Shown here in pieces: positions 1 through 64,000 of a stretch of 64,000 nt of DNA. The position numbers were made by a program, and so were the translations under genes. Origin of the DNA: Opitutus terrae PB90-1 (lineage in GTDB: Bacteria; Verrucomicrobiota; Verrucomicrobiia; Opitutales; Opitutaceae). Below the pieces are notes generated by a model. It was not told the origin of the DNA and ran no database searches. It saw only the letters and a list, made by a program, of their open reading frames with translations. Where the stretch lies: positions 5,837,001 through 5,901,000 of the forward strand of contig NC_010571.1 of the NCBI RefSeq assembly GCF_000019965.1, written 5' to 3'. Each line of letters opens with the position of its first letter. The stretch's first letter is position 1.

Positions 1-1
1 G

Positions 2-778
2 GCGGATCAACTCAACGCCCACGCCGCGCGCGCTCTCGCTCTCGTCGACGAAATTTCTGCCATCGGCGATTCCACGCTGCAGGTGACGCTCGACGACATC
101 CGCTCGATGGCGCACCTCGGTGGCTACTATGCGCACAAGATCCGCGCCGCGACCGAGCTCGCGTTATCGCGCGCCAAGCCCACGCCCGATCAGCACGCGA
201 CGATCGCGCGCGAGCTGAACCAAGCCGCGTTTCACTGGCGCAACTTCGCATCGCTCGCACTGGCGCACTACCGGAATCCGATTTGGATGAACCGCGTCGG
301 CACCGTCGACTGGCGCGCGCTCTATCGCAGCGTGCTCTACGATCTGACCATCACCGGTTCACCCGTCGCCGTGCCTTCGATGTCCGTAACGCCCGGCGGC
401 TCGATCCTCGAAGCCGAAGACGCCCGCGTCGATAGCGCTCCCGTGCGCCGCGCCGTCGCCGGATTCACCGGCGTCGGTTACCGTGACTTCGCCGGCTCGC
501 AAGGCCGCCGCTGGATCGAGTGGACCTACGACGCGCCGACCGCCGGCCACTACCTTCTGGAGTTTCGCTACGCCATGCGCCGCGATGAAATCGAACCTGC
601 AGCGCTGATTCTGAACGGCGCACCCGCCGGCGCGGTCGTGCTCTGGCCAACCGGCAGTCTCGAGTCGTGGGCGTGGGACCGCGTCATCGTGAACCTGCAC
701 GCCGGTCCGAACACGATCCGGCTAAATCCGCCGCTCGGTCCGAACATCGATCACCTCAATATTCTTTGCCTAAGGTAG
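2..778 (+). CDS. C-terminal part of a carbohydrate-active protein with CBM6/35-like tail (5' partial)
   Basis: The reading frame is open from the left edge, so the start lies outside the window. The GTG at 83 is inside the open frame and is probably not the true start. The visible part has a helical segment (MAHLGGYYAHKIRAA) followed from about residue 140 by a beta-rich region with EAEDA, WIEWTYDAP, HYLLEFRYA and LNPPLGPNIDHL. That pattern is typical of family 6/35 carbohydrate-binding modules. A role in binding or hydrolysing plant polysaccharide outside the cytoplasm is inferred from this module and from the esterase and ThuA genes downstream. The catalytic part is not visible, so no enzyme family is assigned. 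The TAG stop at 776-778 lies in the first bases of a dispersed GTAGGG-type hairpin element. Confidence 0.72.
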   Translation, partial: ADQLNAHAARALALVDEISAIGDSTLQVTLDDIRSMAHLGGYYAHKIRAATELALSRAKPTPDQHATIARELNQAAFHWRNFASLALAHYRNPIWMNRVGTVDWRALYRSVLYDLTITGSPVAVPSMSVTPGGSILEAEDARVDSAPVRRAVAGFTGVGYRDFAGSQGRRWIEWTYDAPTAGHYLLEFRYAMRRDEIEPAALILNGAPAGAVVLWPTGSLESWAWDRVIVNLHAGPNTIRLNPPLGPNIDHLNILCLR

Positions 779-855
779 GGCGCGTTGTCCCCAACGCGCC
801 GCGTGATGCCGCATTCCCCCCTCAACGGCGGGTTAGGGATAACCCGCCCTACCCG
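776..855. repeat. Composite intergenic double-hairpin repeat
   Basis: Two perfect hairpins stand in tandem. The first pairs GGCGCGTTG (779-787) with CAACGCGCC (792-800). The second pairs GGCGGGTTA (827-835) with TAACCCGCC (840-848). The same composite recurs at 52077-52155 and in part at 51959-51980. The element also carries the stop codon of the upstream gene. Neither hairpin has a T-tract, so a rho-independent terminator is unlikely. Confidence 0.7.
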
Positions 856-886
856 TCCGAGCTAAGCGCGTCCCCAACGCGCCGCG

Positions 887-1360
887 TCACTTCGCCGGCT
901 CCGGCGGATTCTTCGACGACTGCCACGCGAAGAATCGCCATTTCCCATTCTCCTCGCGCCAGACGCCGAGAAAATTCAGATCGAGCGTCATCGGTCCACC
1001 GGCCGTGCGCAGCCCGACCACCACGCGTCCCGGCATCAACACCACGCCTGGGCCGGCAGGCACGAACTCGCGTTCGCGATAGTCGAAGCTCTCGTAGTCC
1101 GATCGCCCCGAAACGATCGATTCGATGAGCGTCGCCTTCGTGTCGATCTTTCCGTTCGAGTGCGCATAGCGGAGGCTGTCCGACAGGATTGCGTCGAGCT
1201 GCGCTCGGTCGCCGGCAACGAACGCCGCCTGCCGCTCCGCGTCCGCTGCCGTGACCGCCGCGATCACCGGGTCCGGCGTCGTGGCGGCGAAGGTGCGCCC
1301 GGCGGAAACCAGCGCGAGCCCGGCAGCGAGGAACGAAAGCAAACGCAGCGTGGTTTTCAT
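887..1360 (-). CDS. Secreted SnoaL/NTF2-like (DUF4440-type) protein
   Basis: This is a 157-residue protein with an N-terminal signal peptide (roughly 1-25, ending near TFAAT). One NTF2-like domain follows: AADAERQAAFVAGDRAQL, then LRYAHSNGKIDTKATLI, and it ends with GVWREENGKWRFFAWQSS. The length and the closing W-x-F strand match the DUF4440/SnoaL fold. Members of this fold serve as small hydrolases or isomerases or as ligand-binding domains, so no specific reaction can be given. It lies convergent to the upstream carbohydrate gene and divergent from the esterase at 1518. Its 3' end overlaps a partial copy of the GCGCGTTG-type repeat (about 864-888). Confidence 0.8.
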   Translation of the reverse strand: MKTTLRLLSFLAAGLALVSAGRTFAATTPDPVIAAVTAADAERQAAFVAGDRAQLDAILSDSLRYAHSNGKIDTKATLIESIVSGRSDYESFDYREREFVPAGPGVVLMPGRVVVGLRTAGGPMTLDLNFLGVWREENGKWRFFAWQSSKNPPEPAK

Positions 1361-1517
1361 CGGAGTGAATGCCGGGCGAGAATCGGGGCGACCGCCGACG
1401 GCACGTTTTCAGCAAAGCTTCGCGACGCCGCACCCGCAAGCCGAAGGACGGTTAAGACGCAATGCTCGCGCCACGCCGTGGACCCGTTCACGCTCGGGCG
1501 CGTCAGTCTCTGTGCGC

Positions 1518-2423
1518 ATGAACCCCCGCACCCTGCTCCCATTCGCCGGCTTCGCCTGGCTCGTCAGCGCCGCGCTGGCCGCTGAGCCCATCACGATTCC
1601 GCTGTGGCCGGACCAGCCTCCCGGCGAGACCGCGCCGCTTCCACCGGAAGTCGATGTGACCACTCCCGCCGACCGCAAACCCGCCGGCCGGCCCGTGATC
1701 AGGATCAGCAACGTGTCCACGCCGACGCTCACCGTTTACAAACCGGATCCGGCAAAGGACACCGGCGCGGCCGTGCTCGTGTGTCCCGGCGGCGGGTACG
1801 TGCGGCTCGCGATGGACATCGAGGGCACGGAGGTCTGCGACTGGTTGAACTCGATCGGCGTGACCGGCGTCCTCTTGAAATATCGCGTGCCCCGCCGCGA
1901 AGGCATGCCGCAACACCTTCCGCCCGGGCAGGACGCGCAGCGCGCGATGGGAGTGCTGCGTCAACGCGCCGCCGAATTCGGAATCGATCCGCATCGCATC
2001 GGCATCATCGGGTTCTCCGCGGGCGCACACGTCGCGGCCGTGTTGAGCGCGCATCAGGACGCGCGATTGTATCCCGCCATCGACGCCGCTGACGCGCTGA
2101 GCTGCCGGCCCGATTTCGCGCTGCTGATTTATCCGGGCTATTTCACCGCCCGCGACCATCAGGTCGGCATCGCGCCCGAGGTGGCCGTCACCGCCGGGAA
2201 AACGCCGCCGACCTTCCTGGCGATGGCCGAAGACGATCCGGTGCACGTAGAGAACGCTCTCTTCTACTATCTCGCCCTGAAGCAGGCGAACGTTTCCGCC
2301 GAGATGCACCTCTATCCAACCGGAGGCCACGGTTTCGGGCTCCGTCGCACCGATCAACTCATCACCTCCTGGCCCGATCGCGCGGCCGATTGGCTGCGCG
2401 CCTCCGGCTGGCTGAACCCCTAG
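1518..2423 (+). CDS. Secreted alpha/beta-hydrolase, acetylxylan-esterase-like
   Basis: The product is 301 residues with a signal peptide of about 22. The start ATG 1518 was chosen because it opens this signal. The oxyanion region is GGGY (91-94). The nucleophile is Ser167 in GFSAG. The acid is probably Asp240 in AEDDPVH, and the catalytic His is His271 in GGHGFGL. The order fits the BD-FAE/acetyl-esterase group of alpha/beta-hydrolases, many of which de-acetylate xylan or other plant polysaccharides. That substrate is inferred from the family and from the carbohydrate-related neighbours. It is followed after 12 bp by the ThuA gene on the same strand, so the two are probably co-transcribed. 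Confidence 0.85.
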   Translation: MNPRTLLPFAGFAWLVSAALAAEPITIPLWPDQPPGETAPLPPEVDVTTPADRKPAGRPVIRISNVSTPTLTVYKPDPAKDTGAAVLVCPGGGYVRLAMDIEGTEVCDWLNSIGVTGVLLKYRVPRREGMPQHLPPGQDAQRAMGVLRQRAAEFGIDPHRIGIIGFSAGAHVAAVLSAHQDARLYPAIDAADALSCRPDFALLIYPGYFTARDHQVGIAPEVAVTAGKTPPTFLAMAEDDPVHVENALFYYLALKQANVSAEMHLYPTGGHGFGLRRTDQLITSWPDRAADWLRASGWLNP

Positions 2424-2435
2424 TCCACGCTGCCC

Positions 2436-3308
2436 ATGAAAACCCTCTGCGCCTTTCTGCTTCTCTCGATCGCCGCCGTCAGCGCCTCCGCAGCGCCGAT
2501 CAAGGCGCTCATCATCGACGGCCAGAACAACCACGAGTGGCAGGTCACCACGCCACACCTGAAATCGATCCTCGAGCAAACCGGGCTCTTCCACGTCGAC
2601 GTTGCGACGACGCCGCCGAAGGGCGGTGATCTCAGCGGATTTCGGCCGACGTTTTCCGACTACGGTCTCGTGATTTCAAACTACATGGGTGACGCGTGGC
2701 CCGCGGCCACGCAGGCGGCTTTCGTCGACTATGTGCGCGGCGGCGGCGGATTTGTTGTCGTCCACTCGGCCGACAATGCGTTTCCCGCATGGAAGGACTA
2801 CAATGCGATCTGCGGGCTCGGTGGCTGGGAAGGCCGCAATGAGCAATGGGGCCCGTATGTGTATTGGGACGGCACCAAGATCGTCCGCGATCCGTCTCCG
2901 GGCCCCGGCGGTAGTCACGGCAACGTCCACGCGTTTCAGGTCGTGATCCGCGAGCCGGATCATCCGATCACGCACGGGCTGCCAACGACGTGGATGCACG
3001 CCGCCGACGAACTCTACAACCGGCTGCGTGGCCCGGCCGAAAATCTGACCGTGCTGGCCACCGCTTACGACGATCCCGCCAACCGCGGTTCCGGCCGGCA
3101 TGAGCCGATCCTCTTCACCGTCACCTACGGCCAAGGCCGGATTTTTCACACCCCACTGGGTCACGTCCGCAAGGGTGACCTGACGGCGATGCGCTGCGTC
3201 GGGTTCATCGTCACGCTGCAACGCGGTGCCGAGTGGGCTGCGACCGGCCGGGTGACCCAAGCCCTCCCCGCGGACTTCCCGCAAGCCGAGACAGTTTCGC
3301 TCCGCTAA
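2436..3308 (+). CDS. ThuA-like domain protein, secreted
   Basis: A 290-residue protein with a signal peptide (about 1-19, ending ASAAPIK) and a ThuA-type class I glutamine-amidotransferase-like fold. Visible hallmarks are KALIIDGQNNHEWQ at the start, SDYGLVISNYMGDAW, YVRGGGGFVVVHSADNAF, and the C-terminal TVTYGQGRIFHTPLGH. ThuA proteins occur with sugar-utilisation operons and periplasmic sugar dehydrogenases, and their biochemical role is unsettled. Here the gene sits 12 bp after an esterase gene and 55 bp before a beta-propeller gene, all secreted, which suggests one polysaccharide- or sugar-processing transcription unit. Confidence 0.88.
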   Translation: MKTLCAFLLLSIAAVSASAAPIKALIIDGQNNHEWQVTTPHLKSILEQTGLFHVDVATTPPKGGDLSGFRPTFSDYGLVISNYMGDAWPAATQAAFVDYVRGGGGFVVVHSADNAFPAWKDYNAICGLGGWEGRNEQWGPYVYWDGTKIVRDPSPGPGGSHGNVHAFQVVIREPDHPITHGLPTTWMHAADELYNRLRGPAENLTVLATAYDDPANRGSGRHEPILFTVTYGQGRIFHTPLGHVRKGDLTAMRCVGFIVTLQRGAEWAATGRVTQALPADFPQAETVSLR

Positions 3309-3363
3309 GACCCGCCCCGTTCCGCACGCAACTTCTCTCCTCCGAGGACGTCTGTTCTCCGCG

Positions 3364-4404
3364 ATGCACCCCTTCCCCACCCGCCTCGCCGCTGGCGTGC
3401 TTCTCCTGACCGCGCCGCTGTTCGCCCGCGCTGAGCCTCAGCCCGGCCAGAGTCCCGCCGATCATCTGCCGCCGCACATCCGCCATCTGACGCAGTTCGG
3501 CGAACGCGCCGACTGGTCGCACGACAGCAAAAAGATTTTGTTCCTCAGCAAAACCTTCGGCGACGCGATGGAACTGGACCTCGCGACCGGCGCGATCCGC
3601 AATCTCACGCAGCACTATCCGCATTACGGCTACACCCGCGCGCTCTATCTCGCTAACGGCGACATCCTGCTCGCCGGTCCGCTCGCCTACGACCTGAAGG
3701 ACGTCAATCACGCGCGTCGCAACTGCTACCTCTTCGTGCTGGACAAGAGCGGCCGCAAGCCGCCGGTGCCGCTCGGCATCCGCTGCAACGAAGGTCCGGC
3801 GGTTTCGCGCCAGCGGCTGCATTTCGCCTGGCCGGAGTGGATCGATCCGAAGCCCGGCGAGGGCAACCTGTCGACGTCCACGATGGTGGAGGCCGATCTC
3901 GTCTACACCGACGGCGTGCCCGCGATCGCCAACAAGCGGCTGATCCTCGACGGCAAGGACCTGCCGTTCCGCGCGACCATGGAGACCCAGAACTACCGTC
4001 CGCCCGAGGAAAAGGAGCTGATCTTCAGCACCTACACCGACGGAGGACAGAAATGCGACGTCTACGGCATCGAGCTCGCAACGCGGAAACTCACCGCTTA
4101 CACGAACTCGCCTGACATCTACGACGAACCCGAGGGCATTTTCCCGGACGGCCGCCACACGCTCGTGGAGTGCGACTCGCAGAACAAGCGCGGACCGGGC
4201 AGCATCGACCTCTGGAAACTGGCGCTCGACGGCACCGGCACCTACACGCGGTTGACACATTTCAGCGACTACGCCGGCTACAAAGCCTCGAACGGCGTGG
4301 TGAGCGACGACGGCCGCCACGTGGCCTTCCAGATGGGCAAAGCCGGCGAAGCCGCCGGCATCGGCCACGGCATCTTCGTCCTCGATCTCACCGTCGCCGA
4401 GTAG
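3364..4404 (+). CDS. Secreted TolB-like beta-propeller protein
   Basis: 346 residues with a signal peptide of about 23. The rest is built of repeated PD40/TolB-type blades: RADWSHDSKKILFLSK, AMELDLATGAIRNLTQ, VYGIELATRKLTAYTN, DEPEGIFPDGRHTLVE and VVSDDGRHVAFQMGK. Such propellers bind ligands or proteins in the periplasm; some relatives are oligogalacturonate-lyase-like. I see no complete catalytic signature and leave the function open. It is third in a same-strand run of secreted proteins. The TAG stop at 4402-4404 is the first triplet of a GTAGGGCGC-type intergenic repeat. Confidence 0.78.
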   Translation: MHPFPTRLAAGVLLLTAPLFARAEPQPGQSPADHLPPHIRHLTQFGERADWSHDSKKILFLSKTFGDAMELDLATGAIRNLTQHYPHYGYTRALYLANGDILLAGPLAYDLKDVNHARRNCYLFVLDKSGRKPPVPLGIRCNEGPAVSRQRLHFAWPEWIDPKPGEGNLSTSTMVEADLVYTDGVPAIANKRLILDGKDLPFRATMETQNYRPPEEKELIFSTYTDGGQKCDVYGIELATRKLTAYTNSPDIYDEPEGIFPDGRHTLVECDSQNKRGPGSIDLWKLALDGTGTYTRLTHFSDYAGYKASNGVVSDDGRHVAFQMGKAGEAAGIGHGIFVLDLTVAE

Positions 4405-4429
4405 GGCGCTCCACGTCTCGTGCGCTCCG

Positions 4430-4458
4430 CACACTGTAACCTATTGGGTTACATTGTG
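4430..4458. repeat. GTAACC-N5-GGTTAC palindromic repeat, copy 1
   Basis: An inverted repeat with GTAACC at 4436-4441 and GGTTAC at 4447-4452. Imperfect outer arms extend the stem to about 4430-4458. Related copies lie at 41102-41133 and, as a pair, at 42481-42560. It sits in the 260-bp gap before the Dabb gene. Nothing else was recognised in that gap (4405-4664). Confidence 0.75.
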
Positions 4459-4664
4459 GGCTCGGGGAGGGCGATTTGAACGGTGTCATACGCAGCCTTG
4501 CGGCTTTTCGTGCATCCAAACCGCTGGCAATCCGTCGACTCTGCACTGGCAGGTGGTCTACTCGATCCGCTCGCCACAGACACACCCCGGCAGCGCCCTA
4601 CGGCGCGCGCCGGCCAACCTCCCGGCTTCACGCCGAGACAACCCCAACCAGAAAAACCAACCCA

Positions 4665-5057
4665 ATGATGAAAAAGCTGATGATGATCGCCATCGCCACC
4701 GGCGCCCTGATGCTCGGTGCGACCACCTTCGCGGCGGAGACCGCGCCGAAATCCGTGATCCACGTCGTGACGGTCGCCTGGAAGGAAGGCACCACGCCGG
4801 AGCAGATCAAAGCCGCACTGGACGGCGCGAAGGCGCTGCCGGCCCAGTTCAAGGGCATCACCCGCGTCTGGACCAAGCCGTTGAAGATCCAGAATGCGCC
4901 GGGCGCCGAAGTGAAAAAGGATCAGGTGATCGTGATGGAGTTCGCCAGCGAGCAGGCGCTGAAAGACTACGATGGCAGCGACGCGCAGAAGGCGTGGTAC
5001 AAGGCCTACACGCCGATTCGCCGGCAGAGCACGACGTTCGACATCACCAACGAATAA
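4665..5057 (+). CDS. Secreted Dabb-family (stress-responsive alpha/beta-barrel) protein
   Basis: 130 residues. The start was set at the first of two adjacent ATGs (4665, 4668), which opens a signal peptide MMKKLMMIAIATG...TTFAAE. The remainder is a single Dabb domain: SVIHVVTVAWKEGTTPEQI, then LPAQFKGITRVW, then VIVMEFASEQALKDYDGSD and AWYKAYTPIRR. Dabb proteins form dimeric ferredoxin-like barrels; most have no known reaction. A rho-independent terminator follows about 30 bp after the stop, so the gene is probably monocistronic. Confidence 0.85.
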   Translation: MMKKLMMIAIATGALMLGATTFAAETAPKSVIHVVTVAWKEGTTPEQIKAALDGAKALPAQFKGITRVWTKPLKIQNAPGAEVKKDQVIVMEFASEQALKDYDGSDAQKAWYKAYTPIRRQSTTFDITNE

Positions 5058-5085
5058 CCGTCGTCTCAGCGCGCTTCCCTCTTCC

Positions 5086-5111
5086 AGGGCCGTCCTCGGG
5101 CGGCCCTTTTT
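5086..5111 (+). terminator. Rho-independent terminator of the Dabb gene
   Basis: The stem AGGGCCG (5086-5092) pairs with CGGCCCT (5101-5107). The pairing T of the stem and the four Ts after it make a run of five (5107-5111). It begins 29 bp after the stop of the upstream gene. Confidence 0.75.
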
Positions 5112-5169
5112 CGTGGCGCGAAAGTTCGCGTCCAGCCGCCAGCCACCGGCCGGCGGCTACGATCACCAT

Positions 5170-5240
5170 CGTTCTCTTTCTCGTTCTCGTTCTCTTTCTC
5201 TCGCCTTTCGGAGAGAATGAGGACGATCCGGAGAACGAGG
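5170..5240. repeat. Pyrimidine-rich GTTCTC repeats with inverted partner
   Basis: Several GTTCTC/TTTCTC units between 5171 and 5200 are followed by GAGAGAATGAGG and GAGAACGAGG (5211-5240). The run can therefore fold back on itself. No gene or promoter is evident here. It occupies the otherwise empty gap 5112-5350. Confidence 0.5.
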
Positions 5241-5350
5241 CGCTCGGTCGTTTGCCAAACGATCAATCCCCTGGCGCGGGCCCGCAGCTCAGGCTCGCCT
5301 TCGTTGACAGCTTCGCCGTAACTTTCGGCCGCTCTGCGAGTCTTCGCCTC

Positions 5351-5650
5351 ATGCGCGTCCTCAAGCTGATTGTTGCCGGTTTGTTTGCTGCGGTGGCGGT
5401 CGCCGTCGCCGTGTTCGCCGGCGCCATCGCCGCGGCGGTGGTCGCCGCGATCGGGCTCGCGGTTTATCTCAGCCGGCGGCTGCTCGGCCGGCCTCCGGCC
5501 ACCCGCGTCGTGAATGCGCCGCGCCCGCGACCGGCCAGCAACGGCGATGCGATCGAGATCACCGCCACCGAAGTGGCGACCGGCCCGGCCTCGGACGGTT
5601 CGTCCGGCACGCGCGCGCTGCCGCCCGACGCGGGCGCGCAACACCACTGA
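5351..5650 (+). CDS. Small predicted membrane protein
   Basis: 99 residues starting at ATG 5351. A long hydrophobic Ala/Val-rich segment (about residues 5-38: VLKLIVAGLFAAVAVAVAV onward) is followed by a basic patch (YLSRRLLGR) and a hydrophilic tail rich in Ala, Thr and Pro. One or two inner-membrane helices with a cytoplasmic tail are likely. I recognise no family. The tail-to-tail neighbour on the other strand is another small membrane protein. Composition-driven ORFs are common at this GC content, so this call is only moderately secure. Confidence 0.5.
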   Translation: MRVLKLIVAGLFAAVAVAVAVFAGAIAAAVVAAIGLAVYLSRRLLGRPPATRVVNAPRPRPASNGDAIEITATEVATGPASDGSSGTRALPPDAGAQHH

Positions 5651-5672
5651 GTCGTCCGGCGGGCGGCAATTC

Positions 5673-5897
5673 CTACGCCGCCGGAGGCACCGCTGATTTC
5701 GGCGGCTCCATCCCGAGTCGCCATAACCAGAGGCTGAGTCCGGCCAGCACCAGAGCGGCCACGCCGCTGAACCACAGCGGCACCGGATGACTGCCTACCT
5801 GGATTCCGAGCTGCATGATCAGCCGGATGAGTTGTCCAACGCACATCAGCCCGAATAGGGCGCTCGCCACGCGAAGCCCGAGAACACGTGAGTTCAT
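5673..5897 (-). CDS. Small membrane protein with clear ribosome-binding site
   Basis: 74 residues. The ATG at 5897 was chosen over an upstream in-frame start because AAAGGAGA lies directly before it, one of the best Shine-Dalgarno sequences in the window. Two hydrophobic helices are visible: LRVASALFGLMCVGQLI and LWFSGVAALVLAGLSLWLW. A short tail follows. No family was recognised. It lies between a convergent small gene and the glycoamylase-like gene. Confidence 0.62.
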   Translation of the reverse strand: MNSRVLGLRVASALFGLMCVGQLIRLIMQLGIQVGSHPVPLWFSGVAALVLAGLSLWLWRLGMEPPKSAVPPAA

Positions 5898-5993
5898 GAC
5901 TATCTCCTTTGTTGCGGTTGCGGCGCACCACGCGAGGCGCAGGCGCGCCACGCCCTGATACCCGGCTCGCGGGCGCGGATCAAGTTCGCAGGG

Positions 5994-7364
5994 TCACTCA
6001 GTTTGCGCCACCCGGTCCGCGGCCCACTGCGGCTCCGCCGTCTTGAAACCCGCCAGCCGCAACCCCCGCCGAACCTCATCGGCTTCCATGAAAATTTTCC
6101 AGATGAGCCCCGAGCGGAGGTTCTCGGCCATCAACAGCGTGATGCCGACATCGATGCCGATGACATCGCCGGACGTCCAGCCGGTGTGCGGATTGAACGC
6201 GTCCACGAATCCGTAGCGGCGCCACACCTTCTCGCCGCCGACTTCGCGCATTCGGCGTAGCGCCGTGAGGCACTCACGCGGCGCAAAGGGCAGCGAACCC
6301 GCCGGCGCGCAGGGGACCACCGTTCCGTCCACTGCTTCCGGTGCGAAACTCCCCGGCCCGCCCCACGCCACGTAGCCCGCAGCGCTGTCCGACGCGGTCA
6401 GTCCCCACAGGCCCAGCGACCACGCCGGAAACCGCTCCGCCTGCTGCGCGAACCAGTCGCGCTGCGCCAGCGTGGCCTCGACCGAGTTCTGCCAGTAGTC
6501 GAGCAGCCCATCGTGCCGGTCGCGAAAATCGAACCACGCGTGCGCGTATTGATGCGTGAAAAGCGGCCCGCCGTCCACGAACGTCCGGCCGGCATACGTC
6601 GTGATCGGTTCGCGTTTCCACGCCCGCCAGCTGCTCGCCGGCAGCGCGTTCACCGGCGCGCCGATGCCGAGCAGGTAAAGGCCCATCAACTCCGAATAGC
6701 GATCCCAGCGCCAGGGGATGAAGCCGCTCTCCGGCTTCCAACCGTGCGACAGCGTGTCGCCGCCATTGAGCGCCCAGTGCCAGTCGATCCGCGCATACAG
6801 CGCGTCGACGAGCATCTGCACGGCCGCATCGCTGAAGTATTCCCGCGCGGTCAAAGCGCCCGACAGAAAAAGCGCCGTGTCGATCGTCGACGCCTCGCTG
6901 TGCCACATGCGTCCGCCCGAACTCGCGTGGATGAAATGGTAGATCCAGCCGCGCTCGTGCTCCACGTTCTCTAGCACGAATTTCAACGTCGTCCGCGCGC
7001 GCGTCACCGCTTCTCCCGGCGGCAGCCAGCCGCGCGCGTCCGCGATGCACCAGGCCGACAGCGCGAAACCCGTCGCCGCGATGCTGGCCGGATACTCCGA
7101 CATGCTCTCGCCGTTCGCCGGCGCGCGATCGAAGGTCAACCCGGTGACCGGATCGCTCTGCTCGATGAAAAACTGGACCGCCCGCCGCTCGAGGTCCTCG
7201 AGCAAGGCGGTGTCGGCATCGATCGGGGCGCGGTCCTTGGTGAAATCGTTGGGCGAAGCCGCCATCGTCGCCAACAGACACGCCGCCAGCACCAGCGCAA
7301 CTCTTCCTCTCGCTCGCCCGGTGTGGGGGTTTCGCACGAGAGTTGGCTTGGTCGTCAACCGCAT
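5994..7364 (-). CDS. Secreted glycoamylase-like glycoside hydrolase (GH144-type)
   Basis: 456 residues from ATG 7364, which opens a signal/anchor segment (GRVALVLAACLLATMA). The mature part follows the PF10091 glycoamylase-like pattern: LEDLERRAVQFFIEQSDPVTGLTFDRA, then SIAATGFALSAWCIADARGW, HASSGGRMWHSEASTIDTAL, SHGWKPESGFIPWRWDRYSE, WFDFRDRHDGLLDYWQNSV and GWTSGDVIGIDVGITLLMAEN. Characterised relatives (GH144) are endo-beta-1,2-glucanases. That activity is an extrapolation from the family, and the acidic catalytic residues cannot be assigned by eye. Other in-frame starts up to 7568 give N-termini with no signal peptide. Confidence 0.82.
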   Translation of the reverse strand: MRLTTKPTLVRNPHTGRARGRVALVLAACLLATMAASPNDFTKDRAPIDADTALLEDLERRAVQFFIEQSDPVTGLTFDRAPANGESMSEYPASIAATGFALSAWCIADARGWLPPGEAVTRARTTLKFVLENVEHERGWIYHFIHASSGGRMWHSEASTIDTALFLSGALTAREYFSDAAVQMLVDALYARIDWHWALNGGDTLSHGWKPESGFIPWRWDRYSELMGLYLLGIGAPVNALPASSWRAWKREPITTYAGRTFVDGGPLFTHQYAHAWFDFRDRHDGLLDYWQNSVEATLAQRDWFAQQAERFPAWSLGLWGLTASDSAAGYVAWGGPGSFAPEAVDGTVVPCAPAGSLPFAPRECLTALRRMREVGGEKVWRRYGFVDAFNPHTGWTSGDVIGIDVGITLLMAENLRSGLIWKIFMEADEVRRGLRLAGFKTAEPQWAADRVAQTE

Positions 7365-7576
7365 GATGAAGCTCTGCGCTTCAGATCGGCACACGGTCGC
7401 GGCCGCTGCATCGCAACTTTCCGCCGCTCGCGAATTTTCGGGAGTTTTGACGTGAATTTCGCAGAGGTACGGCAGGACGAAACGCCGCGCGTCAGGTGAA
7501 TGCCCGAACGGTCTCGCCGAAGGCCGCCGTGGGCTCCGCGCTCGCCAGCGGCGCGAACCACCACACACTGGCCGTG

Positions 7577-8047
7577 ATGACTCCCGAGACTTACATGCGC
7601 GAAGCGATCCAGCTGGCCGACGACGGCATGCGGGCCGACCGCGGCGGCCCCTTTGGCTGCGTCATCGTGCGCCGCGGTGAGATCGTGGCGCGAGGTCAGA
7701 ATCGCGTCACCTCGACCAACGATCCCACCGCGCACGCGGAAGTCACCGCGATCCGCGAGGCGGCGCAGCGGCTCGGCACGTTTCAGCTCGGCGATTGCGA
7801 GCTCTACACCAGTTGCGAGCCGTGTCCGATGTGTTTGTCCGCGATCTATTGGGCCCGCATTCCGACGGTCTATTACGCCAACACGCGAAAGGACGCGGCG
7901 GCGATCGGGTTCGACGACGATTTTATCTACCAGCAGATCCCGCTGCCGCCGGAGCAGCGCACGGTGAAGATGCTCCCGCTGCTGCACGACGCGGCCCAGA
8001 GCACGTTTCAGGCGTGGGCCGTTAAACCGGACAAGGTGCGGTATTAA
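7577..8047 (+). CDS. Nucleoside/guanine deaminase-like zinc enzyme
   Basis: 156 residues from ATG 7577, the same length as Bacillus subtilis guanine deaminase GuaD. Zinc ligands and catalytic acid are in place: His53 and Glu55 in HAEVTAIREA, Cys83 and Cys86 in EPCPMC. GuaD-like features include GGPFGCVIVRRGEIVARGQN, IYWARIPTVYYANTR, FDDDFIYQQI and a C-terminus ending KPDKVRY. The likely reaction is hydrolytic deamination of guanine to xanthine in the cytosol. It is distinct from the tRNA deaminase TadA at 50697. An upstream extension to 7496 is possible but lacks family support. Confidence 0.85.
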   Translation: MTPETYMREAIQLADDGMRADRGGPFGCVIVRRGEIVARGQNRVTSTNDPTAHAEVTAIREAAQRLGTFQLGDCELYTSCEPCPMCLSAIYWARIPTVYYANTRKDAAAIGFDDDFIYQQIPLPPEQRTVKMLPLLHDAAQSTFQAWAVKPDKVRY

Positions 8048-8102
8048 CCGACTCGTAGCGGGGCCAGCTTGCCCGTATGGCAGGTGTCCAGCCCGCGACG
8101 TC

Positions 8103-8145
8103 GGCGCGAACCGCCGCCCACGGGCGGGACGCCCGGGCCACATCC
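8103..8145. repeat. GGGCGGGACGCCC-type dispersed repeat
   Basis: The core CCCACGGGCGGGACGCCCG (about 8117-8135) is a GC-rich palindromic element. Related copies occur at 57299-57322 and 57371-57394, and in the 3' end of the gene at 8882. It lies in the gap before clpP and encodes nothing recognisable. It has no T-tract. Confidence 0.6.
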
Positions 8146-8215
8146 CAGCCGTCCGAGCCCAAACTCCTGCTGAGCACTTGCCAATCCGCGAGGGCCACCC
8201 AACGTTGGCGGCCCT

Positions 8216-8866
8216 ATGCATTTCGACAATCTTCAGCCCGGCCTGTCCGCTCCCGTCCCCCGGCTCGACGATGACGATGATGACGACGAACACGAGGAAG
8301 CCGCTCCCAAGGCACGCGCGCTCGTGGGCGCGATGATCCAGAAGAAATTCCTGCGGCAGCGGAAAATTTTCCTGTGGGGCGCGGTCACCGATGAGACCGC
8401 GAAAGACATGACCGAGAAGCTCCTCTACCTCGAGGCGGTCGACCCGGGCAAGGAGATCACTTTCTACATCAACTCGCCGGGCGGTTCGATCACCGCCGGC
8501 ATGGCGGTGTTCGACACGATGCGGCTGATCACCTCGCCGATCACGGTGATCGTCACCGGCATGGCGGCGTCGATGGGCTCGATCCTGCTCTGCGGCGCAC
8601 CGAAGGGCCGGCGGCTCCTCTACCCGCACGCCCGCGTGCTGATTCACCAGCCGTTGATCTCGGGCCGCATGGTGGGCCCCGCCACCGACATCAACATTCA
8701 GGCGAAGGAAATGGAAAAAATCCGCGCTGAGCTGAACCAGATCCTCGCCGATTCCTCCGGCCAGCCGATCGAACGGATCAATCAGGACACTGATCGCGAT
8801 TTTTACCTGAACGCGAAGGAAGCGATCGCCTACGGCCTCGCGGATCGGATCGTCGACAAGATCTGA
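8216..8866 (+). CDS. clpP: ATP-dependent Clp protease proteolytic subunit
   Basis: 216 residues, a normal ClpP length. It forms the tetradecameric serine-protease chamber that degrades proteins delivered by ClpA/ClpX-type ATPases. The catalytic triad is visible: Ser119 in MAASMGS, His144 in HARVLIHQP, Asp195 in DTDRD. The substrate-channel motif INSPGGSITAGMA is intact. The N-terminus is unusual: residues 18-28 are almost all acidic (seven consecutive Asp then EHEE). They stand where other ClpPs carry a propeptide or axial loop and could alter pore gating. No clpX follows; the next gene is convergent. Confidence 0.96.
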   Translation: MHFDNLQPGLSAPVPRLDDDDDDDEHEEAAPKARALVGAMIQKKFLRQRKIFLWGAVTDETAKDMTEKLLYLEAVDPGKEITFYINSPGGSITAGMAVFDTMRLITSPITVIVTGMAASMGSILLCGAPKGRRLLYPHARVLIHQPLISGRMVGPATDINIQAKEMEKIRAELNQILADSSGQPIERINQDTDRDFYLNAKEAIAYGLADRIVDKI

Positions 8867-8881
8867 GCGGCGGTCCGAAAC

Positions 8882-10720
8882 CTAATCGGATCGTTGGCCC
8901 TCCACATCGCGGACCGCCGGGGTAGCCGGCTCTGCTGCCGCGGCCCCGCCGTTGGGAACGCGGGCGTCCCGCCCACCCGGACGCGACTGCCGCGGCGGCG
9001 AGCCGGCGCTTTCCGCGCGGCGCGGCTCCAACGTTCGCAGCTCCTGCCGCCAGTTCTCCGCACGCTGCAGGTCCTTCGCGGCATCCGCCGCCGCGATCGC
9101 GTCCGGCAGCCAGGCGCTCTTCACGCCCGCCGGCATGCCGGGCGAACGCAGGAGTCGGTCGAACACCTCGATTGCGGCGGGCGCGCGACCGGCACCCCGC
9201 AGCAGGTTCGCCGCTTCGCGGGCGAGCGCCCACTCATCGCTGCGATAGCTGTCCAGCAACGGCACGAACCCCACCGCGTCGGCTGCGCCGCTCTCGTCGC
9301 CCGCGGCTTTCAACCGCTGCGCGAGCGCCAGGCCGACCGCGAAGCTTGGTTGATCGCGCTGCGTGCGCCGCGCGAGCACCAGCGCCTCGTCCGGCCGTTT
9401 CGCAGCTTCCAGCGCCAGCATCTCGCGCACGACCGCGTAACCTGCAAGCCGCTGAGATGGGACTTCGCCCGGTTCGCTGTCCGTCGCCGCACGCGCGAAT
9501 GGCCGAAACAAGGGATCGCCGATCGCGATCGCCTGCCAGCTCAACACGGGCTGCGAGTAGCAGGCGGCATCGCCGAAAGTGTCTCCGCGTAGCAGCGCGC
9601 GCAGCAACAGATCCGGCCGGTGCGTGAGTTGCAGATACGGTTCGAAAACATTCCCGACCGTCGCCGTCACGCCGCGGGCGATCAGCGGCCCGCACCAGTT
9701 CGCCTCCGCCGAGCGCAACGTCTGGGCCGAGTAGCTGTGGATGTGCAACGCGATCGCGCCCGGCGGAAAACGGAAGCCGGGCAACTTGAAGGGCCCGTTC
9801 ACCGCGCCGGCATACCAGCCAAAATACAACACCGGCGCGTCGAACCGCGCGGTCGCGCGGAGGGTCGACGGAGTGCGATCGACATCGAGATCGAAACCGG
9901 CCTCGCGCAGCTGCCGCACTACCGACTCGAGCCACCGATCGCCGTCCGGATGGTTGCCGCCCAGGTCGACATAGGCGCGGCCGAGCAGTCCGGTTTGTTC
10001 CGCCGCGACGGCACGATCAACCAGGCCTAACGCGTCGTCCACCGTCGGCCCATCGAGCCGCGACACTTTGATCACAGCCGCGCGCTCGAAGGCCGACGGT
10101 GCATCGTTGCGGTGAAGGGCATTCGGCACGAAGGCGTTGATCGCGTAACCGGGATTCGCCAGCAGGCCGAGTTCCGAGTCGACGGCGCCGGCATTCGTGC
10201 GAAAAATCGAGTTGTTGGTGAACGGCAGTACCGGTTCATACAATGCCGGGTCGTGCGCGATCCGCAGCGGCACCCCGCGGCAGACCACGAGGTAAGCGAT
10301 GCGATGGCCGGAGACCGCCCGCTTCGTCCGGCCGACCGCATCCGTCAGCCGCATCGGAATCGCGTCGATCCATCGCGCCCGCATGAGTTCCACCGCGAGC
10401 GGCTCCCAGATCGTCCGGACAAATTCCGCCCAGCTGATCGTCTCGGAAAGCGGCATCGGCAGCGTGACGATGTTCTCGCGCGGCACGCCGCGGACTTCGG
10501 CGTAGTGCTCGGCCACGCGCACGGAATCGCGATCCTCGCTGTTGGCCAGCAGCACGACGCGCGCCGCCAGCTCGTCACCGCGAACCGCGGTCGCGCCCAG
10601 CAACGCGAGCAGAGTGCAAAGTCGGGGAAACCAGCGCAAAACAGGCCAAGCGTGGGCATCACGGCCCGTTTTTCGAGCTGCATTCGCGACATGGTTGTGA
10701 TGAATCCACCTCGCTCGCAT
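8882..10720 (-). CDS. TIGR03790 family protein, secreted, with repeat-derived C-terminal tail
   Basis: 612 residues. A hydrophobic segment (residues 33-47, LCTLLALLGATAVRG) precedes the TIGR03790 signature region: VVLLANSEDRDSVRVAEHYA, EVRGVPRENIVTLPMP, YLVVCRGVPLRI, then APVLYFGWYAGAVNGP and GDTFGDAACYSQPVLSWQ. The family is of unknown function and occurs mainly in Verrucomicrobia, Planctomycetes and Acidobacteria. Residues from about 430 look helical (TPR-like). The last 40 residues are low-complexity and contain GGRDARV, a translation of a dispersed intergenic repeat, so the true end may have been extended. The ATG at 10720 overlaps the fluC start on the other strand; a TTG about 80 bp inside is an alternative start. 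Confidence 0.82.
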   Translation of the reverse strand: MRARWIHHNHVANAARKTGRDAHAWPVLRWFPRLCTLLALLGATAVRGDELAARVVLLANSEDRDSVRVAEHYAEVRGVPRENIVTLPMPLSETISWAEFVRTIWEPLAVELMRARWIDAIPMRLTDAVGRTKRAVSGHRIAYLVVCRGVPLRIAHDPALYEPVLPFTNNSIFRTNAGAVDSELGLLANPGYAINAFVPNALHRNDAPSAFERAAVIKVSRLDGPTVDDALGLVDRAVAAEQTGLLGRAYVDLGGNHPDGDRWLESVVRQLREAGFDLDVDRTPSTLRATARFDAPVLYFGWYAGAVNGPFKLPGFRFPPGAIALHIHSYSAQTLRSAEANWCGPLIARGVTATVGNVFEPYLQLTHRPDLLLRALLRGDTFGDAACYSQPVLSWQAIAIGDPLFRPFARAATDSEPGEVPSQRLAGYAVVREMLALEAAKRPDEALVLARRTQRDQPSFAVGLALAQRLKAAGDESGAADAVGFVPLLDSYRSDEWALAREAANLLRGAGRAPAAIEVFDRLLRSPGMPAGVKSAWLPDAIAAADAAKDLQRAENWRQELRTLEPRRAESAGSPPRQSRPGGRDARVPNGGAAAAEPATPAVRDVEGQRSD

Positions 10721-11117
10721 GTCGCTCTACCTGTATATCGCCCTCGGCGGGGCCCTCGGCAGTGTCGGACGCTTCGCCCTCTCCGGTCTCGTCGCGCAGC
10801 ACTACGGCGAGACGTTTCCCTGGGGCACGCTGGTCGTGAACGTCGTCGGTAGTTTCATCATCGGTTTTTTCGCCACGCTGACCGCGCCCGAGGGACGCAT
10901 GCTCGTCGGCGCGACGGGCCGGCACTTCGTCATGACGGGCGTGCTCGGTGGGTTTACGACGTTTTCCTCCTTCAGTCTGCAAACGCTGAACCTGCTGCGC
11001 GACGGCGACTGGGGCCGCGCCGGTGGCAATGTTGTCGGCTCGCTTGTGCTCTGTCTCGTCGCGGTGTGGCTGGGTCACATCGCGGCGGTTGGACTCAACT
11101 CGTTGAAAGGCTCCTGA
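10719..11117 (+). CDS. crcB: Fluoride ion channel FluC (CrcB)
   Basis: 132 residues with four predicted helices, the length of a Fluc monomer. These proteins form dual-topology dimers that export fluoride through the inner membrane. Signature segments are GGALGSVGRFALSG near the start, FPWGTLVVNVVGSFIIGF in helix 2, and GVLGGFTTFSSFS in the broken third helix. The DUF190 gene starts 3 bp after its stop, a common arrangement. The start codon overlaps the start of the divergent TIGR03790 gene, so no upstream room exists for a fluoride riboswitch, and none was seen. Confidence 0.94.
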   Translation: MSLYLYIALGGALGSVGRFALSGLVAQHYGETFPWGTLVVNVVGSFIIGFFATLTAPEGRMLVGATGRHFVMTGVLGGFTTFSSFSLQTLNLLRDGDWGRAGGNVVGSLVLCLVAVWLGHIAAVGLNSLKGS

Positions 11118-11119
11118 TC

Positions 11120-11464
11120 ATGCACCTGCCCGAAGACGCCACCCTGCTACGAATTTTCATCGGCGAGTCAGACCGGTTTGAACACCGCCCGCTGTACGAG
11201 GCGATCGTGCTCAAGGCCCGCGAAATGAAACTCGCAGGCGCCACCGTGCTGCGCAGTCCGCTCGGCTTCGGCGCCGCGAGTCATCTGCACACCGCCAAGA
11301 TCCTGCGGCTTTCCGACGACCTGCCGATGGTGATCGAGATCGTCGACGCGGCCGAGAAGATCAACGCGTTCCTCGCCGTGCTCGACCCCATGATGGGCGG
11401 CGGCCTGGTCACACTCGAACCCGTGCGCGTGATCCACTACCGGAGCGGGCCGAAGAAAGATTGA
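11120..11464 (+). CDS. DUF190 protein (PII-like, fluoride-channel partner)
   Basis: 114 residues. ATG 11120 lies 3 bp after the crcB stop. Characteristic DUF190/COG1993 segments are LLRIFIGESDRFEHRPLYEAIV, LAGATVLRSPLGFG, LRLSDDLPMVIEIVD and MMGGGLVTLEPVRVI. The fold resembles PII signalling proteins. The consistent pairing with FluC in many genomes suggests it modulates fluoride export, but the ligand is not established. It ends one base before the convergent nuclease gene, with no space for a separate terminator. Confidence 0.9.
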   Translation: MHLPEDATLLRIFIGESDRFEHRPLYEAIVLKAREMKLAGATVLRSPLGFGAASHLHTAKILRLSDDLPMVIEIVDAAEKINAFLAVLDPMMGGGLVTLEPVRVIHYRSGPKKD

Positions 11465-12514
11465 TCAGCGCGCCGGCGCGGTCGCCGCGGCTTGCTGCCG
11501 CCTCAGCAACTCGCCCTGCAAGTAGACATCCGGAATCGTGTTCCGCCAGGCGGTGAGCCAGATCGAGCCCAGCATCTCGCCGCCCACCTGCAGCTGCTCG
11601 CAGATGAACGTCCGCGCCTCGCTTAAATCCGCCGCTTCCGGCGCCAGCTTGCCCGCTTTCTCGAGCTGATAGAGCGGCTCGACGCGGGCGTTCTGCGCCA
11701 GCGCGTAGTCCATCACCTGCACGAAAACCGGATCGCGTCCATCGGCCCGCGGCTGGACAGACAGCGCATGCGCCGGCCGGACCTGCGCGCAGACTTCACC
11801 GGCGGTGACACCGGTCTGCGCGATCAACCCGCCGTCGAGCCAGGCGTGAATGCCCGTCCAGGTGGAGTAGCCGTGCGGATTTTCGCCGACCCAGCCGTGG
11901 TGATGCATCGTCGTGTGCAGCGGCTGCGCGAGGTCGCCGACGACATGACCCATCACACCCATCAGGTAGAGGATGTTCGCGCGCGCGTTCTCGATTTCGA
12001 CCGGCGTGCCACCGTGCTCCTGATACGCTTTCAGATACGAGAACGCCGACTTGAGCTTGCCGTAATACTCTGCCGCCGCCCACGGCGCGAATCCCGCCCA
12101 CTCCCGCGAGCGATCGGCGTTCTTCGCCGGATCGATCGGCGGAAATTTTTCCGGATGCGCCGCGCGCCCGGCGGCGAACGTCAGCGCGAATTCGAATCGC
12201 AGCGAACTCACGGTCCGCGGATCCACGCCCGCTCCCGCAAGGTGCTCGAGATCGCAGTAGTGATCGAGCCCGTTGGCGTGCTTGATCGGCAGGTCGGGGA
12301 CGTTGCGCCACCGGTCCGGTTCACCGGCGAGAAAAGCGATCCGCTCGGCGGCCGCCGGTGCGCGCACGAACTCGGGAAAGTCGGCCGGCAGTGACGCGAG
12401 CGCGGCTTGGTTGACGATGCGATGGCCCGTGTAGTCCCACGCGGCGAGCGGCGAAAACATGAGCAGCCCGAGCGTCACGGTGGCTGCGAACCGGGAGCAG
12501 AAGCGAAAAAGCAT
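11465..12514 (-). CDS. S1/P1-type secreted nuclease
   Basis: 349 residues from ATG 12514. After a 25-residue signal peptide (FATVTLG-type core ending SPLAA) the mature protein should begin with Trp26. S1/P1 nucleases need exactly this N-terminal Trp as a zinc ligand. Further ligand motifs of the trinuclear zinc site are GHRIVNQAAL, LDHYCDLEHL, MGHVVGDLAQPLHTTMHHHG and GIHAWLDG. The enzyme would cleave single-stranded DNA or RNA in the periplasm or outside the cell, perhaps for phosphate or nucleotide scavenging. Longer upstream reading frames shown by the open frame do not carry a signal peptide. Confidence 0.9.
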   Translation of the reverse strand: MLFRFCSRFAATVTLGLLMFSPLAAWDYTGHRIVNQAALASLPADFPEFVRAPAAAERIAFLAGEPDRWRNVPDLPIKHANGLDHYCDLEHLAGAGVDPRTVSSLRFEFALTFAAGRAAHPEKFPPIDPAKNADRSREWAGFAPWAAAEYYGKLKSAFSYLKAYQEHGGTPVEIENARANILYLMGVMGHVVGDLAQPLHTTMHHHGWVGENPHGYSTWTGIHAWLDGGLIAQTGVTAGEVCAQVRPAHALSVQPRADGRDPVFVQVMDYALAQNARVEPLYQLEKAGKLAPEAADLSEARTFICEQLQVGGEMLGSIWLTAWRNTIPDVYLQGELLRRQQAAATAPAR

Positions 12515-12604
12515 GCGGTCACGAAAACGATTTTGCCGCGCGGCGCGACAGCGAAGACGCCCAAAGGTGGAACGCGCGTCCCCGCCCGCTGGCATCATCA
12601 CCAA

Positions 12605-12631
12605 CCAAACAGCCCGCCCGGACGGCGGGCT
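12605..12631 (-). terminator. Probable terminator of the infC-amidase transcript
   Basis: On the minus strand AGCCCGCC pairs with GGCGGGCT (12611-12618 with 12624-12631) and is followed by GTTTGG. The stem is strong but the T-tract is weak. It lies just past the amidase stop at 12640. Confidence 0.5.
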
Positions 12632-12639
12632 CTCCACGT

Positions 12640-13767
12640 CTACTTCCGGCGCAAGGTTCGCACCACTGACGCGTAGCGCTCGATCCCGGAGGCCAGCACC
12701 TCGGCGATCTTCTGGCGATACGCCTCCGTGGAGATCTTCTTCGCCTCGGCGTCGTTGGACAGGAAACCGGATTCGACCAGCGCCGCCGGGCACTGGAGTC
12801 CGCGCAGCATGCCGAGGTGCTTGGTCTTGTGCCCGCGATCGGGGAGCTGCAGGCCCTCGATGGTTTCCCGGTGCAATGCCTGCGCGAGCGCAACGCTCCA
12901 CACATCGTAACGGTTTACCGGCGCGGGATCGTCCTCGGTGTCGTCCTCCTGGCCGAAACCGCGGGACTGATCGGAACGTTGTCCGGCGCGCGTGAACGTG
13001 AACACCTCCGCTCCGCTCGTCTTCGTGTCGGGATAGAGCGAGTTGAAATGCACGCTGACGAAGAGGTCGGCCTGCGCACGGTTGGCAATGATCGCACGCT
13101 GCGGCAGATCCACTTTTTCGTCGGCATCGCGCGTGAGCACGACCGTGTAGCCGCGGAATTCGAGCAGCTTTTTCAGCCGCAATACCACATCGAGCGTGAA
13201 CATCTTCTCCTGCAATCCGAGCCGCGGATTCTGCGTGCCGGTGTCGCTGCCGCCGTGGCCGGGATCGAGCGCGATGATTTTCGGCTCCGGCGGCCGGTTG
13301 GGCGCCAGCGCCGGCTTCAACAGCGGCACGAGACAGGATTCGTAGTCCGTGTGGCTGATCTGGAAGCCCCCGCCTTTGCTCGTCACCGGCTCGCCGAGGA
13401 AGAACCGCAGGCCGTTGATTTTCGTTTCGCGACTGTCGAGCTCCAGCTCCATCCGCCGCGAACCATCGGTCAATTCGATCATCCGGCCCGGGCGGTCGAC
13501 GGACAGTTTCAATCCGAGCTTCGCCGCGGCGGACGCGAGGCCGACCGTCGGCACCGTCCGCGCGCGTTTCGTCGCGGGTGCCGGCGGGGGTTTCTGCCGG
13601 CTGACCGTCGCGACCGAAGTCGTCGGCGCGGAGCCGCGCGGAGCCGGCGCCGCGGTGGCGCCGGGTCGGGTGGGTGCAGCGCGCACGCCTCCGGCAGGAT
13701 GCAGGTCAGACGAAATTCCCACTGCGACCGCGAGGCCGAGGAGGATTCGTCGGGCCGCCGCAGGCAT
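12640..13767 (-). CDS. N-acetylmuramoyl-L-alanine amidase (Amidase_3)
   Basis: 375 residues: signal peptide, a Pro/Ala/Thr-rich linker (about 30-75), an AMIN-like region (LGLKLSVDRPGRMIELTD), and a C-terminal zinc amidase domain from about residue 160. Zinc-site motifs are IIALDPGHGGSDTG (His and first part), GLQEKMFTLDV (Glu), LFVSVHFNS (His) and the catalytic Glu in ALVESGFLSN. It cleaves the bond between MurNAc and the stem peptide in the periplasm, as AmiC does during cell separation. It starts 9 bp after infC on the same strand, an unusual pairing, so the two are likely co-transcribed. Confidence 0.93.
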   Translation of the reverse strand: MPAAARRILLGLAVAVGISSDLHPAGGVRAAPTRPGATAAPAPRGSAPTTSVATVSRQKPPPAPATKRARTVPTVGLASAAAKLGLKLSVDRPGRMIELTDGSRRMELELDSRETKINGLRFFLGEPVTSKGGGFQISHTDYESCLVPLLKPALAPNRPPEPKIIALDPGHGGSDTGTQNPRLGLQEKMFTLDVVLRLKKLLEFRGYTVVLTRDADEKVDLPQRAIIANRAQADLFVSVHFNSLYPDTKTSGAEVFTFTRAGQRSDQSRGFGQEDDTEDDPAPVNRYDVWSVALAQALHRETIEGLQLPDRGHKTKHLGMLRGLQCPAALVESGFLSNDAEAKKISTEAYRQKIAEVLASGIERYASVVRTLRRK

Positions 13768-13776
13768 GCGCCGCGC

Positions 13777-14442
13777 TCAGGCTTCCGCCGGACTCGAGAC
13801 GTTCTCCGGCGCCTCGTCGTCTTCCTCGATGTCGTCCTCGCCGGGCACGTGGAACTTCGGCTTGCGCTTGTTCACCGGCAGCGGGCTGAGCATCACGTGA
13901 ATATTGCGGCCGATCAGTTTCGGGTCCGCATCCGGATGGCCCATACCGGCGAGCTCGATGACGGCGCGCTTCATGACGTTGAAGCCGATCTCGGTGTGCG
14001 CCATCTCGCGGCCGCGGAACTTCAGCCGCAGCTTCACCTTGTTGCCGTGGCTGAGAAACTGCTCGGCGTGGCGGAGCTTGGTGAAGAAATCGTTCTCGGC
14101 GATGCGCGCGCTAAACTCGATTTCCTTGATCTTGCTCGCCGTGGACTTCGAGTGCGTGTGCTTCTTCTGCTCTTCGTAAACGTATTTGCCGAAATCCATG
14201 ATCCGGCACACGGGCGGCGTCGCGTTGGGCGCGACTTCGACGAGATCGAGCCCGTTCTCGAGCGCGAGATTGATGGCTTTCGGAGTATCAAGGACGCCGA
14301 GCTGCTTGCCCTCGGGCGAAATCACACGCACTTGCGGGACCTTGATCCGATGATTGCGGCGGATCGCCGCGAAAGGGTCGACGTTGCGACGTTGATAAGA
14401 ACCGGGGCGGCCGCCACCGGCATAAGGAAACGAATTGGCCAT
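13777..14442 (-). CDS. infC: Translation initiation factor IF-3
   Basis: 221 residues from ATG 14442; a TTG one codon upstream is also possible. Conserved IF-3 segments include RRNHRIKVPQVRVISPEGKQ, ALENGLDLVEVAPNATPPVC, CRIMDFGKYVYEEQKK, the C-domain KLRHAEQFLSHGNKVKLRLK and FRGREMAHTE. It binds the 30S subunit and enforces start-codon fidelity. Compared with the usual 170-180 residues it has an extra basic N-terminus (about 30 residues) and an acidic tail (EDDIEEDDEAPE). The usual partners rpmI and rplT do not follow; an amidase gene does. The start is ATG or TTG rather than the AUU typical of self-regulated infC. Confidence 0.95.
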   Translation of the reverse strand: MANSFPYAGGGRPGSYQRRNVDPFAAIRRNHRIKVPQVRVISPEGKQLGVLDTPKAINLALENGLDLVEVAPNATPPVCRIMDFGKYVYEEQKKHTHSKSTASKIKEIEFSARIAENDFFTKLRHAEQFLSHGNKVKLRLKFRGREMAHTEIGFNVMKRAVIELAGMGHPDADPKLIGRNIHVMLSPLPVNKRKPKFHVPGEDDIEEDDEAPENVSSPAEA

Positions 14443-14553
14443 CAATTAAGTTGGGTGATCGAGTGACTGGGTCGCGCGCGTTCTCGCCGGGTTGGAGGCC
14501 GTTGACAACATCTAAGTGGTGCGTGGCCCCCTGATCGCGCCGTCGGGCGGGCG

Positions 14554-14970
14554 TCAGACGCTGAAGCTTTCGCCACAGGAGCAGCTCGCCTTGGCATTGG
14601 GATTGGAAAACTTGAAGCCGCCGGAAACCATGGCCGACGAGTAATCGAGTTGGGTGCCCTTGAGATAAAGGGCACTCTTGCTGTCGACCAACACCTCCGC
14701 GCCAGCGGTGCGTACCAGGAGGTCTCCGCGCCTCGGCTCCGGGACGAACTTCATCTTGTAGCTCAAGCCATTGCAGCCGCCGCCCGTGATCGCGATCCGG
14801 AGGAAATCCCCCTGGTTCTCGCGTGCGAGCAAGGCCGCCACCTTCGTTCCCGCCGCAGGCGTCAGCCGTACGAGGTTCTCGTTGCCGAGGCGTACGCCCT
14901 CCGGCAGGCCGCTGGCGGAAGCAGCGGCGGGCGGCAGAGCGGGCACAGGAGCGGAGGCGAGTTCGGACAT
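14554..14970 (-). CDS. A-type iron-sulfur carrier (IscA/ErpA/HesB family)
   Basis: 138 residues from ATG 14970. The C-terminal 108 residues form a complete HesB domain: LTPAAGTKVAALLAREN, LRIAITGGGCNGLSYKMKF, VLVDSKSALYLKGTQLDY and the end FSNPNAKASCSCGESFSV. All three cysteines that bind the cluster are present (GGGCNG and CSCG). It delivers Fe-S clusters to apo-enzymes. A 30-residue Ala/Pro-rich N-terminal extension is not part of the domain. It lies about 100 bp downstream of pdxA on the same strand. Which of IscA, ErpA or SufA it corresponds to cannot be told from this window. Confidence 0.92.
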   Translation of the reverse strand: MSELASAPVPALPPAAASASGLPEGVRLGNENLVRLTPAAGTKVAALLARENQGDFLRIAITGGGCNGLSYKMKFVPEPRRGDLLVRTAGAEVLVDSKSALYLKGTQLDYSSAMVSGGFKFSNPNAKASCSCGESFSV

Positions 14971-15034
14971 GGACGACCCGCAAGGAGCAGGCCGCCGGAA
15001 AAACTGCAAGATCCGGCCACAGTTCCGTGCGACG

Positions 15035-15073
15035 GTCACGGTAGCCGGGCTCGTCGAGCCCGGACTCCCTACG
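15035..15073. repeat. CCGGGCTCG hairpin repeat at the end of pdxA
   Basis: CCGGGCTCG and CGAGCCCGG form a tight perfect palindrome at about 15043-15061. On the minus strand the sequence begins GTAGGGAG and contains the TAG stop of pdxA (15069-15071). This again shows an intergenic repeat supplying a stop codon. No T-tract follows. Confidence 0.6.
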
Positions 15074-16079
15074 GCTCCGCCCGCGCGGCGATCAACTGGC
15101 GTGCGACCGTGACTGCGTTCGCAAAGCTGGTCGCGCGGGCCACGCCCTTCCCGGCAATGCCGAAACCAGTGCCGTGGTCCGGGCTGGTTCGCACGAACGG
15201 CAAGCCGAGCGTGACGTTCACCGACTCGTCGAAATCGATCGTCTTCAACGGCGCGAGTCCCTGGTCGTGGTAGAGCGCGATCACCACGTCGAATTCGCCC
15301 TGCAGCGCCCGCGCAAAGATCGTATCCGCCGGCTGGCAACGCGACAGCCCGGCGAACTCGGTGCGGAGGTGGTCGAGCGCTGGATCGATGAAATCGCGCT
15401 CCTCGTAACCGAGCAACCCGCCCTCCCCCGCGTGCGGGTTCAACCCGCACACGCCGATCCTCGGTTTGTCGGGAGGGATGCCCTGCCCCCACCGGTCGTT
15501 GACTGCGTTCGCCCCGATCGCGGCGTGGACGGGAGCCCCCGCCCTGCAATCAATCCGCGCAATCTCCGTCGCCGCCTGCGCCGCGCGATGCAGCAGATGC
15601 GGCCCGAGCCGGCCGCCGACTTCGTGCAGCGGAATGTGCCACGTCGCGAGCACGACGCGCAGCCGGCCGCCAGCAAAAGCCATCACCGGCTCGCCGCCCC
15701 AACGCGCGGCGAAAAACTCAGTCTGTCCGGGAAACGGATAGCCGATCTTCGCCAGACGCTCCTTGCTGATCGGCCCGGTCACGACGCCGCAAAACTCGCC
15801 CTGCCTGCAACCTTCCGCCGCCCGCTCTATCGCCGCCCAGGCGACCAGCGCGCCATCCGCGTCGGGCGCGCCCGGTGTAGCGGAAAAGTCCTCCAACCCG
15901 ACTGCGATTTTGCGCACTCCCGCCGGCAGCGATTCGAGCCAGCGCGGCGGGCCGATCACCACCACGTCCTGCGACACTGCGGCGGGCGACGCGAGCCAGG
16001 AGGCGATCACCTCGGGTCCAACCCCTGCCGGATCGCCGCAGGTGAGGGCGAGTTTGGTCGTGTTTGGGAGCTTGCTCAT
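15069..16079 (-). CDS. pdxA: 4-hydroxythreonine-4-phosphate dehydrogenase
   Basis: 336 residues from ATG 16079. It is a pyridoxal-phosphate biosynthesis enzyme that oxidises 4-phosphohydroxy-L-threonine with NAD. Family motifs are LALTCGDPAGVGPEVI at the N-terminus, GVVTGPISKERLAKIGYPFPG, the metal-binding His in LATWHIPLHEV, GLNPHAGEGGLLG, and VIALYHDQGLAPLK followed by FVRTSPDHGTGFGIAGKG. The length matches the 330-residue norm. It lies between lpxA upstream and the A-type carrier downstream on the same strand. No terminator is visible between lpxA and pdxA (56 bp). Confidence 0.96.
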   Translation of the reverse strand: MSKLPNTTKLALTCGDPAGVGPEVIASWLASPAAVSQDVVVIGPPRWLESLPAGVRKIAVGLEDFSATPGAPDADGALVAWAAIERAAEGCRQGEFCGVVTGPISKERLAKIGYPFPGQTEFFAARWGGEPVMAFAGGRLRVVLATWHIPLHEVGGRLGPHLLHRAAQAATEIARIDCRAGAPVHAAIGANAVNDRWGQGIPPDKPRIGVCGLNPHAGEGGLLGYEERDFIDPALDHLRTEFAGLSRCQPADTIFARALQGEFDVVIALYHDQGLAPLKTIDFDESVNVTLGLPFVRTSPDHGTGFGIAGKGVARATSFANAVTVARQLIAARAEP

Positions 16080-16134
16080 GGTGGAAGGAAGGCGGACCGC
16101 GGAAGCCGGTGAAATGCAGACGTGGACCCCGATG

Positions 16135-16905
16135 CTACTCCGCGGCAACTTCGCCGCCGCTGCCGCGACGCGGGCGCGCGAAGCTCCGTTTGCCTTCGCT
16201 GAAAAACTCGAGAAACCGCCGCGCTTCGGCGGTTTGAAAACCACCGGTCGCGAGCGTCTCCGCGGCAACGGACCGAATGTTGCCCGGCGTGAAGAAGACC
16301 GCGTGAAACGCCCGCTTCAGTTCGCCGATCGACTCCCGGCTTAACCCGCGGCGCTTGAGGCCGACGACGTTGAAGCCGGCCACCGCGTCGCGTTCCGCCA
16401 CCATCAGATAAGGCGCGATGTCACGCGTGATCGAGGCGTGGCCGCCGATCATCACGCCGTCGCCGATCCGGCAGAACTGATGCACCGCAGCCCCGCCGCC
16501 GAGGAACGCGTGATCGCCCACCGCCACGTGGCCGGCCAGCAGCACCGCGTTCGCGAGCACCACCTGGTTTCCGAGCACGCAATCGTGCCCGAGGTGCGAA
16601 CTCGCCATCAGAAAACAGCCTTCGCCGACCGTGGTGAATTCGCCCGCGTGGATGGAGCGGTTCACTGTCACGTGTTCACGAATCACCGTGCCGGAGCCGA
16701 TCTTCACGCCGGACTCCGTCGCGGGATCGAATTTCAGATACTGCGGATCTCCACCGACGACGGCGAACGGATGCACGACCACGCGATCGGCGAGCAGGCT
16801 GTGCTTCCGCACGATCGCGTGCGCGTGAACTTCGCAGTCGGCCCCCAGCTGCGCGCCGGGTTCAATGATGGCGGTGGCATGAATCACGGCGGTGGAGCGG
16901 GTCAT
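16135..16905 (-). CDS. lpxA: Acyl-ACP:UDP-N-acetylglucosamine O-acyltransferase
   Basis: 256 residues, typical LpxA length. The first two thirds are left-handed beta-helix hexapeptide repeats (IHATAIIEPGAQLGADCEVH and similar). The catalytic histidine is in SSHLGHDCVLG, and the C-terminal helical part includes GFNVVGLKRRGLSRESIGEL. It catalyses the first step of lipid A synthesis in the cytosol and so supports a lipopolysaccharide-bearing outer membrane. It overlaps the upstream unknown gene by 4 bp (ATGA), which implies translational coupling. Confidence 0.96.
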   Translation of the reverse strand: MTRSTAVIHATAIIEPGAQLGADCEVHAHAIVRKHSLLADRVVVHPFAVVGGDPQYLKFDPATESGVKIGSGTVIREHVTVNRSIHAGEFTTVGEGCFLMASSHLGHDCVLGNQVVLANAVLLAGHVAVGDHAFLGGGAAVHQFCRIGDGVMIGGHASITRDIAPYLMVAERDAVAGFNVVGLKRRGLSRESIGELKRAFHAVFFTPGNIRSVAAETLATGGFQTAEARRFLEFFSEGKRSFARPRRGSGGEVAAE

Positions 16906-17519
16906 TTCCGGCGCGCAATCGCTCCGGGCAAGTCCAGCTGCGGATCCTTCAGCAGGTCGTAGTTTTTCAAAATCCGCATCACCTGCAGCGCGTCGCTCTT
17001 CGAGTAGTTCTGGTTCACCTCGATCTTTTCGAGCAGGTCCAGCAGCATCGCGCGGAACGAGATGATCGCGTCGACGCCGTGGCTTTTCAGCAGCTCGACA
17101 CTTTGGGAGCGGAACGGCTCCGCAGTGGGCAGACTCGGCAGCACCAGGACTTTCGTCGGCGGTCCATCCGCCTCCTCGTCGGCCGCCTGCGGGAAAAAGC
17201 GCGCCGCCTCCTTCAGCACGTTTTGCTCGAGAAAACTGAAAATCTCCGGGCTGCTCTTCAGCATGGTCGGAGTAAACACGCCCGTATGCCAGCCCTTGAC
17301 CGAGATGACCGCCTTCTGCACGAACGGCAGCTCGCTCGAAAACAGGAAGAAGTCGGGTTTGCGCGACCCACGCTGCCAGGCCGGATTGTAGACCATCAGG
17401 TCGATCTCCTCCTCGGCGTGTTTCCGGCGAGCGGCCACCTGATACTTCCGCGGTTGGCGGACCAGAAATCCGTTTTGTTCGAAATACTCGCGAACGATGC
17501 CTTCGTCGATGGCGGACAT
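16902..17519 (-). CDS. Conserved-looking unknown protein coupled to lpxA
   Basis: 205 residues from ATG 17519; the longer open frame to 17678 looks non-coding. I recognise no named family. The N-terminal third (GIVREYFEQNGFLVRQPRKY) is followed by EEEIDLMVYNP and a strand KAVISVKGWHTG. This E...D...K spacing in a short alpha/beta region resembles nuclease-fold domains, but that is only a visual likeness. The C-terminus is helical (LLDLLEKIEVNQNYSKSD). The 4-bp overlap with lpxA shows it is a real, co-translated gene and suggests a role that goes with envelope biogenesis. Confidence 0.75.
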   Translation of the reverse strand: MSAIDEGIVREYFEQNGFLVRQPRKYQVAARRKHAEEEIDLMVYNPAWQRGSRKPDFFLFSSELPFVQKAVISVKGWHTGVFTPTMLKSSPEIFSFLEQNVLKEAARFFPQAADEEADGPPTKVLVLPSLPTAEPFRSQSVELLKSHGVDAIISFRAMLLDLLEKIEVNQNYSKSDALQVMRILKNYDLLKDPQLDLPGAIARRK

Positions 17520-17772
17520 GATGTCACCTACAAGGGAGCAAGGTGCTGCACCCAGAGCAATCTTTCTCCCGAATGCCCGAGCGTCCCGAGCGGTCCTCAT
17601 TTCTAAGCACGACCGCGCGCCAAACGGTAGGCCAGGCCGGCGTCCTGGCCGGGCGTGTGCTCCATGCAGCCACCTCATCGAGGCGGTCTACAACCGACCA
17701 CGTCATCGAGCGCTGCTCCCTCCCGGTCCGCCACGTGTGGGACGCGTAGCCGCGCGCGTTAGCGCGCCGCTC

Positions 17773-18858
17773 TCAGCTCGCGCCGACTTCGCGGAAGCAC
17801 TCCGCCGCGAGTTCCGCGGGTACGTCGTCCTGCGTGACGGCTTCACCGAGCTTTCGGAGCACCACGAAGCGCGGCATGCCCGCGCGCACTTTTTTGTCGC
17901 GCGCCATCGCGGCCAACAGGTCCATCAGCACGAGCGGTGTCCGTAACTTCACTGGCAGCCGGTGCGCCGCAACCACCGCATCGACGCGCGCCACGTCCGC
18001 CCCGCCGAGGTGGCCCAGCTTTGCCGACAACCGCGCCGCCGCGCACATCCCGATCGCCACGGCTTCGCCGTGCAGGTAGACGCCATAGCCGGTCACCTGC
18101 TCGATGGCGTGACCGAACGTGTGGCCCAGGTTAAGCAACGCGCGGCCGCCTTCGGGAGCGAGTTCCCGCTCGTCCGCCTGCACGAAGGCCGCTTTCAACG
18201 CACAGCATTGACGAATCACACCGGCGAGTTCGGGACTCACAAAGCTCAACGGCGCCCGCTCGAGCAGCTCCAGCAGCGCCGCGTCGCCGAGGAGGCCATA
18301 CTTGATGACCTCGGCCATACCCGCGGCAAATTCCCGCGCCGGCAGCGTCCGCAGAAAATCCGTCCCGATGAACACGCCGCGCGGCTGGTGAAACGCCCCG
18401 ACGAGATTTTTGCCGGCCGGGATGTTGATCCCGGTCTTGCCGCCGACGGAGCTGTCGACCATCGCGAGCAACGTCGTCGGCACCTGATAAAAATCGATCC
18501 CGCGCAGCCAGCTCGCCGCGATGAAACCGGCAAGATCGCCGATTACCCCGCCGCCGAAAGCGAAGACGACACCACGGCGATCGACTTTTTGCGCAGCCAG
18601 GAAATCCATCGCGCGGCCAAATGAGGCGAGTGACTTCGCGGATTCGCCCGGCGCGAACGCGAGTCGCGGTGAGGAGCCAAACATCGCTTCCAGCGCCCCG
18701 ACTTGGGCCGATGCCACCTGCTCGTCGGTGAACACCGCCACTTTGCGGCCGGCGGTGGTGAGCTCTGCGACTTGATCGCGGACGTTATTACGCACATCGG
18801 CCGCAAAGACGATCGGGTAGCTGCGGTGCCCGAGATCGACGGTCAACGTGTTCGGCAT
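17773..18858 (-). CDS. aroB: 3-dehydroquinate synthase
   Basis: 361 residues from ATG 18858; an in-frame ATG at 18900 would add 14 residues. The chosen start gives MPNTLTVDLGHRSYPI, which matches the family start. Motifs: VFAFGGGVIGDLAGFIAASW (NAD/phosphate loop), VPTTLLAMVDSSVGGKTGIN, LKAAFVQADERE and the zinc-site LNLGHTFGHAIEQVTGY with YLHGEAVAIGM. It converts DAHP to 3-dehydroquinate, step 2 of the shikimate pathway. It is divergent from the TonB receptor gene, and a twin palindrome lies between them. Confidence 0.96.
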   Translation of the reverse strand: MPNTLTVDLGHRSYPIVFAADVRNNVRDQVAELTTAGRKVAVFTDEQVASAQVGALEAMFGSSPRLAFAPGESAKSLASFGRAMDFLAAQKVDRRGVVFAFGGGVIGDLAGFIAASWLRGIDFYQVPTTLLAMVDSSVGGKTGINIPAGKNLVGAFHQPRGVFIGTDFLRTLPAREFAAGMAEVIKYGLLGDAALLELLERAPLSFVSPELAGVIRQCCALKAAFVQADERELAPEGGRALLNLGHTFGHAIEQVTGYGVYLHGEAVAIGMCAAARLSAKLGHLGGADVARVDAVVAAHRLPVKLRTPLVLMDLLAAMARDKKVRAGMPRFVVLRKLGEAVTQDDVPAELAAECFREVGAS

Positions 18859-18912
18859 GAGCGGATAAAGCTCCTGAGCGCCCGCCGCGTCAAATGCCAT
18901 CTTTACTTGAGA

Positions 18913-18956
18913 GTGAGACGCCGTCTCACTTTTGGGTTGAGATGAGACCCGGTCTC
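18913..18956. promoter_or_regulatory. Twin palindromic operator upstream of the TonB receptor
   Basis: Two related palindromes occur. GTGAGACGCCGTCTCAC (18913-18929) is a perfect 8+1+8 inverted repeat. GAGACCCGGTCTC (18944-18956) is a perfect 6+1+6 repeat. Their centres are 29 bp apart, close to three helical turns, and both share TGAGAC-N3-GTCTC. The pair lies 17 bp upstream of the receptor ATG and just outside the aroB start. Shape and spacing resemble sites for dimeric repressors of TetR type. The cognate regulator is not encoded in this window. Confidence 0.65.
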
Positions 18957-18972
18957 TTCTTCAAGTGCGCCG

Positions 18973-21246
18973 ATGACTTCCGCCATCCGCACGTGCTGCA
19001 CTTGCCTCTGCTCTCTCCTCGCCACCGCCATGCTGCAGGCTCAGTCGCTCGACGGCGATCTCGTCGCCGCCAACTGGGACTCGCCCATCGTGCTGACCGC
19101 GCTGGATGTCAGCGGGCGCCAGCTCACCTACGAGGACTCCACCGCGTTCAAGCTGCCCGTAACCCTTCACGAGACCCCTCGCAGCGTTACCGTGCTGGAT
19201 CGCGTGCGGATCCGGGAGCAGAACTTCGTTCGCTTGGAGGACACCTTCCGCTATGTGCCGGGCGTCTTCTCGCGCAGCCAGGATGGTGACAGCTACCATT
19301 TCCTGTCGCGGGGCTTCGACATGGGCCCCGACCAGACGATGGTGGACGGCTTCAGTGGGCTGCTCGCCGGCGGCACGTTCAGCCCAAGCCTGTTCAGCGT
19401 CGACCGGGTCGTCTATCTCCGCGGTCCCGCCGGCCTCCAGTATGGCGCCGCGACCGTGCCGGGCGGCGTGATCAATCTGATCACGAAGCGTCCGACGGAA
19501 AGGCCGTTTGCCCGCGCCGAAGTTCGTGCCGCCAGCTACGCCGGCCATGGCCTCGACCTCGGCTCGAATCGTTCGCTCGAGGTCTCAATCGACACCGGCG
19601 GTCCGCTCACGCCCGACGGGAAAGTGACCTATCGCGCCGCCGCGCTCGTCCAGAACCTTGGCTCCTACAAAGACGGCATCAACGATCGGAACCGTGGGCT
19701 TCTCGCCGCCCTCACGTGGAAATTCGGCGAAGATGACCGCTTCGAGCTCACCCCGATATTCCTCTGGCAGCGGCAGCCGTTCGGCGCCGGCCGCGCCGTT
19801 TCGATTTCTCCGGCCACGTCGCTCTCGACCGCCGACGGGCTGACCGGCCCCATCCACACCGCCGATCTCACGCCGCTGTCGCAGAACTATTCGGAAGGCG
19901 AGCGCGTCCTGGAAAACACGATCGCCGGTTTCGACTTCCGCGCTGCGCTCAGCGACGCCTGGCACGCGCACGTCGCCTATCGGTTCATCCAATCCGACAG
20001 CGATTCCAACCAGTTTCTCGTCCAGACGGCTTCACTTCGTCAGCTTGAGGGTCGTTGGGTCGTTTCGCGCCGTCAGGCGATAAGTGAGATCGGCCGCCAG
20101 AATCACGCGTTCGACCTCAATACGTCCTACGAGTTTACGCCGCTCGCGGGCGCGAAAAATCTCACGCTGCTCGGCTTCAACGGTCGTTTCTACCAGCTTA
20201 CCTACTCCCGCGCGGCCGCCACGCAGCCGGACCAATCGCCGATCGACCTCTACACCGGCGTGCCGGTGAGTCCGCTGGTCGACCACCGTCCGGCTTTGGT
20301 GAACGCCTTCCTCAACGATGACTTCTATTGGAACGCCTACCTCCAAAATCAGACGTCCTTCGCCGATGGCCGATGGACGCTCACGCTGGGCTTGGGCTAC
20401 GGAGAGCAGCAGTTCGAGCGCGACTACTCAGCCGTGTCAGCACCGCCGCCCCAAAACCTCGAGGCATTAACGGCCACCCGTAAAGGGGACGTGACGCCGA
20501 ACGCGTCGTTGGTTTTCAACGTCAGTCCGGCCGTCGCCGTGTATGCGAGCTACTCGACCAGCTATTCACCGGCCGACAGCTCCTTTGAGAACGCCGCCGG
20601 CCAGACCGGCGGCTTCGGCCCGACGACAGGGACCAATCTCGAGGTCGGCGCGAAACTCGATCTGCCCGCCTCCGAATCGACGCTCACCCTGAGCGTCTTC
20701 CGCACCGAGCTGGACAACGTGCTCGTGCAGTCGAGTCCTGCGGAGCTGAACCCGAACGGGAATCGTTTCTACACGCAGACCGGTGGCGGGCGTCTCACCA
20801 AGGGCATCGAACTCGGAGCGGAGACTCGCCCTCTCCCCGGCTGGCGGGTCAATGCCACCGCGAGTTATCTCGATTCGGTTTATCGCGGTGAAGGTCGCCT
20901 TCGGGGCAGCCGTACCGAGCGCACGCCGCCGTGGGCGTTTTCGCTCTACAATCGCTACGACTTCGCCGCCGGCGTGCTGAAAAACCTGGGCGTCAGCGTC
21001 GGCCTGATCTGGCAGGACCAGCGGTGGTCCGCCGCGCGCACGAGCGCCGCGCCGGATCCGCTGCTGCTGCCGAGCTATTGGCGCGTCGACGCGGGATTGT
21101 TCTACCGGATGGGCACGCATTGGGACCTTGCCCTCAACCTCGAAAATGTCCTCGACGAGACCTATTTTGTGAACGGCACCACCGGTGCGGCGCTCGAGTT
21201 AGGCGCGCCGCGCAGCCTCAGCCTGCGCGTAGGCTACCGCTTCTGA
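18973..21246 (+). CDS. TonB-dependent siderophore receptor
   Basis: 757 residues with a signal peptide ending near AMLQAQS. A TonB-box-like stretch (IVLTALDVSG) comes next, then the plug domain: LPVTLHETPRSVTVLDRVRI, FRYVPGVFSRSQDGDSYHFL and VVYLRGPAGLQYGAATVPGG with GVINLITKRPT. The beta-barrel follows with alternating aromatic strands and ends LRVGYRF, the terminal-Phe signature for barrel insertion. The plug pattern is that of FhuA/FpvA-type ferric-siderophore receptors. The gene is followed by a PepSY protein, the common partner for reductive iron release. Regulation by the twin operator upstream is likely. Confidence 0.93.
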   Translation: MTSAIRTCCTCLCSLLATAMLQAQSLDGDLVAANWDSPIVLTALDVSGRQLTYEDSTAFKLPVTLHETPRSVTVLDRVRIREQNFVRLEDTFRYVPGVFSRSQDGDSYHFLSRGFDMGPDQTMVDGFSGLLAGGTFSPSLFSVDRVVYLRGPAGLQYGAATVPGGVINLITKRPTERPFARAEVRAASYAGHGLDLGSNRSLEVSIDTGGPLTPDGKVTYRAAALVQNLGSYKDGINDRNRGLLAALTWKFGEDDRFELTPIFLWQRQPFGAGRAVSISPATSLSTADGLTGPIHTADLTPLSQNYSEGERVLENTIAGFDFRAALSDAWHAHVAYRFIQSDSDSNQFLVQTASLRQLEGRWVVSRRQAISEIGRQNHAFDLNTSYEFTPLAGAKNLTLLGFNGRFYQLTYSRAAATQPDQSPIDLYTGVPVSPLVDHRPALVNAFLNDDFYWNAYLQNQTSFADGRWTLTLGLGYGEQQFERDYSAVSAPPPQNLEALTATRKGDVTPNASLVFNVSPAVAVYASYSTSYSPADSSFENAAGQTGGFGPTTGTNLEVGAKLDLPASESTLTLSVFRTELDNVLVQSSPAELNPNGNRFYTQTGGGRLTKGIELGAETRPLPGWRVNATASYLDSVYRGEGRLRGSRTERTPPWAFSLYNRYDFAAGVLKNLGVSVGLIWQDQRWSAARTSAAPDPLLLPSYWRVDAGLFYRMGTHWDLALNLENVLDETYFVNGTTGAALELGAPRSLSLRVGYRF

Positions 21247-21272
21247 TCCACCGCCACACCGGCTCAAGACTC

Positions 21273-22502
21273 ATGACCATTCGTCGGACCATCTTCTGGC
21301 TCCACTTGATCGCAGGAATCATCGCCGGGCTCTCGATCGCCGTGATGTGTTTCACCGGCGTGACGCTCGCGTTCGAGAAACAACTCGTCACGTGGTCCGA
21401 GCGTGACGCACGCCAGATTGAGCCGCCCATGGGCTCCGCGGCGCGACTGCCGGTCGAAGAGCTTCTCGCGCGCGTCCGTGCCGTGAAACCCGACGCGAAG
21501 CCCGGCTCACTCACGATCTCGTCCAACCCGCGCAGCGCGGTCGCGGTGTCGCTCGGCCGCGACGCCACCGTTTTCGTGGACCCCTACGCCGGCGCCGTTC
21601 GCCGGCCGGCGTCGACGCGGATGCACGATTTCCTGCACGTGATGGAAGACTGGCACCGGTTTCTGGCGCTGACTGGCGATCACCGTCCGACGGGCAAACT
21701 GATCAACGGCATCTGCAATCTCGCGTTCTTCGTGCTGGCGGCGACCGGGCTGTATTTGTGGATTCCGCGCCGGTGGTCGTGGCGGTCGATTCGCGGCGTG
21801 GTGTGGTTTCAGCGCGGCCTCGAGGGCAAACCACGCGACTTCAATTGGCACAACGTGATCGGCCTCTGGAGCGCACCCGTGCTCATCGTGCTCACGCTCA
21901 CGGCGGTGCCGATTTCGTTCCGCTGGGGCAACGCCCTCGTCTACCGCCTCGTCGGGGAGGAACCGCCCGCCCGCCAAGGCCCGCCGGGGACCGGATCGCC
22001 GGCAGTCGAGCTGCCCGCGCCGACGACCGGAGCGCAGCCGCTGTCGCGCGACGCGCAGTTCGCCGCGGTACGCGCTGCATTTCCGGATTGGGAGCAAATT
22101 ACGCTCCGGCTCAGTGTGCCCGGCAGCGGCGTTCCGGGAGCGCGGATAACCACGTCTGCATCCGCACAGCGAACGGACGCGGTCGCGCTCGCAGCCGAGC
22201 CGGCCACGTTCGTCGTCAAGACGCCACCGACTTGGCCGCGCACCGCGACGACCACGGTGACGCTGAATCCATTCACCGGCGACGTGATCCGGCGTGAGGC
22301 ATTTTCGGACCAATCGGCCGGCCGCCAGCTTCGGAGCTGGACCCGATTCCTGCACACCGGCGAAGCGCTCGGCTGGGCGGGCCAGCTCGCCGCGGGCGCC
22401 GCGTCCCTCGGTGGTTGCTTCCTGGTCTATACCGGCCTCGCTCTTTCCTGGCGGCGCTTCTTCGGCAAACGGGGAGCGAAAACGCCCGCAACCGCGAGCT
22501 GA
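21273..22502 (+). CDS. PepSY-associated membrane protein (siderophore-reductase type)
   Basis: 409 residues from ATG 21273, 26 bp after the receptor. It has the PepSY_TM arrangement: an N-terminal helix (TIFWLHLIAGIIAGLSIAVM), a periplasmic PepSY region (VEELLARVRAVKPDAKPG, VFVDPYAGAV), HDFLHVMEDWHRFLAL, a second helix ending LYLWIPRR, NWHNVIGLWSAPVLIVLTLT, and a last helix near the C-terminus (GGCFLVYTGLALSWRRFFGK). Conserved histidines in these helices are typical haem or metal ligands. In iron operons such proteins are thought to reduce Fe(III)-siderophore complexes. That role is inferred from family and neighbour. Confidence 0.88.
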   Translation: MTIRRTIFWLHLIAGIIAGLSIAVMCFTGVTLAFEKQLVTWSERDARQIEPPMGSAARLPVEELLARVRAVKPDAKPGSLTISSNPRSAVAVSLGRDATVFVDPYAGAVRRPASTRMHDFLHVMEDWHRFLALTGDHRPTGKLINGICNLAFFVLAATGLYLWIPRRWSWRSIRGVVWFQRGLEGKPRDFNWHNVIGLWSAPVLIVLTLTAVPISFRWGNALVYRLVGEEPPARQGPPGTGSPAVELPAPTTGAQPLSRDAQFAAVRAAFPDWEQITLRLSVPGSGVPGARITTSASAQRTDAVALAAEPATFVVKTPPTWPRTATTTVTLNPFTGDVIRREAFSDQSAGRQLRSWTRFLHTGEALGWAGQLAAGAASLGGCFLVYTGLALSWRRFFGKRGAKTPATAS

Positions 22503-22545
22503 GCGATTCCGGGATTGGCCTGAACGGAATTCCGACCCTGCCGAT

Positions 22546-22574
22546 TTGCGGAGTCGATGCGCGCTTCCTATACT
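22546..22574 (+). promoter_or_regulatory. Predicted dps promoter, placed for a leaderless mRNA
   Basis: TTGCGG (22546-22551), a 17-bp spacer, then TATACT (22569-22574) form a near-consensus sigma-70 promoter. The dps ATG begins at 22581, only seven bases past the -10 hexamer. Transcription would thus start at or next to the A of the start codon, and no Shine-Dalgarno sequence exists between them. Confidence 0.6.
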
Positions 22575-22580
22575 GGACGC

Positions 22581-23057
22581 ATGAAAACCGCTTCCGACGC
22601 CAAGACCAAGACGGACTCCGCTGTCGTCTCCGCCCTCAATCTCCTGCTCGCCGACTCCTACGCCCTGCTGGCCAACACGCACCACGCTCACTGGAACGTG
22701 GAAGGTTCGGACTTCTTCGCGCTCCACGAAGCGTTCCAGAAACAATATGAGGCGTTGTTCGAAGCGGTGGACGAAATTGCCGAGCGCGTGCGCGCACTCG
22801 ACGCCTATCCGCCGGGTGGTTTGCAGACGCTCGCGAAGCGCGCCGGCATCGAGGAGTTCCCCAGCGGCGCAGTGCCCGCGCGCGATCTGGTCGCCGGGCT
22901 CATCGTGGCGCATGAAAAGGCGATCACCGATGCGATCGCGGCACGCGACGCCGCCGGCGACGCCAACGACCTCGAAACGCAGGATCTCGCGATCGGCCGC
23001 ATCCAATGGCACCAGAAAACGTCTTGGATGCTGAAAAGTTATTTAAAGGCCCACTGA
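22581..23057 (+). CDS. dps: Dps-family DNA-binding ferritin-like protein
   Basis: 158 residues from ATG 22581. Conserved Dps features: LLADSYALLANTHHAHWNVEG with the ferroxidase-site His pair, FFALHEAFQKQYEALFEAVDEIAERVRAL with acidic ligands, and a lysine-containing N-terminus (MKTASDAKTKTDS) suited to DNA contact. Dps forms a 12-mer that oxidises and stores iron with peroxide and shields DNA in stress. Placed directly after an iron-uptake pair, it fits iron homeostasis. The upstream start at 22557 is rejected because a promoter -10 box lies between the two. Confidence 0.93.
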   Translation: MKTASDAKTKTDSAVVSALNLLLADSYALLANTHHAHWNVEGSDFFALHEAFQKQYEALFEAVDEIAERVRALDAYPPGGLQTLAKRAGIEEFPSGAVPARDLVAGLIVAHEKAITDAIAARDAAGDANDLETQDLAIGRIQWHQKTSWMLKSYLKAH

Positions 23058-23132
23058 TCCGCTGCGACCCTTTTCCCCCCCGCCACGTGCGCGCCGGCTG
23101 TTTCCCGCGCGCCGTTTCCTCTAACCACGCCA

Positions 23133-23624
23133 ATGTCTCTCTCTTTCGCATCCGCTGAATCAGCGGCTTCCCACCCTGTCTCTCCGGCCGCCTGCCCGCT
23201 GAACCACGGTTTGTCCGTCGTCGATCAGCTGCTCGCCGCGATCACCCGCGACGGCGACCACGAGGAACTGAATGCCGCGCTGGACTTCCGGCTGATGCTC
23301 GCGGGTGCCCCCAATCCGGCCGCGGTGCTGCGCGCTTTTTTCGACCTGCGGCATGCCGTGGCGGAACGCCACTACCTTCCCTTCTACCGGCTGCGCCGCT
23401 GGCTGGAGACCAACATGCTCGCGCTCGTCCACGTCGACCGCAGCTCGAGTCCGCATCGCGTCCGGCTCCAGCTCGACGCGGCCAGCTTCGGCGCGTTGTA
23501 TGCGCAATGCGCCGTCACCGCGACCGCGGGGCGGCCACCTCAAGCTTGGACCCGCGTCCAGTTCGCGGCCGCCGACCTGCGGTCGTCCGGTGCCGGTTCC
23601 GAACAGCCGTTGCCAACCGCGTGA
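23133..23624 (+). CDS. Hypothetical protein
   Basis: 163 residues; no family recognised. Visible features are an Ala/Ser-rich start with two cysteines (PAACPLNHG), a helical middle (VVDQLLAAITRDGDHEELN, AVLRAFFDLRHAVAERHYLPFYRLRRWLE) and a beta-rich end. No signal peptide or membrane helix is apparent. It lies 75 bp after dps and 24 bp before a lipoprotein gene on the same strand. Codon usage looks like that of its neighbours, so it is probably real. Confidence 0.6.
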   Translation: MSLSFASAESAASHPVSPAACPLNHGLSVVDQLLAAITRDGDHEELNAALDFRLMLAGAPNPAAVLRAFFDLRHAVAERHYLPFYRLRRWLETNMLALVHVDRSSSPHRVRLQLDAASFGALYAQCAVTATAGRPPQAWTRVQFAAADLRSSGAGSEQPLPTA

Positions 23625-23648
23625 TCTTGCCCCTTCGTTGCCAGCGCG

Positions 23649-24089
23649 ATGAAACCAATTCTGGCGCTGGTGCTTCTCTCGGCGCTGCTCGTCTCCTGCT
23701 CGAGCGTCGAGACGCGCCGGAGTCCGGGCGCCGATCTGAGCCGCTACCAGCGCTTCTATGTGGTGCACCGGCTCAACGACGACCGGCACATCGACGAGCT
23801 GATCGTCCGGCGTTTGCGGGAACTCGGCCGCGAAGCCTCGGCCGGCCATTTGACGATGATGCCGGAGAACACCGAGGCGATCGTCACCTACGACGACGTT
23901 TGGGCTTGGGACTTCAAATCCTATCTCATCCAGCTCACCGTCTACATCAGCGACGCACGCCGGGAACGGCCTCTGGGCCATGGCTCGTATCGGCAACCCT
24001 CTCCGGTGACGAAACCTCCGCAGGAGTTGATCCGCGCCATCCTCGATCCACTCCTGCAGCCGCGGCCCGCGAAGCGTCCACCACCCTGA
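23649..24089 (+). CDS. Small lipoprotein
   Basis: 146 residues. The N-terminus is a clear type II signal: MKPILALVLLSALLVSCSS with lipobox LVSC, so Cys17 should be lipidated. The mature part begins with a polar tether and contains SRYQRFYVVHRLNDDRHIDE, RRLRELGREASAGHL and FKSYLIQLTVYISDARRERP, a small alpha/beta domain resembling the DUF4136 group of envelope lipoproteins. The specific role is unknown. The C-terminus is Pro-rich. Confidence 0.78.
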   Translation: MKPILALVLLSALLVSCSSVETRRSPGADLSRYQRFYVVHRLNDDRHIDELIVRRLRELGREASAGHLTMMPENTEAIVTYDDVWAWDFKSYLIQLTVYISDARRERPLGHGSYRQPSPVTKPPQELIRAILDPLLQPRPAKRPPP

Positions 24090-24243
24090 CCGGCCGTGGC
24101 CGGACCTCACGCGGGATTTCACACTTGTTTCGCGGCCACGCGGAACTCCGCGCTGAATTTTCATTCGGTACATCCGATCTCCACCCTCGACAGGCTACAG
24201 GAAACCCCCCACGGTAAGGCACCCCAGTTCGGTTACCCCTCGC

Positions 24244-24663
24244 ATGAAAAAGCTGCCCTTCTGCGTGCTGCTCAGCAGTGCTCTTTTTGCCATCGCCGGA
24301 ACCGTTTTGCTGCTGCACGTAGCGCCGCAACCGGCGCCTTTCCCGCTCTTTTTCCCGCTCGTGTGGGACCTCGTCATGGTCGGCACGGCCGCCAGCATTG
24401 TCCTGCGTTGCGATTGCGCGCGCTGCGCCGGCATCACCTGGGGTATTTTCTGCATCCTCGCCTCCCTGGCGATCGGCGCCGCCGCCTTCTGGTGGCTGCT
24501 TCCGCAGCAAGCTGAGCCTCACGGCACGCAGCGGCTCGTCTTCATGCTGGTGACCGTCGCGTTCGGCTTGGTGTTCGGCATCTGGCAGCTCTTCGCCGTC
24601 AATAGTCCGTCGGTCCGGTCATGGACCGATGCGCACACGGGCGGCTCGCACAGCCACAGCTGA
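24244..24663 (+). CDS. Four-helix membrane protein of unknown function
   Basis: 139 residues with about four hydrophobic helices: VLLSSALFAIAGTVLLLHV, FFPLVWDLVMVGTAASIVL, ITWGIFCILASLAIGAAAFW and VFMLVTVAFGLVFGIWQLF. A CDCARC motif between helices 2 and 3 has three closely spaced cysteines that could bind a metal or form a disulfide. The C-terminus is His/Ser-rich (GGSHSHS). No family recognised. The 260-bp stretch after it (24664-24923) is GC-rich and I see no gene or clear signal in it. Confidence 0.7.
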   Translation: MKKLPFCVLLSSALFAIAGTVLLLHVAPQPAPFPLFFPLVWDLVMVGTAASIVLRCDCARCAGITWGIFCILASLAIGAAAFWWLLPQQAEPHGTQRLVFMLVTVAFGLVFGIWQLFAVNSPSVRSWTDAHTGGSHSHS

Positions 24664-24923
24664 GCGGCGCCCGTGCCTGTCGAGCGCAAACCGGTCGAAA
24701 CCGGCCGGCGCGGAGGCCCCGCGCTAGGTGGCGAGCGCTCCGCGGATGGGCTTGGAGAACCGTCCCTACCGGCGACAACGCTCCGCGGCGTGTTCGGACT
24801 GTCTGCCTGAAACGCCAGCCCGGTCGGCGCATCCTCGGCCGCGGCCGCGCGTCGGGGCAACGACGAGCGCGGCTCCGCGCTTGAGATCCCGCGAGCCGGC
24901 TTTCCTGCTTTGCTCACCCCCTT

Positions 24924-26414
24924 ATGTCCGAAAACCCCGTCTCTTCCCCCATGAATCGTCGTACGTTTGTGAAAACGGTTTCTGCGGCCGGCATCGGCGT
25001 CGCCGCTTTCGGTCCCCAGTTGTTTGCCGCGACCACCCGTCCCACCGGTTCACGCAAACGCTACGCCATCGTCGGCGTCGGATCCCGGCACCACATGTAT
25101 CAGGACGCGATCGAACGCACTTACCCGCAGCACGCCGAACTCGTGGGGCTTTGCGATACCAATGCCGGCCGGCTCGAACTGGCCCGCACCCGCTCCACCC
25201 GCAACGAGGCCACGCCCCCGCCAGCGTTTCTCGCCCGGGATTTCGACCGGATGCTCGCCGAGACCAAGCCGGATATCCTGATCGTCACGACGGTCGATGC
25301 CACGCACGATGACTACATCGTACGCGGGCTGCTCGCCGGGGTCGACGTGATCACCGAAAAACCGATGACCACGACAGCCGAGAAGTGCCAGCGGATCCTC
25401 GACGCCAGGAAGAAGTCAGGCCGGAACCTGCGGGTCACGTTCAACTATCGCTATTCCCCGCCGCGCACGCAGGTGAAGGACATCCTGATGAGCGGCGAGA
25501 TTGGCGAGGTACGTTCGGTCGATTTCCACTGGATGCTCAACACGCACCACGGCGCCGACTATTTCCGCCGCTGGCACGGCGAGAAGAAGAACTCCGGCGG
25601 GTTGATGGTGCACAAGGCGACGCACCACTTCGACCTCGTGAACTGGTGGCTCGGCGCCATGCCCGCGACGGTGATGGCGACCGGCAAACGCGAGTTTTAC
25701 ACGCCGACGATGGCGAAGCGGTTCGGGCTGCAGAGCCACCACGAGCGCTGCCACACCTGCCCCGAGAAAGAAAAATGCGGGTTCTTCATGGATCTCGCCG
25801 CCAGCCCGAGCTTGAAGTCGCTCTACCTCGACCAGGAGCGCTACGACGGCTATTTCCGCGACCAATGCGTGTGGAATCCGCGCATCGACATCGAGGACAC
25901 GATGAACGTCCTCGTGAACTACGATAACGGAGTCACGCTCGCCTACTCGCTCAACGCCTTCAACGCGTGGGAAGGCTACACGATCGCGTTCAACGGCACG
26001 CTCGGCCGGCTCGAGCACACGATCGTCGAGCAGGTCTACGTGAATGGCACCGACACCGTCCAAGGCGGCATCGCGGCCGGCGGTGTCACGACCCGCGTGG
26101 TCCCGCTGCGCGGGGAACCCCGCACGCTGGAGCCGTGGACCGGCACCGGCGGCCACGGCGGTGGCGACAAGGTGATGCTCGACGAGATCTTCCTTCCGGA
26201 AGTTCCTGCCGACAAATACCAGCGCGCCTCCGATGAGCGTGGCGGCGCCGCTTCGATCCTCGTGGGCATCGCGGCCAATCGCTGTTTCGAGACTGGCCAG
26301 CCCGTCAAGATCGGCGAACTCGTCACGGGCCTCACGCCGCCCCACTACGCCCCGATGCCGTCGCGCACCGCACCGCTGCCGATGCCGGCGAAAGTCGGCC
26401 GACTGCCGAGCTGA
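24924..26414 (+). CDS. Tat-exported Gfo/Idh/MocA-family oxidoreductase
   Basis: 496 residues. A twin-arginine signal is present (NRRTFVKTVSAAGIGVAAFG, residues 11-30). The Rossmann domain follows: RYAIVGVGSRHHMYQDAI, VGLCDTNAGRLE, DILIVTTVDATHDDYIVRGL and the family motif VITEKPMTTT. The catalytic-domain part has FNYRYSPPRTQVKDIL, GGLMVHKATHHFDLVNWWLG and a cysteine-rich insert RCHTCPEKEKCGFF, which may bind metal. Such proteins oxidise or epimerise sugars or glycosides with tightly bound NAD(P). The substrate is unknown. The length is greater than the cytosolic 350-residue norm because of the insert and the C-terminal extension. Confidence 0.9.
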   Translation: MSENPVSSPMNRRTFVKTVSAAGIGVAAFGPQLFAATTRPTGSRKRYAIVGVGSRHHMYQDAIERTYPQHAELVGLCDTNAGRLELARTRSTRNEATPPPAFLARDFDRMLAETKPDILIVTTVDATHDDYIVRGLLAGVDVITEKPMTTTAEKCQRILDARKKSGRNLRVTFNYRYSPPRTQVKDILMSGEIGEVRSVDFHWMLNTHHGADYFRRWHGEKKNSGGLMVHKATHHFDLVNWWLGAMPATVMATGKREFYTPTMAKRFGLQSHHERCHTCPEKEKCGFFMDLAASPSLKSLYLDQERYDGYFRDQCVWNPRIDIEDTMNVLVNYDNGVTLAYSLNAFNAWEGYTIAFNGTLGRLEHTIVEQVYVNGTDTVQGGIAAGGVTTRVVPLRGEPRTLEPWTGTGGHGGGDKVMLDEIFLPEVPADKYQRASDERGGAASILVGIAANRCFETGQPVKIGELVTGLTPPHYAPMPSRTAPLPMPAKVGRLPS

Positions 26415-26552
26415 TCCCCGGGCACGCCGGCTCGTTGGGGCCGCAGCCGCCCTCGGCCGCACGGTCTTGCTGTCGTGCACCCGCGCCGGGCATAGCACGA
26501 TCCAACGAGCAGGCGGGGCGCCCGCGCTCCCCCGCACGCGCAAGCCGCGATC

Positions 26553-26927
26553 CTACCCGGCTGCCTGAATCCGATCGGTCCAGTTGATCAACCGGCCGGT
26601 CTCCGCTTCGATCCGTACGATCGCGCCCCGGACCGACTTCACGATCAGCTCGCCGTCCACCTCGTCGAGAATCGCCGCGCACGGATCGCTCGCGTCGGGC
26701 CATTCCGCCATCCACAGCAGCCGGTTCGCGCCGTCGACGCAGTAGAGATTCGGGATCCCCGGCAGCAGCCCGAACGGGTGTTCGCGCACGTACGTCCGCA
26801 GCGGGCCGCGACGGAATTCCACAATCGCCGTGGCGATCGGCGCGTGGCAGAGCATGCGAGTGCCCAGACGGCCAAGCTGGCAGACGGCGCCGTCGATGAC
26901 GGCATAGGCTTCGAGCGGGGTAGTCAC
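26553..26927 (-). CDS. Hypothetical protein
   Basis: 124 residues, soluble, no signal. It contains YAVIDGAVCQLGRLGTRMLC, FGLLPGIPNLYCVDGANRLL, WMAEWPDASDPCAAILDEVDG and IVRIEAETGRLINWTDRI. The strand-rich, PQQ-like turn sequences (VDGANRLLWMAEWP and ETGRLINW) suggest a small beta-sheet protein. I do not recognise the family. It lies between the convergent dehydrogenase gene and the cyclase operon, transcribed alone. Confidence 0.65.
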   Translation of the reverse strand: MTTPLEAYAVIDGAVCQLGRLGTRMLCHAPIATAIVEFRRGPLRTYVREHPFGLLPGIPNLYCVDGANRLLWMAEWPDASDPCAAILDEVDGELIVKSVRGAIVRIEAETGRLINWTDRIQAAG

Positions 26928-27080
26928 GAGGGGAGCGCCACAACAGCAAGTTAGGGAGCAGTGGGCGAACTTTTTTTTACGTGAGCCTCAGTGTCGGAGC
27001 TTCCTGTAGGCCACCTCGGTGAACTGGCTGTTCCCAGTCAGGTCACCGCCCTGGCCTAGAGCCCAAGCAGTCCATCCGCT

Positions 27081-29372
27081 TCACTTTTCCTGCATCACCT
27101 GCACACCGTCCCAATCCGGCGGCGGCGGTTCCGCTCGGTAGTGCGCGGTGATTTTCTGATAAACCAGTGAAGGATTGCTGCTGATTCCCGACGCCGGCCC
27201 CGGGATGTTCGGCTCCAGCTCGGCGCTGCGCGCGAAGAGCGCGAGCGCGCCTACCCAATCGCGGCGGGAATAACACTCGAGCCCGGCGGCAAACCGCGCG
27301 ATGCACTCGTGGGTCTGCGCCGTGACATGCTCCTTCAACCCGACGATCTCGTGAATCGGCACCGCCTGCGTGCGGCCTTTCACCACAATCCGGCCGAGCG
27401 GGCGAAAGACCACGCGATCCGCGCCGTGCTGCTCGCAAGCAACTTTGGTGGCGTCGGTGCACATTGAAAAGACGCCCCAGCTCTTCGCGCCGCTCTCCAT
27501 CCGCGCGGCCAGGTTCACGTTGTCGCCCATCATCGTGTAGTTGAACCGGGTCCGGCTGCCCATGTTGCCGATCATGCAGACGCCCGTGTTGAGTCCGATC
27601 CGGGACTGCATCCGCCCGACGATCTCCGGCCACTTCGCCCCCTCCGCCTGCCATTTCAGCCTCAGTTCGCCGAGCTTCCGTTGCACCCGCTGCGACGCGA
27701 CGCAGGCGCGATAAGCATGATCCGTCAGCGCGATGGGCGCACCGAACATCGCGACCACGGCATCGCCGATATACTTGTCCAGCGTGCCGCCTTCCTCCTG
27801 CACGATGTCGGTGCAGGCGGTGAGATACTCGTTCATCAGCTCGACCAGCGGGCCGGAACCGAGTTTTTCCGAAAACGTCGAGAACGACTGGATGTCCGAA
27901 AAATACGCCGTGATCTCGGCATCGTGGCCTCCCAGTTGCGGCGACTCGCCGGACTCGATCATCCGGTCCACGAGCTGCGGCGAAACATACGTGCCGAACA
28001 TGCCCTTGATCCGCCCGCGCTGCTTCTGCTCGTCGACCAACTGCCAGATGACGCCCACAAAACTGGTGGTGAACGCCGCTCCGAGCGGCGCCGTCATCGG
28101 CAGCAGGAGGTGCTGCGTCTTGAACAGCAACAACGCTGCGCCCACATAGGCCGCGAGCAACAGCAGGGCGGCAGCCTTGGTCCACACGCTCCGCGTCCCG
28201 GATTTGGTCGCCAAACCGGTCACGCTGATCGTCAGCAGGACTACGACCGCGAAATCCAGCCAGGCCACCCCCGACCAACGCGGGAGCGACTGCAGGTAGT
28301 GGCCGGAGAGGATCGTTTTCACGACATTGCCGTGTACGCCCACTTTCGGTGCCGGCACCTCGTCGAACGGCGTCGTCGCGAGATCCTGCAGCAGTGGGTC
28401 GACCGGCCCGATCAGAACCATCGCGTCCTTGAACTCGGGCTGCGCGAAAAACTGCTCGGCCGCCGCCTTCTCCTCCGGCTTCTCCGAGGCGAGCATCTCC
28501 GCGTAGCTGTAGACCGTGGAGAACCCGATCCGCGGATTACGCGCTGACTGCCAGGCCGAAAACCAGTTCACCTCGAGCAACTGGCGGTCGCGCAGCGGAA
28601 TCCGGCGCGCCAGCGAGCCGTCCGGTTTCACCAGATCGATGTGATCGCGCTCGATCTTCATGCCGTCCAACTCGACTCCGTCGTGCAGCCGCACCAGTTC
28701 GAGCGCGAGATGATGATAGGTCCGGACCTCCGACGGCGCGAACAGCGGCACCGTCCGCGTGTCGCCGTCCAGCGTATCGATCAACCCGATGAGGGCAGGA
28801 CTCCATTGGCGGCGGGGATCCTTTTCGCTGATCCTGAACGACGGCAGTTCCGGCAATGAGGGCTGGGCCTTGCCCCGCGCAATTGTCAGCAACGGCAACT
28901 CGCGGTAGACCAGTTGGCCCGAGATATCCCGGTCCACCGCCGCGGCATACGACGCCGCCAGCACCACCGACGGAGTCTTGCTCAGATAACGCGCGAACTC
29001 GACGTTGCCCTGAACGCGTTTCTTCCAGTCCACCGACTCCGCCACGCCGTTTTCGGAGAAAACGACGTCGATCCCGATCGCCTTGACCTGCGCTCGTTCG
29101 ATCAGCGCCGCCGCGACCCGGGCGAAATACATCCGGCTCCAGGGCATCCCGCCGATTTCCGCGACGGACTGCGAGTCGATGTCGACGTAGAGCAGCTTGA
29201 CGGGCGCGTCGATCTCCCCGCGAAACCGGAATCGCCAATCGGTCAGTTTGTTTTCGAGAAACGTCAGCGTGCCGAAATGCGCCGCGGCGCACCACACCAG
29301 CGGAATCGGCAGCAGCACGAGCCAGCGTGCCCACGCCAGCTTCGTGATCTTCGTTCTCGGGATCACAAGCAA
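27081..29372 (-). CDS. CHASE2-domain adenylate cyclase
   Basis: 763 residues. A first helix (about 17-33) is followed by a periplasmic CHASE2 sensor (about 40-365), three membrane helices (about 368-446) and a class III cyclase domain (about 480-690). Metal-binding Asp493 (YFSDI) and Asp537 (YIGDAVVAMFG), adenine-selecting Lys533 and Asp617, and transition-state Asn620/Arg624 (MGDNVNLAARM) are all present. It is therefore likely to make cAMP rather than cGMP. A TPR-like tail follows. It lies 24 bp after a FecR-domain gene, a recurrent pairing suggesting envelope sensing coupled to a second messenger. Confidence 0.93.
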   Translation of the reverse strand: MLVIPRTKITKLAWARWLVLLPIPLVWCAAAHFGTLTFLENKLTDWRFRFRGEIDAPVKLLYVDIDSQSVAEIGGMPWSRMYFARVAAALIERAQVKAIGIDVVFSENGVAESVDWKKRVQGNVEFARYLSKTPSVVLAASYAAAVDRDISGQLVYRELPLLTIARGKAQPSLPELPSFRISEKDPRRQWSPALIGLIDTLDGDTRTVPLFAPSEVRTYHHLALELVRLHDGVELDGMKIERDHIDLVKPDGSLARRIPLRDRQLLEVNWFSAWQSARNPRIGFSTVYSYAEMLASEKPEEKAAAEQFFAQPEFKDAMVLIGPVDPLLQDLATTPFDEVPAPKVGVHGNVVKTILSGHYLQSLPRWSGVAWLDFAVVVLLTISVTGLATKSGTRSVWTKAAALLLLAAYVGAALLLFKTQHLLLPMTAPLGAAFTTSFVGVIWQLVDEQKQRGRIKGMFGTYVSPQLVDRMIESGESPQLGGHDAEITAYFSDIQSFSTFSEKLGSGPLVELMNEYLTACTDIVQEEGGTLDKYIGDAVVAMFGAPIALTDHAYRACVASQRVQRKLGELRLKWQAEGAKWPEIVGRMQSRIGLNTGVCMIGNMGSRTRFNYTMMGDNVNLAARMESGAKSWGVFSMCTDATKVACEQHGADRVVFRPLGRIVVKGRTQAVPIHEIVGLKEHVTAQTHECIARFAAGLECYSRRDWVGALALFARSAELEPNIPGPASGISSNPSLVYQKITAHYRAEPPPPDWDGVQVMQEK

Positions 29373-29396
29373 TGACGCTCGCCGGCCGTCCGCGGC

Positions 29397-30506
29397 TTAC
29401 AGCCCATCACCCGGCGTGGTGTTGGATGGCGGCGTGGTCGGCGGAGGCAAAGGTGGGGGCGGCGGATTGTCCGTGGGCGGCGGGTTCTGCTGCTGCTGTT
29501 GTTGCTCCTGCTGCTCTTGTTGCTGCTGCTCCTGCGCCGCTTTGTCCGCGGCTGCTTTGTCTGCAGCCGCCTTGTCTGCCGCAGCCTTCTCCGCGGCGGC
29601 TTTTTCAGCTGCGTCCTTTTCTGCCGCCGCTTTTTCAGCGGCCGCTTTCTCCGCCGCCGCCTTTTCGGACGCAGCCTTTTCCGCCGCCGCCTTCTCGGCT
29701 GCGGCTTGGTCAGCTTGGGCCTGTTGGGTGGTGCTGATAATCACCGCAGCAGCCGCCTGCACGATCTGCTGGCTGGCGACGGCGATGACTGCCTGGGTTG
29801 CGGGCGGAATCGGCTGCGTGCCCGTGACCACGGGAGGTGCGGTCACGGCCACCGTGCCGGTGGCGGCGTTAACCTGCACGTCGACGGCCACCACGATTTC
29901 CTGACCGGTGGGGACGGCCGCGACCGCCCGGCTGATCGGAGCTTCGTACAGCACCCGGCCCTCAGCCGTGCTCAGCGTGAAGAAGACCTGGCCGGTCGCC
30001 GTCGGCCGGAACACGATCCGGAACGTCGTGCCACGAATGCCCGCCGCGCCCACCGGCGTGTTCACCACAAACGACGAGCCCGCCTCGTGTTTGATCTTTT
30101 TGACGTTGCCGACCAACTCGCCCCGCGTGAGCGAGATTTTAGTGACCGACGTCGTCGGCTCCTCCTCGAGATCCGCGGCCGCGAGTTCCTTGTCGAACGG
30201 TTCCTGCAGGAACTCGTCGATCGAAAGGGTGGAGTCGGCGCCGAGATTGATCGCCGAGCCGTTCGAGAAGAGCAGAATCGCGATCGAGTCAGCTCCCGTC
30301 GTCACCACGTATTGCTGGCCAATGACCATGCCTTCGGTCAGCGGCACCTGAACCTGCGTCGCGAGGTTCGTCGCATACACGGTGCCCTGCACCTTGACCG
30401 CCCGGATGTGGCCCGGCGCACGGTTCTGTTCCGCCCGTGCGCCCTGCACCAGGAAAGTCATGAGGCCGCAGAACAGCAGCCAGGAAATCGATTTCACGAT
30501 GCGCAT
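29397..30506 (-). CDS. Secreted FecR-domain protein with AAAEK, poly-Gln and poly-Pro tail
   Basis: 369 residues. The signal peptide (1-25, ending GARAEQ) is followed by a FecR domain (about 60-165) with GQQYVVTTGADSIAILLFSN, INLGADSTLSI and FVVNTPVGAAGIRGTTFRI. Residues 268-324 are about eleven AAAEK/AAADK pentapeptides predicted to form a single long helix. They are followed by a Gln-rich block (325-340) and a Pro-rich end (341-360), which together look like a periplasm-spanning stalk. FecR domains sense or transmit envelope signals. Its operon partners are an O-antigen-ligase-like protein (11 bp upstream) and a CHASE2 cyclase (24 bp downstream). Confidence 0.88.
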   Translation of the reverse strand: MRIVKSISWLLFCGLMTFLVQGARAEQNRAPGHIRAVKVQGTVYATNLATQVQVPLTEGMVIGQQYVVTTGADSIAILLFSNGSAINLGADSTLSIDEFLQEPFDKELAAADLEEEPTTSVTKISLTRGELVGNVKKIKHEAGSSFVVNTPVGAAGIRGTTFRIVFRPTATGQVFFTLSTAEGRVLYEAPISRAVAAVPTGQEIVVAVDVQVNAATGTVAVTAPPVVTGTQPIPPATQAVIAVASQQIVQAAAAVIISTTQQAQADQAAAEKAAAEKAASEKAAAEKAAAEKAAAEKDAAEKAAAEKAAADKAAADKAAADKAAQEQQQQEQQEQQQQQQNPPPTDNPPPPPLPPPTTPPSNTTPGDGL

Positions 30507-30517
30507 GGAAGCTGGGA

Positions 30518-32671
30518 TCAGGGGGCGCCACCAGACTCAGTCAGGCGTCGACGCAATGCTTGCGCCTCGCGGTTTCCTGCGTCAAGGCGCAAGCAGAACT
30601 CCACCGCCGCGAGCGCGCGCCCGCGCTGCGACGGGATCAAACTCAAGTGAAAGGCGTGATGATACCAGGCGCCGGCCCATGCTGGCGCGGTCGCCACCGC
30701 TTGGACAAACGCCGCCCCTGCTTCGAGATGTCGCCGTCGCATGTCGAGTGCGACTCCGCGCCGGATCCAGAATTCCGGATCAGCCTTCGAAAGCGCGAGC
30801 GCCCGGTCCGCAGCGTGCTCCGCCTCGATCGCGAACGCGTCCAGCCGCGTCGGCTCGATCCAGGCGAACAGCGCCTTCACGTAGGATAGGTCCGCCCACG
30901 CCGCCGCGTTGGTCGGGTCGATCCGGTTGGCGCGCTGCAGCGCTTTTAGCGCATCCGTCAGCACCGGCCGCCATTCCGACACCGGTGTCGCGCGCACCGC
31001 CAGCCGGTCGATCGCGCGCCGTGCGTCGTAGCGCAGCGCTTCGGCGCGGTAGAGCGGTAGCACGTGTCCGATCAGGCCGATCAGGGTCGCGAACGCGACC
31101 GCGGCAAAACCCCACGCCTTGAAGAAGTCGCCCCGCTCCGCCGGGGCGCGGCACTGCGGCCACGCCGCCTGGACGTACAGCGCCGCGACGACCGCGAACG
31201 CGAGCGCGAGCGCGGGAATCTTGAAATGGAAATCGACGAACAACTGCAGCGCGAATGCCACCAGCCCCGCCGCAAGCCCGCGACGAAACATCGCCGAGTC
31301 GAGAAGGCCCGCCGCGGTCACGGGAGGGTCTTGTAGCGCGGAGTCTCCCGATCCCGCCGCCGCATGGAGCGCCGCCTGATCCGGAAATCCCGTCCTACCT
31401 CGCTTCCGGGCCCGGTGCGCGCCCCACCCGACCACGGCCCACGCACCGAAGCAGAGCGTGAACCCCACGGCGCCATAGTCGCTCAGCGTATTCAGATAGT
31501 CGTTGTGCGCCCACAGCGGATCATCCTGAAATGTCGCCGGCCGGTGTTTCTCGAATGCGACCGCGAAGCTCCCCGCCCCGCTGCCCCAGACGGGGTGTTC
31601 CGCAAAAATCCTCCACGCCCCCCGCCACAGGATCGGCCGCGACAACTCGCCGCTGTCCTGCTTCAGCTTGATCCAGCGTTCGCGCACCAGGTCGACCTGA
31701 AAAAACGCCGTCAGCGCGATCGCGCCCAGCGTCACCCCCACCACCGCGGTCCACCCGAGCCGCCTTCGCCACGAACCGCCGCGAGCGAACAGGGGCCAGG
31801 CCACCAGCACGACCGCGAGCGAGATCCACGCGCCGCGGCTCACCGTTAGCCCGAGCCCGAGCAGGAACACGACGGCGACATAGCCGAAGAGCACGCGCTG
31901 CACCGCACTCGCCCCGCGCCGTAGCGCCAATGCGCAGCACGGCGGTAGCAGCAACAGCAACAACGCGGCCAGACTGTTGGGAATGCCAAACGATCCACTC
32001 GCCCGCCCGACGAATTGCTGCACCTGCGTGCGACCGAGCATCAGCCAGTCAGGCCGCACGAATCGCTGGTAACAGCCGAGCACGACCGCGGTGAGGCCCA
32101 GCAGCAGCAGCAGCGTGAACAGCGTGCCCCGCGCGGCCGGCGAACGCACGCCATTGAGCGCGACCCAGAACATGATGCCGAGCTGCGCCCAGCCGAACCA
32201 ATCGCGCCAGCCGAGCCACGGCACCGGCGAGATCCATGCGACGTTCGCCGCGGCGTAGACCAGAAAAGGAAGCACGAGCCAGCTGGCAGGATGCAGCGAA
32301 ACGTCGCCAGGGCGGGGCGCCAGCGTGGCCTTGCGCGTGAGCGCAGGGAGGACTGCCGTGCCTTCCATCCCGCCGCTCATGCGGCGGGCCACGTCCGGAT
32401 CAGGAGGCCCTTCGGCCCTCTCCACCGCAGGCGCAGCCCCCCTCCATTCGTCCCCATTCGCGCCATTTGCCGGCCACACCCGCGCCGCCGCCGCGTCGGC
32501 CCGCGCCAACAAGTGCACGACGAATAACAGCCCCGTCAGCATGCTCGTCACCACCATCGTCTCCGCCCGAAATCCACCGAGGCACAGCGTCGTCCAGATC
32601 AGGTTCGCGCCCAGCAGCGCGACCTGAATCCATTCCCAGATCAACGAACGGAGAGCGGGAGCATTTGACAT
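30518..32671 (-). CDS. O-antigen ligase/polymerase-like membrane protein with TPR tail
   Basis: 717 residues from ATG 32671; a terminator at 32762-32797 excludes the longer open frame. About 10-12 membrane helices fill residues 10-500. The Wzy_C signature region is present: YVAVVFLLGLGLTVSRGAW, WRGAWRIFAEHPVWGSGAGSF and the loop WAHNDYLNTLSDYGAVGF with conserved His. Such proteins polymerise or ligate surface glycans using undecaprenyl-linked substrates. The last 180 residues contain TPR-like helices (ALKALQRANRIDPTNAAAWADL, ALSKADPEFWIRRGVALDMR). It is first gene of a three-gene operon with the FecR protein and the cyclase. Confidence 0.85.
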   Translation of the reverse strand: MSNAPALRSLIWEWIQVALLGANLIWTTLCLGGFRAETMVVTSMLTGLLFVVHLLARADAAAARVWPANGANGDEWRGAAPAVERAEGPPDPDVARRMSGGMEGTAVLPALTRKATLAPRPGDVSLHPASWLVLPFLVYAAANVAWISPVPWLGWRDWFGWAQLGIMFWVALNGVRSPAARGTLFTLLLLLGLTAVVLGCYQRFVRPDWLMLGRTQVQQFVGRASGSFGIPNSLAALLLLLLPPCCALALRRGASAVQRVLFGYVAVVFLLGLGLTVSRGAWISLAVVLVAWPLFARGGSWRRRLGWTAVVGVTLGAIALTAFFQVDLVRERWIKLKQDSGELSRPILWRGAWRIFAEHPVWGSGAGSFAVAFEKHRPATFQDDPLWAHNDYLNTLSDYGAVGFTLCFGAWAVVGWGAHRARKRGRTGFPDQAALHAAAGSGDSALQDPPVTAAGLLDSAMFRRGLAAGLVAFALQLFVDFHFKIPALALAFAVVAALYVQAAWPQCRAPAERGDFFKAWGFAAVAFATLIGLIGHVLPLYRAEALRYDARRAIDRLAVRATPVSEWRPVLTDALKALQRANRIDPTNAAAWADLSYVKALFAWIEPTRLDAFAIEAEHAADRALALSKADPEFWIRRGVALDMRRRHLEAGAAFVQAVATAPAWAGAWYHHAFHLSLIPSQRGRALAAVEFCLRLDAGNREAQALRRRLTESGGAP

Positions 32672-32761
32672 CCGAGGAGCGCGCCCACGCGGCCGTCGCC
32701 GGCGGCGGCTGCCGGCGTGGGGCAGGCTCGTTGATGCCGCGATTGCCGCAGCGCTCCGAGC

Positions 32762-32797
32762 AAAAAACAGCGCCACCCCCGCGAGGGGATGGCGCTG
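32762..32797 (-). terminator. Rho-independent terminator of glutamine synthetase gene
   Basis: On the minus strand CAGCGCCATCCCC pairs with GGGGGTGGCGCTG (stem 32768-32797, one bulge) and is followed by T6 (32767-32762). It is the strongest terminator in this region and ends the glutamine synthetase transcript 52 bp past the stop. Confidence 0.9.
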
Positions 32798-32848
32798 CGA
32801 GATGATGAGAGGGCACCGACGCCCGACTCAGCGTATGGCGACGCGCGA

Positions 32849-33883
32849 TCAGTTCGTCGGCACGCTCTGCACCGTCTTCAAGATGCGGCCGGCGACCAGA
32901 TACGGGTCGGCGGCGGAGTTCGGCCGGCGATCTTCCAGATAGCCCTTGTAGCCATTGTTGATGAAGCTGTGGGGGACGCGGATCGACGCCCCGCGGTCGG
33001 CCAGACCGTAGGTGAACTTGTCGATCGACTGCGTCTCATGGAGACCCGTGAGCCGGAGGTGATTCTCCGGTCCGTAGACCGCGATGTGTTCATCCATGAG
33101 CTTGTTGAACGCCGCCATGAGCCGGTCGAAGTAGGTTTTGCCACCGACCTCGCGCATGAATTTCGTCGAGAAGTTCGAGTGCATGCCGGAGCCGTTCCAA
33201 TCGAGCGGCGCATCGAAGGCCCCGCGGATGGGTTTGCAGCGCCATTCGATGTCGATCTCGTGCTTTTCACAAAGCCGCAGCAGGACGTAGCGGGCCATCC
33301 ACATCTGGTCGGCCGCGCTCTTCGAGCCTTTGCCGAAAATCTGAAACTCCCACTGGCCTTTCGCCACCTCGGCGTTGATGCCTTCGATGTTGATGTGCGC
33401 ATCGAGGCAAAGGTCGATGTGCTCGTCGACGATCTGGCGGGCCAGGGAACCGACGGCCTTGTAGCCGACGCCGGTGTAGTATTCGCCCTGCGGGTAAGGA
33501 TAGCCGTTCTTCGGGAAACCCAGCGGAGCGCCATCCTTGAAGAAGAAATACTCCTGCTCGAAGCCGAACCACGTGTCCGGATCGTCCGGAATCGTCGCGC
33601 GCGTGTTGGACGGGTGCGGCGTCTTGCCGTCCGGCATGTAAACCTCGCACATCACCAGCACGCCGTTGCGTTTCGTGGAGTCCGGGAAGACCGCCACCGG
33701 CTTCAACACGCAGTCCGAACTTTTGCCCTCGGCCTGCCGGGTCGAACTCCCGTCGAAGCCCCAGTTGGGCAGTTCCTCGAGCTTGGGGAAGCTGGCGAAT
33801 TCCTTGATCTGAGTTTTGCTGCGGAGATTGGCCATCGGCTGATAGCCGTCGAGCCAGACATATTCGAGTTTGTATTTTGCCAT
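32849..33883 (-). CDS. Glutamine synthetase, type II (eukaryote-like)
   Basis: 344 residues, the size of GSII rather than the 470-residue GSI. Motifs: EYVWLDGYQPMANLRSKT and LPNWGFDGSSTRQAEGKSSD at the N-terminus, WFGFEQEYFFFKDGAPLG with the metal-binding Glu cluster, DAHINIEGINAEVAKGQWEF, DWNGSGMHSNFSTKFMR, HLRLTGLHETQSIDKFTYGLADRGASIRVP and YLEDRRPNSAADPYLVAGRI. It makes glutamine from glutamate, ammonia and ATP in the cytosol. GSII is not adenylylated (no Tyr397-type loop), so control is probably transcriptional. The 278 bp upstream hold a possible TTGACG -35 (about 33930 on the minus strand) but no convincing -10. Confidence 0.96.
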   Translation of the reverse strand: MAKYKLEYVWLDGYQPMANLRSKTQIKEFASFPKLEELPNWGFDGSSTRQAEGKSSDCVLKPVAVFPDSTKRNGVLVMCEVYMPDGKTPHPSNTRATIPDDPDTWFGFEQEYFFFKDGAPLGFPKNGYPYPQGEYYTGVGYKAVGSLARQIVDEHIDLCLDAHINIEGINAEVAKGQWEFQIFGKGSKSAADQMWMARYVLLRLCEKHEIDIEWRCKPIRGAFDAPLDWNGSGMHSNFSTKFMREVGGKTYFDRLMAAFNKLMDEHIAVYGPENHLRLTGLHETQSIDKFTYGLADRGASIRVPHSFINNGYKGYLEDRRPNSAADPYLVAGRILKTVQSVPTN

Positions 33884-34161
33884 AGTTGAGTCGGTTGGGG
33901 ACGGGTTTTGTGGGCTTGCCGCGCTGGATTCGTCAAGCGGGGGATTAACCCGCCGGTCGAGCAGCCTGGAAACCGCGGTCGGGATTTAGCAGCTCGCATG
34001 CCACCCCTCGGCGCATATTGAGGCATTTTCGAACGCGGCTGCCGAAGCACGCCGCTTCGCTGAGCCAGCCGTAGGGCCGCCGTTCACCGGCGGCCGGGGA
34101 CGCCCTTCACCTGACGCTTGCTAACGCTCCGTCAGCGTAAATTGTCGTCCACACCTCCCTC

Positions 34162-34575
34162 ATGGAACAAGTCAAGGACACCGGCCGCGCCTTGGTGCGC
34201 ATCGGCTACGACGGCCGGGTTCACAAGACCTTTCGCGGGCATCTCGCCCAAGAGCGGTTCGAGCACGAAGTGCGGGTCCTCCGCCACCTCGAAGCCGCCG
34301 GATGCACCTTCGTGCCGCGATTGCTCGAGGTCGATCCCACCCAGCTCAAGATCATCACCACGCACTGTGGCGGCCGCGTCGATCACATGAATGAGCAACG
34401 GCAGCAGGAGCTGTTCGCCGAACTGGAGAAGTACGGCGTGCGGCATGAGGACCGCGACCTCCGCAACATCACCTACCGCATCGCCGACGGCCGTTTCTGC
34501 ATCATCGATTTCGAGTTCGCCACGTTGCTCGAGGGCGGCGAAAACTCCTCGCTGAAACCGTCCGCTGCTCAATGA
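34162..34575 (+). CDS. Minimal protein-kinase-like protein
   Basis: Only 137 residues, yet the core kinase signature is complete: Lys22 in RVHKTF, Glu35 in the following helix (ERFEHEVRVLRHLEAAG), a hinge-like strand LKIITTHCGG, His95-x-Asp97-x4-Asn102 in RHEDRDLRNITY, and Asp116 of IIDFEFA in the DFG position. The order and HxDxxxxN spacing match aminoglycoside-phosphotransferase/Bud32-type atypical kinases, but almost the whole C-lobe is missing. Its last four bases overlap the start of a PP2C phosphatase gene, so it probably phosphorylates a target reversed by that phosphatase. The substrate is unknown. Confidence 0.8.
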   Translation: MEQVKDTGRALVRIGYDGRVHKTFRGHLAQERFEHEVRVLRHLEAAGCTFVPRLLEVDPTQLKIITTHCGGRVDHMNEQRQQELFAELEKYGVRHEDRDLRNITYRIADGRFCIIDFEFATLLEGGENSSLKPSAAQ

Positions 34576-35459
34576 GCACCCCGCCGACCCCGCCCGAGTC
34601 CAACGCCTCTGCCGCCACCTCACCCGCCTCGTCGACCGCGGTCCGCTGGTCGGGCCTGACGCACGTCGGCCGCTACCGGCAAAACAACGAGGACACGTTT
34701 CTCGCGCTCCATTTCGACGGCCACGAGGTCCGCTATCTCGGCAAGACGGGCGAGGCTTCGCTCGCCGGCACCGATTTCGTTTTCGCCGTCAGCGACGGTA
34801 TGGGCGGCGCGAAGTCGGGCGAATTCGCCAGCCGGATCACGGTGGACCGCGTCACGCGGCTGCTGCCGCGCGGGTTCCGGCTGTCGGCCGCCGGTCTGGC
34901 CACGGGATTCCAGGATCTGCTCGTCGAACTTTTTTCCGCGATCCACAACGACCTGCTGAAACTCGGTTTTTCCTACGAGGAGTGCGCCGGCATGGGGTGC
35001 ACGCTGAGCCTGTGTTGGCTCACGCCCGAGTGGGTGCAGTTCGGCCACATCGGCGACAGCCGGATTTATTATCTACCGCACGCGGGGGGGATGACGCAGG
35101 TCACGCACGACCATACCTTCGTCGGCAAGCTGCGCCGCAAGGGCGAGTTCAACGAGCGCCAGGCCCGCACGGATCCACGTCGCAACGCCCTGCAGCAGGC
35201 GCTCGGCGCCGGCAACCAGTTCATCGATCCGCAAGTCGGCGCCGTGGGCCATCACCCCGGCGATCGTTTTCTCATCTGCTCCGACGGAATCGTCGACGGC
35301 CTGTGGGACCGCGAAATCCAGGAAATCATTCGCGCGCCGGCGGGTGAGGGTCCGCCGCGCTCGATCGCCCAGCAGTTGGTGGAGACCGCGGTGCAAAATT
35401 CCGGCCGAGACAACACGACGGCGATTGTGCTAGAAATGCTCGGATCTGCTGTCCCGTGA
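34572..35459 (+). CDS. PP2C-family serine/threonine phosphatase
   Basis: 295 residues. After a Pro/Ser-rich leader of 25 residues the PPM/PP2C motifs run in order: THVGRYRQNNEDTFLAL, FVFAVSDGMGGAKSGEFAS with the metal-binding Asp and Gly, GMGCTLSLCWL, FGHIGDSRIYYLPHAGGMTQVTHDH, the C-terminal FLICSDGIVDGLWDREI and SGRDNTTAIVLEM. All aspartates of the two-metal centre are present. It would dephosphorylate Ser/Thr in the cytosol. It overlaps the mini-kinase by 4 bp upstream and the GGCT gene by 4 bp downstream, so the three are translationally coupled. Confidence 0.94.
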   Translation: MSTPPTPPESNASAATSPASSTAVRWSGLTHVGRYRQNNEDTFLALHFDGHEVRYLGKTGEASLAGTDFVFAVSDGMGGAKSGEFASRITVDRVTRLLPRGFRLSAAGLATGFQDLLVELFSAIHNDLLKLGFSYEECAGMGCTLSLCWLTPEWVQFGHIGDSRIYYLPHAGGMTQVTHDHTFVGKLRRKGEFNERQARTDPRRNALQQALGAGNQFIDPQVGAVGHHPGDRFLICSDGIVDGLWDREIQEIIRAPAGEGPPRSIAQQLVETAVQNSGRDNTTAIVLEMLGSAVP

Positions 35460-35830
35460 GCTCACCCCATCCGCGCCCGCTCTTCGTCTACGGCACGCTG
35501 AAACGAGGTTTCTGCAATCATCCCTTCCTCTCCGGCCAGAAATACGTCGGCCCGGGGCGGACGGTGCCCGGTTATCGGCTCTACAATCTCGGCGGTTTTC
35601 CCGGCATGGTCGCGGTGAGCGATGATCGCTACGGCGTCAGCGGCGAAATCTGGCTGGTCGAAGACGCCTGCCTGACGGAAATCGATTACCTCGAAGGGGT
35701 GGATCAAGGGCTCTATCGACGCGAACCCGTCCCGCTGCTGAAGCCGTACGACACCCAGGTCATCGAGACTTATCTCTACGCCTTGAGCGTCGACGGTCGC
35801 CCCTCCGCCGGCAACCAGTGGGTTGAGTGA
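35456..35830 (+). CDS. Gamma-glutamylcyclotransferase-like protein
   Basis: 124 residues from GTG 35456, overlapping the PP2C stop (GTGA). The GGCT/AIG2 fold is shown by FVYGTLKRGFCNHPFL (the YGTLKRG substrate loop), GYRLYNLGGFPGMVAV, VSGEIWLVEDACLTEIDYLEGV with the probable catalytic Glu in DYLEG, and YLYALSVDG. Such enzymes release 5-oxoproline from gamma-glutamyl amines or peptides. The link with a kinase/phosphatase pair is unusual; it may modify or clear a gamma-glutamyl compound under their control, which is inference only. Confidence 0.9.
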   Translation: MSSPHPRPLFVYGTLKRGFCNHPFLSGQKYVGPGRTVPGYRLYNLGGFPGMVAVSDDRYGVSGEIWLVEDACLTEIDYLEGVDQGLYRREPVPLLKPYDTQVIETYLYALSVDGRPSAGNQWVE

Positions 35831-35926
35831 TTCGCCCGGCACGGTCAGCGTGATCAGCCGCCGTGCGCCAGTCTGCGACCGGCGCGCCGGCCTAAAACTG
35901 GCGCCACGTTTCCGAAAATCTGCCGG

Positions 35927-37590
35927 TCAGCGCCCCTGCTCCTCCGGTTTCAGGTCCGCTCTCTTCACGCGCCGCACCGCCACGAATCGCGCGCGAAACA
36001 AATCTTCCATCAATTCCCGCGTCTCCGCCGGAATCTGCTCCACCAGCTCCTCCAATTTAGGCGGGTGCTTGGCCGGCTTCTCCTCCTCGTCGTCGTCCGT
36101 TCGCGTCGCCCGCACGACCGGTTCGCCGCGCGACTTGGCCTCGGCCAGAAACGCCTCTTCGGCGGCCGCGTCGGGCCAGACGTTCGTGTCTTCCGGATTC
36201 GCGTTCGGCGACACGTCTACCGGCTCGGAATCCGTGGGTTCGTTCGCCGGCGCCTCCTCGACTCTCACCAGCCGCGGTGGCGCGACAGGCTTGGGCGTGC
36301 GCGCTGGCTCGGCGGCCGGCCGCGAACCAGCTCTGCTTGCCGACACCGCTGGCGGTGCCGCCGCGCTCAACGTCGCCGCGAGCCGCCGCTCCAATTGATC
36401 AATCAGCCCTTTTTTTTTTCGTTCTGCAGGTCGGGATCTCCGGACCCCTGCGCGCCGGCCTCGGTTGCCGGCGTTTCTTCCGCCAGCGCGGCCAGCTCCT
36501 TGATCAAGCTGTCGATCGCGCGAGAGCGACTCGCGTCCACCGCTTTCAGCAGCGTGACTTCGAAATTGATCTTCTCGGCGAGCCCGAGCTTCACCGCGCC
36601 CTCGCCTTCACGCAGCGCGTCGAGCATCCGCGTGAGCTGCTCGGTCGTCATCGGCTCGCCGCCGAGCTTCGCGCTGCGGCCGCCTTGCGCGATGGCGTCG
36701 AGCAACGCCGCGCGCACGAACGCCTGCAGATCGCTGAGCAACCGCACCAGGTCACGGCCGTTCGTGTCGCAGTCGTCGACGATCGCCACGATCTTCCGGT
36801 GATCCCCCGCCGCGAGCGCGCCGGCGAGCTCGGCGATTTTTTCCGCCGACACGAGTCCGTAAACGTCGAGCACGTCCGCTTCCGAGATGTCGGTACCGCA
36901 GAACGAAATCATCTGGTCGAGGATCGATTGCGCATCGCGCATCCCACCGTCGGCCATCCGCGCGATGCACTCCAGCGCCGCCGCGCTGATCGTGATTTTC
37001 TCGGACGCGGCAATCTGTTTCAGCCGCGCGATGATCAGGTCCGGCGGGATCGGTTTCAGGTCGAACCGCTGGCATCGTGAAATGATCGTCGGCAGCACCT
37101 TCTGCGGATCGGTCGTGGCGAACACGAACTTCACGTGCCCCGGCGGCTCTTCGAGCGTCTTGAGCAGCGCGTTGAACGCCGCCGCCGAGAGCATGTGCAC
37201 CTCGTCGATGATGTAGACTTTGTAGCGGCCCTGCGCCGGCGCGTACTGCACCGTGTCGCGCAGGTCGCGCACCTGGTCGACGCCGTTGTTGGAGGCGCCG
37301 TCTATCTCGATGACGTCGAGGTGCGAGCCCTCGGCGATCGCCTTGCAGGCCGGATCGTTGGGATCGAAATCCGCCTTGGGACCGTCGGTGCAGTTCAGCG
37401 CCTTGGCGAAAATCCGCGCCGTCGAGGTCTTGCCCGTGCCACGCGGCCCCACGAACAGATAGGCGTGGGCGATCCGATTGCGGGCGATCGCATTTTTCAG
37501 CGTGCGCACGACATGATCCTGCCCGACGACGTCGTCGAACGTCTGCGGCCGCCACTTGCGGGCGATGACTTGGTAGCCGGTGGAGGACAA
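35927..37590 (-). CDS. dnaX: DNA polymerase III tau subunit, read through an A10 -1 frameshift
   Basis: Start TTG 37590 gives [17 protein letters not shown], the normal DnaX start. AAA+ motifs: [13 protein letters not shown] (Walker A), [13 protein letters not shown] (Walker B), [20 protein letters not shown] (sensor/arginine finger). The zero frame ends at TGA 36405-36403, giving a 395-residue gamma-like clamp-loader subunit. Just before it the mRNA reads A-AAA-AAG within ten As (36419-36410). A -1 slip continues as [12 protein letters not shown] and runs to 35927, giving a 554-residue tau. The extra 160 residues end in a compact helical domain ([19 protein letters not shown]), where tau binds polymerase. 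The frame was read directly; use of the shift is inference, and a homopolymer length error is the alternative. Confidence 0.85.
36410..36419 (-). other. A10 slippery site in dnaX (programmed -1 frameshift or transcript slippage)
   Basis: The mRNA-sense run is G-A10-GGGCTGA. In the dnaX frame it is phased A-AAA-AAG, the same heptamer and phase as the Escherichia coli dnaX frameshift site. A zero-frame TGA follows two codons later, at 36405-36403. Confidence 0.8.
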
Positions 37591-37593
37591 AGC

Positions 37594-37671
37594 GCGTTGA
37601 GAGTTGAGAGCTGAGAGTTGAGAGTCAAAAGCCGAATCGATCCGGACCCGATTTCTCTCAACTCTCAACGC
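37594..37671. repeat. GAGAGTTGAGAG inverted-repeat element upstream of dnaX
   Basis: GCGTTGAGAGTTGAGAG (37594-37610) is exactly complementary to CTCTCAACTCTCAACGC (37655-37671), a perfect 17-bp inverted repeat with a 44-bp loop. The loop holds a further GAGAGTTGAGAG copy and the string AGCCGAATC. A related element lies at 56746-56825, also just upstream of a minus-strand start. Confidence 0.8.
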
Positions 37672-37703
37672 TCATCTCGCGACTTTTGCCGCGCCCCGCG
37701 CGG

Positions 37704-37810
37704 AAAAAAAAGTGGCCAGGCACTCCACGGCACTGGGAGAACGTCGTTGCCGTTGCTACCTTCCGGTCCTGGCGGAGTTCACGCGTCTGCCCATGCATGG
37801 CACCTGGCCG
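37704..37810 (-). ncRNA. ffs: Signal recognition particle RNA, small bacterial type (4.5S)
   Basis: The minus strand carries the diagnostic SRP helix-8 loop CAGGACCGGAAGGTAGCA (37772-37755), preceded by GTGAACTCCGC and followed by ACGGCAACGACG, as in bacterial small SRP RNAs. The ends close the long hairpin: GGCCAGG (37809-37803) pairs with CCTGGCC (37720-37714). A T8 run (37711-37704) forms its own terminator. The RNA binds Ffh and directs co-translational membrane targeting. The gene is about 100 nt and lies directly upstream of dnaX in the same orientation, an order also seen in other bacterial phyla. Confidence 0.92.
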
Positions 37811-37862
37811 AGGCGGACCATGCGGGCTACCTCGCGCAGCGCAAGGGCGAAAAGCGCTCGCC

Positions 37863-40157
37863 TCACGCCGCCGCCCGCGGCTCGCCCGTGCCGGCAAACC
37901 AGCGGCGAAACTCCCGGATCTTCGTGAGCGTGCCGATCACCAGCAGCCCATCGCCTTCCTCGAGTCGTTCCTGCGCGGTGGGATTCAAGATCCGCTGCTC
38001 GCCGCGCTGAATGCCCACCACCCGCACGCCCGTGCGCCGGGCGATATTCAGCTCGGCCAGCGTCTGCCCGGCGCGATGTGCTGACACCCGGCACGTTTCG
38101 AGAATCGCCGCCTCGAACCCTTCCGCGTCGTGCGGTCGCGGTTGGGCGGCGCTCAGCACCTTGCTGGCCGACGCCAGCTGCGCCGCGTCACCCAGAAGCA
38201 GCAGCTTGTCCCCGGCAAACACCGCCAGGCCCGGGCCCGGCGACGGGATCGGATAGCCATTCCGCTCGATCTCCACCACCGAGCAACCGGTGCGCGCCGG
38301 GATCGACAGCTCCGCGAGCGTCTGCCCGGCATACGTTGCGGTGTCCGGCACGACCACTTCGGAAAGGTTGAGATTCCACTCGCTCAGGCTCTCGCCCAGC
38401 GTCGCCCGCGCCAGCGCGCGGTTCTCGTCGATATTGCCGCGGTTGTCGGCCAGCACCTCGCGCATCGAGCTCTGCCATTCGCTGTGCCAGTAAACCAGCC
38501 GCCGCGAAAACACGCCGACAAACACCGCCGCGATTCCCGCCACCACCAGCCAGCCCCAGCGCGGCAGCGCATCGTGCGGTACGATCGCATAAAGCCAGTA
38601 GCCCATCAACAGCAGCGCGAACGCCTTCACGCTGCGCTCCACCAGCGCGCGCGGCAGCCGCCGCCGCTCGATGCTCTCGCCCAGGATCATCGCGACCGTG
38701 GCGCAGTTCCGCCAGATGGCGAGCAGCGGAATCAACACGACCACCGTGATCACGCCCCAGAACGCGTACCCCAGCGTGCCCTCTTCCACCCGCTCCCCGA
38801 CCCAGCTCGACTGGATCGCGTGCAAGAGCTGCCGCGAATAAATCAACACGCCGCTGACGAACAGCACCTCCAGGAAAATCTGCACGAGCCGGCCGCGCAC
38901 CAGCCGCCACGTCAGCCCGGTGTCCGGCCGCTCGCGCAATTGTTGCATCCAGCCGTGATACGCGTCGATCGTGCGCTTGAACCAGCGCGGCTCCCAGCGA
39001 TCCATCAACTGCAGGATCCTGTCCCGATGCCGACCCAACAGCGGCGTCGCCAACACCGTCAGGATCGAGGCGCCCACGGCCACGGGATAAAACGACGACG
39101 GCAGCACCGCCGTGCTCACCCCCAGCTGCGCGATGATGAAGGAAAACTCGCCCAACGGCGTCAGCAGCAGGCTCGCCCGCCGCGCCTCGTCCGGCGGCAT
39201 GCCCACCAAGACCATCGCGATGCCCACCGCGATCGGCCGCGCGATCAACGCGAAGGCCGCCAGCCCGAGCGTGAGCGGCCAGACGTCGAGCATCAGCCGC
39301 ACATCGATCATCATGCCGATCGAGACGAAGAACACGCTGCTGAACAGGTCGCGGATCCCCGCAAACGAGGTCTCCACACCGCGCTTCTGCGGAATCTCCG
39401 CCACCAGCGCGCCAAACAAAAACGCGCCCAGGGCCGTCGAGTAGCCGGCCGCCGCCGCCGCCAGCGCGAGCAGGCACAACACGCCCGCCACGATGATCGT
39501 CTGCATCTCCGGGTCCGCCCGCGCCTCGAGCCGCCGCAGCAGCCGCGGCACGAACAGCAGCCCCGCGCCGACCAGCAACACGACGAACGCGCCCAGCCCG
39601 CCAAGCAGCGACCCGACACCCTCGCTCGCCCCCGCCTGCGTCTGGCTGCCGAGCACCGTCAGCATCGTCACCGCCACCACGTCCTCGAGCACCGTAATCG
39701 CCAGCGCGATCTGCGAGGAACGCTCGTGGGAGAGCTTCAACTCGTGTACGATCTTCGCGATCACGGCCGAACTCGAAACCATCAGCATGGCCGCCACGAA
39801 CATCGCCTGCAGCGGCGTCCATCCGATCACCAGCCCCAACAGCTGCGTGAGGTTCAGCACGAGGAATGCGCCGATCCCGGTCGCGATCAGCGTCGCCGCG
39901 CCCATCCGGCCGAATTTCGACAGGCTCAGCCCAAGTCCGATCGAGAAGATCAGGAACACCAGCCCCACCTGCGACAGCGCCATGATCCGCGCCTCGTCTA
40001 CGATCAGCGAAAACGGCGGCGTGTGCGGTCCGATCAGGATACCGGCCACCAGGTAACCAACAATCACCGACAATCCAATCCGCCGGCACAGGGCACCCGC
40101 CACGCCCGCCGCCAGCAGCAAAGTCGCGAGATCTTGAATCAAGGAAATGCTTTCCAT
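37863..40157 (-). CDS. CPA2 monovalent cation:proton antiporter (KefB-like) with two RCK_C domains
   Basis: 764 residues. The N-terminal 400 form a Na/H-exchanger domain of about 12 helices: IGLSVIVGYLVAGILIGPHT, SQVGLVFLIFSIGLGLSLSK, MLMVSSSAVIAKIVHELKLS, ALAITVLEDVVAVTMLTVLG and FFVSIGMMIDVRLMLDVWPL. A second membrane region (about 440-570) resembles mechanosensitive-channel helices. Two TrkA-C/RCK_C ligand-binding domains end the protein (VVVPDTATYAGQTLAELSIPARTG and SAHRAGQTLAELNIARRTG). It probably exports K+ or Na+ under nucleotide control. The extra membrane block between exchanger and RCK_C domains is shared with the partial gene at 62990. The TrkA-N NAD-binding domain typical of KefB/C is missing. 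Confidence 0.9.
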   Translation of the reverse strand: MESISLIQDLATLLLAAGVAGALCRRIGLSVIVGYLVAGILIGPHTPPFSLIVDEARIMALSQVGLVFLIFSIGLGLSLSKFGRMGAATLIATGIGAFLVLNLTQLLGLVIGWTPLQAMFVAAMLMVSSSAVIAKIVHELKLSHERSSQIALAITVLEDVVAVTMLTVLGSQTQAGASEGVGSLLGGLGAFVVLLVGAGLLFVPRLLRRLEARADPEMQTIIVAGVLCLLALAAAAAGYSTALGAFLFGALVAEIPQKRGVETSFAGIRDLFSSVFFVSIGMMIDVRLMLDVWPLTLGLAAFALIARPIAVGIAMVLVGMPPDEARRASLLLTPLGEFSFIIAQLGVSTAVLPSSFYPVAVGASILTVLATPLLGRHRDRILQLMDRWEPRWFKRTIDAYHGWMQQLRERPDTGLTWRLVRGRLVQIFLEVLFVSGVLIYSRQLLHAIQSSWVGERVEEGTLGYAFWGVITVVVLIPLLAIWRNCATVAMILGESIERRRLPRALVERSVKAFALLLMGYWLYAIVPHDALPRWGWLVVAGIAAVFVGVFSRRLVYWHSEWQSSMREVLADNRGNIDENRALARATLGESLSEWNLNLSEVVVPDTATYAGQTLAELSIPARTGCSVVEIERNGYPIPSPGPGLAVFAGDKLLLLGDAAQLASASKVLSAAQPRPHDAEGFEAAILETCRVSAHRAGQTLAELNIARRTGVRVVGIQRGEQRILNPTAQERLEEGDGLLVIGTLTKIREFRRWFAGTGEPRAAA

Positions 40158-40281
40158 GGACGCGCGCCGCTCAATGTCGCGCGGAACTGACCGATGCCAA
40201 GGCAGATTTCAAAAAACTCCGCCGGCGCCACGACGGGCCGCGCCGGTCCCGACAAACGGGCGAAGGAATCCGGGGGCTTGC

Positions 40282-41091
40282 GTGCGCCCAACGTCCTCCT
40301 TTCTTCACCGCGTGCGCGCCGATTTCATCCTCTCCTCGCCGGAAACGGCCACCGACTACCGGATCTTTGTGCACGACGATCCTGGCCGCGAGGTGCGCGC
40401 CCCCCGGCCCGCCGTGCTGTTCATGGACGGCGACGACCAGTTCGCACCCGCGGTCGTTGCGTACGACCAACTGCGCGCCGCGCAGGTGATCGAGCCGCTG
40501 CTGCTCGTGGGCGTGGGTTACGGGGCGAGCTACACGCAGCGCGGCAACCGCCGCGGGCGCGACTACACGCCGGTCCCGCACGGCGACGAGCCGACCAGCG
40601 GAGGCGCCGATGCGTTTCTGCGCTTTCTGACCCACACACTCTGGACCGAGCTCGGCCGCCGTCACGCCCTCGATGCCCGGCTTCGCGGAATCGCGGGACA
40701 CTCGCTCGGCTCGCTGCTGGTCCTGCATGCGCTGTTTCAGCCGCGGCCATTCTTCACGCACCATCTGGCCAGTGCGCCTTCGGTGTGGTGGGCCGACCGC
40801 GCGATCCTTGAGCAGGCTGCCCAGCTGCGCTCGCGTCAGTCCACTCTGCCCGGGCGAGTCGTGCTCAGCGTCGGCGAGGAAGATACAGAGTCGATGACCG
40901 GCGACCTGCGGTTGCTCGAGCAACAGCTCGCGGACCAACCGTTCACCGAACTCGAGGTGATCTCGCAGCGTTTCGCCGCGCGCAATCACTACAACGTGCT
41001 GCCCGATGCGTTCGCTGCCGGCCTCACCGCGCTGTTTCGTGCCCAAGCCTCACCGCCGTCATCCGCCGCTTCCGGCCCACGGTCTTCGTAG
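40282..41091 (+). CDS. Esterase of the Fes/IroE-like alpha/beta-hydrolase family
   Basis: 269 residues from GTG 40282. The start is uncertain: upstream in-frame starts reach 40147 but would overlap the antiporter start and lack similarity. The fold runs FILSSPETATDYRIFVHDD, PAVLFMDGDDQFAP, LLLVGVGYGASYTQRGNRRGRDY with TPVP, and the nucleophile Ser141 in GIAGHSLGSLLVLHA; SVGEEDTES and ARNHYNVLPDAF likely bring the acid and the catalytic His. Relatives hydrolyse siderophore esters, sugar esters or mycolates. With no signal peptide it would act in the cytosol. A siderophore link to the TonB cluster is possible but distant. Confidence 0.78.
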   Translation: MRPTSSFLHRVRADFILSSPETATDYRIFVHDDPGREVRAPRPAVLFMDGDDQFAPAVVAYDQLRAAQVIEPLLLVGVGYGASYTQRGNRRGRDYTPVPHGDEPTSGGADAFLRFLTHTLWTELGRRHALDARLRGIAGHSLGSLLVLHALFQPRPFFTHHLASAPSVWWADRAILEQAAQLRSRQSTLPGRVVLSVGEEDTESMTGDLRLLEQQLADQPFTELEVISQRFAARNHYNVLPDAFAAGLTALFRAQASPPSSAASGPRSS

Positions 41092-41101
41092 CCCGCGTTC
41101 G

Positions 41102-41133
41102 CCACACTGTAACCTATCAGGTTCCGTTGTGCG
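41102..41133. repeat. GTAACC palindromic repeat, copy 2, between convergent genes
   Basis: CCACACTGTAACCT (41102-41115) pairs imperfectly with AGGTTCCGTTGTGCGG (41119-41134). It is a degenerate copy of the element at 4430. It overlaps the last codons and the TGA stop (41119-41117) of the MFS gene and follows the esterase gene, so it may act as a bidirectional 3' end. Confidence 0.65.
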
Positions 41134-42370
41134 GAGCGGCGCGCGGTGGTGTCGCGATCGCCGGGGCCCGGGACGGGATTCGCCGGTACAACGCGAACGC
41201 CGCGAGCCCGAGCGCCAGCACCACCGCCTGGCCAACCGCCAGCGTCAACGCTGAGCCCCATACCAGCGGCGCGACCAACGCGGTCGCGATCACGTTGCCC
41301 ATCGTCTGGACAAAGCTCTGGCAGGACGACGCAAGCCCGCGCTGCGTCGGGAAAAGATCCAGCGCCAGAATCGTCAGGCTCGGCATCGCGAGCGCCGAGC
41401 CGCCAAAATAGAAGAATAGCGGCACGATGCTCCACGGCAGCGCCGGCGGCTCCAGCAGATGGTAGGCAACATTGGCGATGACGGCCGCGACCATGACCCC
41501 ATAGCCCCAGCCAACCGTGCGCACGGGCGTGATCCGGCCCGCGACGCGCCCGGACGTCCACGCGCCGGCCACCAGGCCCGCGGTCACCGGTCCGAACAGC
41601 CACAGGAATCCCGTTTCAGACACATGGAGATGGTCCATCAGGAATGCCGGAGCGGAAACGATGTAGAGAAAAACGGCGGAAAAATTGCAGGTGACCGAGA
41701 CCACCAGCGCGACAAACGGCGCCGTGCGCAACACCTGCCAGTAGGCGCCGAGCAAATAGCCCGGATGCAGCGACTGGCGGCGTTCGACCGGCAGCGTCTC
41801 GGGCAGCGAGCGCCAGCACACCGTCCACACGGCGGCGGTGAACAGTACGAGAAACGCGAACACCGACCGCCAGCCAAACCACACGTGCAGCCAGCCGCCC
41901 AAGACCGGCGCCACCGCCGGCGCGATCGCAAACACGAGCGAGATCTGCGACATGAGCCGCTGCGCCTCGTGCCCGTCGAGCACGTCGCGCACGATGGCTC
42001 GCCCGATGACCATGCCGGCCCCCGCGGTCATCCCCTGCATCGCGCGGAAAAACAGCAGGCTCTCGATGCTCCACGCCAGCGCGCAGCCCGCCGACGCGAG
42101 CAGAAACAGCGCAACCATCACGAGCGTCACGCGCCGACGCCCCAGCGCATCCGAGATCGCCCCGTGCCAGAGCGTCATGATCGCAAACGGCAGCATGTAC
42201 GCCGTCAGCGTCTGCTGGACCGTGACCGCCGACGCGGCAAACCGCTCGCCGATTTCCTTCATCGACGGCAGATACGCGTCGATCGCAAAGGGGCCCACCG
42301 CCGAAAGCGCCGCCAGCATCACGGCGAGGCCGCGATGCGAGCTGGCGGTGCGGGGCGAAGGCGTGTCCAT
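41117..42370 (-). CDS. Bcr/CflA-family MFS drug efflux transporter
   Basis: 417 residues from ATG 42370 with 12 predicted helices. Family features: LAALSAVGPFAIDAYLPSMK in helix 1, QQTLTAYMLPFAIMTLWHG, the loop 2-3 motif GAISDALGRRRVTLV, RAMQGMTAGAGMVIGRAIVRD (antiporter motif C region) and PVLGGWLHVWFGWRSVF. Members exchange protons for drugs such as bicyclomycin or chloramphenicol or export metabolites. Upstream of it, 42422-42465 is a direct repeat of two 22-bp units (TTCGTATTCCC core), and then a large palindrome. No regulator is adjacent. Confidence 0.92.
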   Translation of the reverse strand: MDTPSPRTASSHRGLAVMLAALSAVGPFAIDAYLPSMKEIGERFAASAVTVQQTLTAYMLPFAIMTLWHGAISDALGRRRVTLVMVALFLLASAGCALAWSIESLLFFRAMQGMTAGAGMVIGRAIVRDVLDGHEAQRLMSQISLVFAIAPAVAPVLGGWLHVWFGWRSVFAFLVLFTAAVWTVCWRSLPETLPVERRQSLHPGYLLGAYWQVLRTAPFVALVVSVTCNFSAVFLYIVSAPAFLMDHLHVSETGFLWLFGPVTAGLVAGAWTSGRVAGRITPVRTVGWGYGVMVAAVIANVAYHLLEPPALPWSIVPLFFYFGGSALAMPSLTILALDLFPTQRGLASSCQSFVQTMGNVIATALVAPLVWGSALTLAVGQAVVLALGLAAFALYRRIPSRAPAIATPPRAAPHNGT

Positions 42371-42421
42371 GAAAAAGCCGCCAGCTTGAATTCGTTTTCC
42401 GCCGACCACAAACCCCGATCG

Positions 42422-42465
42422 CGCTTCGTATTCCCACTCTTCACGCTTCGTATTCCCGCCCTTCA
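42422..42465. repeat. Two tandem 22-bp direct repeats
   Basis: Units 42422-42443 and 42444-42465 both read CGCTTCGTATTCCC followed by a CTTCA-type end. They differ only at the centre. They lie in the MFS gene leader and encode nothing recognisable. Confidence 0.6.
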
Positions 42466-42480
42466 CCTCGGCTTCCGTCC

Positions 42481-42560
42481 CGCCAAAGAGTAACCTAATG
42501 GGTTACTCTTCATCGCTCGATCCTCTCGAAGAAAGTAACCCATTAGGTTACTCTTTGGCG
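42481..42560. repeat. 27-bp perfect inverted repeat made of two GTAACC palindromes
   Basis: 42481-42507 is the exact reverse complement of 42534-42560 (arms begin CGCCAAAGAGTAACC). Each arm itself contains GTAACC-N5-GGTTAC, so the locus can fold as one long hairpin or as two small ones. CTTC (42508-42511) and GAAG (42528-42531) extend the stem past a small bulge. It stands between divergent MFS and PHP genes. Confidence 0.85.
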
Positions 42561-42642
42561 GCAGGCGGCGATCCGCTGCGCGGGAAGGTCGACGCGGCAA
42601 ATCGCCGTTGCGGTGGACGGCCACGGGGCGTTTGCTCGGGCG

Positions 42643-43806
42643 ATGATCGCAATCCCCTCGCGCGGGCTCCAACGAATCGTTTTGTACACTGCCGCACTCG
42701 GCTTGGTCGCGGCCGGAGCCGGCGCCCACCCGGCAACTGACTCGCGGCGGATCGAGTTCCCGAACGTCGGCAACTATCAAACGCTGGTCTGCGATTTTCA
42801 TCAGCATACGGTTTTTTCCGATGGTTCCGTCTGGCCGAATATCCGCGTGCAGGAGGCCGAGCGCGATGGGCTGGACGCCATCGCCGTCACGGACCACCTC
42901 GAATATCAGCCGCATGCCAGTGACATTCCTCATCCCGATCGCAACCGCGGGTTCGTCATCGCCACCGAGGCTGCGGCGAAGACGAAGGTGCTCGTGCTCC
43001 GCGGCGCGGAGGTGACGCGCGCCATGCCGCCGGGACACTGCAACGCGATCTTCCTGCAGGATGTGAATGGACTGCTGGTGGAGGATCCGCTCGCGGCGTT
43101 TCGCGAGGCGGCGCGCCAGGGCGCGTTCGTGTTTTGGAATCATCCGTCGTGGATCAAGCAGACGCCCGACGGGGTCGCGCGGCTCACGCCGCTTCATGAA
43201 CAGCTGCTGAACGAAGGCCTGATCCAGGGCATCGAGGTGATGAACGAGCACGAGTTCTCCGACGAATCGCTGCAACTCGCGCTCGATCGCAACCTCACGA
43301 TCATGGGGAACTCCGACATTCACGGGCTGATCGACTGGGCTCATGATGTGCCCGCCGGCGGACACCGGCCGGTCACGCTGGTGTTTGCGCAGGAGAGATC
43401 CGAAGCCGCGCTCAAGGAGGCGCTGCTCGCCCGGCGCACGGCCGTGTGGTTCACCAACACACTCGTCGGCCGCGCTGAATGGCTGGATCCGCTGCTCGCC
43501 GCCTCGCTCCAGCTCACCAGCAGCCGCTATCTGCCGGACACCTCGGTGCTCGAACTCGTGATCACGAACCGCAGCGACGCCGATTTCATTCTGCGCAATG
43601 CCAGCTCCTATCGGCTCCACCTCCACGCCGACGTACTCGAGGCCAAGGCGCACCAGCAGCTCAAGATCCTGGTGAAGCCGATCCAGCGGTCGCCGCGGGT
43701 GGTCGTCGCCTTCGAAGTGCTCAACGCCGTCACCGCACCCGGCGTGCACCCGACGATCGCGTTCGCCGCCGAGGTGCCGGAGCTCACGACCCCGGCCGCG
43801 AATTGA
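42643..43806 (+). CDS. Secreted PHP-domain phosphoesterase-like protein
   Basis: 387 residues from ATG 42643, which opens a signal peptide (VLYTAALGLVAAGAGA). PHP metal motifs are complete: VCDFHQHTVFSDGSVWPN, AIAVTDHLEYQPHA, LRGAEVT, FWNHPSWI, GIEVMNEHEFSDESL and MGNSDIHGLIDW. PHP domains hydrolyse phosphoesters with two or three metals. The substrate of this exported version is unknown. The last 120 residues form a beta-rich domain (LELVITNRSDADFILRNAS). A GTG at 42613 is an alternative start but would place ten polar residues before the signal. Confidence 0.87.
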   Translation: MIAIPSRGLQRIVLYTAALGLVAAGAGAHPATDSRRIEFPNVGNYQTLVCDFHQHTVFSDGSVWPNIRVQEAERDGLDAIAVTDHLEYQPHASDIPHPDRNRGFVIATEAAAKTKVLVLRGAEVTRAMPPGHCNAIFLQDVNGLLVEDPLAAFREAARQGAFVFWNHPSWIKQTPDGVARLTPLHEQLLNEGLIQGIEVMNEHEFSDESLQLALDRNLTIMGNSDIHGLIDWAHDVPAGGHRPVTLVFAQERSEAALKEALLARRTAVWFTNTLVGRAEWLDPLLAASLQLTSSRYLPDTSVLELVITNRSDADFILRNASSYRLHLHADVLEAKAHQQLKILVKPIQRSPRVVVAFEVLNAVTAPGVHPTIAFAAEVPELTTPAAN

Positions 43807-43870
43807 TTTCGGGCGCGGCGCTCCCGAGTGGGCGCCCGACCGGAGCGATGTGAGCGGAAATCGCGCCGCC

Positions 43871-45286
43871 CTACGTGCTGGCGAGGCTCTTGAACTCCGC
43901 AATCACCGCCTGCAACGACGACTTCGCGTCACCGTAGAGCATGCGCGTATTCGGCAGCAGGAAGAGCTGATTCTCCAATCCGGAAAACCCCGTGCCCTTG
44001 CCGCGCTTGAGGCAGATCACCGTCCGCGCTTCATGCGCCTTGATGATCGGCATGCCGTAAATCGGCGAAGACTTGTCCCGCGCCGCCGCCGGATTCACGA
44101 CGTCGTTGGCCCCAATCACAATCGCCACGTCCATCGTCGGCATCAGCGGGTTGATGGCGTCCATCTCGACCAGTTGCTCGTAGGGCACGTCCGCCTCGGC
44201 GAGCAGCACGTTCATGTGTCCGGGCATGCGCCCGGCGACGGGATGGATCGCGAAGCGCACCTCGGCGCCGTTTTGTTCGAGGATCTCGGAGAGTTCGCGC
44301 ACGACGTGCTGCGCCTGCGAAACCGCCATGCCGTAACCAGGGATGAACACGACCTGCCGCGCGGCTTCGAGCACCGAGAACGCGCCTTCGGCGGAGATCG
44401 GCTTGAGCTCGCCCTGCACCGCGCTGCCTTCCGCCGCCGCGCCGGGTTTCGAGCCGAAACCCGAGAACAGCACGTTCATGAGCGAACGGTTCATCGCTTT
44501 GCACATGATGATCGACAGGATCACGCCGCTGGTGCCGACCAGGCAGCCCGCGACGATGAGCACGTTGTTGCTGATCACGAAACCCGCCGCGCACGCGGCC
44601 AGCCCGGAGAGGCTGTTCAGCAGCGAGATCACGACTGGCATGTCGCCGCCGCCGATCGGCATCACGGTCGTCCACCCCAGGATCAGCGAGAGCACGGTAT
44701 AGGCGAGGAATGCGATGAGCACCACCGATGGATCGCCCGAGACGACATAGGCGACGCCGGCCACCAGCGTCACCAGTAACATCAGCCCGTTGAGCACGTG
44801 TTGCCCGGCGAAAAGAATGGGCCGGCCGCTCAGCCACTCGGCCAGCTTGCAGAAGGCATACATCGAGCCGGTGAACGTCACGCCGCCGATGATGATCGCC
44901 ATGAAGATCGCCGCCGCCGTGAACTCCGGATGCGCGGGCGTCACCTCACCGATGCGGATCCGCATGAACTCGGCCGCACCGACGATCAGCGAGGCGAGTC
45001 CGCCGAACCCGTTCAGCAGTGCCACCATCTCCGGCATCGCGGTCATCTTCACCAGCCGTGCGCAGGCGAGTCCGATCACCGTGCCCGCCACCAGACCGAC
45101 GATGATCCAGGTGAAATCGATCACGTGCCGGTCGAGCAGCGTGACCACGATCGCGATCAGCATGCCCACGCCCGAGATGAGATTACCCTTTCGGGCCGTG
45201 GCCTGCCGGCCGAGCATCTTGAGGCCGACGATGAAGAGACAGGAGGCGACGATATACGCGCTGTTGATGAGGATCTCGCTGTTCAT
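43871..45286 (-). CDS. pntB: Proton-translocating NAD(P) transhydrogenase, beta subunit
   Basis: 471 residues from ATG 45286. About nine membrane helices (residues 5-260) include MVALLNGFGGLASLIVGAAE and the proton-channel region VTFTGSMYAFCKLAEWLSGRP and VVISLLNSLSGLAACAAGF. The NADP(H)-binding domain III follows from about 290: VVFIPGYGMAVSQAQHVVRE, VRFAIHPVAGRMPGHMNVLLAEADVPY, DVAIVIGANDVVNPAA and MPIIKAHEARTVICLKRG. The enzyme drives NADP+ reduction by NADH with the proton gradient. It overlaps the small pntA membrane subunit by 4 bp (ATGA). Confidence 0.96.
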   Translation of the reverse strand: MNSEILINSAYIVASCLFIVGLKMLGRQATARKGNLISGVGMLIAIVVTLLDRHVIDFTWIIVGLVAGTVIGLACARLVKMTAMPEMVALLNGFGGLASLIVGAAEFMRIRIGEVTPAHPEFTAAAIFMAIIIGGVTFTGSMYAFCKLAEWLSGRPILFAGQHVLNGLMLLVTLVAGVAYVVSGDPSVVLIAFLAYTVLSLILGWTTVMPIGGGDMPVVISLLNSLSGLAACAAGFVISNNVLIVAGCLVGTSGVILSIIMCKAMNRSLMNVLFSGFGSKPGAAAEGSAVQGELKPISAEGAFSVLEAARQVVFIPGYGMAVSQAQHVVRELSEILEQNGAEVRFAIHPVAGRMPGHMNVLLAEADVPYEQLVEMDAINPLMPTMDVAIVIGANDVVNPAAARDKSSPIYGMPIIKAHEARTVICLKRGKGTGFSGLENQLFLLPNTRMLYGDAKSSLQAVIAEFKSLAST

Positions 45287-45603
45287 TTCGCCACGCCTCC
45301 CTTCTTCGTTTCCGCGGACGCCGCGCCCTTCTTCTTGAACATGCCGAGCATCCGGTCGGTCACGAAGTAGCCGCCGACGACGTTGATCATCGCCAGCGTG
45401 ACCGCCGCGGTGCCGAGCACGGTGGTGATCCACGACCCGTCATCGGCGCCGGCCGCGACCATCGCACCGACGATGGTGATGCCCGAAATGGCGTTGGCGC
45501 CGGACATCAGGGGCGTGTGCAGTTGCGAGGGAACCTTGGCGATCAGCTCGAACCCGAGAAATCCGGCGAGCGTGAAGATGAAAAAGAGCAATAGGAGTTC
45601 CAT
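45283..45603 (-). CDS. pntAB: Transhydrogenase alpha-2 membrane subunit (PntAB)
   Basis: 106 residues from ATG 45603, with three to four helices: LLLLFFIFTLAGFLGFELIA, then KVPSQLHTPLMSGANAISGI with the conserved SGANAISG motif, TIVGAMVAAGADD and AVTLAMINVVGGYFVTDRML. It corresponds to the membrane part of PntA, here encoded separately as in Rhodospirillum-type three-subunit enzymes. It is translationally coupled to pntB, and the NAD-binding subunit gene lies 44 bp upstream. Confidence 0.95.
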   Translation of the reverse strand: MELLLLFFIFTLAGFLGFELIAKVPSQLHTPLMSGANAISGITIVGAMVAAGADDGSWITTVLGTAAVTLAMINVVGGYFVTDRMLGMFKKKGAASAETKKGGVAK

Positions 45604-45647
45604 GGCGGGAAGAGAGGAGTTCAGGCGTGGCGTCCGCGAGCGGCGCC

Positions 45648-46775
45648 TCACTTCGCAAACTGCGGATGAACGATGCGGCCGTCGTGGGTGATGAGGCAGC
45701 CCTTCAAGATCTCGTCGTTCGGATCGAGCCGGAGCGTCTTCGCGGTCTCGTCCCAGAAATGGGTGATCCACGCCGCATAGTTTGCCGCCAGCACCTGCGA
45801 GGCATGCGCGGCGACGGTACTTTCCAGATTCGCGTGGCCGAGGATGATCACGCCGTTGCCGGTGACGACCTCCTCGCCAGGCCGGGAGCCTTCGACGTTG
45901 CCGCCAGTGTCGACCGCGAGATCGACGACGACGCTGCCGGGTTGCATGCCGGCAAGCATCGCCTGAGTGACCAGGCGCGGCGCTGGCCGGCCAAAGACCT
46001 TCGCCGTCGTAATCACGATGTCCGCGTGCGCACAGACTTTCGCCATGCCGGCCTGCTGCCGCGCGATCTGTTCCGGGGTCAGCGCCTGTGCGTAGCCTCC
46101 GGCCGTCTGGCCGGTCTGGCCGACATCGATCTTCACGAACTTGGCGCCGAGCGAACGCACCTGCTCCTCGACCACCGGACGAGTGTCGAACGCCTCCACG
46201 CGCGCGCCCAGGCGCTTCGCCGTCGCAATCGCCTGCAGCCCCGCCACGCCCGCGCCGAGCACAAACACGCGTGCCGGCATGATCGTGCCCGCCGGCGTCA
46301 TCATCATCGGCAGCGCCTTGCGCAGCCGCGCCGCAGCCTGAATCACCGCGGCATACCCGGCGAGGCTCGCCTGCGAGCTGAGCGCATCCATTTTCTGCGC
46401 GAGCGTCGTGCGCGGAATCATCTCGAGACTGACCGCGCTTACACCGGCTTGCGCGAAGGCCGCCAGGAGGGCGGCTTCGTTGAAGGGATCAAGAAAGCTC
46501 AGATGCACCGCCCCGCGCTTCATCGTGGCGATCTCGGCGGGCGTCGGCTTGCGCACACGCAGCACCAGATCGGCCACGGCCGTCGCGCCCGCGGCATCGT
46601 CCGTGAACGTCACGCCCGCCGCGCGATAGTCCTCGTCGGCATACCGGCTGGCACGACCGAGTCCAGGCGGCGCGCGCAACTCGAGTCCGAGTTTCGTCAA
46701 TGCTTGTGCAGTCGTCGGGGTGAGCGCGACCCGTGCATCCGCGGTCGTGCTGTCGGCGGCAATGTAGCAAATCAT
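45648..46775 (-). CDS. pntAA: Transhydrogenase alpha-1 NAD-binding subunit (PntAA)
   Basis: 375 residues from ATG 46775. The domain I pattern is that of alanine dehydrogenase/PNT: DARVALTPTTAQALTKLGLE, SRYADEDYRAAGVTFTDD, LVLRVRKPTPAEIATM, AVSLEMIPRTTLAQKMDAL and SSQASLAGYAAV, then the NAD site VFVLGAGVAGLQAIATAKRLG, AFDTRPVVEEQVRSLGA, and GQTAGGYAQALTPEQIARQQ. It binds NAD(H) in the cytosol and passes hydride to PntB. It is first of three genes (pntAA, pntAB, pntB). Confidence 0.96.
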   Translation of the reverse strand: MICYIAADSTTADARVALTPTTAQALTKLGLELRAPPGLGRASRYADEDYRAAGVTFTDDAAGATAVADLVLRVRKPTPAEIATMKRGAVHLSFLDPFNEAALLAAFAQAGVSAVSLEMIPRTTLAQKMDALSSQASLAGYAAVIQAAARLRKALPMMMTPAGTIMPARVFVLGAGVAGLQAIATAKRLGARVEAFDTRPVVEEQVRSLGAKFVKIDVGQTGQTAGGYAQALTPEQIARQQAGMAKVCAHADIVITTAKVFGRPAPRLVTQAMLAGMQPGSVVVDLAVDTGGNVEGSRPGEEVVTGNGVIILGHANLESTVAAHASQVLAANYAAWITHFWDETAKTLRLDPNDEILKGCLITHDGRIVHPQFAK

Positions 46776-47084
46776 GGAGTCCTGGGGCTGACCGCCGGGG
46801 GAAGCGGCGGACGCCACTCTGGGAATCGAAAGGTTCAGGACAAGTGCGAACTGGGGCGGGTTTTCAAAATCGCTTTTGCGCGGGCGCTCTGCGTCCCCAG
46901 CGGCCCAGGGGCGTCCCACCACCATCGACGCGCACGATCCCCCGCGGCGGGGTGCGCCCGCTCGATGCGTTGTCCCAGAAACTCCCCCATTTCGCGAACG
47001 CCCGCGCCCCGGCATCTTCCGGCCGCGGGTGGCATGTGCCGCCCGTTTGCTTCCCCCCCACAACCCGCCACCTTTTCCCTTACC
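46776..47084. other. 309-bp intergenic gap between divergent pntAA and host-attachment gene
   Basis: No ORF with support lies here. The stretch holds GC-rich short palindromes such as CCCAGCGGCCCAGGGG (about 46899) and should contain both divergent promoters. I could not pick a convincing -35/-10 pair. The last 40 bp are pyrimidine-rich, with a C-run at 47054-47059. Confidence 0.5.
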
Positions 47085-47561
47085 ATGAGCGAGCACTACG
47101 TTGTCACAGCGAACCAGGGACACCTGCGGATCTTCCAGCGGCGACAAGCACCCACGCAAATGACACCGGCCTTCGACGAGGTGCGAGCGTTCGATTTCCC
47201 GCTGGGCGTGACCGGCTACACGGATCGCGACACCGACATAGCCGGTCGTTTTCAAGGCTCCCGTCCCCAAGGCGTCGCCCCCGGCGCACCGGCCGCACGC
47301 ACCGGCATGTCGGTGGATGAACGACTGCCGATGCGGCGCGAGGAGCACCGGCGACGAATCCGGGATGTGGCCCAGGCGCTCGACACGTTTTTTGCGACGC
47401 GGCCGAATGCGACGTGGGATTTCGCCGCGGGTCCGGAACTGCACAACGCGGTGCTCGAGGCCGTGACGCCGAAAACGCGCGCGCAACTGCGCCGCTCCGT
47501 CCCCAAGGATCTCGTGCATCAGCCGCAGGCGGAATTCGCCACGCATTTCGCGACGCACTGA
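47085..47561 (+). CDS. Host-attachment-protein-like (PF10116-type) protein
   Basis: 158 residues from ATG 47085. The pattern fits the family named protein required for attachment to host cells, related to archaeal eRF1 domain 1-like folds: YVVTANQGHLRIFQRRQA at the start, EERLPMRREEHRRRIRDVAQ-type helix in the middle, WDFAAGPELHNAVLEAV, and KTRAQLRRSVPKDLVHQPQAEF near the end. The family name comes from a plant-associated bacterium, but its members are widespread in non-symbionts and the biochemical role is not known. It is soluble, without a signal peptide. Confidence 0.78.
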   Translation: MSEHYVVTANQGHLRIFQRRQAPTQMTPAFDEVRAFDFPLGVTGYTDRDTDIAGRFQGSRPQGVAPGAPAARTGMSVDERLPMRREEHRRRIRDVAQALDTFFATRPNATWDFAAGPELHNAVLEAVTPKTRAQLRRSVPKDLVHQPQAEFATHFATH

Positions 47562-47677
47562 TCGCGCGCCCTCCGCCGCCGTCGGCGGGTGAAACGTTTC
47601 CGCGCAGAGTGGGCTCGGTGTGTCTCCAGCAGTAGGCGCGGCTCCATGCCGCGAGGAGTCGCACGTGATCGAGAAAC

Positions 47678-48973
47678 TCAGGAGCCCGCGGTGGCGCGCA
47701 GGTCCGCGACGGACCACTCCGTGGCGAGCGAGCGCGTCTTCAGATTCAGCGTCGCGGTCTCGGTCACTTCGCCCACCAGCACCGCCGGCACCCCGCGAAT
47801 TTGCGCCTCGGTCAAGACCGTGCCTACGCGACTCGCGGCAACCGCCACGAGCACGCGCCCTTGGCTTTCACCAAAAAGAAGCGCGTCCGCCCGCGCGCCA
47901 CCGAGCGGCGTCACGTCGAGCTTGGCGCCGAGGACGCGGGGCGCGGCGAGCAACATGGCTGCGGCCGTGCCGAGCAGTCCGCCGCCAGCCACATGTCGCA
48001 CGGCCATCAGCACCCCGCCTTTGATCAGCGCGAGCAGCGTCTTGTTGAGCCGCTTCTCCGCCGCGAGATCGAGTTCCGGCACCGGCCCGGTTTGCAGCCC
48101 GTGCACCGCTGCGACGAAATGGCTGCCGCCGAGTTCGTGCGGCGCTTCGCCGAGCAAGACGAGATTTTCCCCAGCCTCCTGCACCACGGCGCGGGTGACG
48201 TGCTTCTCTTCTGCCACCACGCCGATCGCGGCGACCTGCAGACCCAGCTCTGCGCCGCCGGTGAGCGGCACGCCCGTGAGTCCAAGTTCAAAATACGCGC
48301 ACGCTTCTGCGAGCCCCTGCAGGATGTCGCCGAGCCGCGCGAGGGCCGGCAACGTCAGGGCTTCCGGCACGAACACGTGCGCCTGCACCGCGCGCGGCAT
48401 CGCGCCTGCACCCACGAGGGCGCGCAGCCGCTCGACCACCGCGATCTGCGCACCGCGCTCGGGGTCGAGGGCGACGAATCGCGCCGCCCGCGCCGGCGCT
48501 GCCGCGATGAGCTTGCCGCCGGTTCCGGCGTTGCCGCGCAGCAGCGCGACGTCGCCGCCGAGTTCGCCGGCGACTCCGCGGCTGGCAGCGGGCCAACGGT
48601 GTTGCGCCACGTGCGCGAGCACCTTGGGCAGAGCCTCGTGCACGCGTGCGCCGTCCAGATCGTGAAACGCCGCCGCAGGCGCAACCGCCACCGCTTCCTG
48701 CACGAGGGCGGGGGTGTCCGCGGCCGGCTCCTTCACGAGCTCGCACCGCACGCTCGCGCCGACACGCGCGAGACCAGCGCACGCTTCCGCCAGCTTTCTG
48801 ACCGCGTCCTCCGCCTCAGGCGAGGCGCTCGCGGCGAGATCGATCGTCAACGTCGATTCGGCGGGTGGTTGCACGAGCCCGGTGAATCCCACGGCTTCCA
48901 GCTGCGGCGCAGAGCCGACCAACTCGGAAGCAAGCGCGAGCTTCGGTGGGGCGACGAAGAAGCGAAGTTTCAC
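47678..48973 (-). CDS. PurL C-terminal-half homologue with altered active-site motifs
   Basis: 431 residues. From about residue 115 it aligns by eye with the second half of phosphoribosylformylglycinamidine synthase: ARFVALDPERGAQIAVVE (PurL: YVYLDPYRGGAIAVAE-like), LQGLAEACAYFELGLTG, GLQVAAIGVVAEEKHVTRAV, ENLVLLGEAPHELGGSHF, PELDLAAEKRLNKTLLALI, LLFGESQGRVLVAVA. Three usually conserved motifs differ: the NCLNFGNPE region reads AQAHVFVPEA, the SGNVS region reads TGVPLTGG, and the HDISDGG region reads RHVAGGG. The N-terminal ATP-binding half is absent. It may be a scaffold or regulatory relative. The glutaminase and full-length PurL are not in the window. Confidence 0.7.
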   Translation of the reverse strand: MKLRFFVAPPKLALASELVGSAPQLEAVGFTGLVQPPAESTLTIDLAASASPEAEDAVRKLAEACAGLARVGASVRCELVKEPAADTPALVQEAVAVAPAAAFHDLDGARVHEALPKVLAHVAQHRWPAASRGVAGELGGDVALLRGNAGTGGKLIAAAPARAARFVALDPERGAQIAVVERLRALVGAGAMPRAVQAHVFVPEALTLPALARLGDILQGLAEACAYFELGLTGVPLTGGAELGLQVAAIGVVAEEKHVTRAVVQEAGENLVLLGEAPHELGGSHFVAAVHGLQTGPVPELDLAAEKRLNKTLLALIKGGVLMAVRHVAGGGLLGTAAAMLLAAPRVLGAKLDVTPLGGARADALLFGESQGRVLVAVAASRVGTVLTEAQIRGVPAVLVGEVTETATLNLKTRSLATEWSVADLRATAGS

Positions 48974-49026
48974 GATCTGCGAGTAGCGACGCCGCGATTC
49001 GAATTTCGGTCAAGGGTTTTGTCGGC

Positions 49027-49980
49027 TCACGGACGAACCATCCGGTTGCGCGGATGAAACTTGTCGTGCTGCTCCAGCAGCCGTTGCGACTCCACCGACG
49101 TGTAGATCTGCGTGGTCGAAATGCTGGCGTGGCCGAGCATTTCCTGGATCGCCCGCAAGTCCGCGCCGCCGCTGAGCAGGTGGGTGGCGAATGAGTGGCG
49201 CAGCCCGTGCGGTTTCACGTTCTTGGTGAGGCCGGCGCGCTTCGCGTATTTTTTCACGAGCATCCAGAGCATCACGCGTGAAAGCGGGCCGCCGTTTTTA
49301 TTGAGGAAAAGCTGGCTGCCCGTACGGCTGCGGACGAAGTGCGGCCGGCCGGCCGTCAGGTAAGTCGCGAGCGCCTCGATCGCTTTGCCGCCGATCGGCA
49401 CCACGCGCTCCTTCGCGCCCTTGCCGAAGACGCGCAGGAATCCGTGCTCGAGGTCGACCTGCTGCAGCAGCAGCCCGGCGAGCTCCGACACGCGCAGGCC
49501 GCTCGAATAAAACAGCTCGAGCAACGCGCGATCGCGCAGCGCGCGGGCGTCGCCGCCGGTCGGCGCCGCGAGCAGCCGCGCGATTTCCTCCTCGGTCAGC
49601 GTGCCCGGAATCCGGCGGCTCGCCTTCGGCCCGGAGAGCAGCGCGGTGAAATCATCCGCGCGGAATCGTTCGCGCACGAGAAAATGCGCGAGGCTGCGCA
49701 ACGCGCTGAGTTTGCGCGCCAGGCTTGCCACGGTGTAGGAGGCGGAGCTCAGCGAGTGAATCCAGCCCGCCGCCTGCTCGCCGGTGACCGCGCGCCAATC
49801 GCGCGCGCCCTGCGCGGCGAGGTGAGTCGCGGCCTGATCGAGATCCCGTCGATAGCTGGCGACCGTGTTCGCCGCGAGTCCGCGCTCGAGCGCGATGTAG
49901 CCGAGGAAGGCCTCGATGTCGTCCGCGAACGCCGGGGGGGCCTGGCTGGTGTCCTGGGCACGGGCGCGCGGCGCTTTCAT
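49027..49980 (-). CDS. Tyrosine recombinase XerC/XerD
   Basis: 317 residues. The N-terminal SAM-like core-binding domain (DIEAFLGYIALERGLAANTV, SLARKLSALRSLAHFLVRE) precedes the catalytic domain with Arg in YSSGLRVSELAGLLL, Lys in FGKGAKERVVPIG, HGLRHSFATHLL, LGHASISTTQIYTSV with the nucleophile Tyr. All pentad residues are present. Chromosomal Xer proteins resolve chromosome dimers at dif. The context is housekeeping (infA, tadA) with no att-like repeats, so an integrase of a mobile element is unlikely. Sequence alone does not separate XerC from XerD, though SGGADLRAIQEMLGHASIST is XerD-like. Confidence 0.93.
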   Translation of the reverse strand: MKAPRARAQDTSQAPPAFADDIEAFLGYIALERGLAANTVASYRRDLDQAATHLAAQGARDWRAVTGEQAAGWIHSLSSASYTVASLARKLSALRSLAHFLVRERFRADDFTALLSGPKASRRIPGTLTEEEIARLLAAPTGGDARALRDRALLELFYSSGLRVSELAGLLLQQVDLEHGFLRVFGKGAKERVVPIGGKAIEALATYLTAGRPHFVRSRTGSQLFLNKNGGPLSRVMLWMLVKKYAKRAGLTKNVKPHGLRHSFATHLLSGGADLRAIQEMLGHASISTTQIYTSVESQRLLEQHDKFHPRNRMVRP

Positions 49981-50086
49981 GCTGCGACGATGAACAGTTT
50001 TCCCGCGGAGCGAAGCGCGGAATGCGGTGATCCAGCGACGGCCGAAGATCGGAGCCCCGTAGCACCGTCTCCGCCGGGCGCTCGGT

Positions 50087-50350
50087 TCAATACTGCCGGC
50101 GACGCGGCGGGGGCGTGTAGTTCGGATTCGTTTCCTTCATCCGGAACGTGATCCGCGCCTTCTCCAAATCGTAGGGACTCATCTCCATCTTCACCGTGTC
50201 GCCCGCGGCGATCTTGATGAAGTTTTTCCGCAGCTTGCCGGAAATATGCGCCAGCACGACATGCCCATTCGAGAGTTGCACCTTGAACATCGTGCCGGGC
50301 AGCACGGCCACGACTCGGCCCTCTACTTCAATCGCGTTGCCGTCAGCCAT
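50087..50350 (-). CDS. infA: Translation initiation factor IF-1
   Basis: 87 residues, an S1-like OB fold: [60 protein letters not shown] and ITFR. It occupies the ribosomal A site during initiation. The usual length is about 72; the extra 15 residues are a polar Pro/Arg tail ([13 protein letters not shown]). A TATGAT -10-like hexamer lies at 50394-50389 on the minus strand, about 40 bp upstream. It is not next to ribosomal protein genes. Confidence 0.95.
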
Positions 50351-50696
50351 GGTGAATGTGAGCGAATGCCCGACCGGAAGTGCGTTGGATCATAGACTCG
50401 TGCGAGAGGAAATAAAAATTTCTTGTAAGGCGCAAACGCGTGATCGTGGCAAGGCTTTTGCCGGCGGGCGCCGGCGGCGCCAGCCAGGGTACGGACGGCA
50501 TCTCATTTTCCGCCATGAGCGGTACGCCCAGGTCCCGTGGCGCAGGTGTGCCGCCCGTGGGTTTGCGGGAAACGGAGATGCGCCCGCCCGCAACTGGCGC
50601 CGAAATTCCTCGAACCTGCCTCGGTGAACGACCGGCGGGGCCGTCGGAAGATGGATTGCTTCGAACCCGCCCGCCGCGCAATGACATGCCTGCGCC
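50351..50696. other. 346-bp intergenic gap between infA and tadA
   Basis: The left end carries an AT-rich patch (AAATAAAAATTTCTTG, about 50410-50425), unusual for this genome, and the TATGAT hexamer for infA on the minus strand. The rest is GC-rich with small palindromes such as GCCGGCGGGCGCCGGCGGC (about 50460-50478). No ORF, tRNA or known RNA motif was recognised. Confidence 0.5.
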
Positions 50697-51233
50697 ATGT
50701 CCGCTCCCCCGCCCTGCCCGTTCGAGAAGCGTTTCCCGTCCCAGCTCGCGCGCGACGACACGTTCTACATGAGCCTCGCCTTCAATCAGGCGATCGATGC
50801 CTGGCGGCTCGACGAGGTGCCGATCGGCGCGGTGATCGAGCTCGGCGGCGAGGTGGTCGCCGCGGCGCACAACACGGTGGAGGAAGCACGCGACCCCACC
50901 GCGCATGCCGAGATGCTCGCGATCACGCAGGCGGCCGCGAAGCTCGGCGACTGGCGGCTCGAAGGCGCCACGGTTTACGTAACCAAGGAACCGTGTCCGA
51001 TGTGCTCGGGCGCGATGTTGATGTCGCGCGTGAAGCGGGTGTGCTACGCGGTCCGCGATCCGAAGATGGGCTGCCTCGGCGGCGCGACCAACTTGAACGA
51101 CCTGCCGCGCGTGAACCATCACGTCGAGCTCACCGCGGGCGGCGTGCTGGAGGATGAATGCCGCGCGTTGCTGCAGGCATTCTTCAAGCTCAAGCGCCAG
51201 GCGGGCGAGCCGACCGGCGAGGGCGCGGCATAA
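50697..51233 (+). CDS. tadA: tRNA-specific adenosine deaminase
   Basis: 178 residues. Zinc and catalytic residues: HAEMLAITQAA (His, Glu) and KEPCPMCSGAMLMSRVKRVC (two Cys). TadA-specific sequence RDPKMGCLGGATNLNDLPRVNHHVEL and the C-terminal LEDECRALLQAFFKLKR distinguish it from the GuaD-like enzyme at 7577. It converts A34 to inosine in tRNA-Arg(ACG). It is longer than usual by an N-terminal 25 residues (MSAPPPCPFEKRFPSQLARD); a start at the ATG at 50769 (MSLAFNQAIDAW) would also be plausible. Confidence 0.94.
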   Translation: MSAPPPCPFEKRFPSQLARDDTFYMSLAFNQAIDAWRLDEVPIGAVIELGGEVVAAAHNTVEEARDPTAHAEMLAITQAAAKLGDWRLEGATVYVTKEPCPMCSGAMLMSRVKRVCYAVRDPKMGCLGGATNLNDLPRVNHHVELTAGGVLEDECRALLQAFFKLKRQAGEPTGEGAA

Positions 51234-51311
51234 ACACCTGCCGCGATTTGACGCACCAGCCGAGCGGGCGCAGGTTGGCGGTCTTCCGAAAACGATAACC
51301 GCACACTACTT

Positions 51312-51947
51312 ATGGCATACGAACTCCCGAAACTGCCCTACGCCTACGATGCCCTCGTTCCGCACATCGATGCGAAGACGATGGAGATTCACCACACCAA
51401 GCATCACCAGGCGTATATCACCAACGCGAACAATGCGCTGAAGGACCATCCCGATCTCGCCGCGCTCGACGTCAACGAGTTGCTCAAAAATCTCGCGAAG
51501 GTTCCCGAGGCGATCCGGACCGCCGTGCGCAACAACGCAGGCGGTCACTCGAACCACTCCTTCTTCTGGAAGATTCTCGGCCCCGGCAAGGGCGGTGCGC
51601 CGAAGGGCAAGCTCGCCGCGGCGATCGACTCCCAGCTTGGCGGCTTCGCGAAATTCAAGGAGGACTTCGGCAAGGCGGCGGCCACCCGCTTCGGCTCCGG
51701 CTGGGCATGGCTCATCGTGGGCGCCGACGGCAAGCTGGCGGTCGGCTCGACGGCCAACCAGGATAGCCCGCTCATGGGCAAGGCCGTCGCCGGGATTGAA
51801 GGCCAGCCGGTCCTCGGTCTCGACGTCTGGGAACACGCGTACTATCTGAACTACCAGAACCGCCGCCCCGATTACGTCACCGCCTGGTGGAACGTCGTCG
51901 ATTGGGATGCCGCCGAGGCGAACTACACCGCTGCGGGCGGAAAGTAA
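51312..51947 (+). CDS. Fe/Mn superoxide dismutase
   Basis: 211 residues. Metal ligands are in [20 protein letters not shown] (first His), [16 protein letters not shown] (second His) and [20 protein letters not shown] (Asp and His). Other family marks are [18 protein letters not shown] and [11 protein letters not shown]. It dismutates superoxide in the cytosol. The [11 protein letters not shown] and [11 protein letters not shown] segments look closer to Mn or cambialistic types than to strict FeSOD, but metal choice cannot be fixed by eye. A strong terminator follows 50 bp after the stop. Confidence 0.96.
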
Positions 51948-51958
51948 GCGACCGGTCG

Positions 51959-52155
51959 GGCGCGTTGTCCTCAGCGCGCCGCTCCCACTTCAAGTGGAGC
52001 CCGCCGTCCCCGGCGGGCTTTTTTGTGCGCGAGCACTCGAGCTCCTCGGGAAACAAAGAACCGCGAGAGTGGCCAGGTAGGGCGCGTTGTCCTCAACGCG
52101 CCGCTCCCGCTCCGCACGGGCGATCATCGGCGCGTTAGGGATGACGCGTCCCACT
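51959..52155. repeat. Two further copies of the GCGCGTTG composite repeat
   Basis: Copy A (51959-51980) has GGCGCGTTG facing CAGCGCGCC, with one mismatch. Copy B has a perfect GGCGCGTTG (52081-52089) and CAACGCGCC (52094-52102) followed by GGCGCGTTAGGGATGACGCG-like sequence up to 52155, the same two-hairpin order as at 776-855. They flank the terminator of the dismutase gene and end at the tolB stop. Confidence 0.65.
51998..52024 (+). terminator. Rho-independent terminator of superoxide dismutase gene
   Basis: AGCCCGCCG (51998-52006), loop TCCC, CGGCGGGCT (52011-52019), then five Ts. The stem is perfect. Confidence 0.9.
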
Positions 52156-52156
52156 G

Positions 52157-53341
52157 TCAGCGGGTCCAGACGCTCGCCTGCATCACGTTGCCGAACGAGG
52201 TCGGGCTCACGCGGACGCTCTTCCCGGTCTCCGTATCCAGAATGCAGATCACGCTGGAGCGGCGGTCGCGGGCCGTGTAAACGAGGTGGCGGCCGTCCGC
52301 CAGCCAGCTGGGCTCGATCCCGTCGAACGGCGCTTTCGAAACCTGCGCGCCTTTCCGCGTCGACAGGTCGAGCACGCCGATTTGATAGCCGCCCGCCCGC
52401 ATGGTGAAGGCGATCTTGTTGGGATTTGCCCGACTCCAATCTGGCTCTGCGCAGTACCTGCTGATGCCTGAGGTGATTCGCGACGGCACGCCGCCGGCGA
52501 CCGACATCACGTAAAGCTGTGGGCCCGGCTCCATCGCGAACACGATCCGCGAGCCGTCGGGCGAAAAACATGGCGAGGACTTCACCGCATCAGAGCGGGT
52601 TTTGCGCGACACCTGCCGGCCTTGGGCATTGCTGAGATATATCTCCGGCGTGCCCTCGCCACTCAGCACCATCGCGACCTGCTGGCCGTTCGGACTGAAA
52701 CGCGCGCCGCTGTTCGTGCCCTTGAAGCTGACGAAGGTCGTCCGTTGGTAGGTGCTGAGGTCGATCTGGAAAATGTCCGGGAAGCCCGACTTGAAGAAGC
52801 TGGTGTAGAGCAGCCGATTGCCGTCCGGCGCCCACCGCGGCATGAGTGCGAGCGCGTTGTCGCGGGTGATCTGCTTGGCCCCGCCGAAGAACAGGTCCGC
52901 GGTGTAGACCTCCTTCTTGCCGGTCCGCTCGCCGATAAACGCGAGTTGAGCGGTGAAGAAGCCCTTCAGGCCCATCCCGTTCGTCTGCTCGACGGCGAAA
53001 TCGGCCGCGTGCAACAGCGCCTGCCGGGCGTTCGCCCCCGAGAACACCTGCGACGCCACCGGCGTGCCGCCGCTGCCACGGGTGATATCGACGCGCACCT
53101 GATTGGCCGTGACCACCGAGAACCGGATGTCGAACTGATAGCTGCTCGCCGTCACGCGATAGCGCCCGTGGGCGCCGAACGCCTGCAGCGCGAGTCGGTT
53201 GAGTTCCGGCTCGTTGGCCGACACGCGCACCGGCAGCGTGTTCTTTTCGGCGACGACGTCGACGTAACCGATGTCACGCTGCGCGAAAACGGGCGAGAGC
53301 AACGCCGTGAAGAGCAAGGCAAGGCGGAGAAATTTTTGCAT
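52157..53341 (-). CDS. tolB: TolB-like periplasmic beta-propeller protein
   Basis: 394 residues from ATG 53341, which opens a signal peptide (FLRLALLFTALLSPVFA). The N-terminal TolB domain (PVRVSANEPELNRLALQAFG, ADFAVEQTNGMGLKGFFTAQ with LAFIGERTGKKEVYTADLFF) is followed by propeller blades: MPRWAPDGNRLLYTSFF, GARFSPNGQQVAMVLSGEG, SPCFSPDGSRIVFAMEP, EPSWLADGRHLVYTARD. TolB links Pal to the inner-membrane TolQRA complex for outer-membrane constriction. No tolQ, tolR, tolA or pal gene is in the window, so the assignment rests on sequence alone. The following gene (mrp) is divergent. Confidence 0.85.
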   Translation of the reverse strand: MQKFLRLALLFTALLSPVFAQRDIGYVDVVAEKNTLPVRVSANEPELNRLALQAFGAHGRYRVTASSYQFDIRFSVVTANQVRVDITRGSGGTPVASQVFSGANARQALLHAADFAVEQTNGMGLKGFFTAQLAFIGERTGKKEVYTADLFFGGAKQITRDNALALMPRWAPDGNRLLYTSFFKSGFPDIFQIDLSTYQRTTFVSFKGTNSGARFSPNGQQVAMVLSGEGTPEIYLSNAQGRQVSRKTRSDAVKSSPCFSPDGSRIVFAMEPGPQLYVMSVAGGVPSRITSGISRYCAEPDWSRANPNKIAFTMRAGGYQIGVLDLSTRKGAQVSKAPFDGIEPSWLADGRHLVYTARDRRSSVICILDTETGKSVRVSPTSFGNVMQASVWTR

Positions 53342-53453
53342 GGGAGAATACTTGGGCTTACCCATGAACAGGACTGAGCCCAAGGGCATTTCTATTTACA
53401 CGCCCATCCGGCATAACAACTCTATTTCCTTTTCCACCTTCTTTTTCTCCGCC

Positions 53454-54545
53454 GTGACCTCCGAGCAAATCAAAGAGCATCTCAAGCAGGTTAAATATCC
53501 GGGTTTCAGCCGTGACATCGTCTCGTTCGGACTCGTGCGCAGCGCCGCGCTGGTGGACGGCACGGCCAAAGTCTCGCTCGCGATCACGACCAGCGACCCG
53601 AAGGTGCCGCTGCATCTGAAGAAGGAGGTGGATCATTGCCTGCGCGCGCTGCCCGGCGTGAAGGACACGATCATCGACGTTGCCGTGACCGCGACCCGTG
53701 CGCCGGCGACTCCCGCCAACCAGCCCGGAGCCACGGCGGCCGGCGCACGCACGATCCGCCACGCGGTCGCGATCGGTTCCGGCAAAGGCGGCGTGGGCAA
53801 GAGCACCTTCGCGGTGAATCTTGCCTGCGCGCTTGCCCAACTCCTCGCCGCGCAGGGCCGGCCGGGGCGCGTGGGCTTGATGGACTGCGACATCTACGGC
53901 CCGAGTGTGCCGCTGATGATGGGGCTCGACGGCCGACCGGAGATCGAAGGCGAAGGCGCCGACGCGATGCTGGTGCCGATGGAGCGCCACGGCGTGAAGG
54001 TGATGAGCATGGGCTTTCTGGTGGACGACGACACGCCGGTGGTCTGGCGCGGGCCGATGATCATGAAAACCGTCCAGCAGTTCGTGCAGAACGTGAAGTG
54101 GGGCGAACTCGACGTGCTGCTCGTCGACCTGCCGCCCGGCACGGGCGATGCCCAGCTCTCGCTCGTGCAAACCCTGCCGCTCGACGGCGCGATCATCGTC
54201 ACCACGCCGCAACCCGCGGCGACCAATGTCGCGCGCAAGGGCGGGCTGATGTTTCAGAAGGTTAACGTGCCGCTGCTCGGCGTCGCGGAGAACATGAGCT
54301 ACTTCCTCGATCCCGCCGGCGGACAGCACGAGGTGTTCGGCAGTGGTGGCGGCATCATCACGGCGGAGAAGCTCGGCACGACGCTGCTGGGCCGCGTGCC
54401 GTTGATCACCGCGATTCGCGAGGGCGGCGACGCGGGCCGGCCCGTGGTCGTGCAGGCGCCGGACAGCGCGGCCGGCCAGACCTTTCGCACGATCGCGGAC
54501 GCGCTGCTGCACCGCCTCGCGCAGCCCGTTCCGCCCCGGATGTGA
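53454..54545 (+). CDS. Mrp/ApbC-family iron-sulfur carrier ATPase
   Basis: 363 residues from GTG 53454, chosen because the DUF59 domain begins there (TSEQIKEHLKQVKYPGFS). An ATG at 53364 would add 30 unlike residues. The P-loop NTPase part has the deviant Walker A GSGKGGVGKSTFAVNLACA, DCDIYGPSVPLMMGL, MSMGFLVDDDTPVVWRGPM, LLVDLPPGTGDAQLSL and NMSYFLDPAGGQHEVFGSGGG. The usual CxxC in the C-terminal part is not seen: the region after ENMSYF has no cysteines, where most Mrp proteins have CPxC. Such proteins ferry Fe-S clusters to complex I or other targets; the loss could change cluster handling. Confidence 0.9.
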   Translation: MTSEQIKEHLKQVKYPGFSRDIVSFGLVRSAALVDGTAKVSLAITTSDPKVPLHLKKEVDHCLRALPGVKDTIIDVAVTATRAPATPANQPGATAAGARTIRHAVAIGSGKGGVGKSTFAVNLACALAQLLAAQGRPGRVGLMDCDIYGPSVPLMMGLDGRPEIEGEGADAMLVPMERHGVKVMSMGFLVDDDTPVVWRGPMIMKTVQQFVQNVKWGELDVLLVDLPPGTGDAQLSLVQTLPLDGAIIVTTPQPAATNVARKGGLMFQKVNVPLLGVAENMSYFLDPAGGQHEVFGSGGGIITAEKLGTTLLGRVPLITAIREGGDAGRPVVVQAPDSAAGQTFRTIADALLHRLAQPVPPRM

Positions 54546-54617
54546 CAGTTACGGAAATTGCGGGCATTGACAGCCGTGGCTACGTCGATCTCATTTTTAC
54601 ACGCGAAGCCTAGCCGA

Positions 54618-54905
54618 ATGAGTTCCTCTGCATCAGAGCCTGCGACCAGCCGGGATTTTGTTAAGCAATCGAGTCTCTATCAGGAGTTCCTCGCTGAGCG
54701 GGAGGAGATCCTGAAACACAAATGGCTGGAGTCGGAGCGCTTGGGCTACGACATCGGCTTCGAGCGCGCGCTACTCGATTGGATCCGCAAGCACCGGGAA
54801 GGCTGGCGCGCGGCGCGACGACAAAGCCAGGTCGTGGCGGCGCAGCAAGGCACGGCGTCGAACGCGCCGTTTCCGCCGCCGGGCGGCGAAAAACGCACGC
54901 CCTGA
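54618..54905 (+). CDS. Small hypothetical protein
   Basis: 95 residues from ATG 54618. The hydrophilic N-terminus (SSSASEPATSRDF) is followed by a helix-rich core: VKQSSLYQEFLAEREEILKH, KWLESERLGYDIGFERALLD and WIRKHREGWRAARR. The ILxHKWLxSE-x-GYDIGxExAxxDW pattern recurs as a short helical motif in several bacterial proteins of unknown function, and I cannot name its role. The C-terminus is Pro/Gly-rich. It lies about 70 bp after the Mrp gene on the same strand. Confidence 0.65.
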   Translation: MSSSASEPATSRDFVKQSSLYQEFLAEREEILKHKWLESERLGYDIGFERALLDWIRKHREGWRAARRQSQVVAAQQGTASNAPFPPPGGEKRTP

Positions 54906-54931
54906 AGGCTTGAACGTCGTCGACGATCAGC

Positions 54932-54959
54932 AAAAAAGCCGGGCTACTCGCCCGGCTTT
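54932..54959 (-). terminator. Rho-independent terminator of rpmG (partly bidirectional)
   Basis: GCCGGGC (54938-54944) and GCCCGGC (54950-54956) form the stem. On the minus strand it is followed by T6 (54937-54932). The plus strand has only TTT after the stem, so the hairpin serves mainly rpmG. Confidence 0.85.
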
Positions 54960-55030
54960 GCTGTTGGTGAAGAGGTTCTCCAGCAAGCGCTACGGACTCT
55001 GCGCAGCGCAACGATGGCACCCGGCGATCC

Positions 55031-55195
55031 TTACTTGATCTCCTTGTGCAGCGTGTGCCGCTTCAGGTGCGGATTGTATTTCTTCTTCTCGATGCGCTCG
55101 GTCACCGTCTTCTTGTTCCGGGTGGTGAGATAGCGGGAGACGGGTTTACCTTCCTTGCGGGCTTCGGTGCATTCCAACGTGACGAGTTCTTGCAT
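55031..55195 (-). CDS. rpmG: 50S ribosomal protein L33
   Basis: 54 residues from ATG 55195: [54 protein letters not shown]. This is a full-length L33 of the zinc-free type: the two CxxC pairs of zinc-binding L33 are reduced to one Cys. L33 contacts tRNA near the E site. The gene is alone, without rpmB next to it, and has its own terminator. Confidence 0.95.
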
Positions 55196-55388
55196 GAGAA
55201 AAGAGGGTTGAAGGGTCAGAGCAAACGGGCGGCCCCGACCGGTGCAACAGCAAAGTGTGAAGGGGGCGCGGGCGTGGTCACAGGCCTCTTGCCCGTGGAC
55301 GGGCGCTTCGCGCCACCGGTCTTCACGTCCGAGTTCCGCGCGGGCGAGACGTCGTGCCACCGCCCCCGCGCTCGCAGCCGATCTCCGA

Positions 55389-56729
55389 TTACCTCCGCTT
55401 TTCCATCAATGGCAGCATCACGCCGCGCCGGAACAGCGTTACCTGACCCGTGCTCGAAGACACCACGATTGAAATGCAATGCGCGGCCACGCTGATCGCC
55501 GCCGCCGCCGCATGCCGGCTGCCCAGCCCGCTCGGCAACGCGTGATCCCGATCGGTCGCCTGGATGAGGCTGCCGGCCGACTCCACCACCCCGTCGCCGC
55601 GAATGATGAACGCGCCGTCGATCGAGGAAAACTCCTTCACGGTTTCGTCCATGAAGGGATTCAGGATGTTGCGATCCTCCTCCTTGTAGCCGAAAAATGG
55701 GTTCAGCACGAGCGGCTTGGTCAGCGTGGACACGCGCTCGTTGTCGCCGATGACGAACAGGCAGCCCACCGGCCGGCCTTCGCGCCCCTCGACCGCCAGC
55801 TCCGTCGCGACCGCAATCACGCGCTCGAGCACCTCGGGCTTCACGTCCTCGGGCAGCAGGTCGTTTGAGCCGGTCAGCAGCGTCTGAAACTCGCGCTCGA
55901 TGTCCACGACGATGAGCGTGTCGAACTGGTTGCTGCCCGTCATGCCGCCAATGCAGCATACGCGGTCCGTGAATCGAATCACGCCGCGCGTCACCGCCAC
56001 GAGGATCGCGCTGCGCAGCTGCGCCATGCGGTGACTCGAGAACGACCGCACCTGGATCGTCTCGGCAAACTCCCGCCGGTCCTCGCCCGACTCGACCGGA
56101 TTGCGCGTGACCAGGATCGTCTTGAGCCGCGTGCGCAACCCGGCGGATTCGATGCCGCCGACGAAGGTATCGCCGAAGACGAGCAGGGCGCGACAGTCGG
56201 CGCCCTTCGCCACGCGCTCCGCCTCGCGCAGCATCAGCCGGTTGATCCGGTTCTGCTGCGCCTGCACCGGACGGATGCCGCCGAACCCGCCGACCAGCTG
56301 CTCGTGCAGCGCGTCCAGATCCGGCGCATGCACCAGCGCGTCGACCAGCTCCGGCTCCTTCACCTGCCGCGCGATCGTCGCCAGTACCTGCAGATAATCG
56401 CGGGCCTTCTCGCCCGCGATCAGCATCACGATGAGCCGGACGCGCTCGTCGCCGATGGCGCCGTCGTGCTTGATGCCCGCGCGACTGCGCCCGATGGCGA
56501 GAATGTAGCGCCGCGGCATCTTCACGCGCACGTGCGGCAGGGCGACGCCGAGCCCGAGGTAGGTCGTCATCGTACTCTCGCGCGCGAGCAACCCCTTCAT
56601 CAGCGCGTCGGGCTTCAGGTCGGGAAACTGTTTGACGCAGACGGCGAGCAGTTCCTGCAGTGCGCCCTCGAGATCCAGACTGTGCAGGTCGATGATCCGG
56701 CTGCGCGCAATGACTTTTTCGAGACGCAT
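55389..56729 (-). CDS. PTS EIIA-type domain fused to a diadenylate cyclase (DAC) domain
   Basis: 446 residues in three parts. Residues 1-150 resemble the PTS EIIA-2 fold, with the candidate phospho-acceptor His66 in [11 protein letters not shown]. Residues about 155-290 ([42 protein letters not shown]) resemble the pyruvate-kinase-C-like domain found in CdaZ-type cyclases. Residues about 290-440 are a DAC domain with the two catalytic motifs: [13 protein letters not shown] (Asp371-Gly-Ala) and [13 protein letters not shown] (Arg405-His406), then [18 protein letters not shown]. It should make c-di-AMP from two ATP. The EIIA part suggests control by phosphotransfer; no EI, HPr or membrane helix is seen nearby. 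Confidence 0.85.
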
Positions 56730-56745
56730 GGGCGGCGGAGTCTAG

Positions 56746-56825
56746 AGTCTAGAGCTGAGCGTCGAGAGCCGAATCCGGAAATGCGCAGTGTCCACGAGCG
56801 GTATTTCTGCTCTCAGCTCTGGACT
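56746..56825. repeat. Second GAGAG-type inverted-repeat element
   Basis: AGTCTAGAGCTGAG (56746-56759) pairs with CTCAGCTCTGGACT (56812-56825) with one mismatch. The loop contains GAGAGCCGAATCCGGA (56764-56779), which matches the loop of the element upstream of dnaX. It lies between nuoA and the diadenylate cyclase start. Confidence 0.65.
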
Positions 56826-56844
56826 GTCAGCACTCGGCTGCACC

Positions 56845-57270
56845 TCACCGCTCCCACTCGAGCGCGCCCTTCTTCACCTCATAGGCCAGCCCGAGCACGA
56901 GCACGCCAAGGAAGAAGAGCACTGGGCCCAGAATGGCGATGTTGTTGGCCAGAAATTCGCGATAAATGAAGGTCCACGGGACCAGGATCACCACTTCCAG
57001 ATCGAAGAGCATGAACAGCAGCGCGGTGACGTAGAACTTCACCGAGAACCGCGTGTGGATCGCTCCGTGCGACGGAATGCCGCACTCGTAGGCGGAATCC
57101 TTCGTCGGCGAATGCTTGCCGCGCTGTCCAAAAAAATGACTCGCGCCCACCACCAGCCCGGTGATCCCGGCGGCGAGCAGCACCTGAATCAGAAATGCGG
57201 AATACGCGGCGACGCCCATGACGGAAATAATTGGTCCCAGCACCGCAGCAGTGACAAGCGGGAAAATCAT
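56845..57270 (-). CDS. nuoA: NADH-quinone oxidoreductase subunit A, isolated copy
   Basis: 141 residues from ATG 57270 with three helices. NuoA marks: KDSAYECGIPSHGAIHTRFS (usual SAYECGFDP-like loop), VKFYVTALLFMLFDLEVVIL with the conserved acidic pair, and VLFFLGVLVLGLAYEVKKGALEWER. It is a membrane subunit of complex I near the quinone site. No nuoB follows: the next gene downstream is the diadenylate cyclase and the one upstream a DUF362-like gene. An ATG at about 57219 is an alternative start that would remove the first 17 residues. Confidence 0.93.
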   Translation of the reverse strand: MIFPLVTAAVLGPIISVMGVAAYSAFLIQVLLAAGITGLVVGASHFFGQRGKHSPTKDSAYECGIPSHGAIHTRFSVKFYVTALLFMLFDLEVVILVPWTFIYREFLANNIAILGPVLFFLGVLVLGLAYEVKKGALEWER

Positions 57271-57298
57271 TTGTGCGCCATGACCTTGGCGGGTTGGC

Positions 57299-57394
57299 GT
57301 GGCACGGGCGTCCCGCCCGTGAGCAGTCCGTAGCGGCGTCCGTGACGACGCGGACCGCGCGCCTCCGGCATCACGGGCGGGACGCCCGTGCCAC
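57299..57394. repeat. 24-bp perfect inverted repeat of the GGGCGGGACGCCC family
   Basis: 57299-57322 is the exact reverse complement of 57371-57394; each arm reads GGCACGGGCGTCCCGCCCG at its core. Each arm is itself nearly palindromic. It sits between nuoA and the DUF362-like gene and has no T-tract. Confidence 0.8.
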
Positions 57395-57401
57395 CTCGGA
57401 T

Positions 57402-58448
57402 TCACGCTCCGACGTCGATGATCTTCGCCTGTTTGATCTTCGTCGACCCGACGCCCAGCGTTTCGGCGAATTCCAGCGTGCGAATTTCCTCCGAGATCGG
57501 CTCGAACCCGTTGCGCTTGCGCAACGCGTCGATCCGCGCACGCGCCATCGCATCCAGCAGCACCGGATCCGTGCTCAGCCACAGCAGCGGCTCGGACGCG
57601 GAATAGAGCGAGTTGAAGAACGGCCCCCCGATGAATTGGTAGTGTTCGAGGCTGGTGATCGTGAACATCCACGTTTGCCGCAATTCCGGGATCGCGCTCA
57701 TCTCGGCGACCGCCGCGGGCGCGTTCGCTGGCGAGCGGAAGAAGCGCGCCGTGTTCGACGCGTTCCACAGCGTCGCGTTCACCAGCGCGCCATTCACGCC
57801 CAGCATCGCGTGGTCGGTGTAGACCGGCAGGTTGATCCAGAAATCCGCGTCGAGGAACAGCGGCGTGGCGAGGAAACTCTTGCGGTCCTCGTCGCGCGTC
57901 GAGGTGTTGCTGAAATCCTTCGTCTGCTGCTCGGCGAAGATCGGGTCGAACCGCTGCGGCAGCGGCGAATCGTAGAACCACACCGGATCGTAGTAGCGGC
58001 CGGACTCCAGCACGTAGATCGGATGCCCGTCGAACGGCGACTTGCCCGTCACGAGCGACGGCAGGTAGCCGGTCATCCGCAGCCGGAGCTGGTTCAGCCC
58101 GACGAGGAAGATACTCTTCGTGGCGAAACCGCGCCGTTCGAGCGCGGAGATGACCGCCTTCACCAGCGGCACCGGCGTGGCCATGCCCGGACCCGAGTCG
58201 GTGTAGATCTTGAGTCCGACTCTGCCCTTGGGACCCGGCACGAGCTTGCGGCCCGTGGAGTGCTCGAAGGCGGAGATCAACGCCTCGACTTCGCGCGCAT
58301 ACGTCGGCTCGTCAAATGCCGGTAAACGTGCCTGCCACACCGGCGCCCCGGCCGCGGGCGCCGGCGTCGGTGCCGGTTGAGCCCGGCTTGCGACGCCGGC
58401 GGCAAGCAGCGCAAGGACAGCCATTAGCTGGGAGAGGGAAAGGCGCAT
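57402..58448 (-). CDS. Secreted DUF362-like protein
   Basis: 348 residues from ATG 58448 with a signal peptide (LSQLMAVLALLAAGVASRAQ) and a short Pro/Ala linker. The main part fits the DUF362 pattern: GRVGLKIYTDSGPGMATPVP, LVKAVISALERRGF, FWINLPVYTDHAMLGVNGAL, VNATLWNASNTARFF, and LWLSTDPVLLDAMARARIDA. No iron-sulfur ferredoxin Cys clusters, which occur in some relatives, are present. Function unknown; the export suggests an envelope role. It precedes nuoA by 131 bp, with a 24-bp inverted repeat between, so co-transcription is doubtful. Confidence 0.75.
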   Translation of the reverse strand: MRLSLSQLMAVLALLAAGVASRAQPAPTPAPAAGAPVWQARLPAFDEPTYAREVEALISAFEHSTGRKLVPGPKGRVGLKIYTDSGPGMATPVPLVKAVISALERRGFATKSIFLVGLNQLRLRMTGYLPSLVTGKSPFDGHPIYVLESGRYYDPVWFYDSPLPQRFDPIFAEQQTKDFSNTSTRDEDRKSFLATPLFLDADFWINLPVYTDHAMLGVNGALVNATLWNASNTARFFRSPANAPAAVAEMSAIPELRQTWMFTITSLEHYQFIGGPFFNSLYSASEPLLWLSTDPVLLDAMARARIDALRKRNGFEPISEEIRTLEFAETLGVGSTKIKQAKIIDVGA

Positions 58449-58582
58449 AGGTGAGTGAGTAGCCGGGGAACCTCGAAAGTTTCCTCCGCAAGGCGCGAAA
58501 CTTGACAGCCCCTCCGGCGGGTTGAAAGTGCATTCTTCGCCAGCCGCCCGCCGCGTCACGATCTTCGCATTTCGCGCTTGCC

Positions 58583-58605
58583 GGGGCGTCGTTTGCCGAC
58601 GCCCC
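58583..58605. promoter_or_regulatory. Perfect hairpin in the dnaG leader
   Basis: GGGGCGTCG (58583-58591), loop TTTGC, CGACGCCCC (58597-58605). It lies 66 bp upstream of dnaG, downstream of a TTGACA hexamer at about 58503. No T-tract follows, so an mRNA-leader structure or an operator are both possible. Confidence 0.45.
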
Positions 58606-58671
58606 GAAGGCGTCGACAACCGGCCTCCGCCAAATACAGGAGAACCGTGACCGCAGCGCGCGCCGCCCTTC

Positions 58672-60570
58672 ATGCCCGTCATCAAACCCTCCTGCGTTCG
58701 CGACTTGAAGTTGCGCATCAATCTCGCGGACGTCGTGTCCCGCGTCGTCGCGCTGCGCAAAGCCGGCGGTACCCGGCTCAAGGGGCTGTGTCCCTTCCAC
58801 AACGAGAAGACGCCGTCGTTTCACGTGGATCCGGAGAAGGGTTTCTACAAGTGCTTCGGTTGCGGCAAGGCGGGCGACGTCATCACCTTCGTGCGCGAGA
58901 CGGAGCAACTCAACTTCACCGAGGCCGTCGAGGCGCTCGGCAAGCGGTTCTCGATCGTCATCGAATATGAGGAGGGCTCCGGCGGCCCCACGCGGGAAGA
59001 GCGCTCGCTGCGGCAGGAGCTGTTCGACCTACACGATGTGGCGGCCGAACACTTTCACCAAGCCTTCAAGGCAGCGAATCCAGCCGGGGAGTTTTTTCGC
59101 ACCTACTGGACCGAACAGCGGCGGTTTCCCGCCGAGCTGGCGGACGAGTTCAAGATCGGCGGCGCGGACGCCAGCGGGAGCGGGCTGGCCGCGGTGTTGC
59201 TGAAGCGCCGCTATTCCGAAGAAGCGCTGCGCCGCTGCGGGTTGTTTTTCATCTACGAGGATGCTGCGCTCACGCTCGGCGCCCTGCGACCGCGGTTCCG
59301 CGGCCGATTGATGATCCCGATCCGCGATCATCAGGGCCGGGTGGTCGCGTTCACCGCCCGGCAGACGAAGCTCACACCCGAGGACGACCCAGCGCGCGAA
59401 GCAAAATACGTCAACTCGCCCGAGACACCGATCTTCACCAAGGGCAACCTGCTCTTCAATCTGGACCGCGCCCGCACCAACGTGGGCGAAGGCCGGCCGT
59501 TCGTGCTCGTCGAAGGCCAGCTCGACGCGCTGCGGTGCTGGTCGGTTGGGCTGAAGACCGCGATCGCGCCGCAAGGCACGTCGATCACCGAGAGCCAGCT
59601 GGTGCTGCTGCGGCGCTACCATCCGCAGGTCGAGTGCTTTTTCGACAGCGACAGCGCAGGTCAGAAGGCCGCGCTGCGTTTCCTGCCGATGGCGCTGAAG
59701 GCCGGACTGGAGGTGCGATTTCTCACGCTCGTCGGCGCCGAAAAACTCGACCCGGATGTGCTCTTCCTCGAGCGCGGTCTGCCCGCCTACGAGGAGGTGC
59801 GGCGCAGCGCATTGTCGGCCATGGCTTTCGCCTGCCACGCGGTCCTGCCGAACCCGGGCGCAGTCTCCGCTGAGCAAAAATCACGCGCGGCGCAGTCCGT
59901 TTTCGAGCTCATCGCGGCGGCGGAAAGCGAAGTCGCCCGCTCCGAGTTCCTCGCCGAGGCGTCGGCGCACCTGCGGCTCTCCCCGGCTGCGATGCAGAAA
60001 GATTACCAGACGTTCGCGGCGCGCCAATCGCGGCAGGCCGCGGCACGGCCCGCCAACGCGGAGAGCGAAGCGGCAGCGGCCCGTCCGGTCGAGGCGGGAG
60101 CCGCCGCGCCCACCTGCGAGCGTGACCTGCTGCTGCTCTGCCTGCACTATGAACAGCTGGGCAAACCGTTGTGCGGCCAGCTGCCGCACGACTGGATCGA
60201 CCCCAACCACCTGCCCGGCCGGCTGCTCAACCGGTTCCTGGCGGAGTTTGAAAACGACACCTGGCCCGGCCGCGACCATCTTGACGTCCTGCTGGAAACC
60301 GACGAGGAACGAGCGCTTGTGGCGGGCCTGATTTTCGATACGCCAACCAGTGATGGCACTTACAAAGATCTGGGCGACCCGCTTCGCAAGGCCGAGCAGG
60401 CGCTGACCGAACTCCGTCGACGGGCGCTCGAACCACAGCTGAGGGAAATAGAACTTGCTTTAGCCACGGGCCGTGCGGACAGTAATTCTGACCCAATTTC
60501 ACTCTTAAAAACACGCTCCGATATCCAAAGACAGCTACGCCAGCCGATCCGCTTCCACGGACCGGCCTAG
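58672..60570 (+). CDS. dnaG: DNA primase
   Basis: 632 residues. The zinc-binding domain has Cys40, His43, Cys61 and Cys64 ([12 protein letters not shown] and [15 protein letters not shown]). The RNA-polymerase core includes [17 protein letters not shown], and the TOPRIM part has [14 protein letters not shown] (Glu281) and [13 protein letters not shown] (Asp325, Asp327). The C-terminal DnaB-binding part is helical and less conserved ([20 protein letters not shown]). It makes RNA primers for replication. The ATG at 58672 has no good Shine-Dalgarno; an AGGAGA at 58639 precedes an out-of-frame GTG instead. rpoD follows after 19 bp, the classic macromolecular-synthesis pair without rpsU. Confidence 0.96.
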
Positions 60571-60589
60571 CGTTTTTATAGACTCTCAC

Positions 60590-62512
60590 ATGTCGCGCAA
60601 AGCCAAGTCCGCCGCCGCGGATACCCATTCAGAGGCCGTTGAGGCCGTGATCGAGAAAACCGCGTCCGCGCCAACAGAGGCCGCCACCGGCCCCGATATT
60701 CCCGCCGGCGGAATCAATGACAAGATCCGTCACCTGATCCGGCTCTCCAAGGAGCAGGGTTATCTCACGTTCGACGACATCAATGAGGCGCTGCCGGAGT
60801 CGGTCGAGAACCAGGAGGAGATCGATAATGTCCTCTCCATCCTGCAGAACCTCGAGATCGAGATCCTCGAACCCGATCAGGTCGACGACTATAAGCAGCG
60901 GATGGAGGAGGCGGAGGAGGAAGAGTCCCGCTCCTCGCAGCACGATATCTTGGACGACCCGGTCCGGATGTATCTCAAGCAGATGGGTCAGGTTCCGCTG
61001 CTGACCCGCGAGCAGGAAGTCGAGATTTCGAAGCGGATCGAGAACGCCGAGTTGAAAGCGCAGGAAGCGCTCTTCCAAGCCACGATCATCGGCAATTACA
61101 TCGTGACGCTCGGTCAGAAGCTGATCGACCGCCAGGAGCGGTTCGACCGCGTGGTGATCGACAAGAAAATCGACAGTCGCGAATCGTATTTCAAGGGCCT
61201 GGAGAAACTCGTGCTCTCCACCCGCAAGGCAGAAGAGGCCGTCGCCGACTCGTGGCAGGAATATCTCAAGGCCAAGTCCGACGCCGAGCGGAAGAAAGTC
61301 ATGGCCAAGCACAAGAAGCGCGAGACCACGCTGCGGTCCCACTTCGGGAAATTTTTCTTCAAGCTCAAGGTCTACGAGGAGTTTCTCGAACAGCTCCGGC
61401 CCGTGCTCGAGGAGATCGAATCGCTCGATCAGCAGCTCGAGCGGGCCAAGCACCCGAAGTCCAAGAAGGACGCCACGATCGACACGAAGGTCATTCAGCA
61501 CCGGCTGAAGCAGATCGAGACGATCCACCGCATTGACCCGGCCGAACTGTTGAAGGTGGTTACGCAGACGCGCGTGCACGTGCGGGAGGCACACCAGGCC
61601 AAGACGGAGATGGTCGAGGCCAACCTCCGACTCGTGATCTCGATCGCGAAGAAATACACGAACCGCGGCCTGTCTTTCCTCGACCTGATTCAGGAGGGCA
61701 ACATGGGCCTGATGAAGGCGGTCGAGAAGTTCGAATACCGCCGCGGCTACAAGTTCTCCACCTACGCCACGTGGTGGATCCGCCAGGCCATCACCCGCTC
61801 GATCGCCGACCAGGCGCGCACCATCCGCATTCCGGTGCACATGATCGAGACCTTGAACAAGGTCATGCAGGTGCAGAAGCAGCTCCTGCAGGAATACGGT
61901 CACGAGCCGACGCCCGAGGAAGTCGCCGACGAGATGAATCTCCCCGTCGAGCGCGTCCAGCAGATCATGAAGATGGCGCAGCAGCCCATCTCGCTGCAGT
62001 CGCCCGTCGGCGATGGCGATGACACCAGCTTCGGTGACTTCATCGAGGACAAATCCGCCGAAAATCCCTACGACATGACGGCGTTCTCGCTCCTGCGGGA
62101 AAAGATCATCGACGTGCTCGACTCGCTCACCGAGCGCGAGCGCCGCGTGCTTTCGCTACGGTTCGGTCTGATCGATGGCTACAGCCGCACGCTCGAGGAG
62201 GTCGGCAAGCAGTTCAAGGTCACGCGCGAACGTATCCGCCAGATCGAGGCCAAAGCGCTGCGCAAGATGCGCCATCCGACGCGCATCCGGCAATTGCACG
62301 GATTCTTCGATGCCGAGCAGATCGACAACGCGCAGAATCTAATGAAGGTCGCCGCGACGAGCGGGTTGCCGAACCGCCAGCCCCCCGTACCCGGTCTGCC
62401 GGGTCGGCCCGCGCTCCCGAGCGGATTGCCACAGCGTCCGGCCACGCCGTCTGGTTCCTCCGCCGCGAACCTGCCGCCCGTGCTGCCGCGGCCCACGCCG
62501 CTCAAGCCCTAG
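60590..62512 (+). CDS. rpoD: RNA polymerase primary sigma factor (sigma-70)
   Basis: 640 residues. Region 1.1 ([20 protein letters not shown]), region 1.2 ([20 protein letters not shown]), a large non-conserved insert (about 170-330), region 2 ([40 protein letters not shown]), region 3 ([20 protein letters not shown]) and region 4 ([20 protein letters not shown]) are all present. The helix-turn-helix matches group 1 factors that read TTGACA/TATAAT promoters. The C-terminus is extended by about 60 residues of Pro/Gly/Leu-rich sequence beyond the usual end. It is probably co-transcribed with dnaG. Confidence 0.97.
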
Positions 62513-62592
62513 CCGCAAAGCGGGCGCCGCTCACAACGGAATAGGCTGCTTCGAGCTTTACAGGGTCTGCGCTCGGCATACGTTGCCCAATC

Positions 62593-62832
62593 ATGGCTAA
62601 TCTCCCTGCATATCTGGCCGCATTTGGCATCGGCGGTACCGAGCTGCTGATCATTTTGGCGATCATCTTGGTGCTGTTCGGCGGCGCGAAACTGCCTTCG
62701 CTGGCCAAGGGACTCGGCCAATCCATCAAGGAGTTCAAGAAAGCCAGCAAAGACGAGGACGAGACCAAGCCGGCGGCCTCCACCGAGGCCGAAGCGAAAA
62801 AACCCGAAGTCACCAAGACCGGGACGAACTGA
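62593..62832 (+). CDS. tatA: Sec-independent translocase protein TatA/E
   Basis: 79 residues. One helix ([20 protein letters not shown], about 12-31), the hinge [20 protein letters not shown], an amphipathic helix and an acidic/charged tail. This is the standard TatA layout; it oligomerises to form the Tat pore. The twin-arginine dehydrogenase at 24924 is a possible client. tatB and tatC are not here. A strong terminator follows. Confidence 0.95.
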
Positions 62833-62856
62833 GTCGTTCCCCTTCAGCGATCGAAC

Positions 62857-62887
62857 AAGCGCGCCGATTCCGGCGCGCTTTTTTTTT
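62857..62887 (+). terminator. Rho-independent terminator of tatA
   Basis: AGCGCGCCG (62858-62866), loop ATTC, CGGCGCGCT (62871-62879), then T8 (62880-62887). A perfect stem and a long T-tract. Confidence 0.92.
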
Positions 62888-62989
62888 GCGCGCGTCTGCC
62901 CTCGTCGCGTCGCCCACTTCCCCTTTTGCCCGCTGCTGCCCCTACCTGGCGGCCGTAACATCATTTCGTAATTCTCAACACGCGCCCGC

Positions 62990-64000
62990 TCACCCGTTCT
63001 CTCCAGCCTCGCCCGCGCCCTCCTCTTCCGGTCGTTCCCGTAACCACAGCTTGAACTCTTCGATCTGCCCGGCCGCGCCCAGCGCCAGCAGCTCGTCGCC
63101 GGCCTGAACCGATTCTTCGGCGGTCGGATTCAGCATCCGCAACCCGCCTCGGTTGATCCCGGCGATCTGCACGCCGAATGCCTGCGCCCAGCCGAGTTCG
63201 CCCAGTGTGCGGCCCGCGGCGCGACTCCACTCCGGCACCACGAGCGCCTGCATCTGCACTTCCTCGAAAATCGAATCGCCCAGCGTGTTTCCGCTCACCT
63301 CCGCCAGGAATTTCCGGCCCGCGTGCACCTGTTCCCTCGTGCCCATCAGCAGCACGCGATCGCGCGGATAGAGCACCGCGTCCGGGCTCGGCAGGGGAAT
63401 CGTGAAACCCTGCCGCTCGATGCCCACGACCGAGCATCCAAACCGCGCCCGCAGGTCCAGCTCCGCGATGCTGCGGCCCTGCGCATCGGCAAGGTCCCGA
63501 ATCACGCAGTCGAGAATGTGCAGGTTCCACGCGCTGTGGGGACGCAGCCACGGCGCCGACGTGCCGGTCAACTTGTGGTCGGCTGATTCGATCACCGTTT
63601 GCAGCTCCGCTTCGAGATGGCTGTGCCAGAAGATCAATCGCTGGCGCAACAGCAGGAGGGCCACGATCGCCGCCAGCGCGCTGCCCAGCATCAGCAAGCG
63701 GGCGGTGCCTTCCGTTGGCAGCAGCAGTGCCAGCCAGACGAAGAGCCCGAGCCCCGCCCCCGCCTTGAGCACCCACTCAACCGCCGGCGTGAGCTTCGAC
63801 CCGCGGCCGCGGCTCGCGGTGGTGGCCTGCGCATAGATCAACGCCAGCGCGGAGACGTTGCGCCAGATCGCCACCAAGGGCGCCAGCAGCACCACGCACA
63901 GCAGCACCCAGAAGATCACCTCCGGCCCATGCGGGAACAACCAATCGCGGCCCACGCGTTCCTCCAGCGCCGCCTCCAGTTCACCCGAAAATACGAGCAC
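62990..64000 (-). CDS. C-terminal part of a second KefB-like antiporter (5' partial)
   Basis: At least 336 residues; the frame is open to the right edge, so the exchanger domain should lie beyond the window. The visible part has three to four helices (EVIFWVLLCVVLLAPLVAIW, VLKAGAGLGLFVWLALLLP, LLMLGSALAAIVALLLLRQR), a LIFWHSHLEAELQTVIE segment and two RCK_C-type domains (LDCVIRDLADAQGRSIAELD and ALVVPEWSRAAGRTLGELGW). The same order and similar words (LVAIWRN, FWHSHLEAEL versus LLAIWRN, YWHSEWQSSM) occur in the gene at 37863, so they are paralogues. Role: cation/proton exchange gated by a ligand on the RCK_C domains. Confidence 0.85.
   Translation of the reverse strand: MLVFSGELEAALEERVGRDWLFPHGPEVIFWVLLCVVLLAPLVAIWRNVSALALIYAQATTASRGRGSKLTPAVEWVLKAGAGLGLFVWLALLLPTEGTARLLMLGSALAAIVALLLLRQRLIFWHSHLEAELQTVIESADHKLTGTSAPWLRPHSAWNLHILDCVIRDLADAQGRSIAELDLRARFGCSVVGIERQGFTIPLPSPDAVLYPRDRVLLMGTREQVHAGRKFLAEVSGNTLGDSIFEEVQMQALVVPEWSRAAGRTLGELGWAQAFGVQIAGINRGGLRMLNPTAEESVQAGDELLALGAAGQIEEFKLWLRERPEEEGAGEAGENG

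Follow-up and report, generated by a model that had tools for sequence, protein, structure and literature searches.

In Opitutus terrae PB90-1, the dnaX reading frame runs into ten consecutive adenines, is closed by a stop codon directly behind them, and is followed by a tail that is open in the −1 frame. We propose that the long form of the protein, tau, is obtained from this gene by RNA-polymerase slippage at the poly-A site, which is the most likely mechanism on comparative sequence grounds (probability of about 0.8 in our estimate). In Escherichia coli, tau is the form that ties the clamp loader to the polymerase and the helicase. The layout was observed in the window, by which we mean the whole 64,000-nucleotide stretch of DNA analysed (contig NC_010571.1, positions 5,837,001 to 5,901,000; coordinates below are counted from its first letter), in a genome that consists of one contig of 5,957,605 bases. 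It had been put forward in a sequence-only reading, and the window sequence bore it out: on the minus strand, the zero frame of dnaX ends GAA AAA AAA AAG GGC TGA, with the stop at 36405-36403, and the −1 frame stays open to 35927, adding 163 residues where about 160 had been given.

The zero-frame ORF of dnaX (36403 to 37590, minus strand) encodes 395 amino acids from an inferred TTG start at 37590, and the TGA that closes this short form (36403 to 36405, minus strand) is a direct reading of the sequence. The 395-residue product scored 434.6 bits against TIGR02397, well above the cut-off of 250, in agreement with the N-terminal AAA+ domains of DnaX. Three Pfam domains were found in it, DNA_pol3_delta2, DNAX_ATPase_lid and DNA_pol3_gamma3 (residues 235-358), and solved gamma/tau structures matched it with an E-value of 2e-79. 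Judged by these matches, the product is a DnaX with domains I-III and a short linker, as expected of the gamma form. The slippery run lies at 36410 to 36419 (minus strand); it is conserved and exactly ten As long, and behind it the zero frame closes within 2 codons and the +1 frame within 3 codons. The closest relatives include a contig of Opitutus sp. (L016). On its 5′ side, dnaX is neighboured by a bacterial small SRP RNA gene (37711 to 37809, minus strand; Rfam RF00169, 65.7 bits), which has no part in the mechanism. A T8 run directly 3′ of that RNA gene (37711-37704, minus strand) may be its terminator.

We compared the run with the other homopolymers of the genome. The A10 in dnaX is the sole A/T run of at least ten bases on either strand, next to eight further runs that are exactly A9 and 56 that are exactly A8, the latter number being obtained by subtraction from 75 A8 windows. 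Since the counts drop about sevenfold with each extra base, a single genomic A10 is unremarkable, and it is the location of the run that stands out. An A10 was found somewhere in 20 of the 21 genomes of a family sample. Its location was compared with dnaX in a few of these genomes, and three (G013, G066 and G114) had a single A10 each, at the end of the dnaX match. In the dnaX core of the Opitutaceae-centred set, AAA accounted for 27% of the Lys codons (475 AAA, 1277 AAG). The window holds a second long A-run, an A9 at 62879-62887 (minus strand), which lies 3′ of an ORF ending at 62990 and beside a GC-rich inverted repeat; the mechanically called 151-aa ORF around it (62509-62964) is of doubtful reality, and this A9 is therefore probably non-coding.

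Read from inside the run, the tau-specific tail (35927 to 36418, minus strand) has 163 residues and ends with a stop at 35929-35927, so that tau would reach about 554 residues by arithmetic. It is made up of the junction, a variable linker and a conserved C-terminal element of about 40 residues, and a search against Pfam and NCBIfam gave no match that would mark it as a known tau domain IV or V. Differences between 21 disjoint pairs of −1 loci, sorted by codon position 1/2/3 of the tail frame, numbered 153/93/330, and the first 12 codons past the run gave 49/45/92 in 31 pairs. The same bias was seen in zero-frame tails (14/7/48, 3 pairs) and in +1 tails (1/1/17, 1 pair). By this measure, the tail is under coding constraint in the slipped frame. 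The sequence-only reading had also described a compact helical domain at the end of the tail. In an AlphaFold model the helices were recovered, with good scores at residues 2-19, 122-127 and 131-142 and a lower one at 84-96, the stretches separating them being low-scored; the compactness found modest support, the overall confidence being low (mean pLDDT 68.8, pTM 0.25).

To place the site among its relatives, genomes from the order (177), the class (141) and the phylum (115) were surveyed, these samples overlapping, and 160 further stretches were fetched. Removal of six duplicates brought the loci from 258 to 252, with related species remaining among them. The homopolymer and the frames in related genomes had been named beforehand as a check of the layout, and one continuous frame in a near relative as the case against it. 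In the Opitutaceae-centred set, the run was present in 89 of 91 loci, the other two (L024 and L078) ending before the site, and 87 of the 88 loci with an assigned tail had A9-A10 with the tail in the −1 frame. No near relative with a single uninterrupted frame turned up in the family: the lone exception, L085, matched L108, from a different family (f10), without a difference in the stretch compared (L085 is counted both among these 88 loci and among the 36 zero-frame loci below). Elsewhere in the order, other families do include relatives with a continuous frame, 36 of which keep the run. The comparative evidence supported the view that the short form is what standard decoding yields, tau being dependent on a slip.

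Across the order, an A-run of at least 8 was found at query position 371-390 (median 378) in 196 of 213 unique loci. Three of these, at a contig edge (L080, L192 and L201), were left out of the tail-frame counts. For the remaining 193, the frame was called by the tail HMM in 178 and by the longest open frame only in 15; the two approaches disagreed in L183 and L210. The tail was in the −1 frame in 129 loci, in the zero frame in 36 and in the +1 frame in 28, all +1 and zero-frame cases lying outside the window's family. The sequence-only reading needs correcting in that the −1 direction is not what matters most, as relatives use the zero and +1 frames with the same run. The +1 form was present in two single-contig genomes, G032 (L147) and G094 (L161). 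The tail HMM, seeded with the window tail and searched in the 252 unique loci, had its best match, to the element of about 40 residues, in the −1 frame in 124, in the zero frame in 42 and in the +1 frame in 21, and no match in 65, among them 39 of 39 from outside the order.

On a DnaX tree, at least 13 frame changes were counted among 116 run-bearing rows (53 in −1, 35 in zero and 28 in +1). This tree was built from 142 DnaX cores by a quick search, with 41 of its 139 forks weakly supported; when only its well-supported branches are considered, the −1, zero and +1 labels still require 4, 7 and 6 changes, respectively. Run-bearing rows of mixed frames were found within families f8, f19, f20, f22 and f24. 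Some sister loci are one A apart at the run, with A9 and the zero frame in L111, L160 and L167 versus A10 and the +1 frame in L172, whereas L105 and L161 (A9, +1) differ from L109 (A9, zero) in frame at unchanged run length.

Stops in the other frames were a second shared property of the site. Both non-tail frames were shut within 10 codons in 176 of the 193 loci (the longer of the two had a median of 4), whereas control positions in these genes gave 18 of 193 (+90 nt) and 12 of 193 (−240 nt). Among run-free control loci of the class and phylum, 1 of 35 closed both within 10 codons; these controls leave out the outside-order run loci L249, L250, L251 and L261 and 40 later-fetched loci. The p-values of 3e-19 and 3e-31 ignore shared descent, with related species remaining among the loci. 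A non-tail frame stayed open for more than 25 codons in six of the 193 (L105, L155, L177, L183, L210 and L218). With off-frame stops so near, a slip into a non-tau frame mostly gives a gamma-like product, as described for Thermus (PMC1088944).

On these observations, the frame of tau may have become nearly neutral in the order, a view that we hold to be somewhat probable. The A9-A10 run would scramble the transcript frame, small indels in or near the run would rotate tau among −1, 0 and +1, and selection would keep only the run and the off-frame stops. Switching of the run length at the DNA level (phase variation) was considered as well and was thought unlikely because the length is steady, at A9-A10 in 187 of the 193 loci.

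The 17 order loci without a run of at least 8 comprised two that end before the site and 15 that reach it, namely L107, L151, L152 (A6, tail in −1) and 12 of families f6, f7, f25, f27 and f28. L152, of family f21, is a lone −1 layout with only A6, in A_AAA_AAC phase, and could stem from decay, from misassembly or from a change to ribosomal frameshifting. No run of 8 was present in L230, L231 and L232, from small genomes, nor in the nine loci of the small-genome families f7 (L224-L229) and f25 (L235, L236, L239), six of which gave weak zero-frame matches to the tail HMM. The gamma form may have been lost with genome reduction in f7 and f25.

Two explanations would remove the need for a slip altogether, and we give both very little weight. 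A sequencing error in the homopolymer, or a gene in decay, is conceivable given that ten-base homopolymers are error-prone and that many of the relatives are metagenome assemblies. It is hard to reconcile with the agreement of 87 of 88 distinct loci, among which are the single-contig genomes G035, G114, G126, G144 and G154, and with L109 and L161, whose equal A9 runs precede different frames and hence are not run-length errors; the strong codon-position bias in the tail also speaks against it. It is about as improbable that the tail is a separate small gene with its own start past the dnaX stop. A TTG in the tail frame does lie just past the stop in the window, at 36394, an ATG, GTG or TTG was found near the junction in 43 of 88 loci (ATG in 6), and the tail bears no Pfam or NCBIfam name. 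However, in 45 of the 88 the tail frame contains no ATG, GTG or TTG between positions −30 and +47 relative to the stop, and the zero-frame relatives carry this tail element as an in-frame fusion. The residues right behind the run also argue for continuity, being conserved in the tail frame: most of the 88 Opitutaceae-set loci have a KGLIDRLEARL-type junction in −1, the third residue after the run is Leu in 80 of them, and a sub-group has a second junction type, beginning KRLT.

The remaining explanations place the slip in the ribosome. Programmed −1 frameshifting at A_AAA_AAG, which would resemble that of E. coli dnaX with the two products trading roles, is unlikely in our judgement, although the heptamer is there: the window run contains it in phase (AAA AAA AAG at 36417-36409), as do 87 of the 129 −1 loci, the window included. 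Atkins 2016 (PMC5009743) speaks of reversed dnaX as ribosomal frameshifting and presents a Chlorobium candidate with E. coli-like stimulators. A ribosomal share is therefore possible. Such frameshifting leaves unexplained the 28 +1 loci and the keeping of the run in 36 zero-frame loci. A further 28 of the −1 loci end in A_AAA_AAC, which in E. coli is much less shift-prone than A_AAA_AAG according to Atkins 2016 (PMC5009743). The run exceeds the 7-nt heptamer throughout the 193 loci, being A10 in 145, A9 in 42 and another length in six (A11 in 3, A8 in 2, A13 in 1). Stimulators were also assessed, by fold and Shine-Dalgarno (SD) tests, each run on a single window, with a simple score for matches. 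The 88 loci of the Opitutaceae set showed no SD-like or stem-loop enrichment over control windows, with a mean downstream fold z of −0.28 versus −0.12 in the control window and an SD match of at least 5 in 4 of 88 loci versus 14 of 440 elsewhere. In the other −1 loci, SD matches were found in 8 of 42 versus 16 of 210 elsewhere, and the fold z of other groups was slightly lower than in controls (−0.26 to −0.63 versus −0.04 to 0.33); a weak stimulator may thus act outside the Opitutaceae set. Sliding of the ribosome on the poly-A of a uniform mRNA, into all frames, would be as blind to frame as transcript slippage is. It is nevertheless quite improbable, as a published study of sliding found it robust at A11 and little at A9 or A10, and 187 of the 193 runs here are A9 or A10. 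Taken together, the data appear to fit RNA-polymerase slippage better than −1 ribosomal frameshifting of the E. coli type.

If RNA polymerase slips on the A10, a mixed pool of mRNAs differing in their A counts would be produced. Transcripts with the templated ten As, or with a count leading to the +1 frame, would give the short gamma-like DnaX, both frames stopping within a few codons, and those whose count shifts the downstream part to −1 (for example 11 As) would give tau. In the window's family, tau would not be made by standard decoding. We infer three elements of this scheme: that most of the slipping is due to the polymerase and not to the ribosome, the ratio of gamma to tau, and that the tail does the job of tau and is essential.

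The inverted layout described in the sequence-only reading is real but not new: genes of this kind are already in print in Antonov 2013 (PMC3711429), and the window gene belongs to them. That paper describes 17 dnaX genes, spread over 12 genera, that depend on recoding to produce tau, always in the −1 direction. Twelve of the 17 have poly-A stretches, nine of them with ten As, for which transcriptional realignment is suggested. Four Verrucomicrobia genomes are in that set, and the window dnaX may be among the nine A10 genes. As in these two-ORF genes, the window has a zero-frame stop at the poly-A run and tau in the −1 frame, with a conserved tail. The genes of Antonov 2013 are all −1, whereas the order studied here also uses zero and +1. 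The same source reads differing frameshift directions among functionally equivalent clusters as pointing to transcriptional realignment, and one shared direction as pointing to ribosomal frameshifting. A +1 form of dnaX, or rotation of the frame within an order, was not found in the titles and abstract openings of the open-licence papers that our searches covered.

Three other dnaX genes offer partial likenesses. The A9 gene of Thermus thermophilus is a published case of transcript slippage (PMC1088944), and that report and Atkins 2016 (PMC5009743) describe an A-run with stops close by in both off-tau frames. The window likewise has an A-run of at least nine and close stops in both non-tau frames. 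In Thermus, however, tau is in the zero frame, whereas in the window it lies in −1 and needs a slip; the zero-frame relatives in the order look Thermus-like. E. coli dnaX also gives two products from one gene and has the A_AAA_AAG heptamer in common with the window run, but there the slip makes gamma, whereas here it is needed for tau, and the SD-like and stem-loop stimulators of the E. coli type were not enriched in the Opitutaceae set. The third case is Blochmannia, an endosymbiont with poly-A frameshift genes possibly rescued by slippage, in which full-length DnaX would need slippage at a homopolymer (PMC3017870). There, the frameshift falls within the segment unique to tau and is regarded as a lesion that is corrected, whereas the window has a family-wide site at the end of the gamma part.

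Outside the order, 27 first-batch loci of the class had no A-run of at least 8 near the site, in the interval from −45 to +260 nt relative to the end of the core, and 20 more had none of at least 9. In other classes of the phylum, a run of at least 9 was found in 9 of 20 loci; in eight of these the zero frame was open, and the ninth (L282) had the −1 layout. That layout was also present, with A10, in L249-L251 of family f76, and a single f71 locus carried an in-frame A9. The layout in f76 and in L282 (f88), far from the order, may have arisen more than once. Two loci of phylum family f78 (L269 and L270) carry an A9 and an A10 about 26 codons apart in one in-frame dnaX, with close off-frame stops after each, which may be a double slippage site. 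When profiles of the tail element of the order and of the C-terminal element found in other Verrucomicrobia were compared, the match was weak (probability 5.9%, 12 columns), and, with all 39 outside-order loci lacking a tail-HMM match, homology of the tail to the tau tails of the wider phylum is not established.

The order constitutes a natural experiment, with one site in three frames, in which polymerase slippage can be told apart from directional ribosomal frameshifting. One practical implication is that tau may go unannotated by automatic pipelines in many of these genomes. For the family of Opitutus terrae, the comparative evidence suggests that a core subunit of the replisome is encoded out of frame throughout, and that its long form would depend on slippage.
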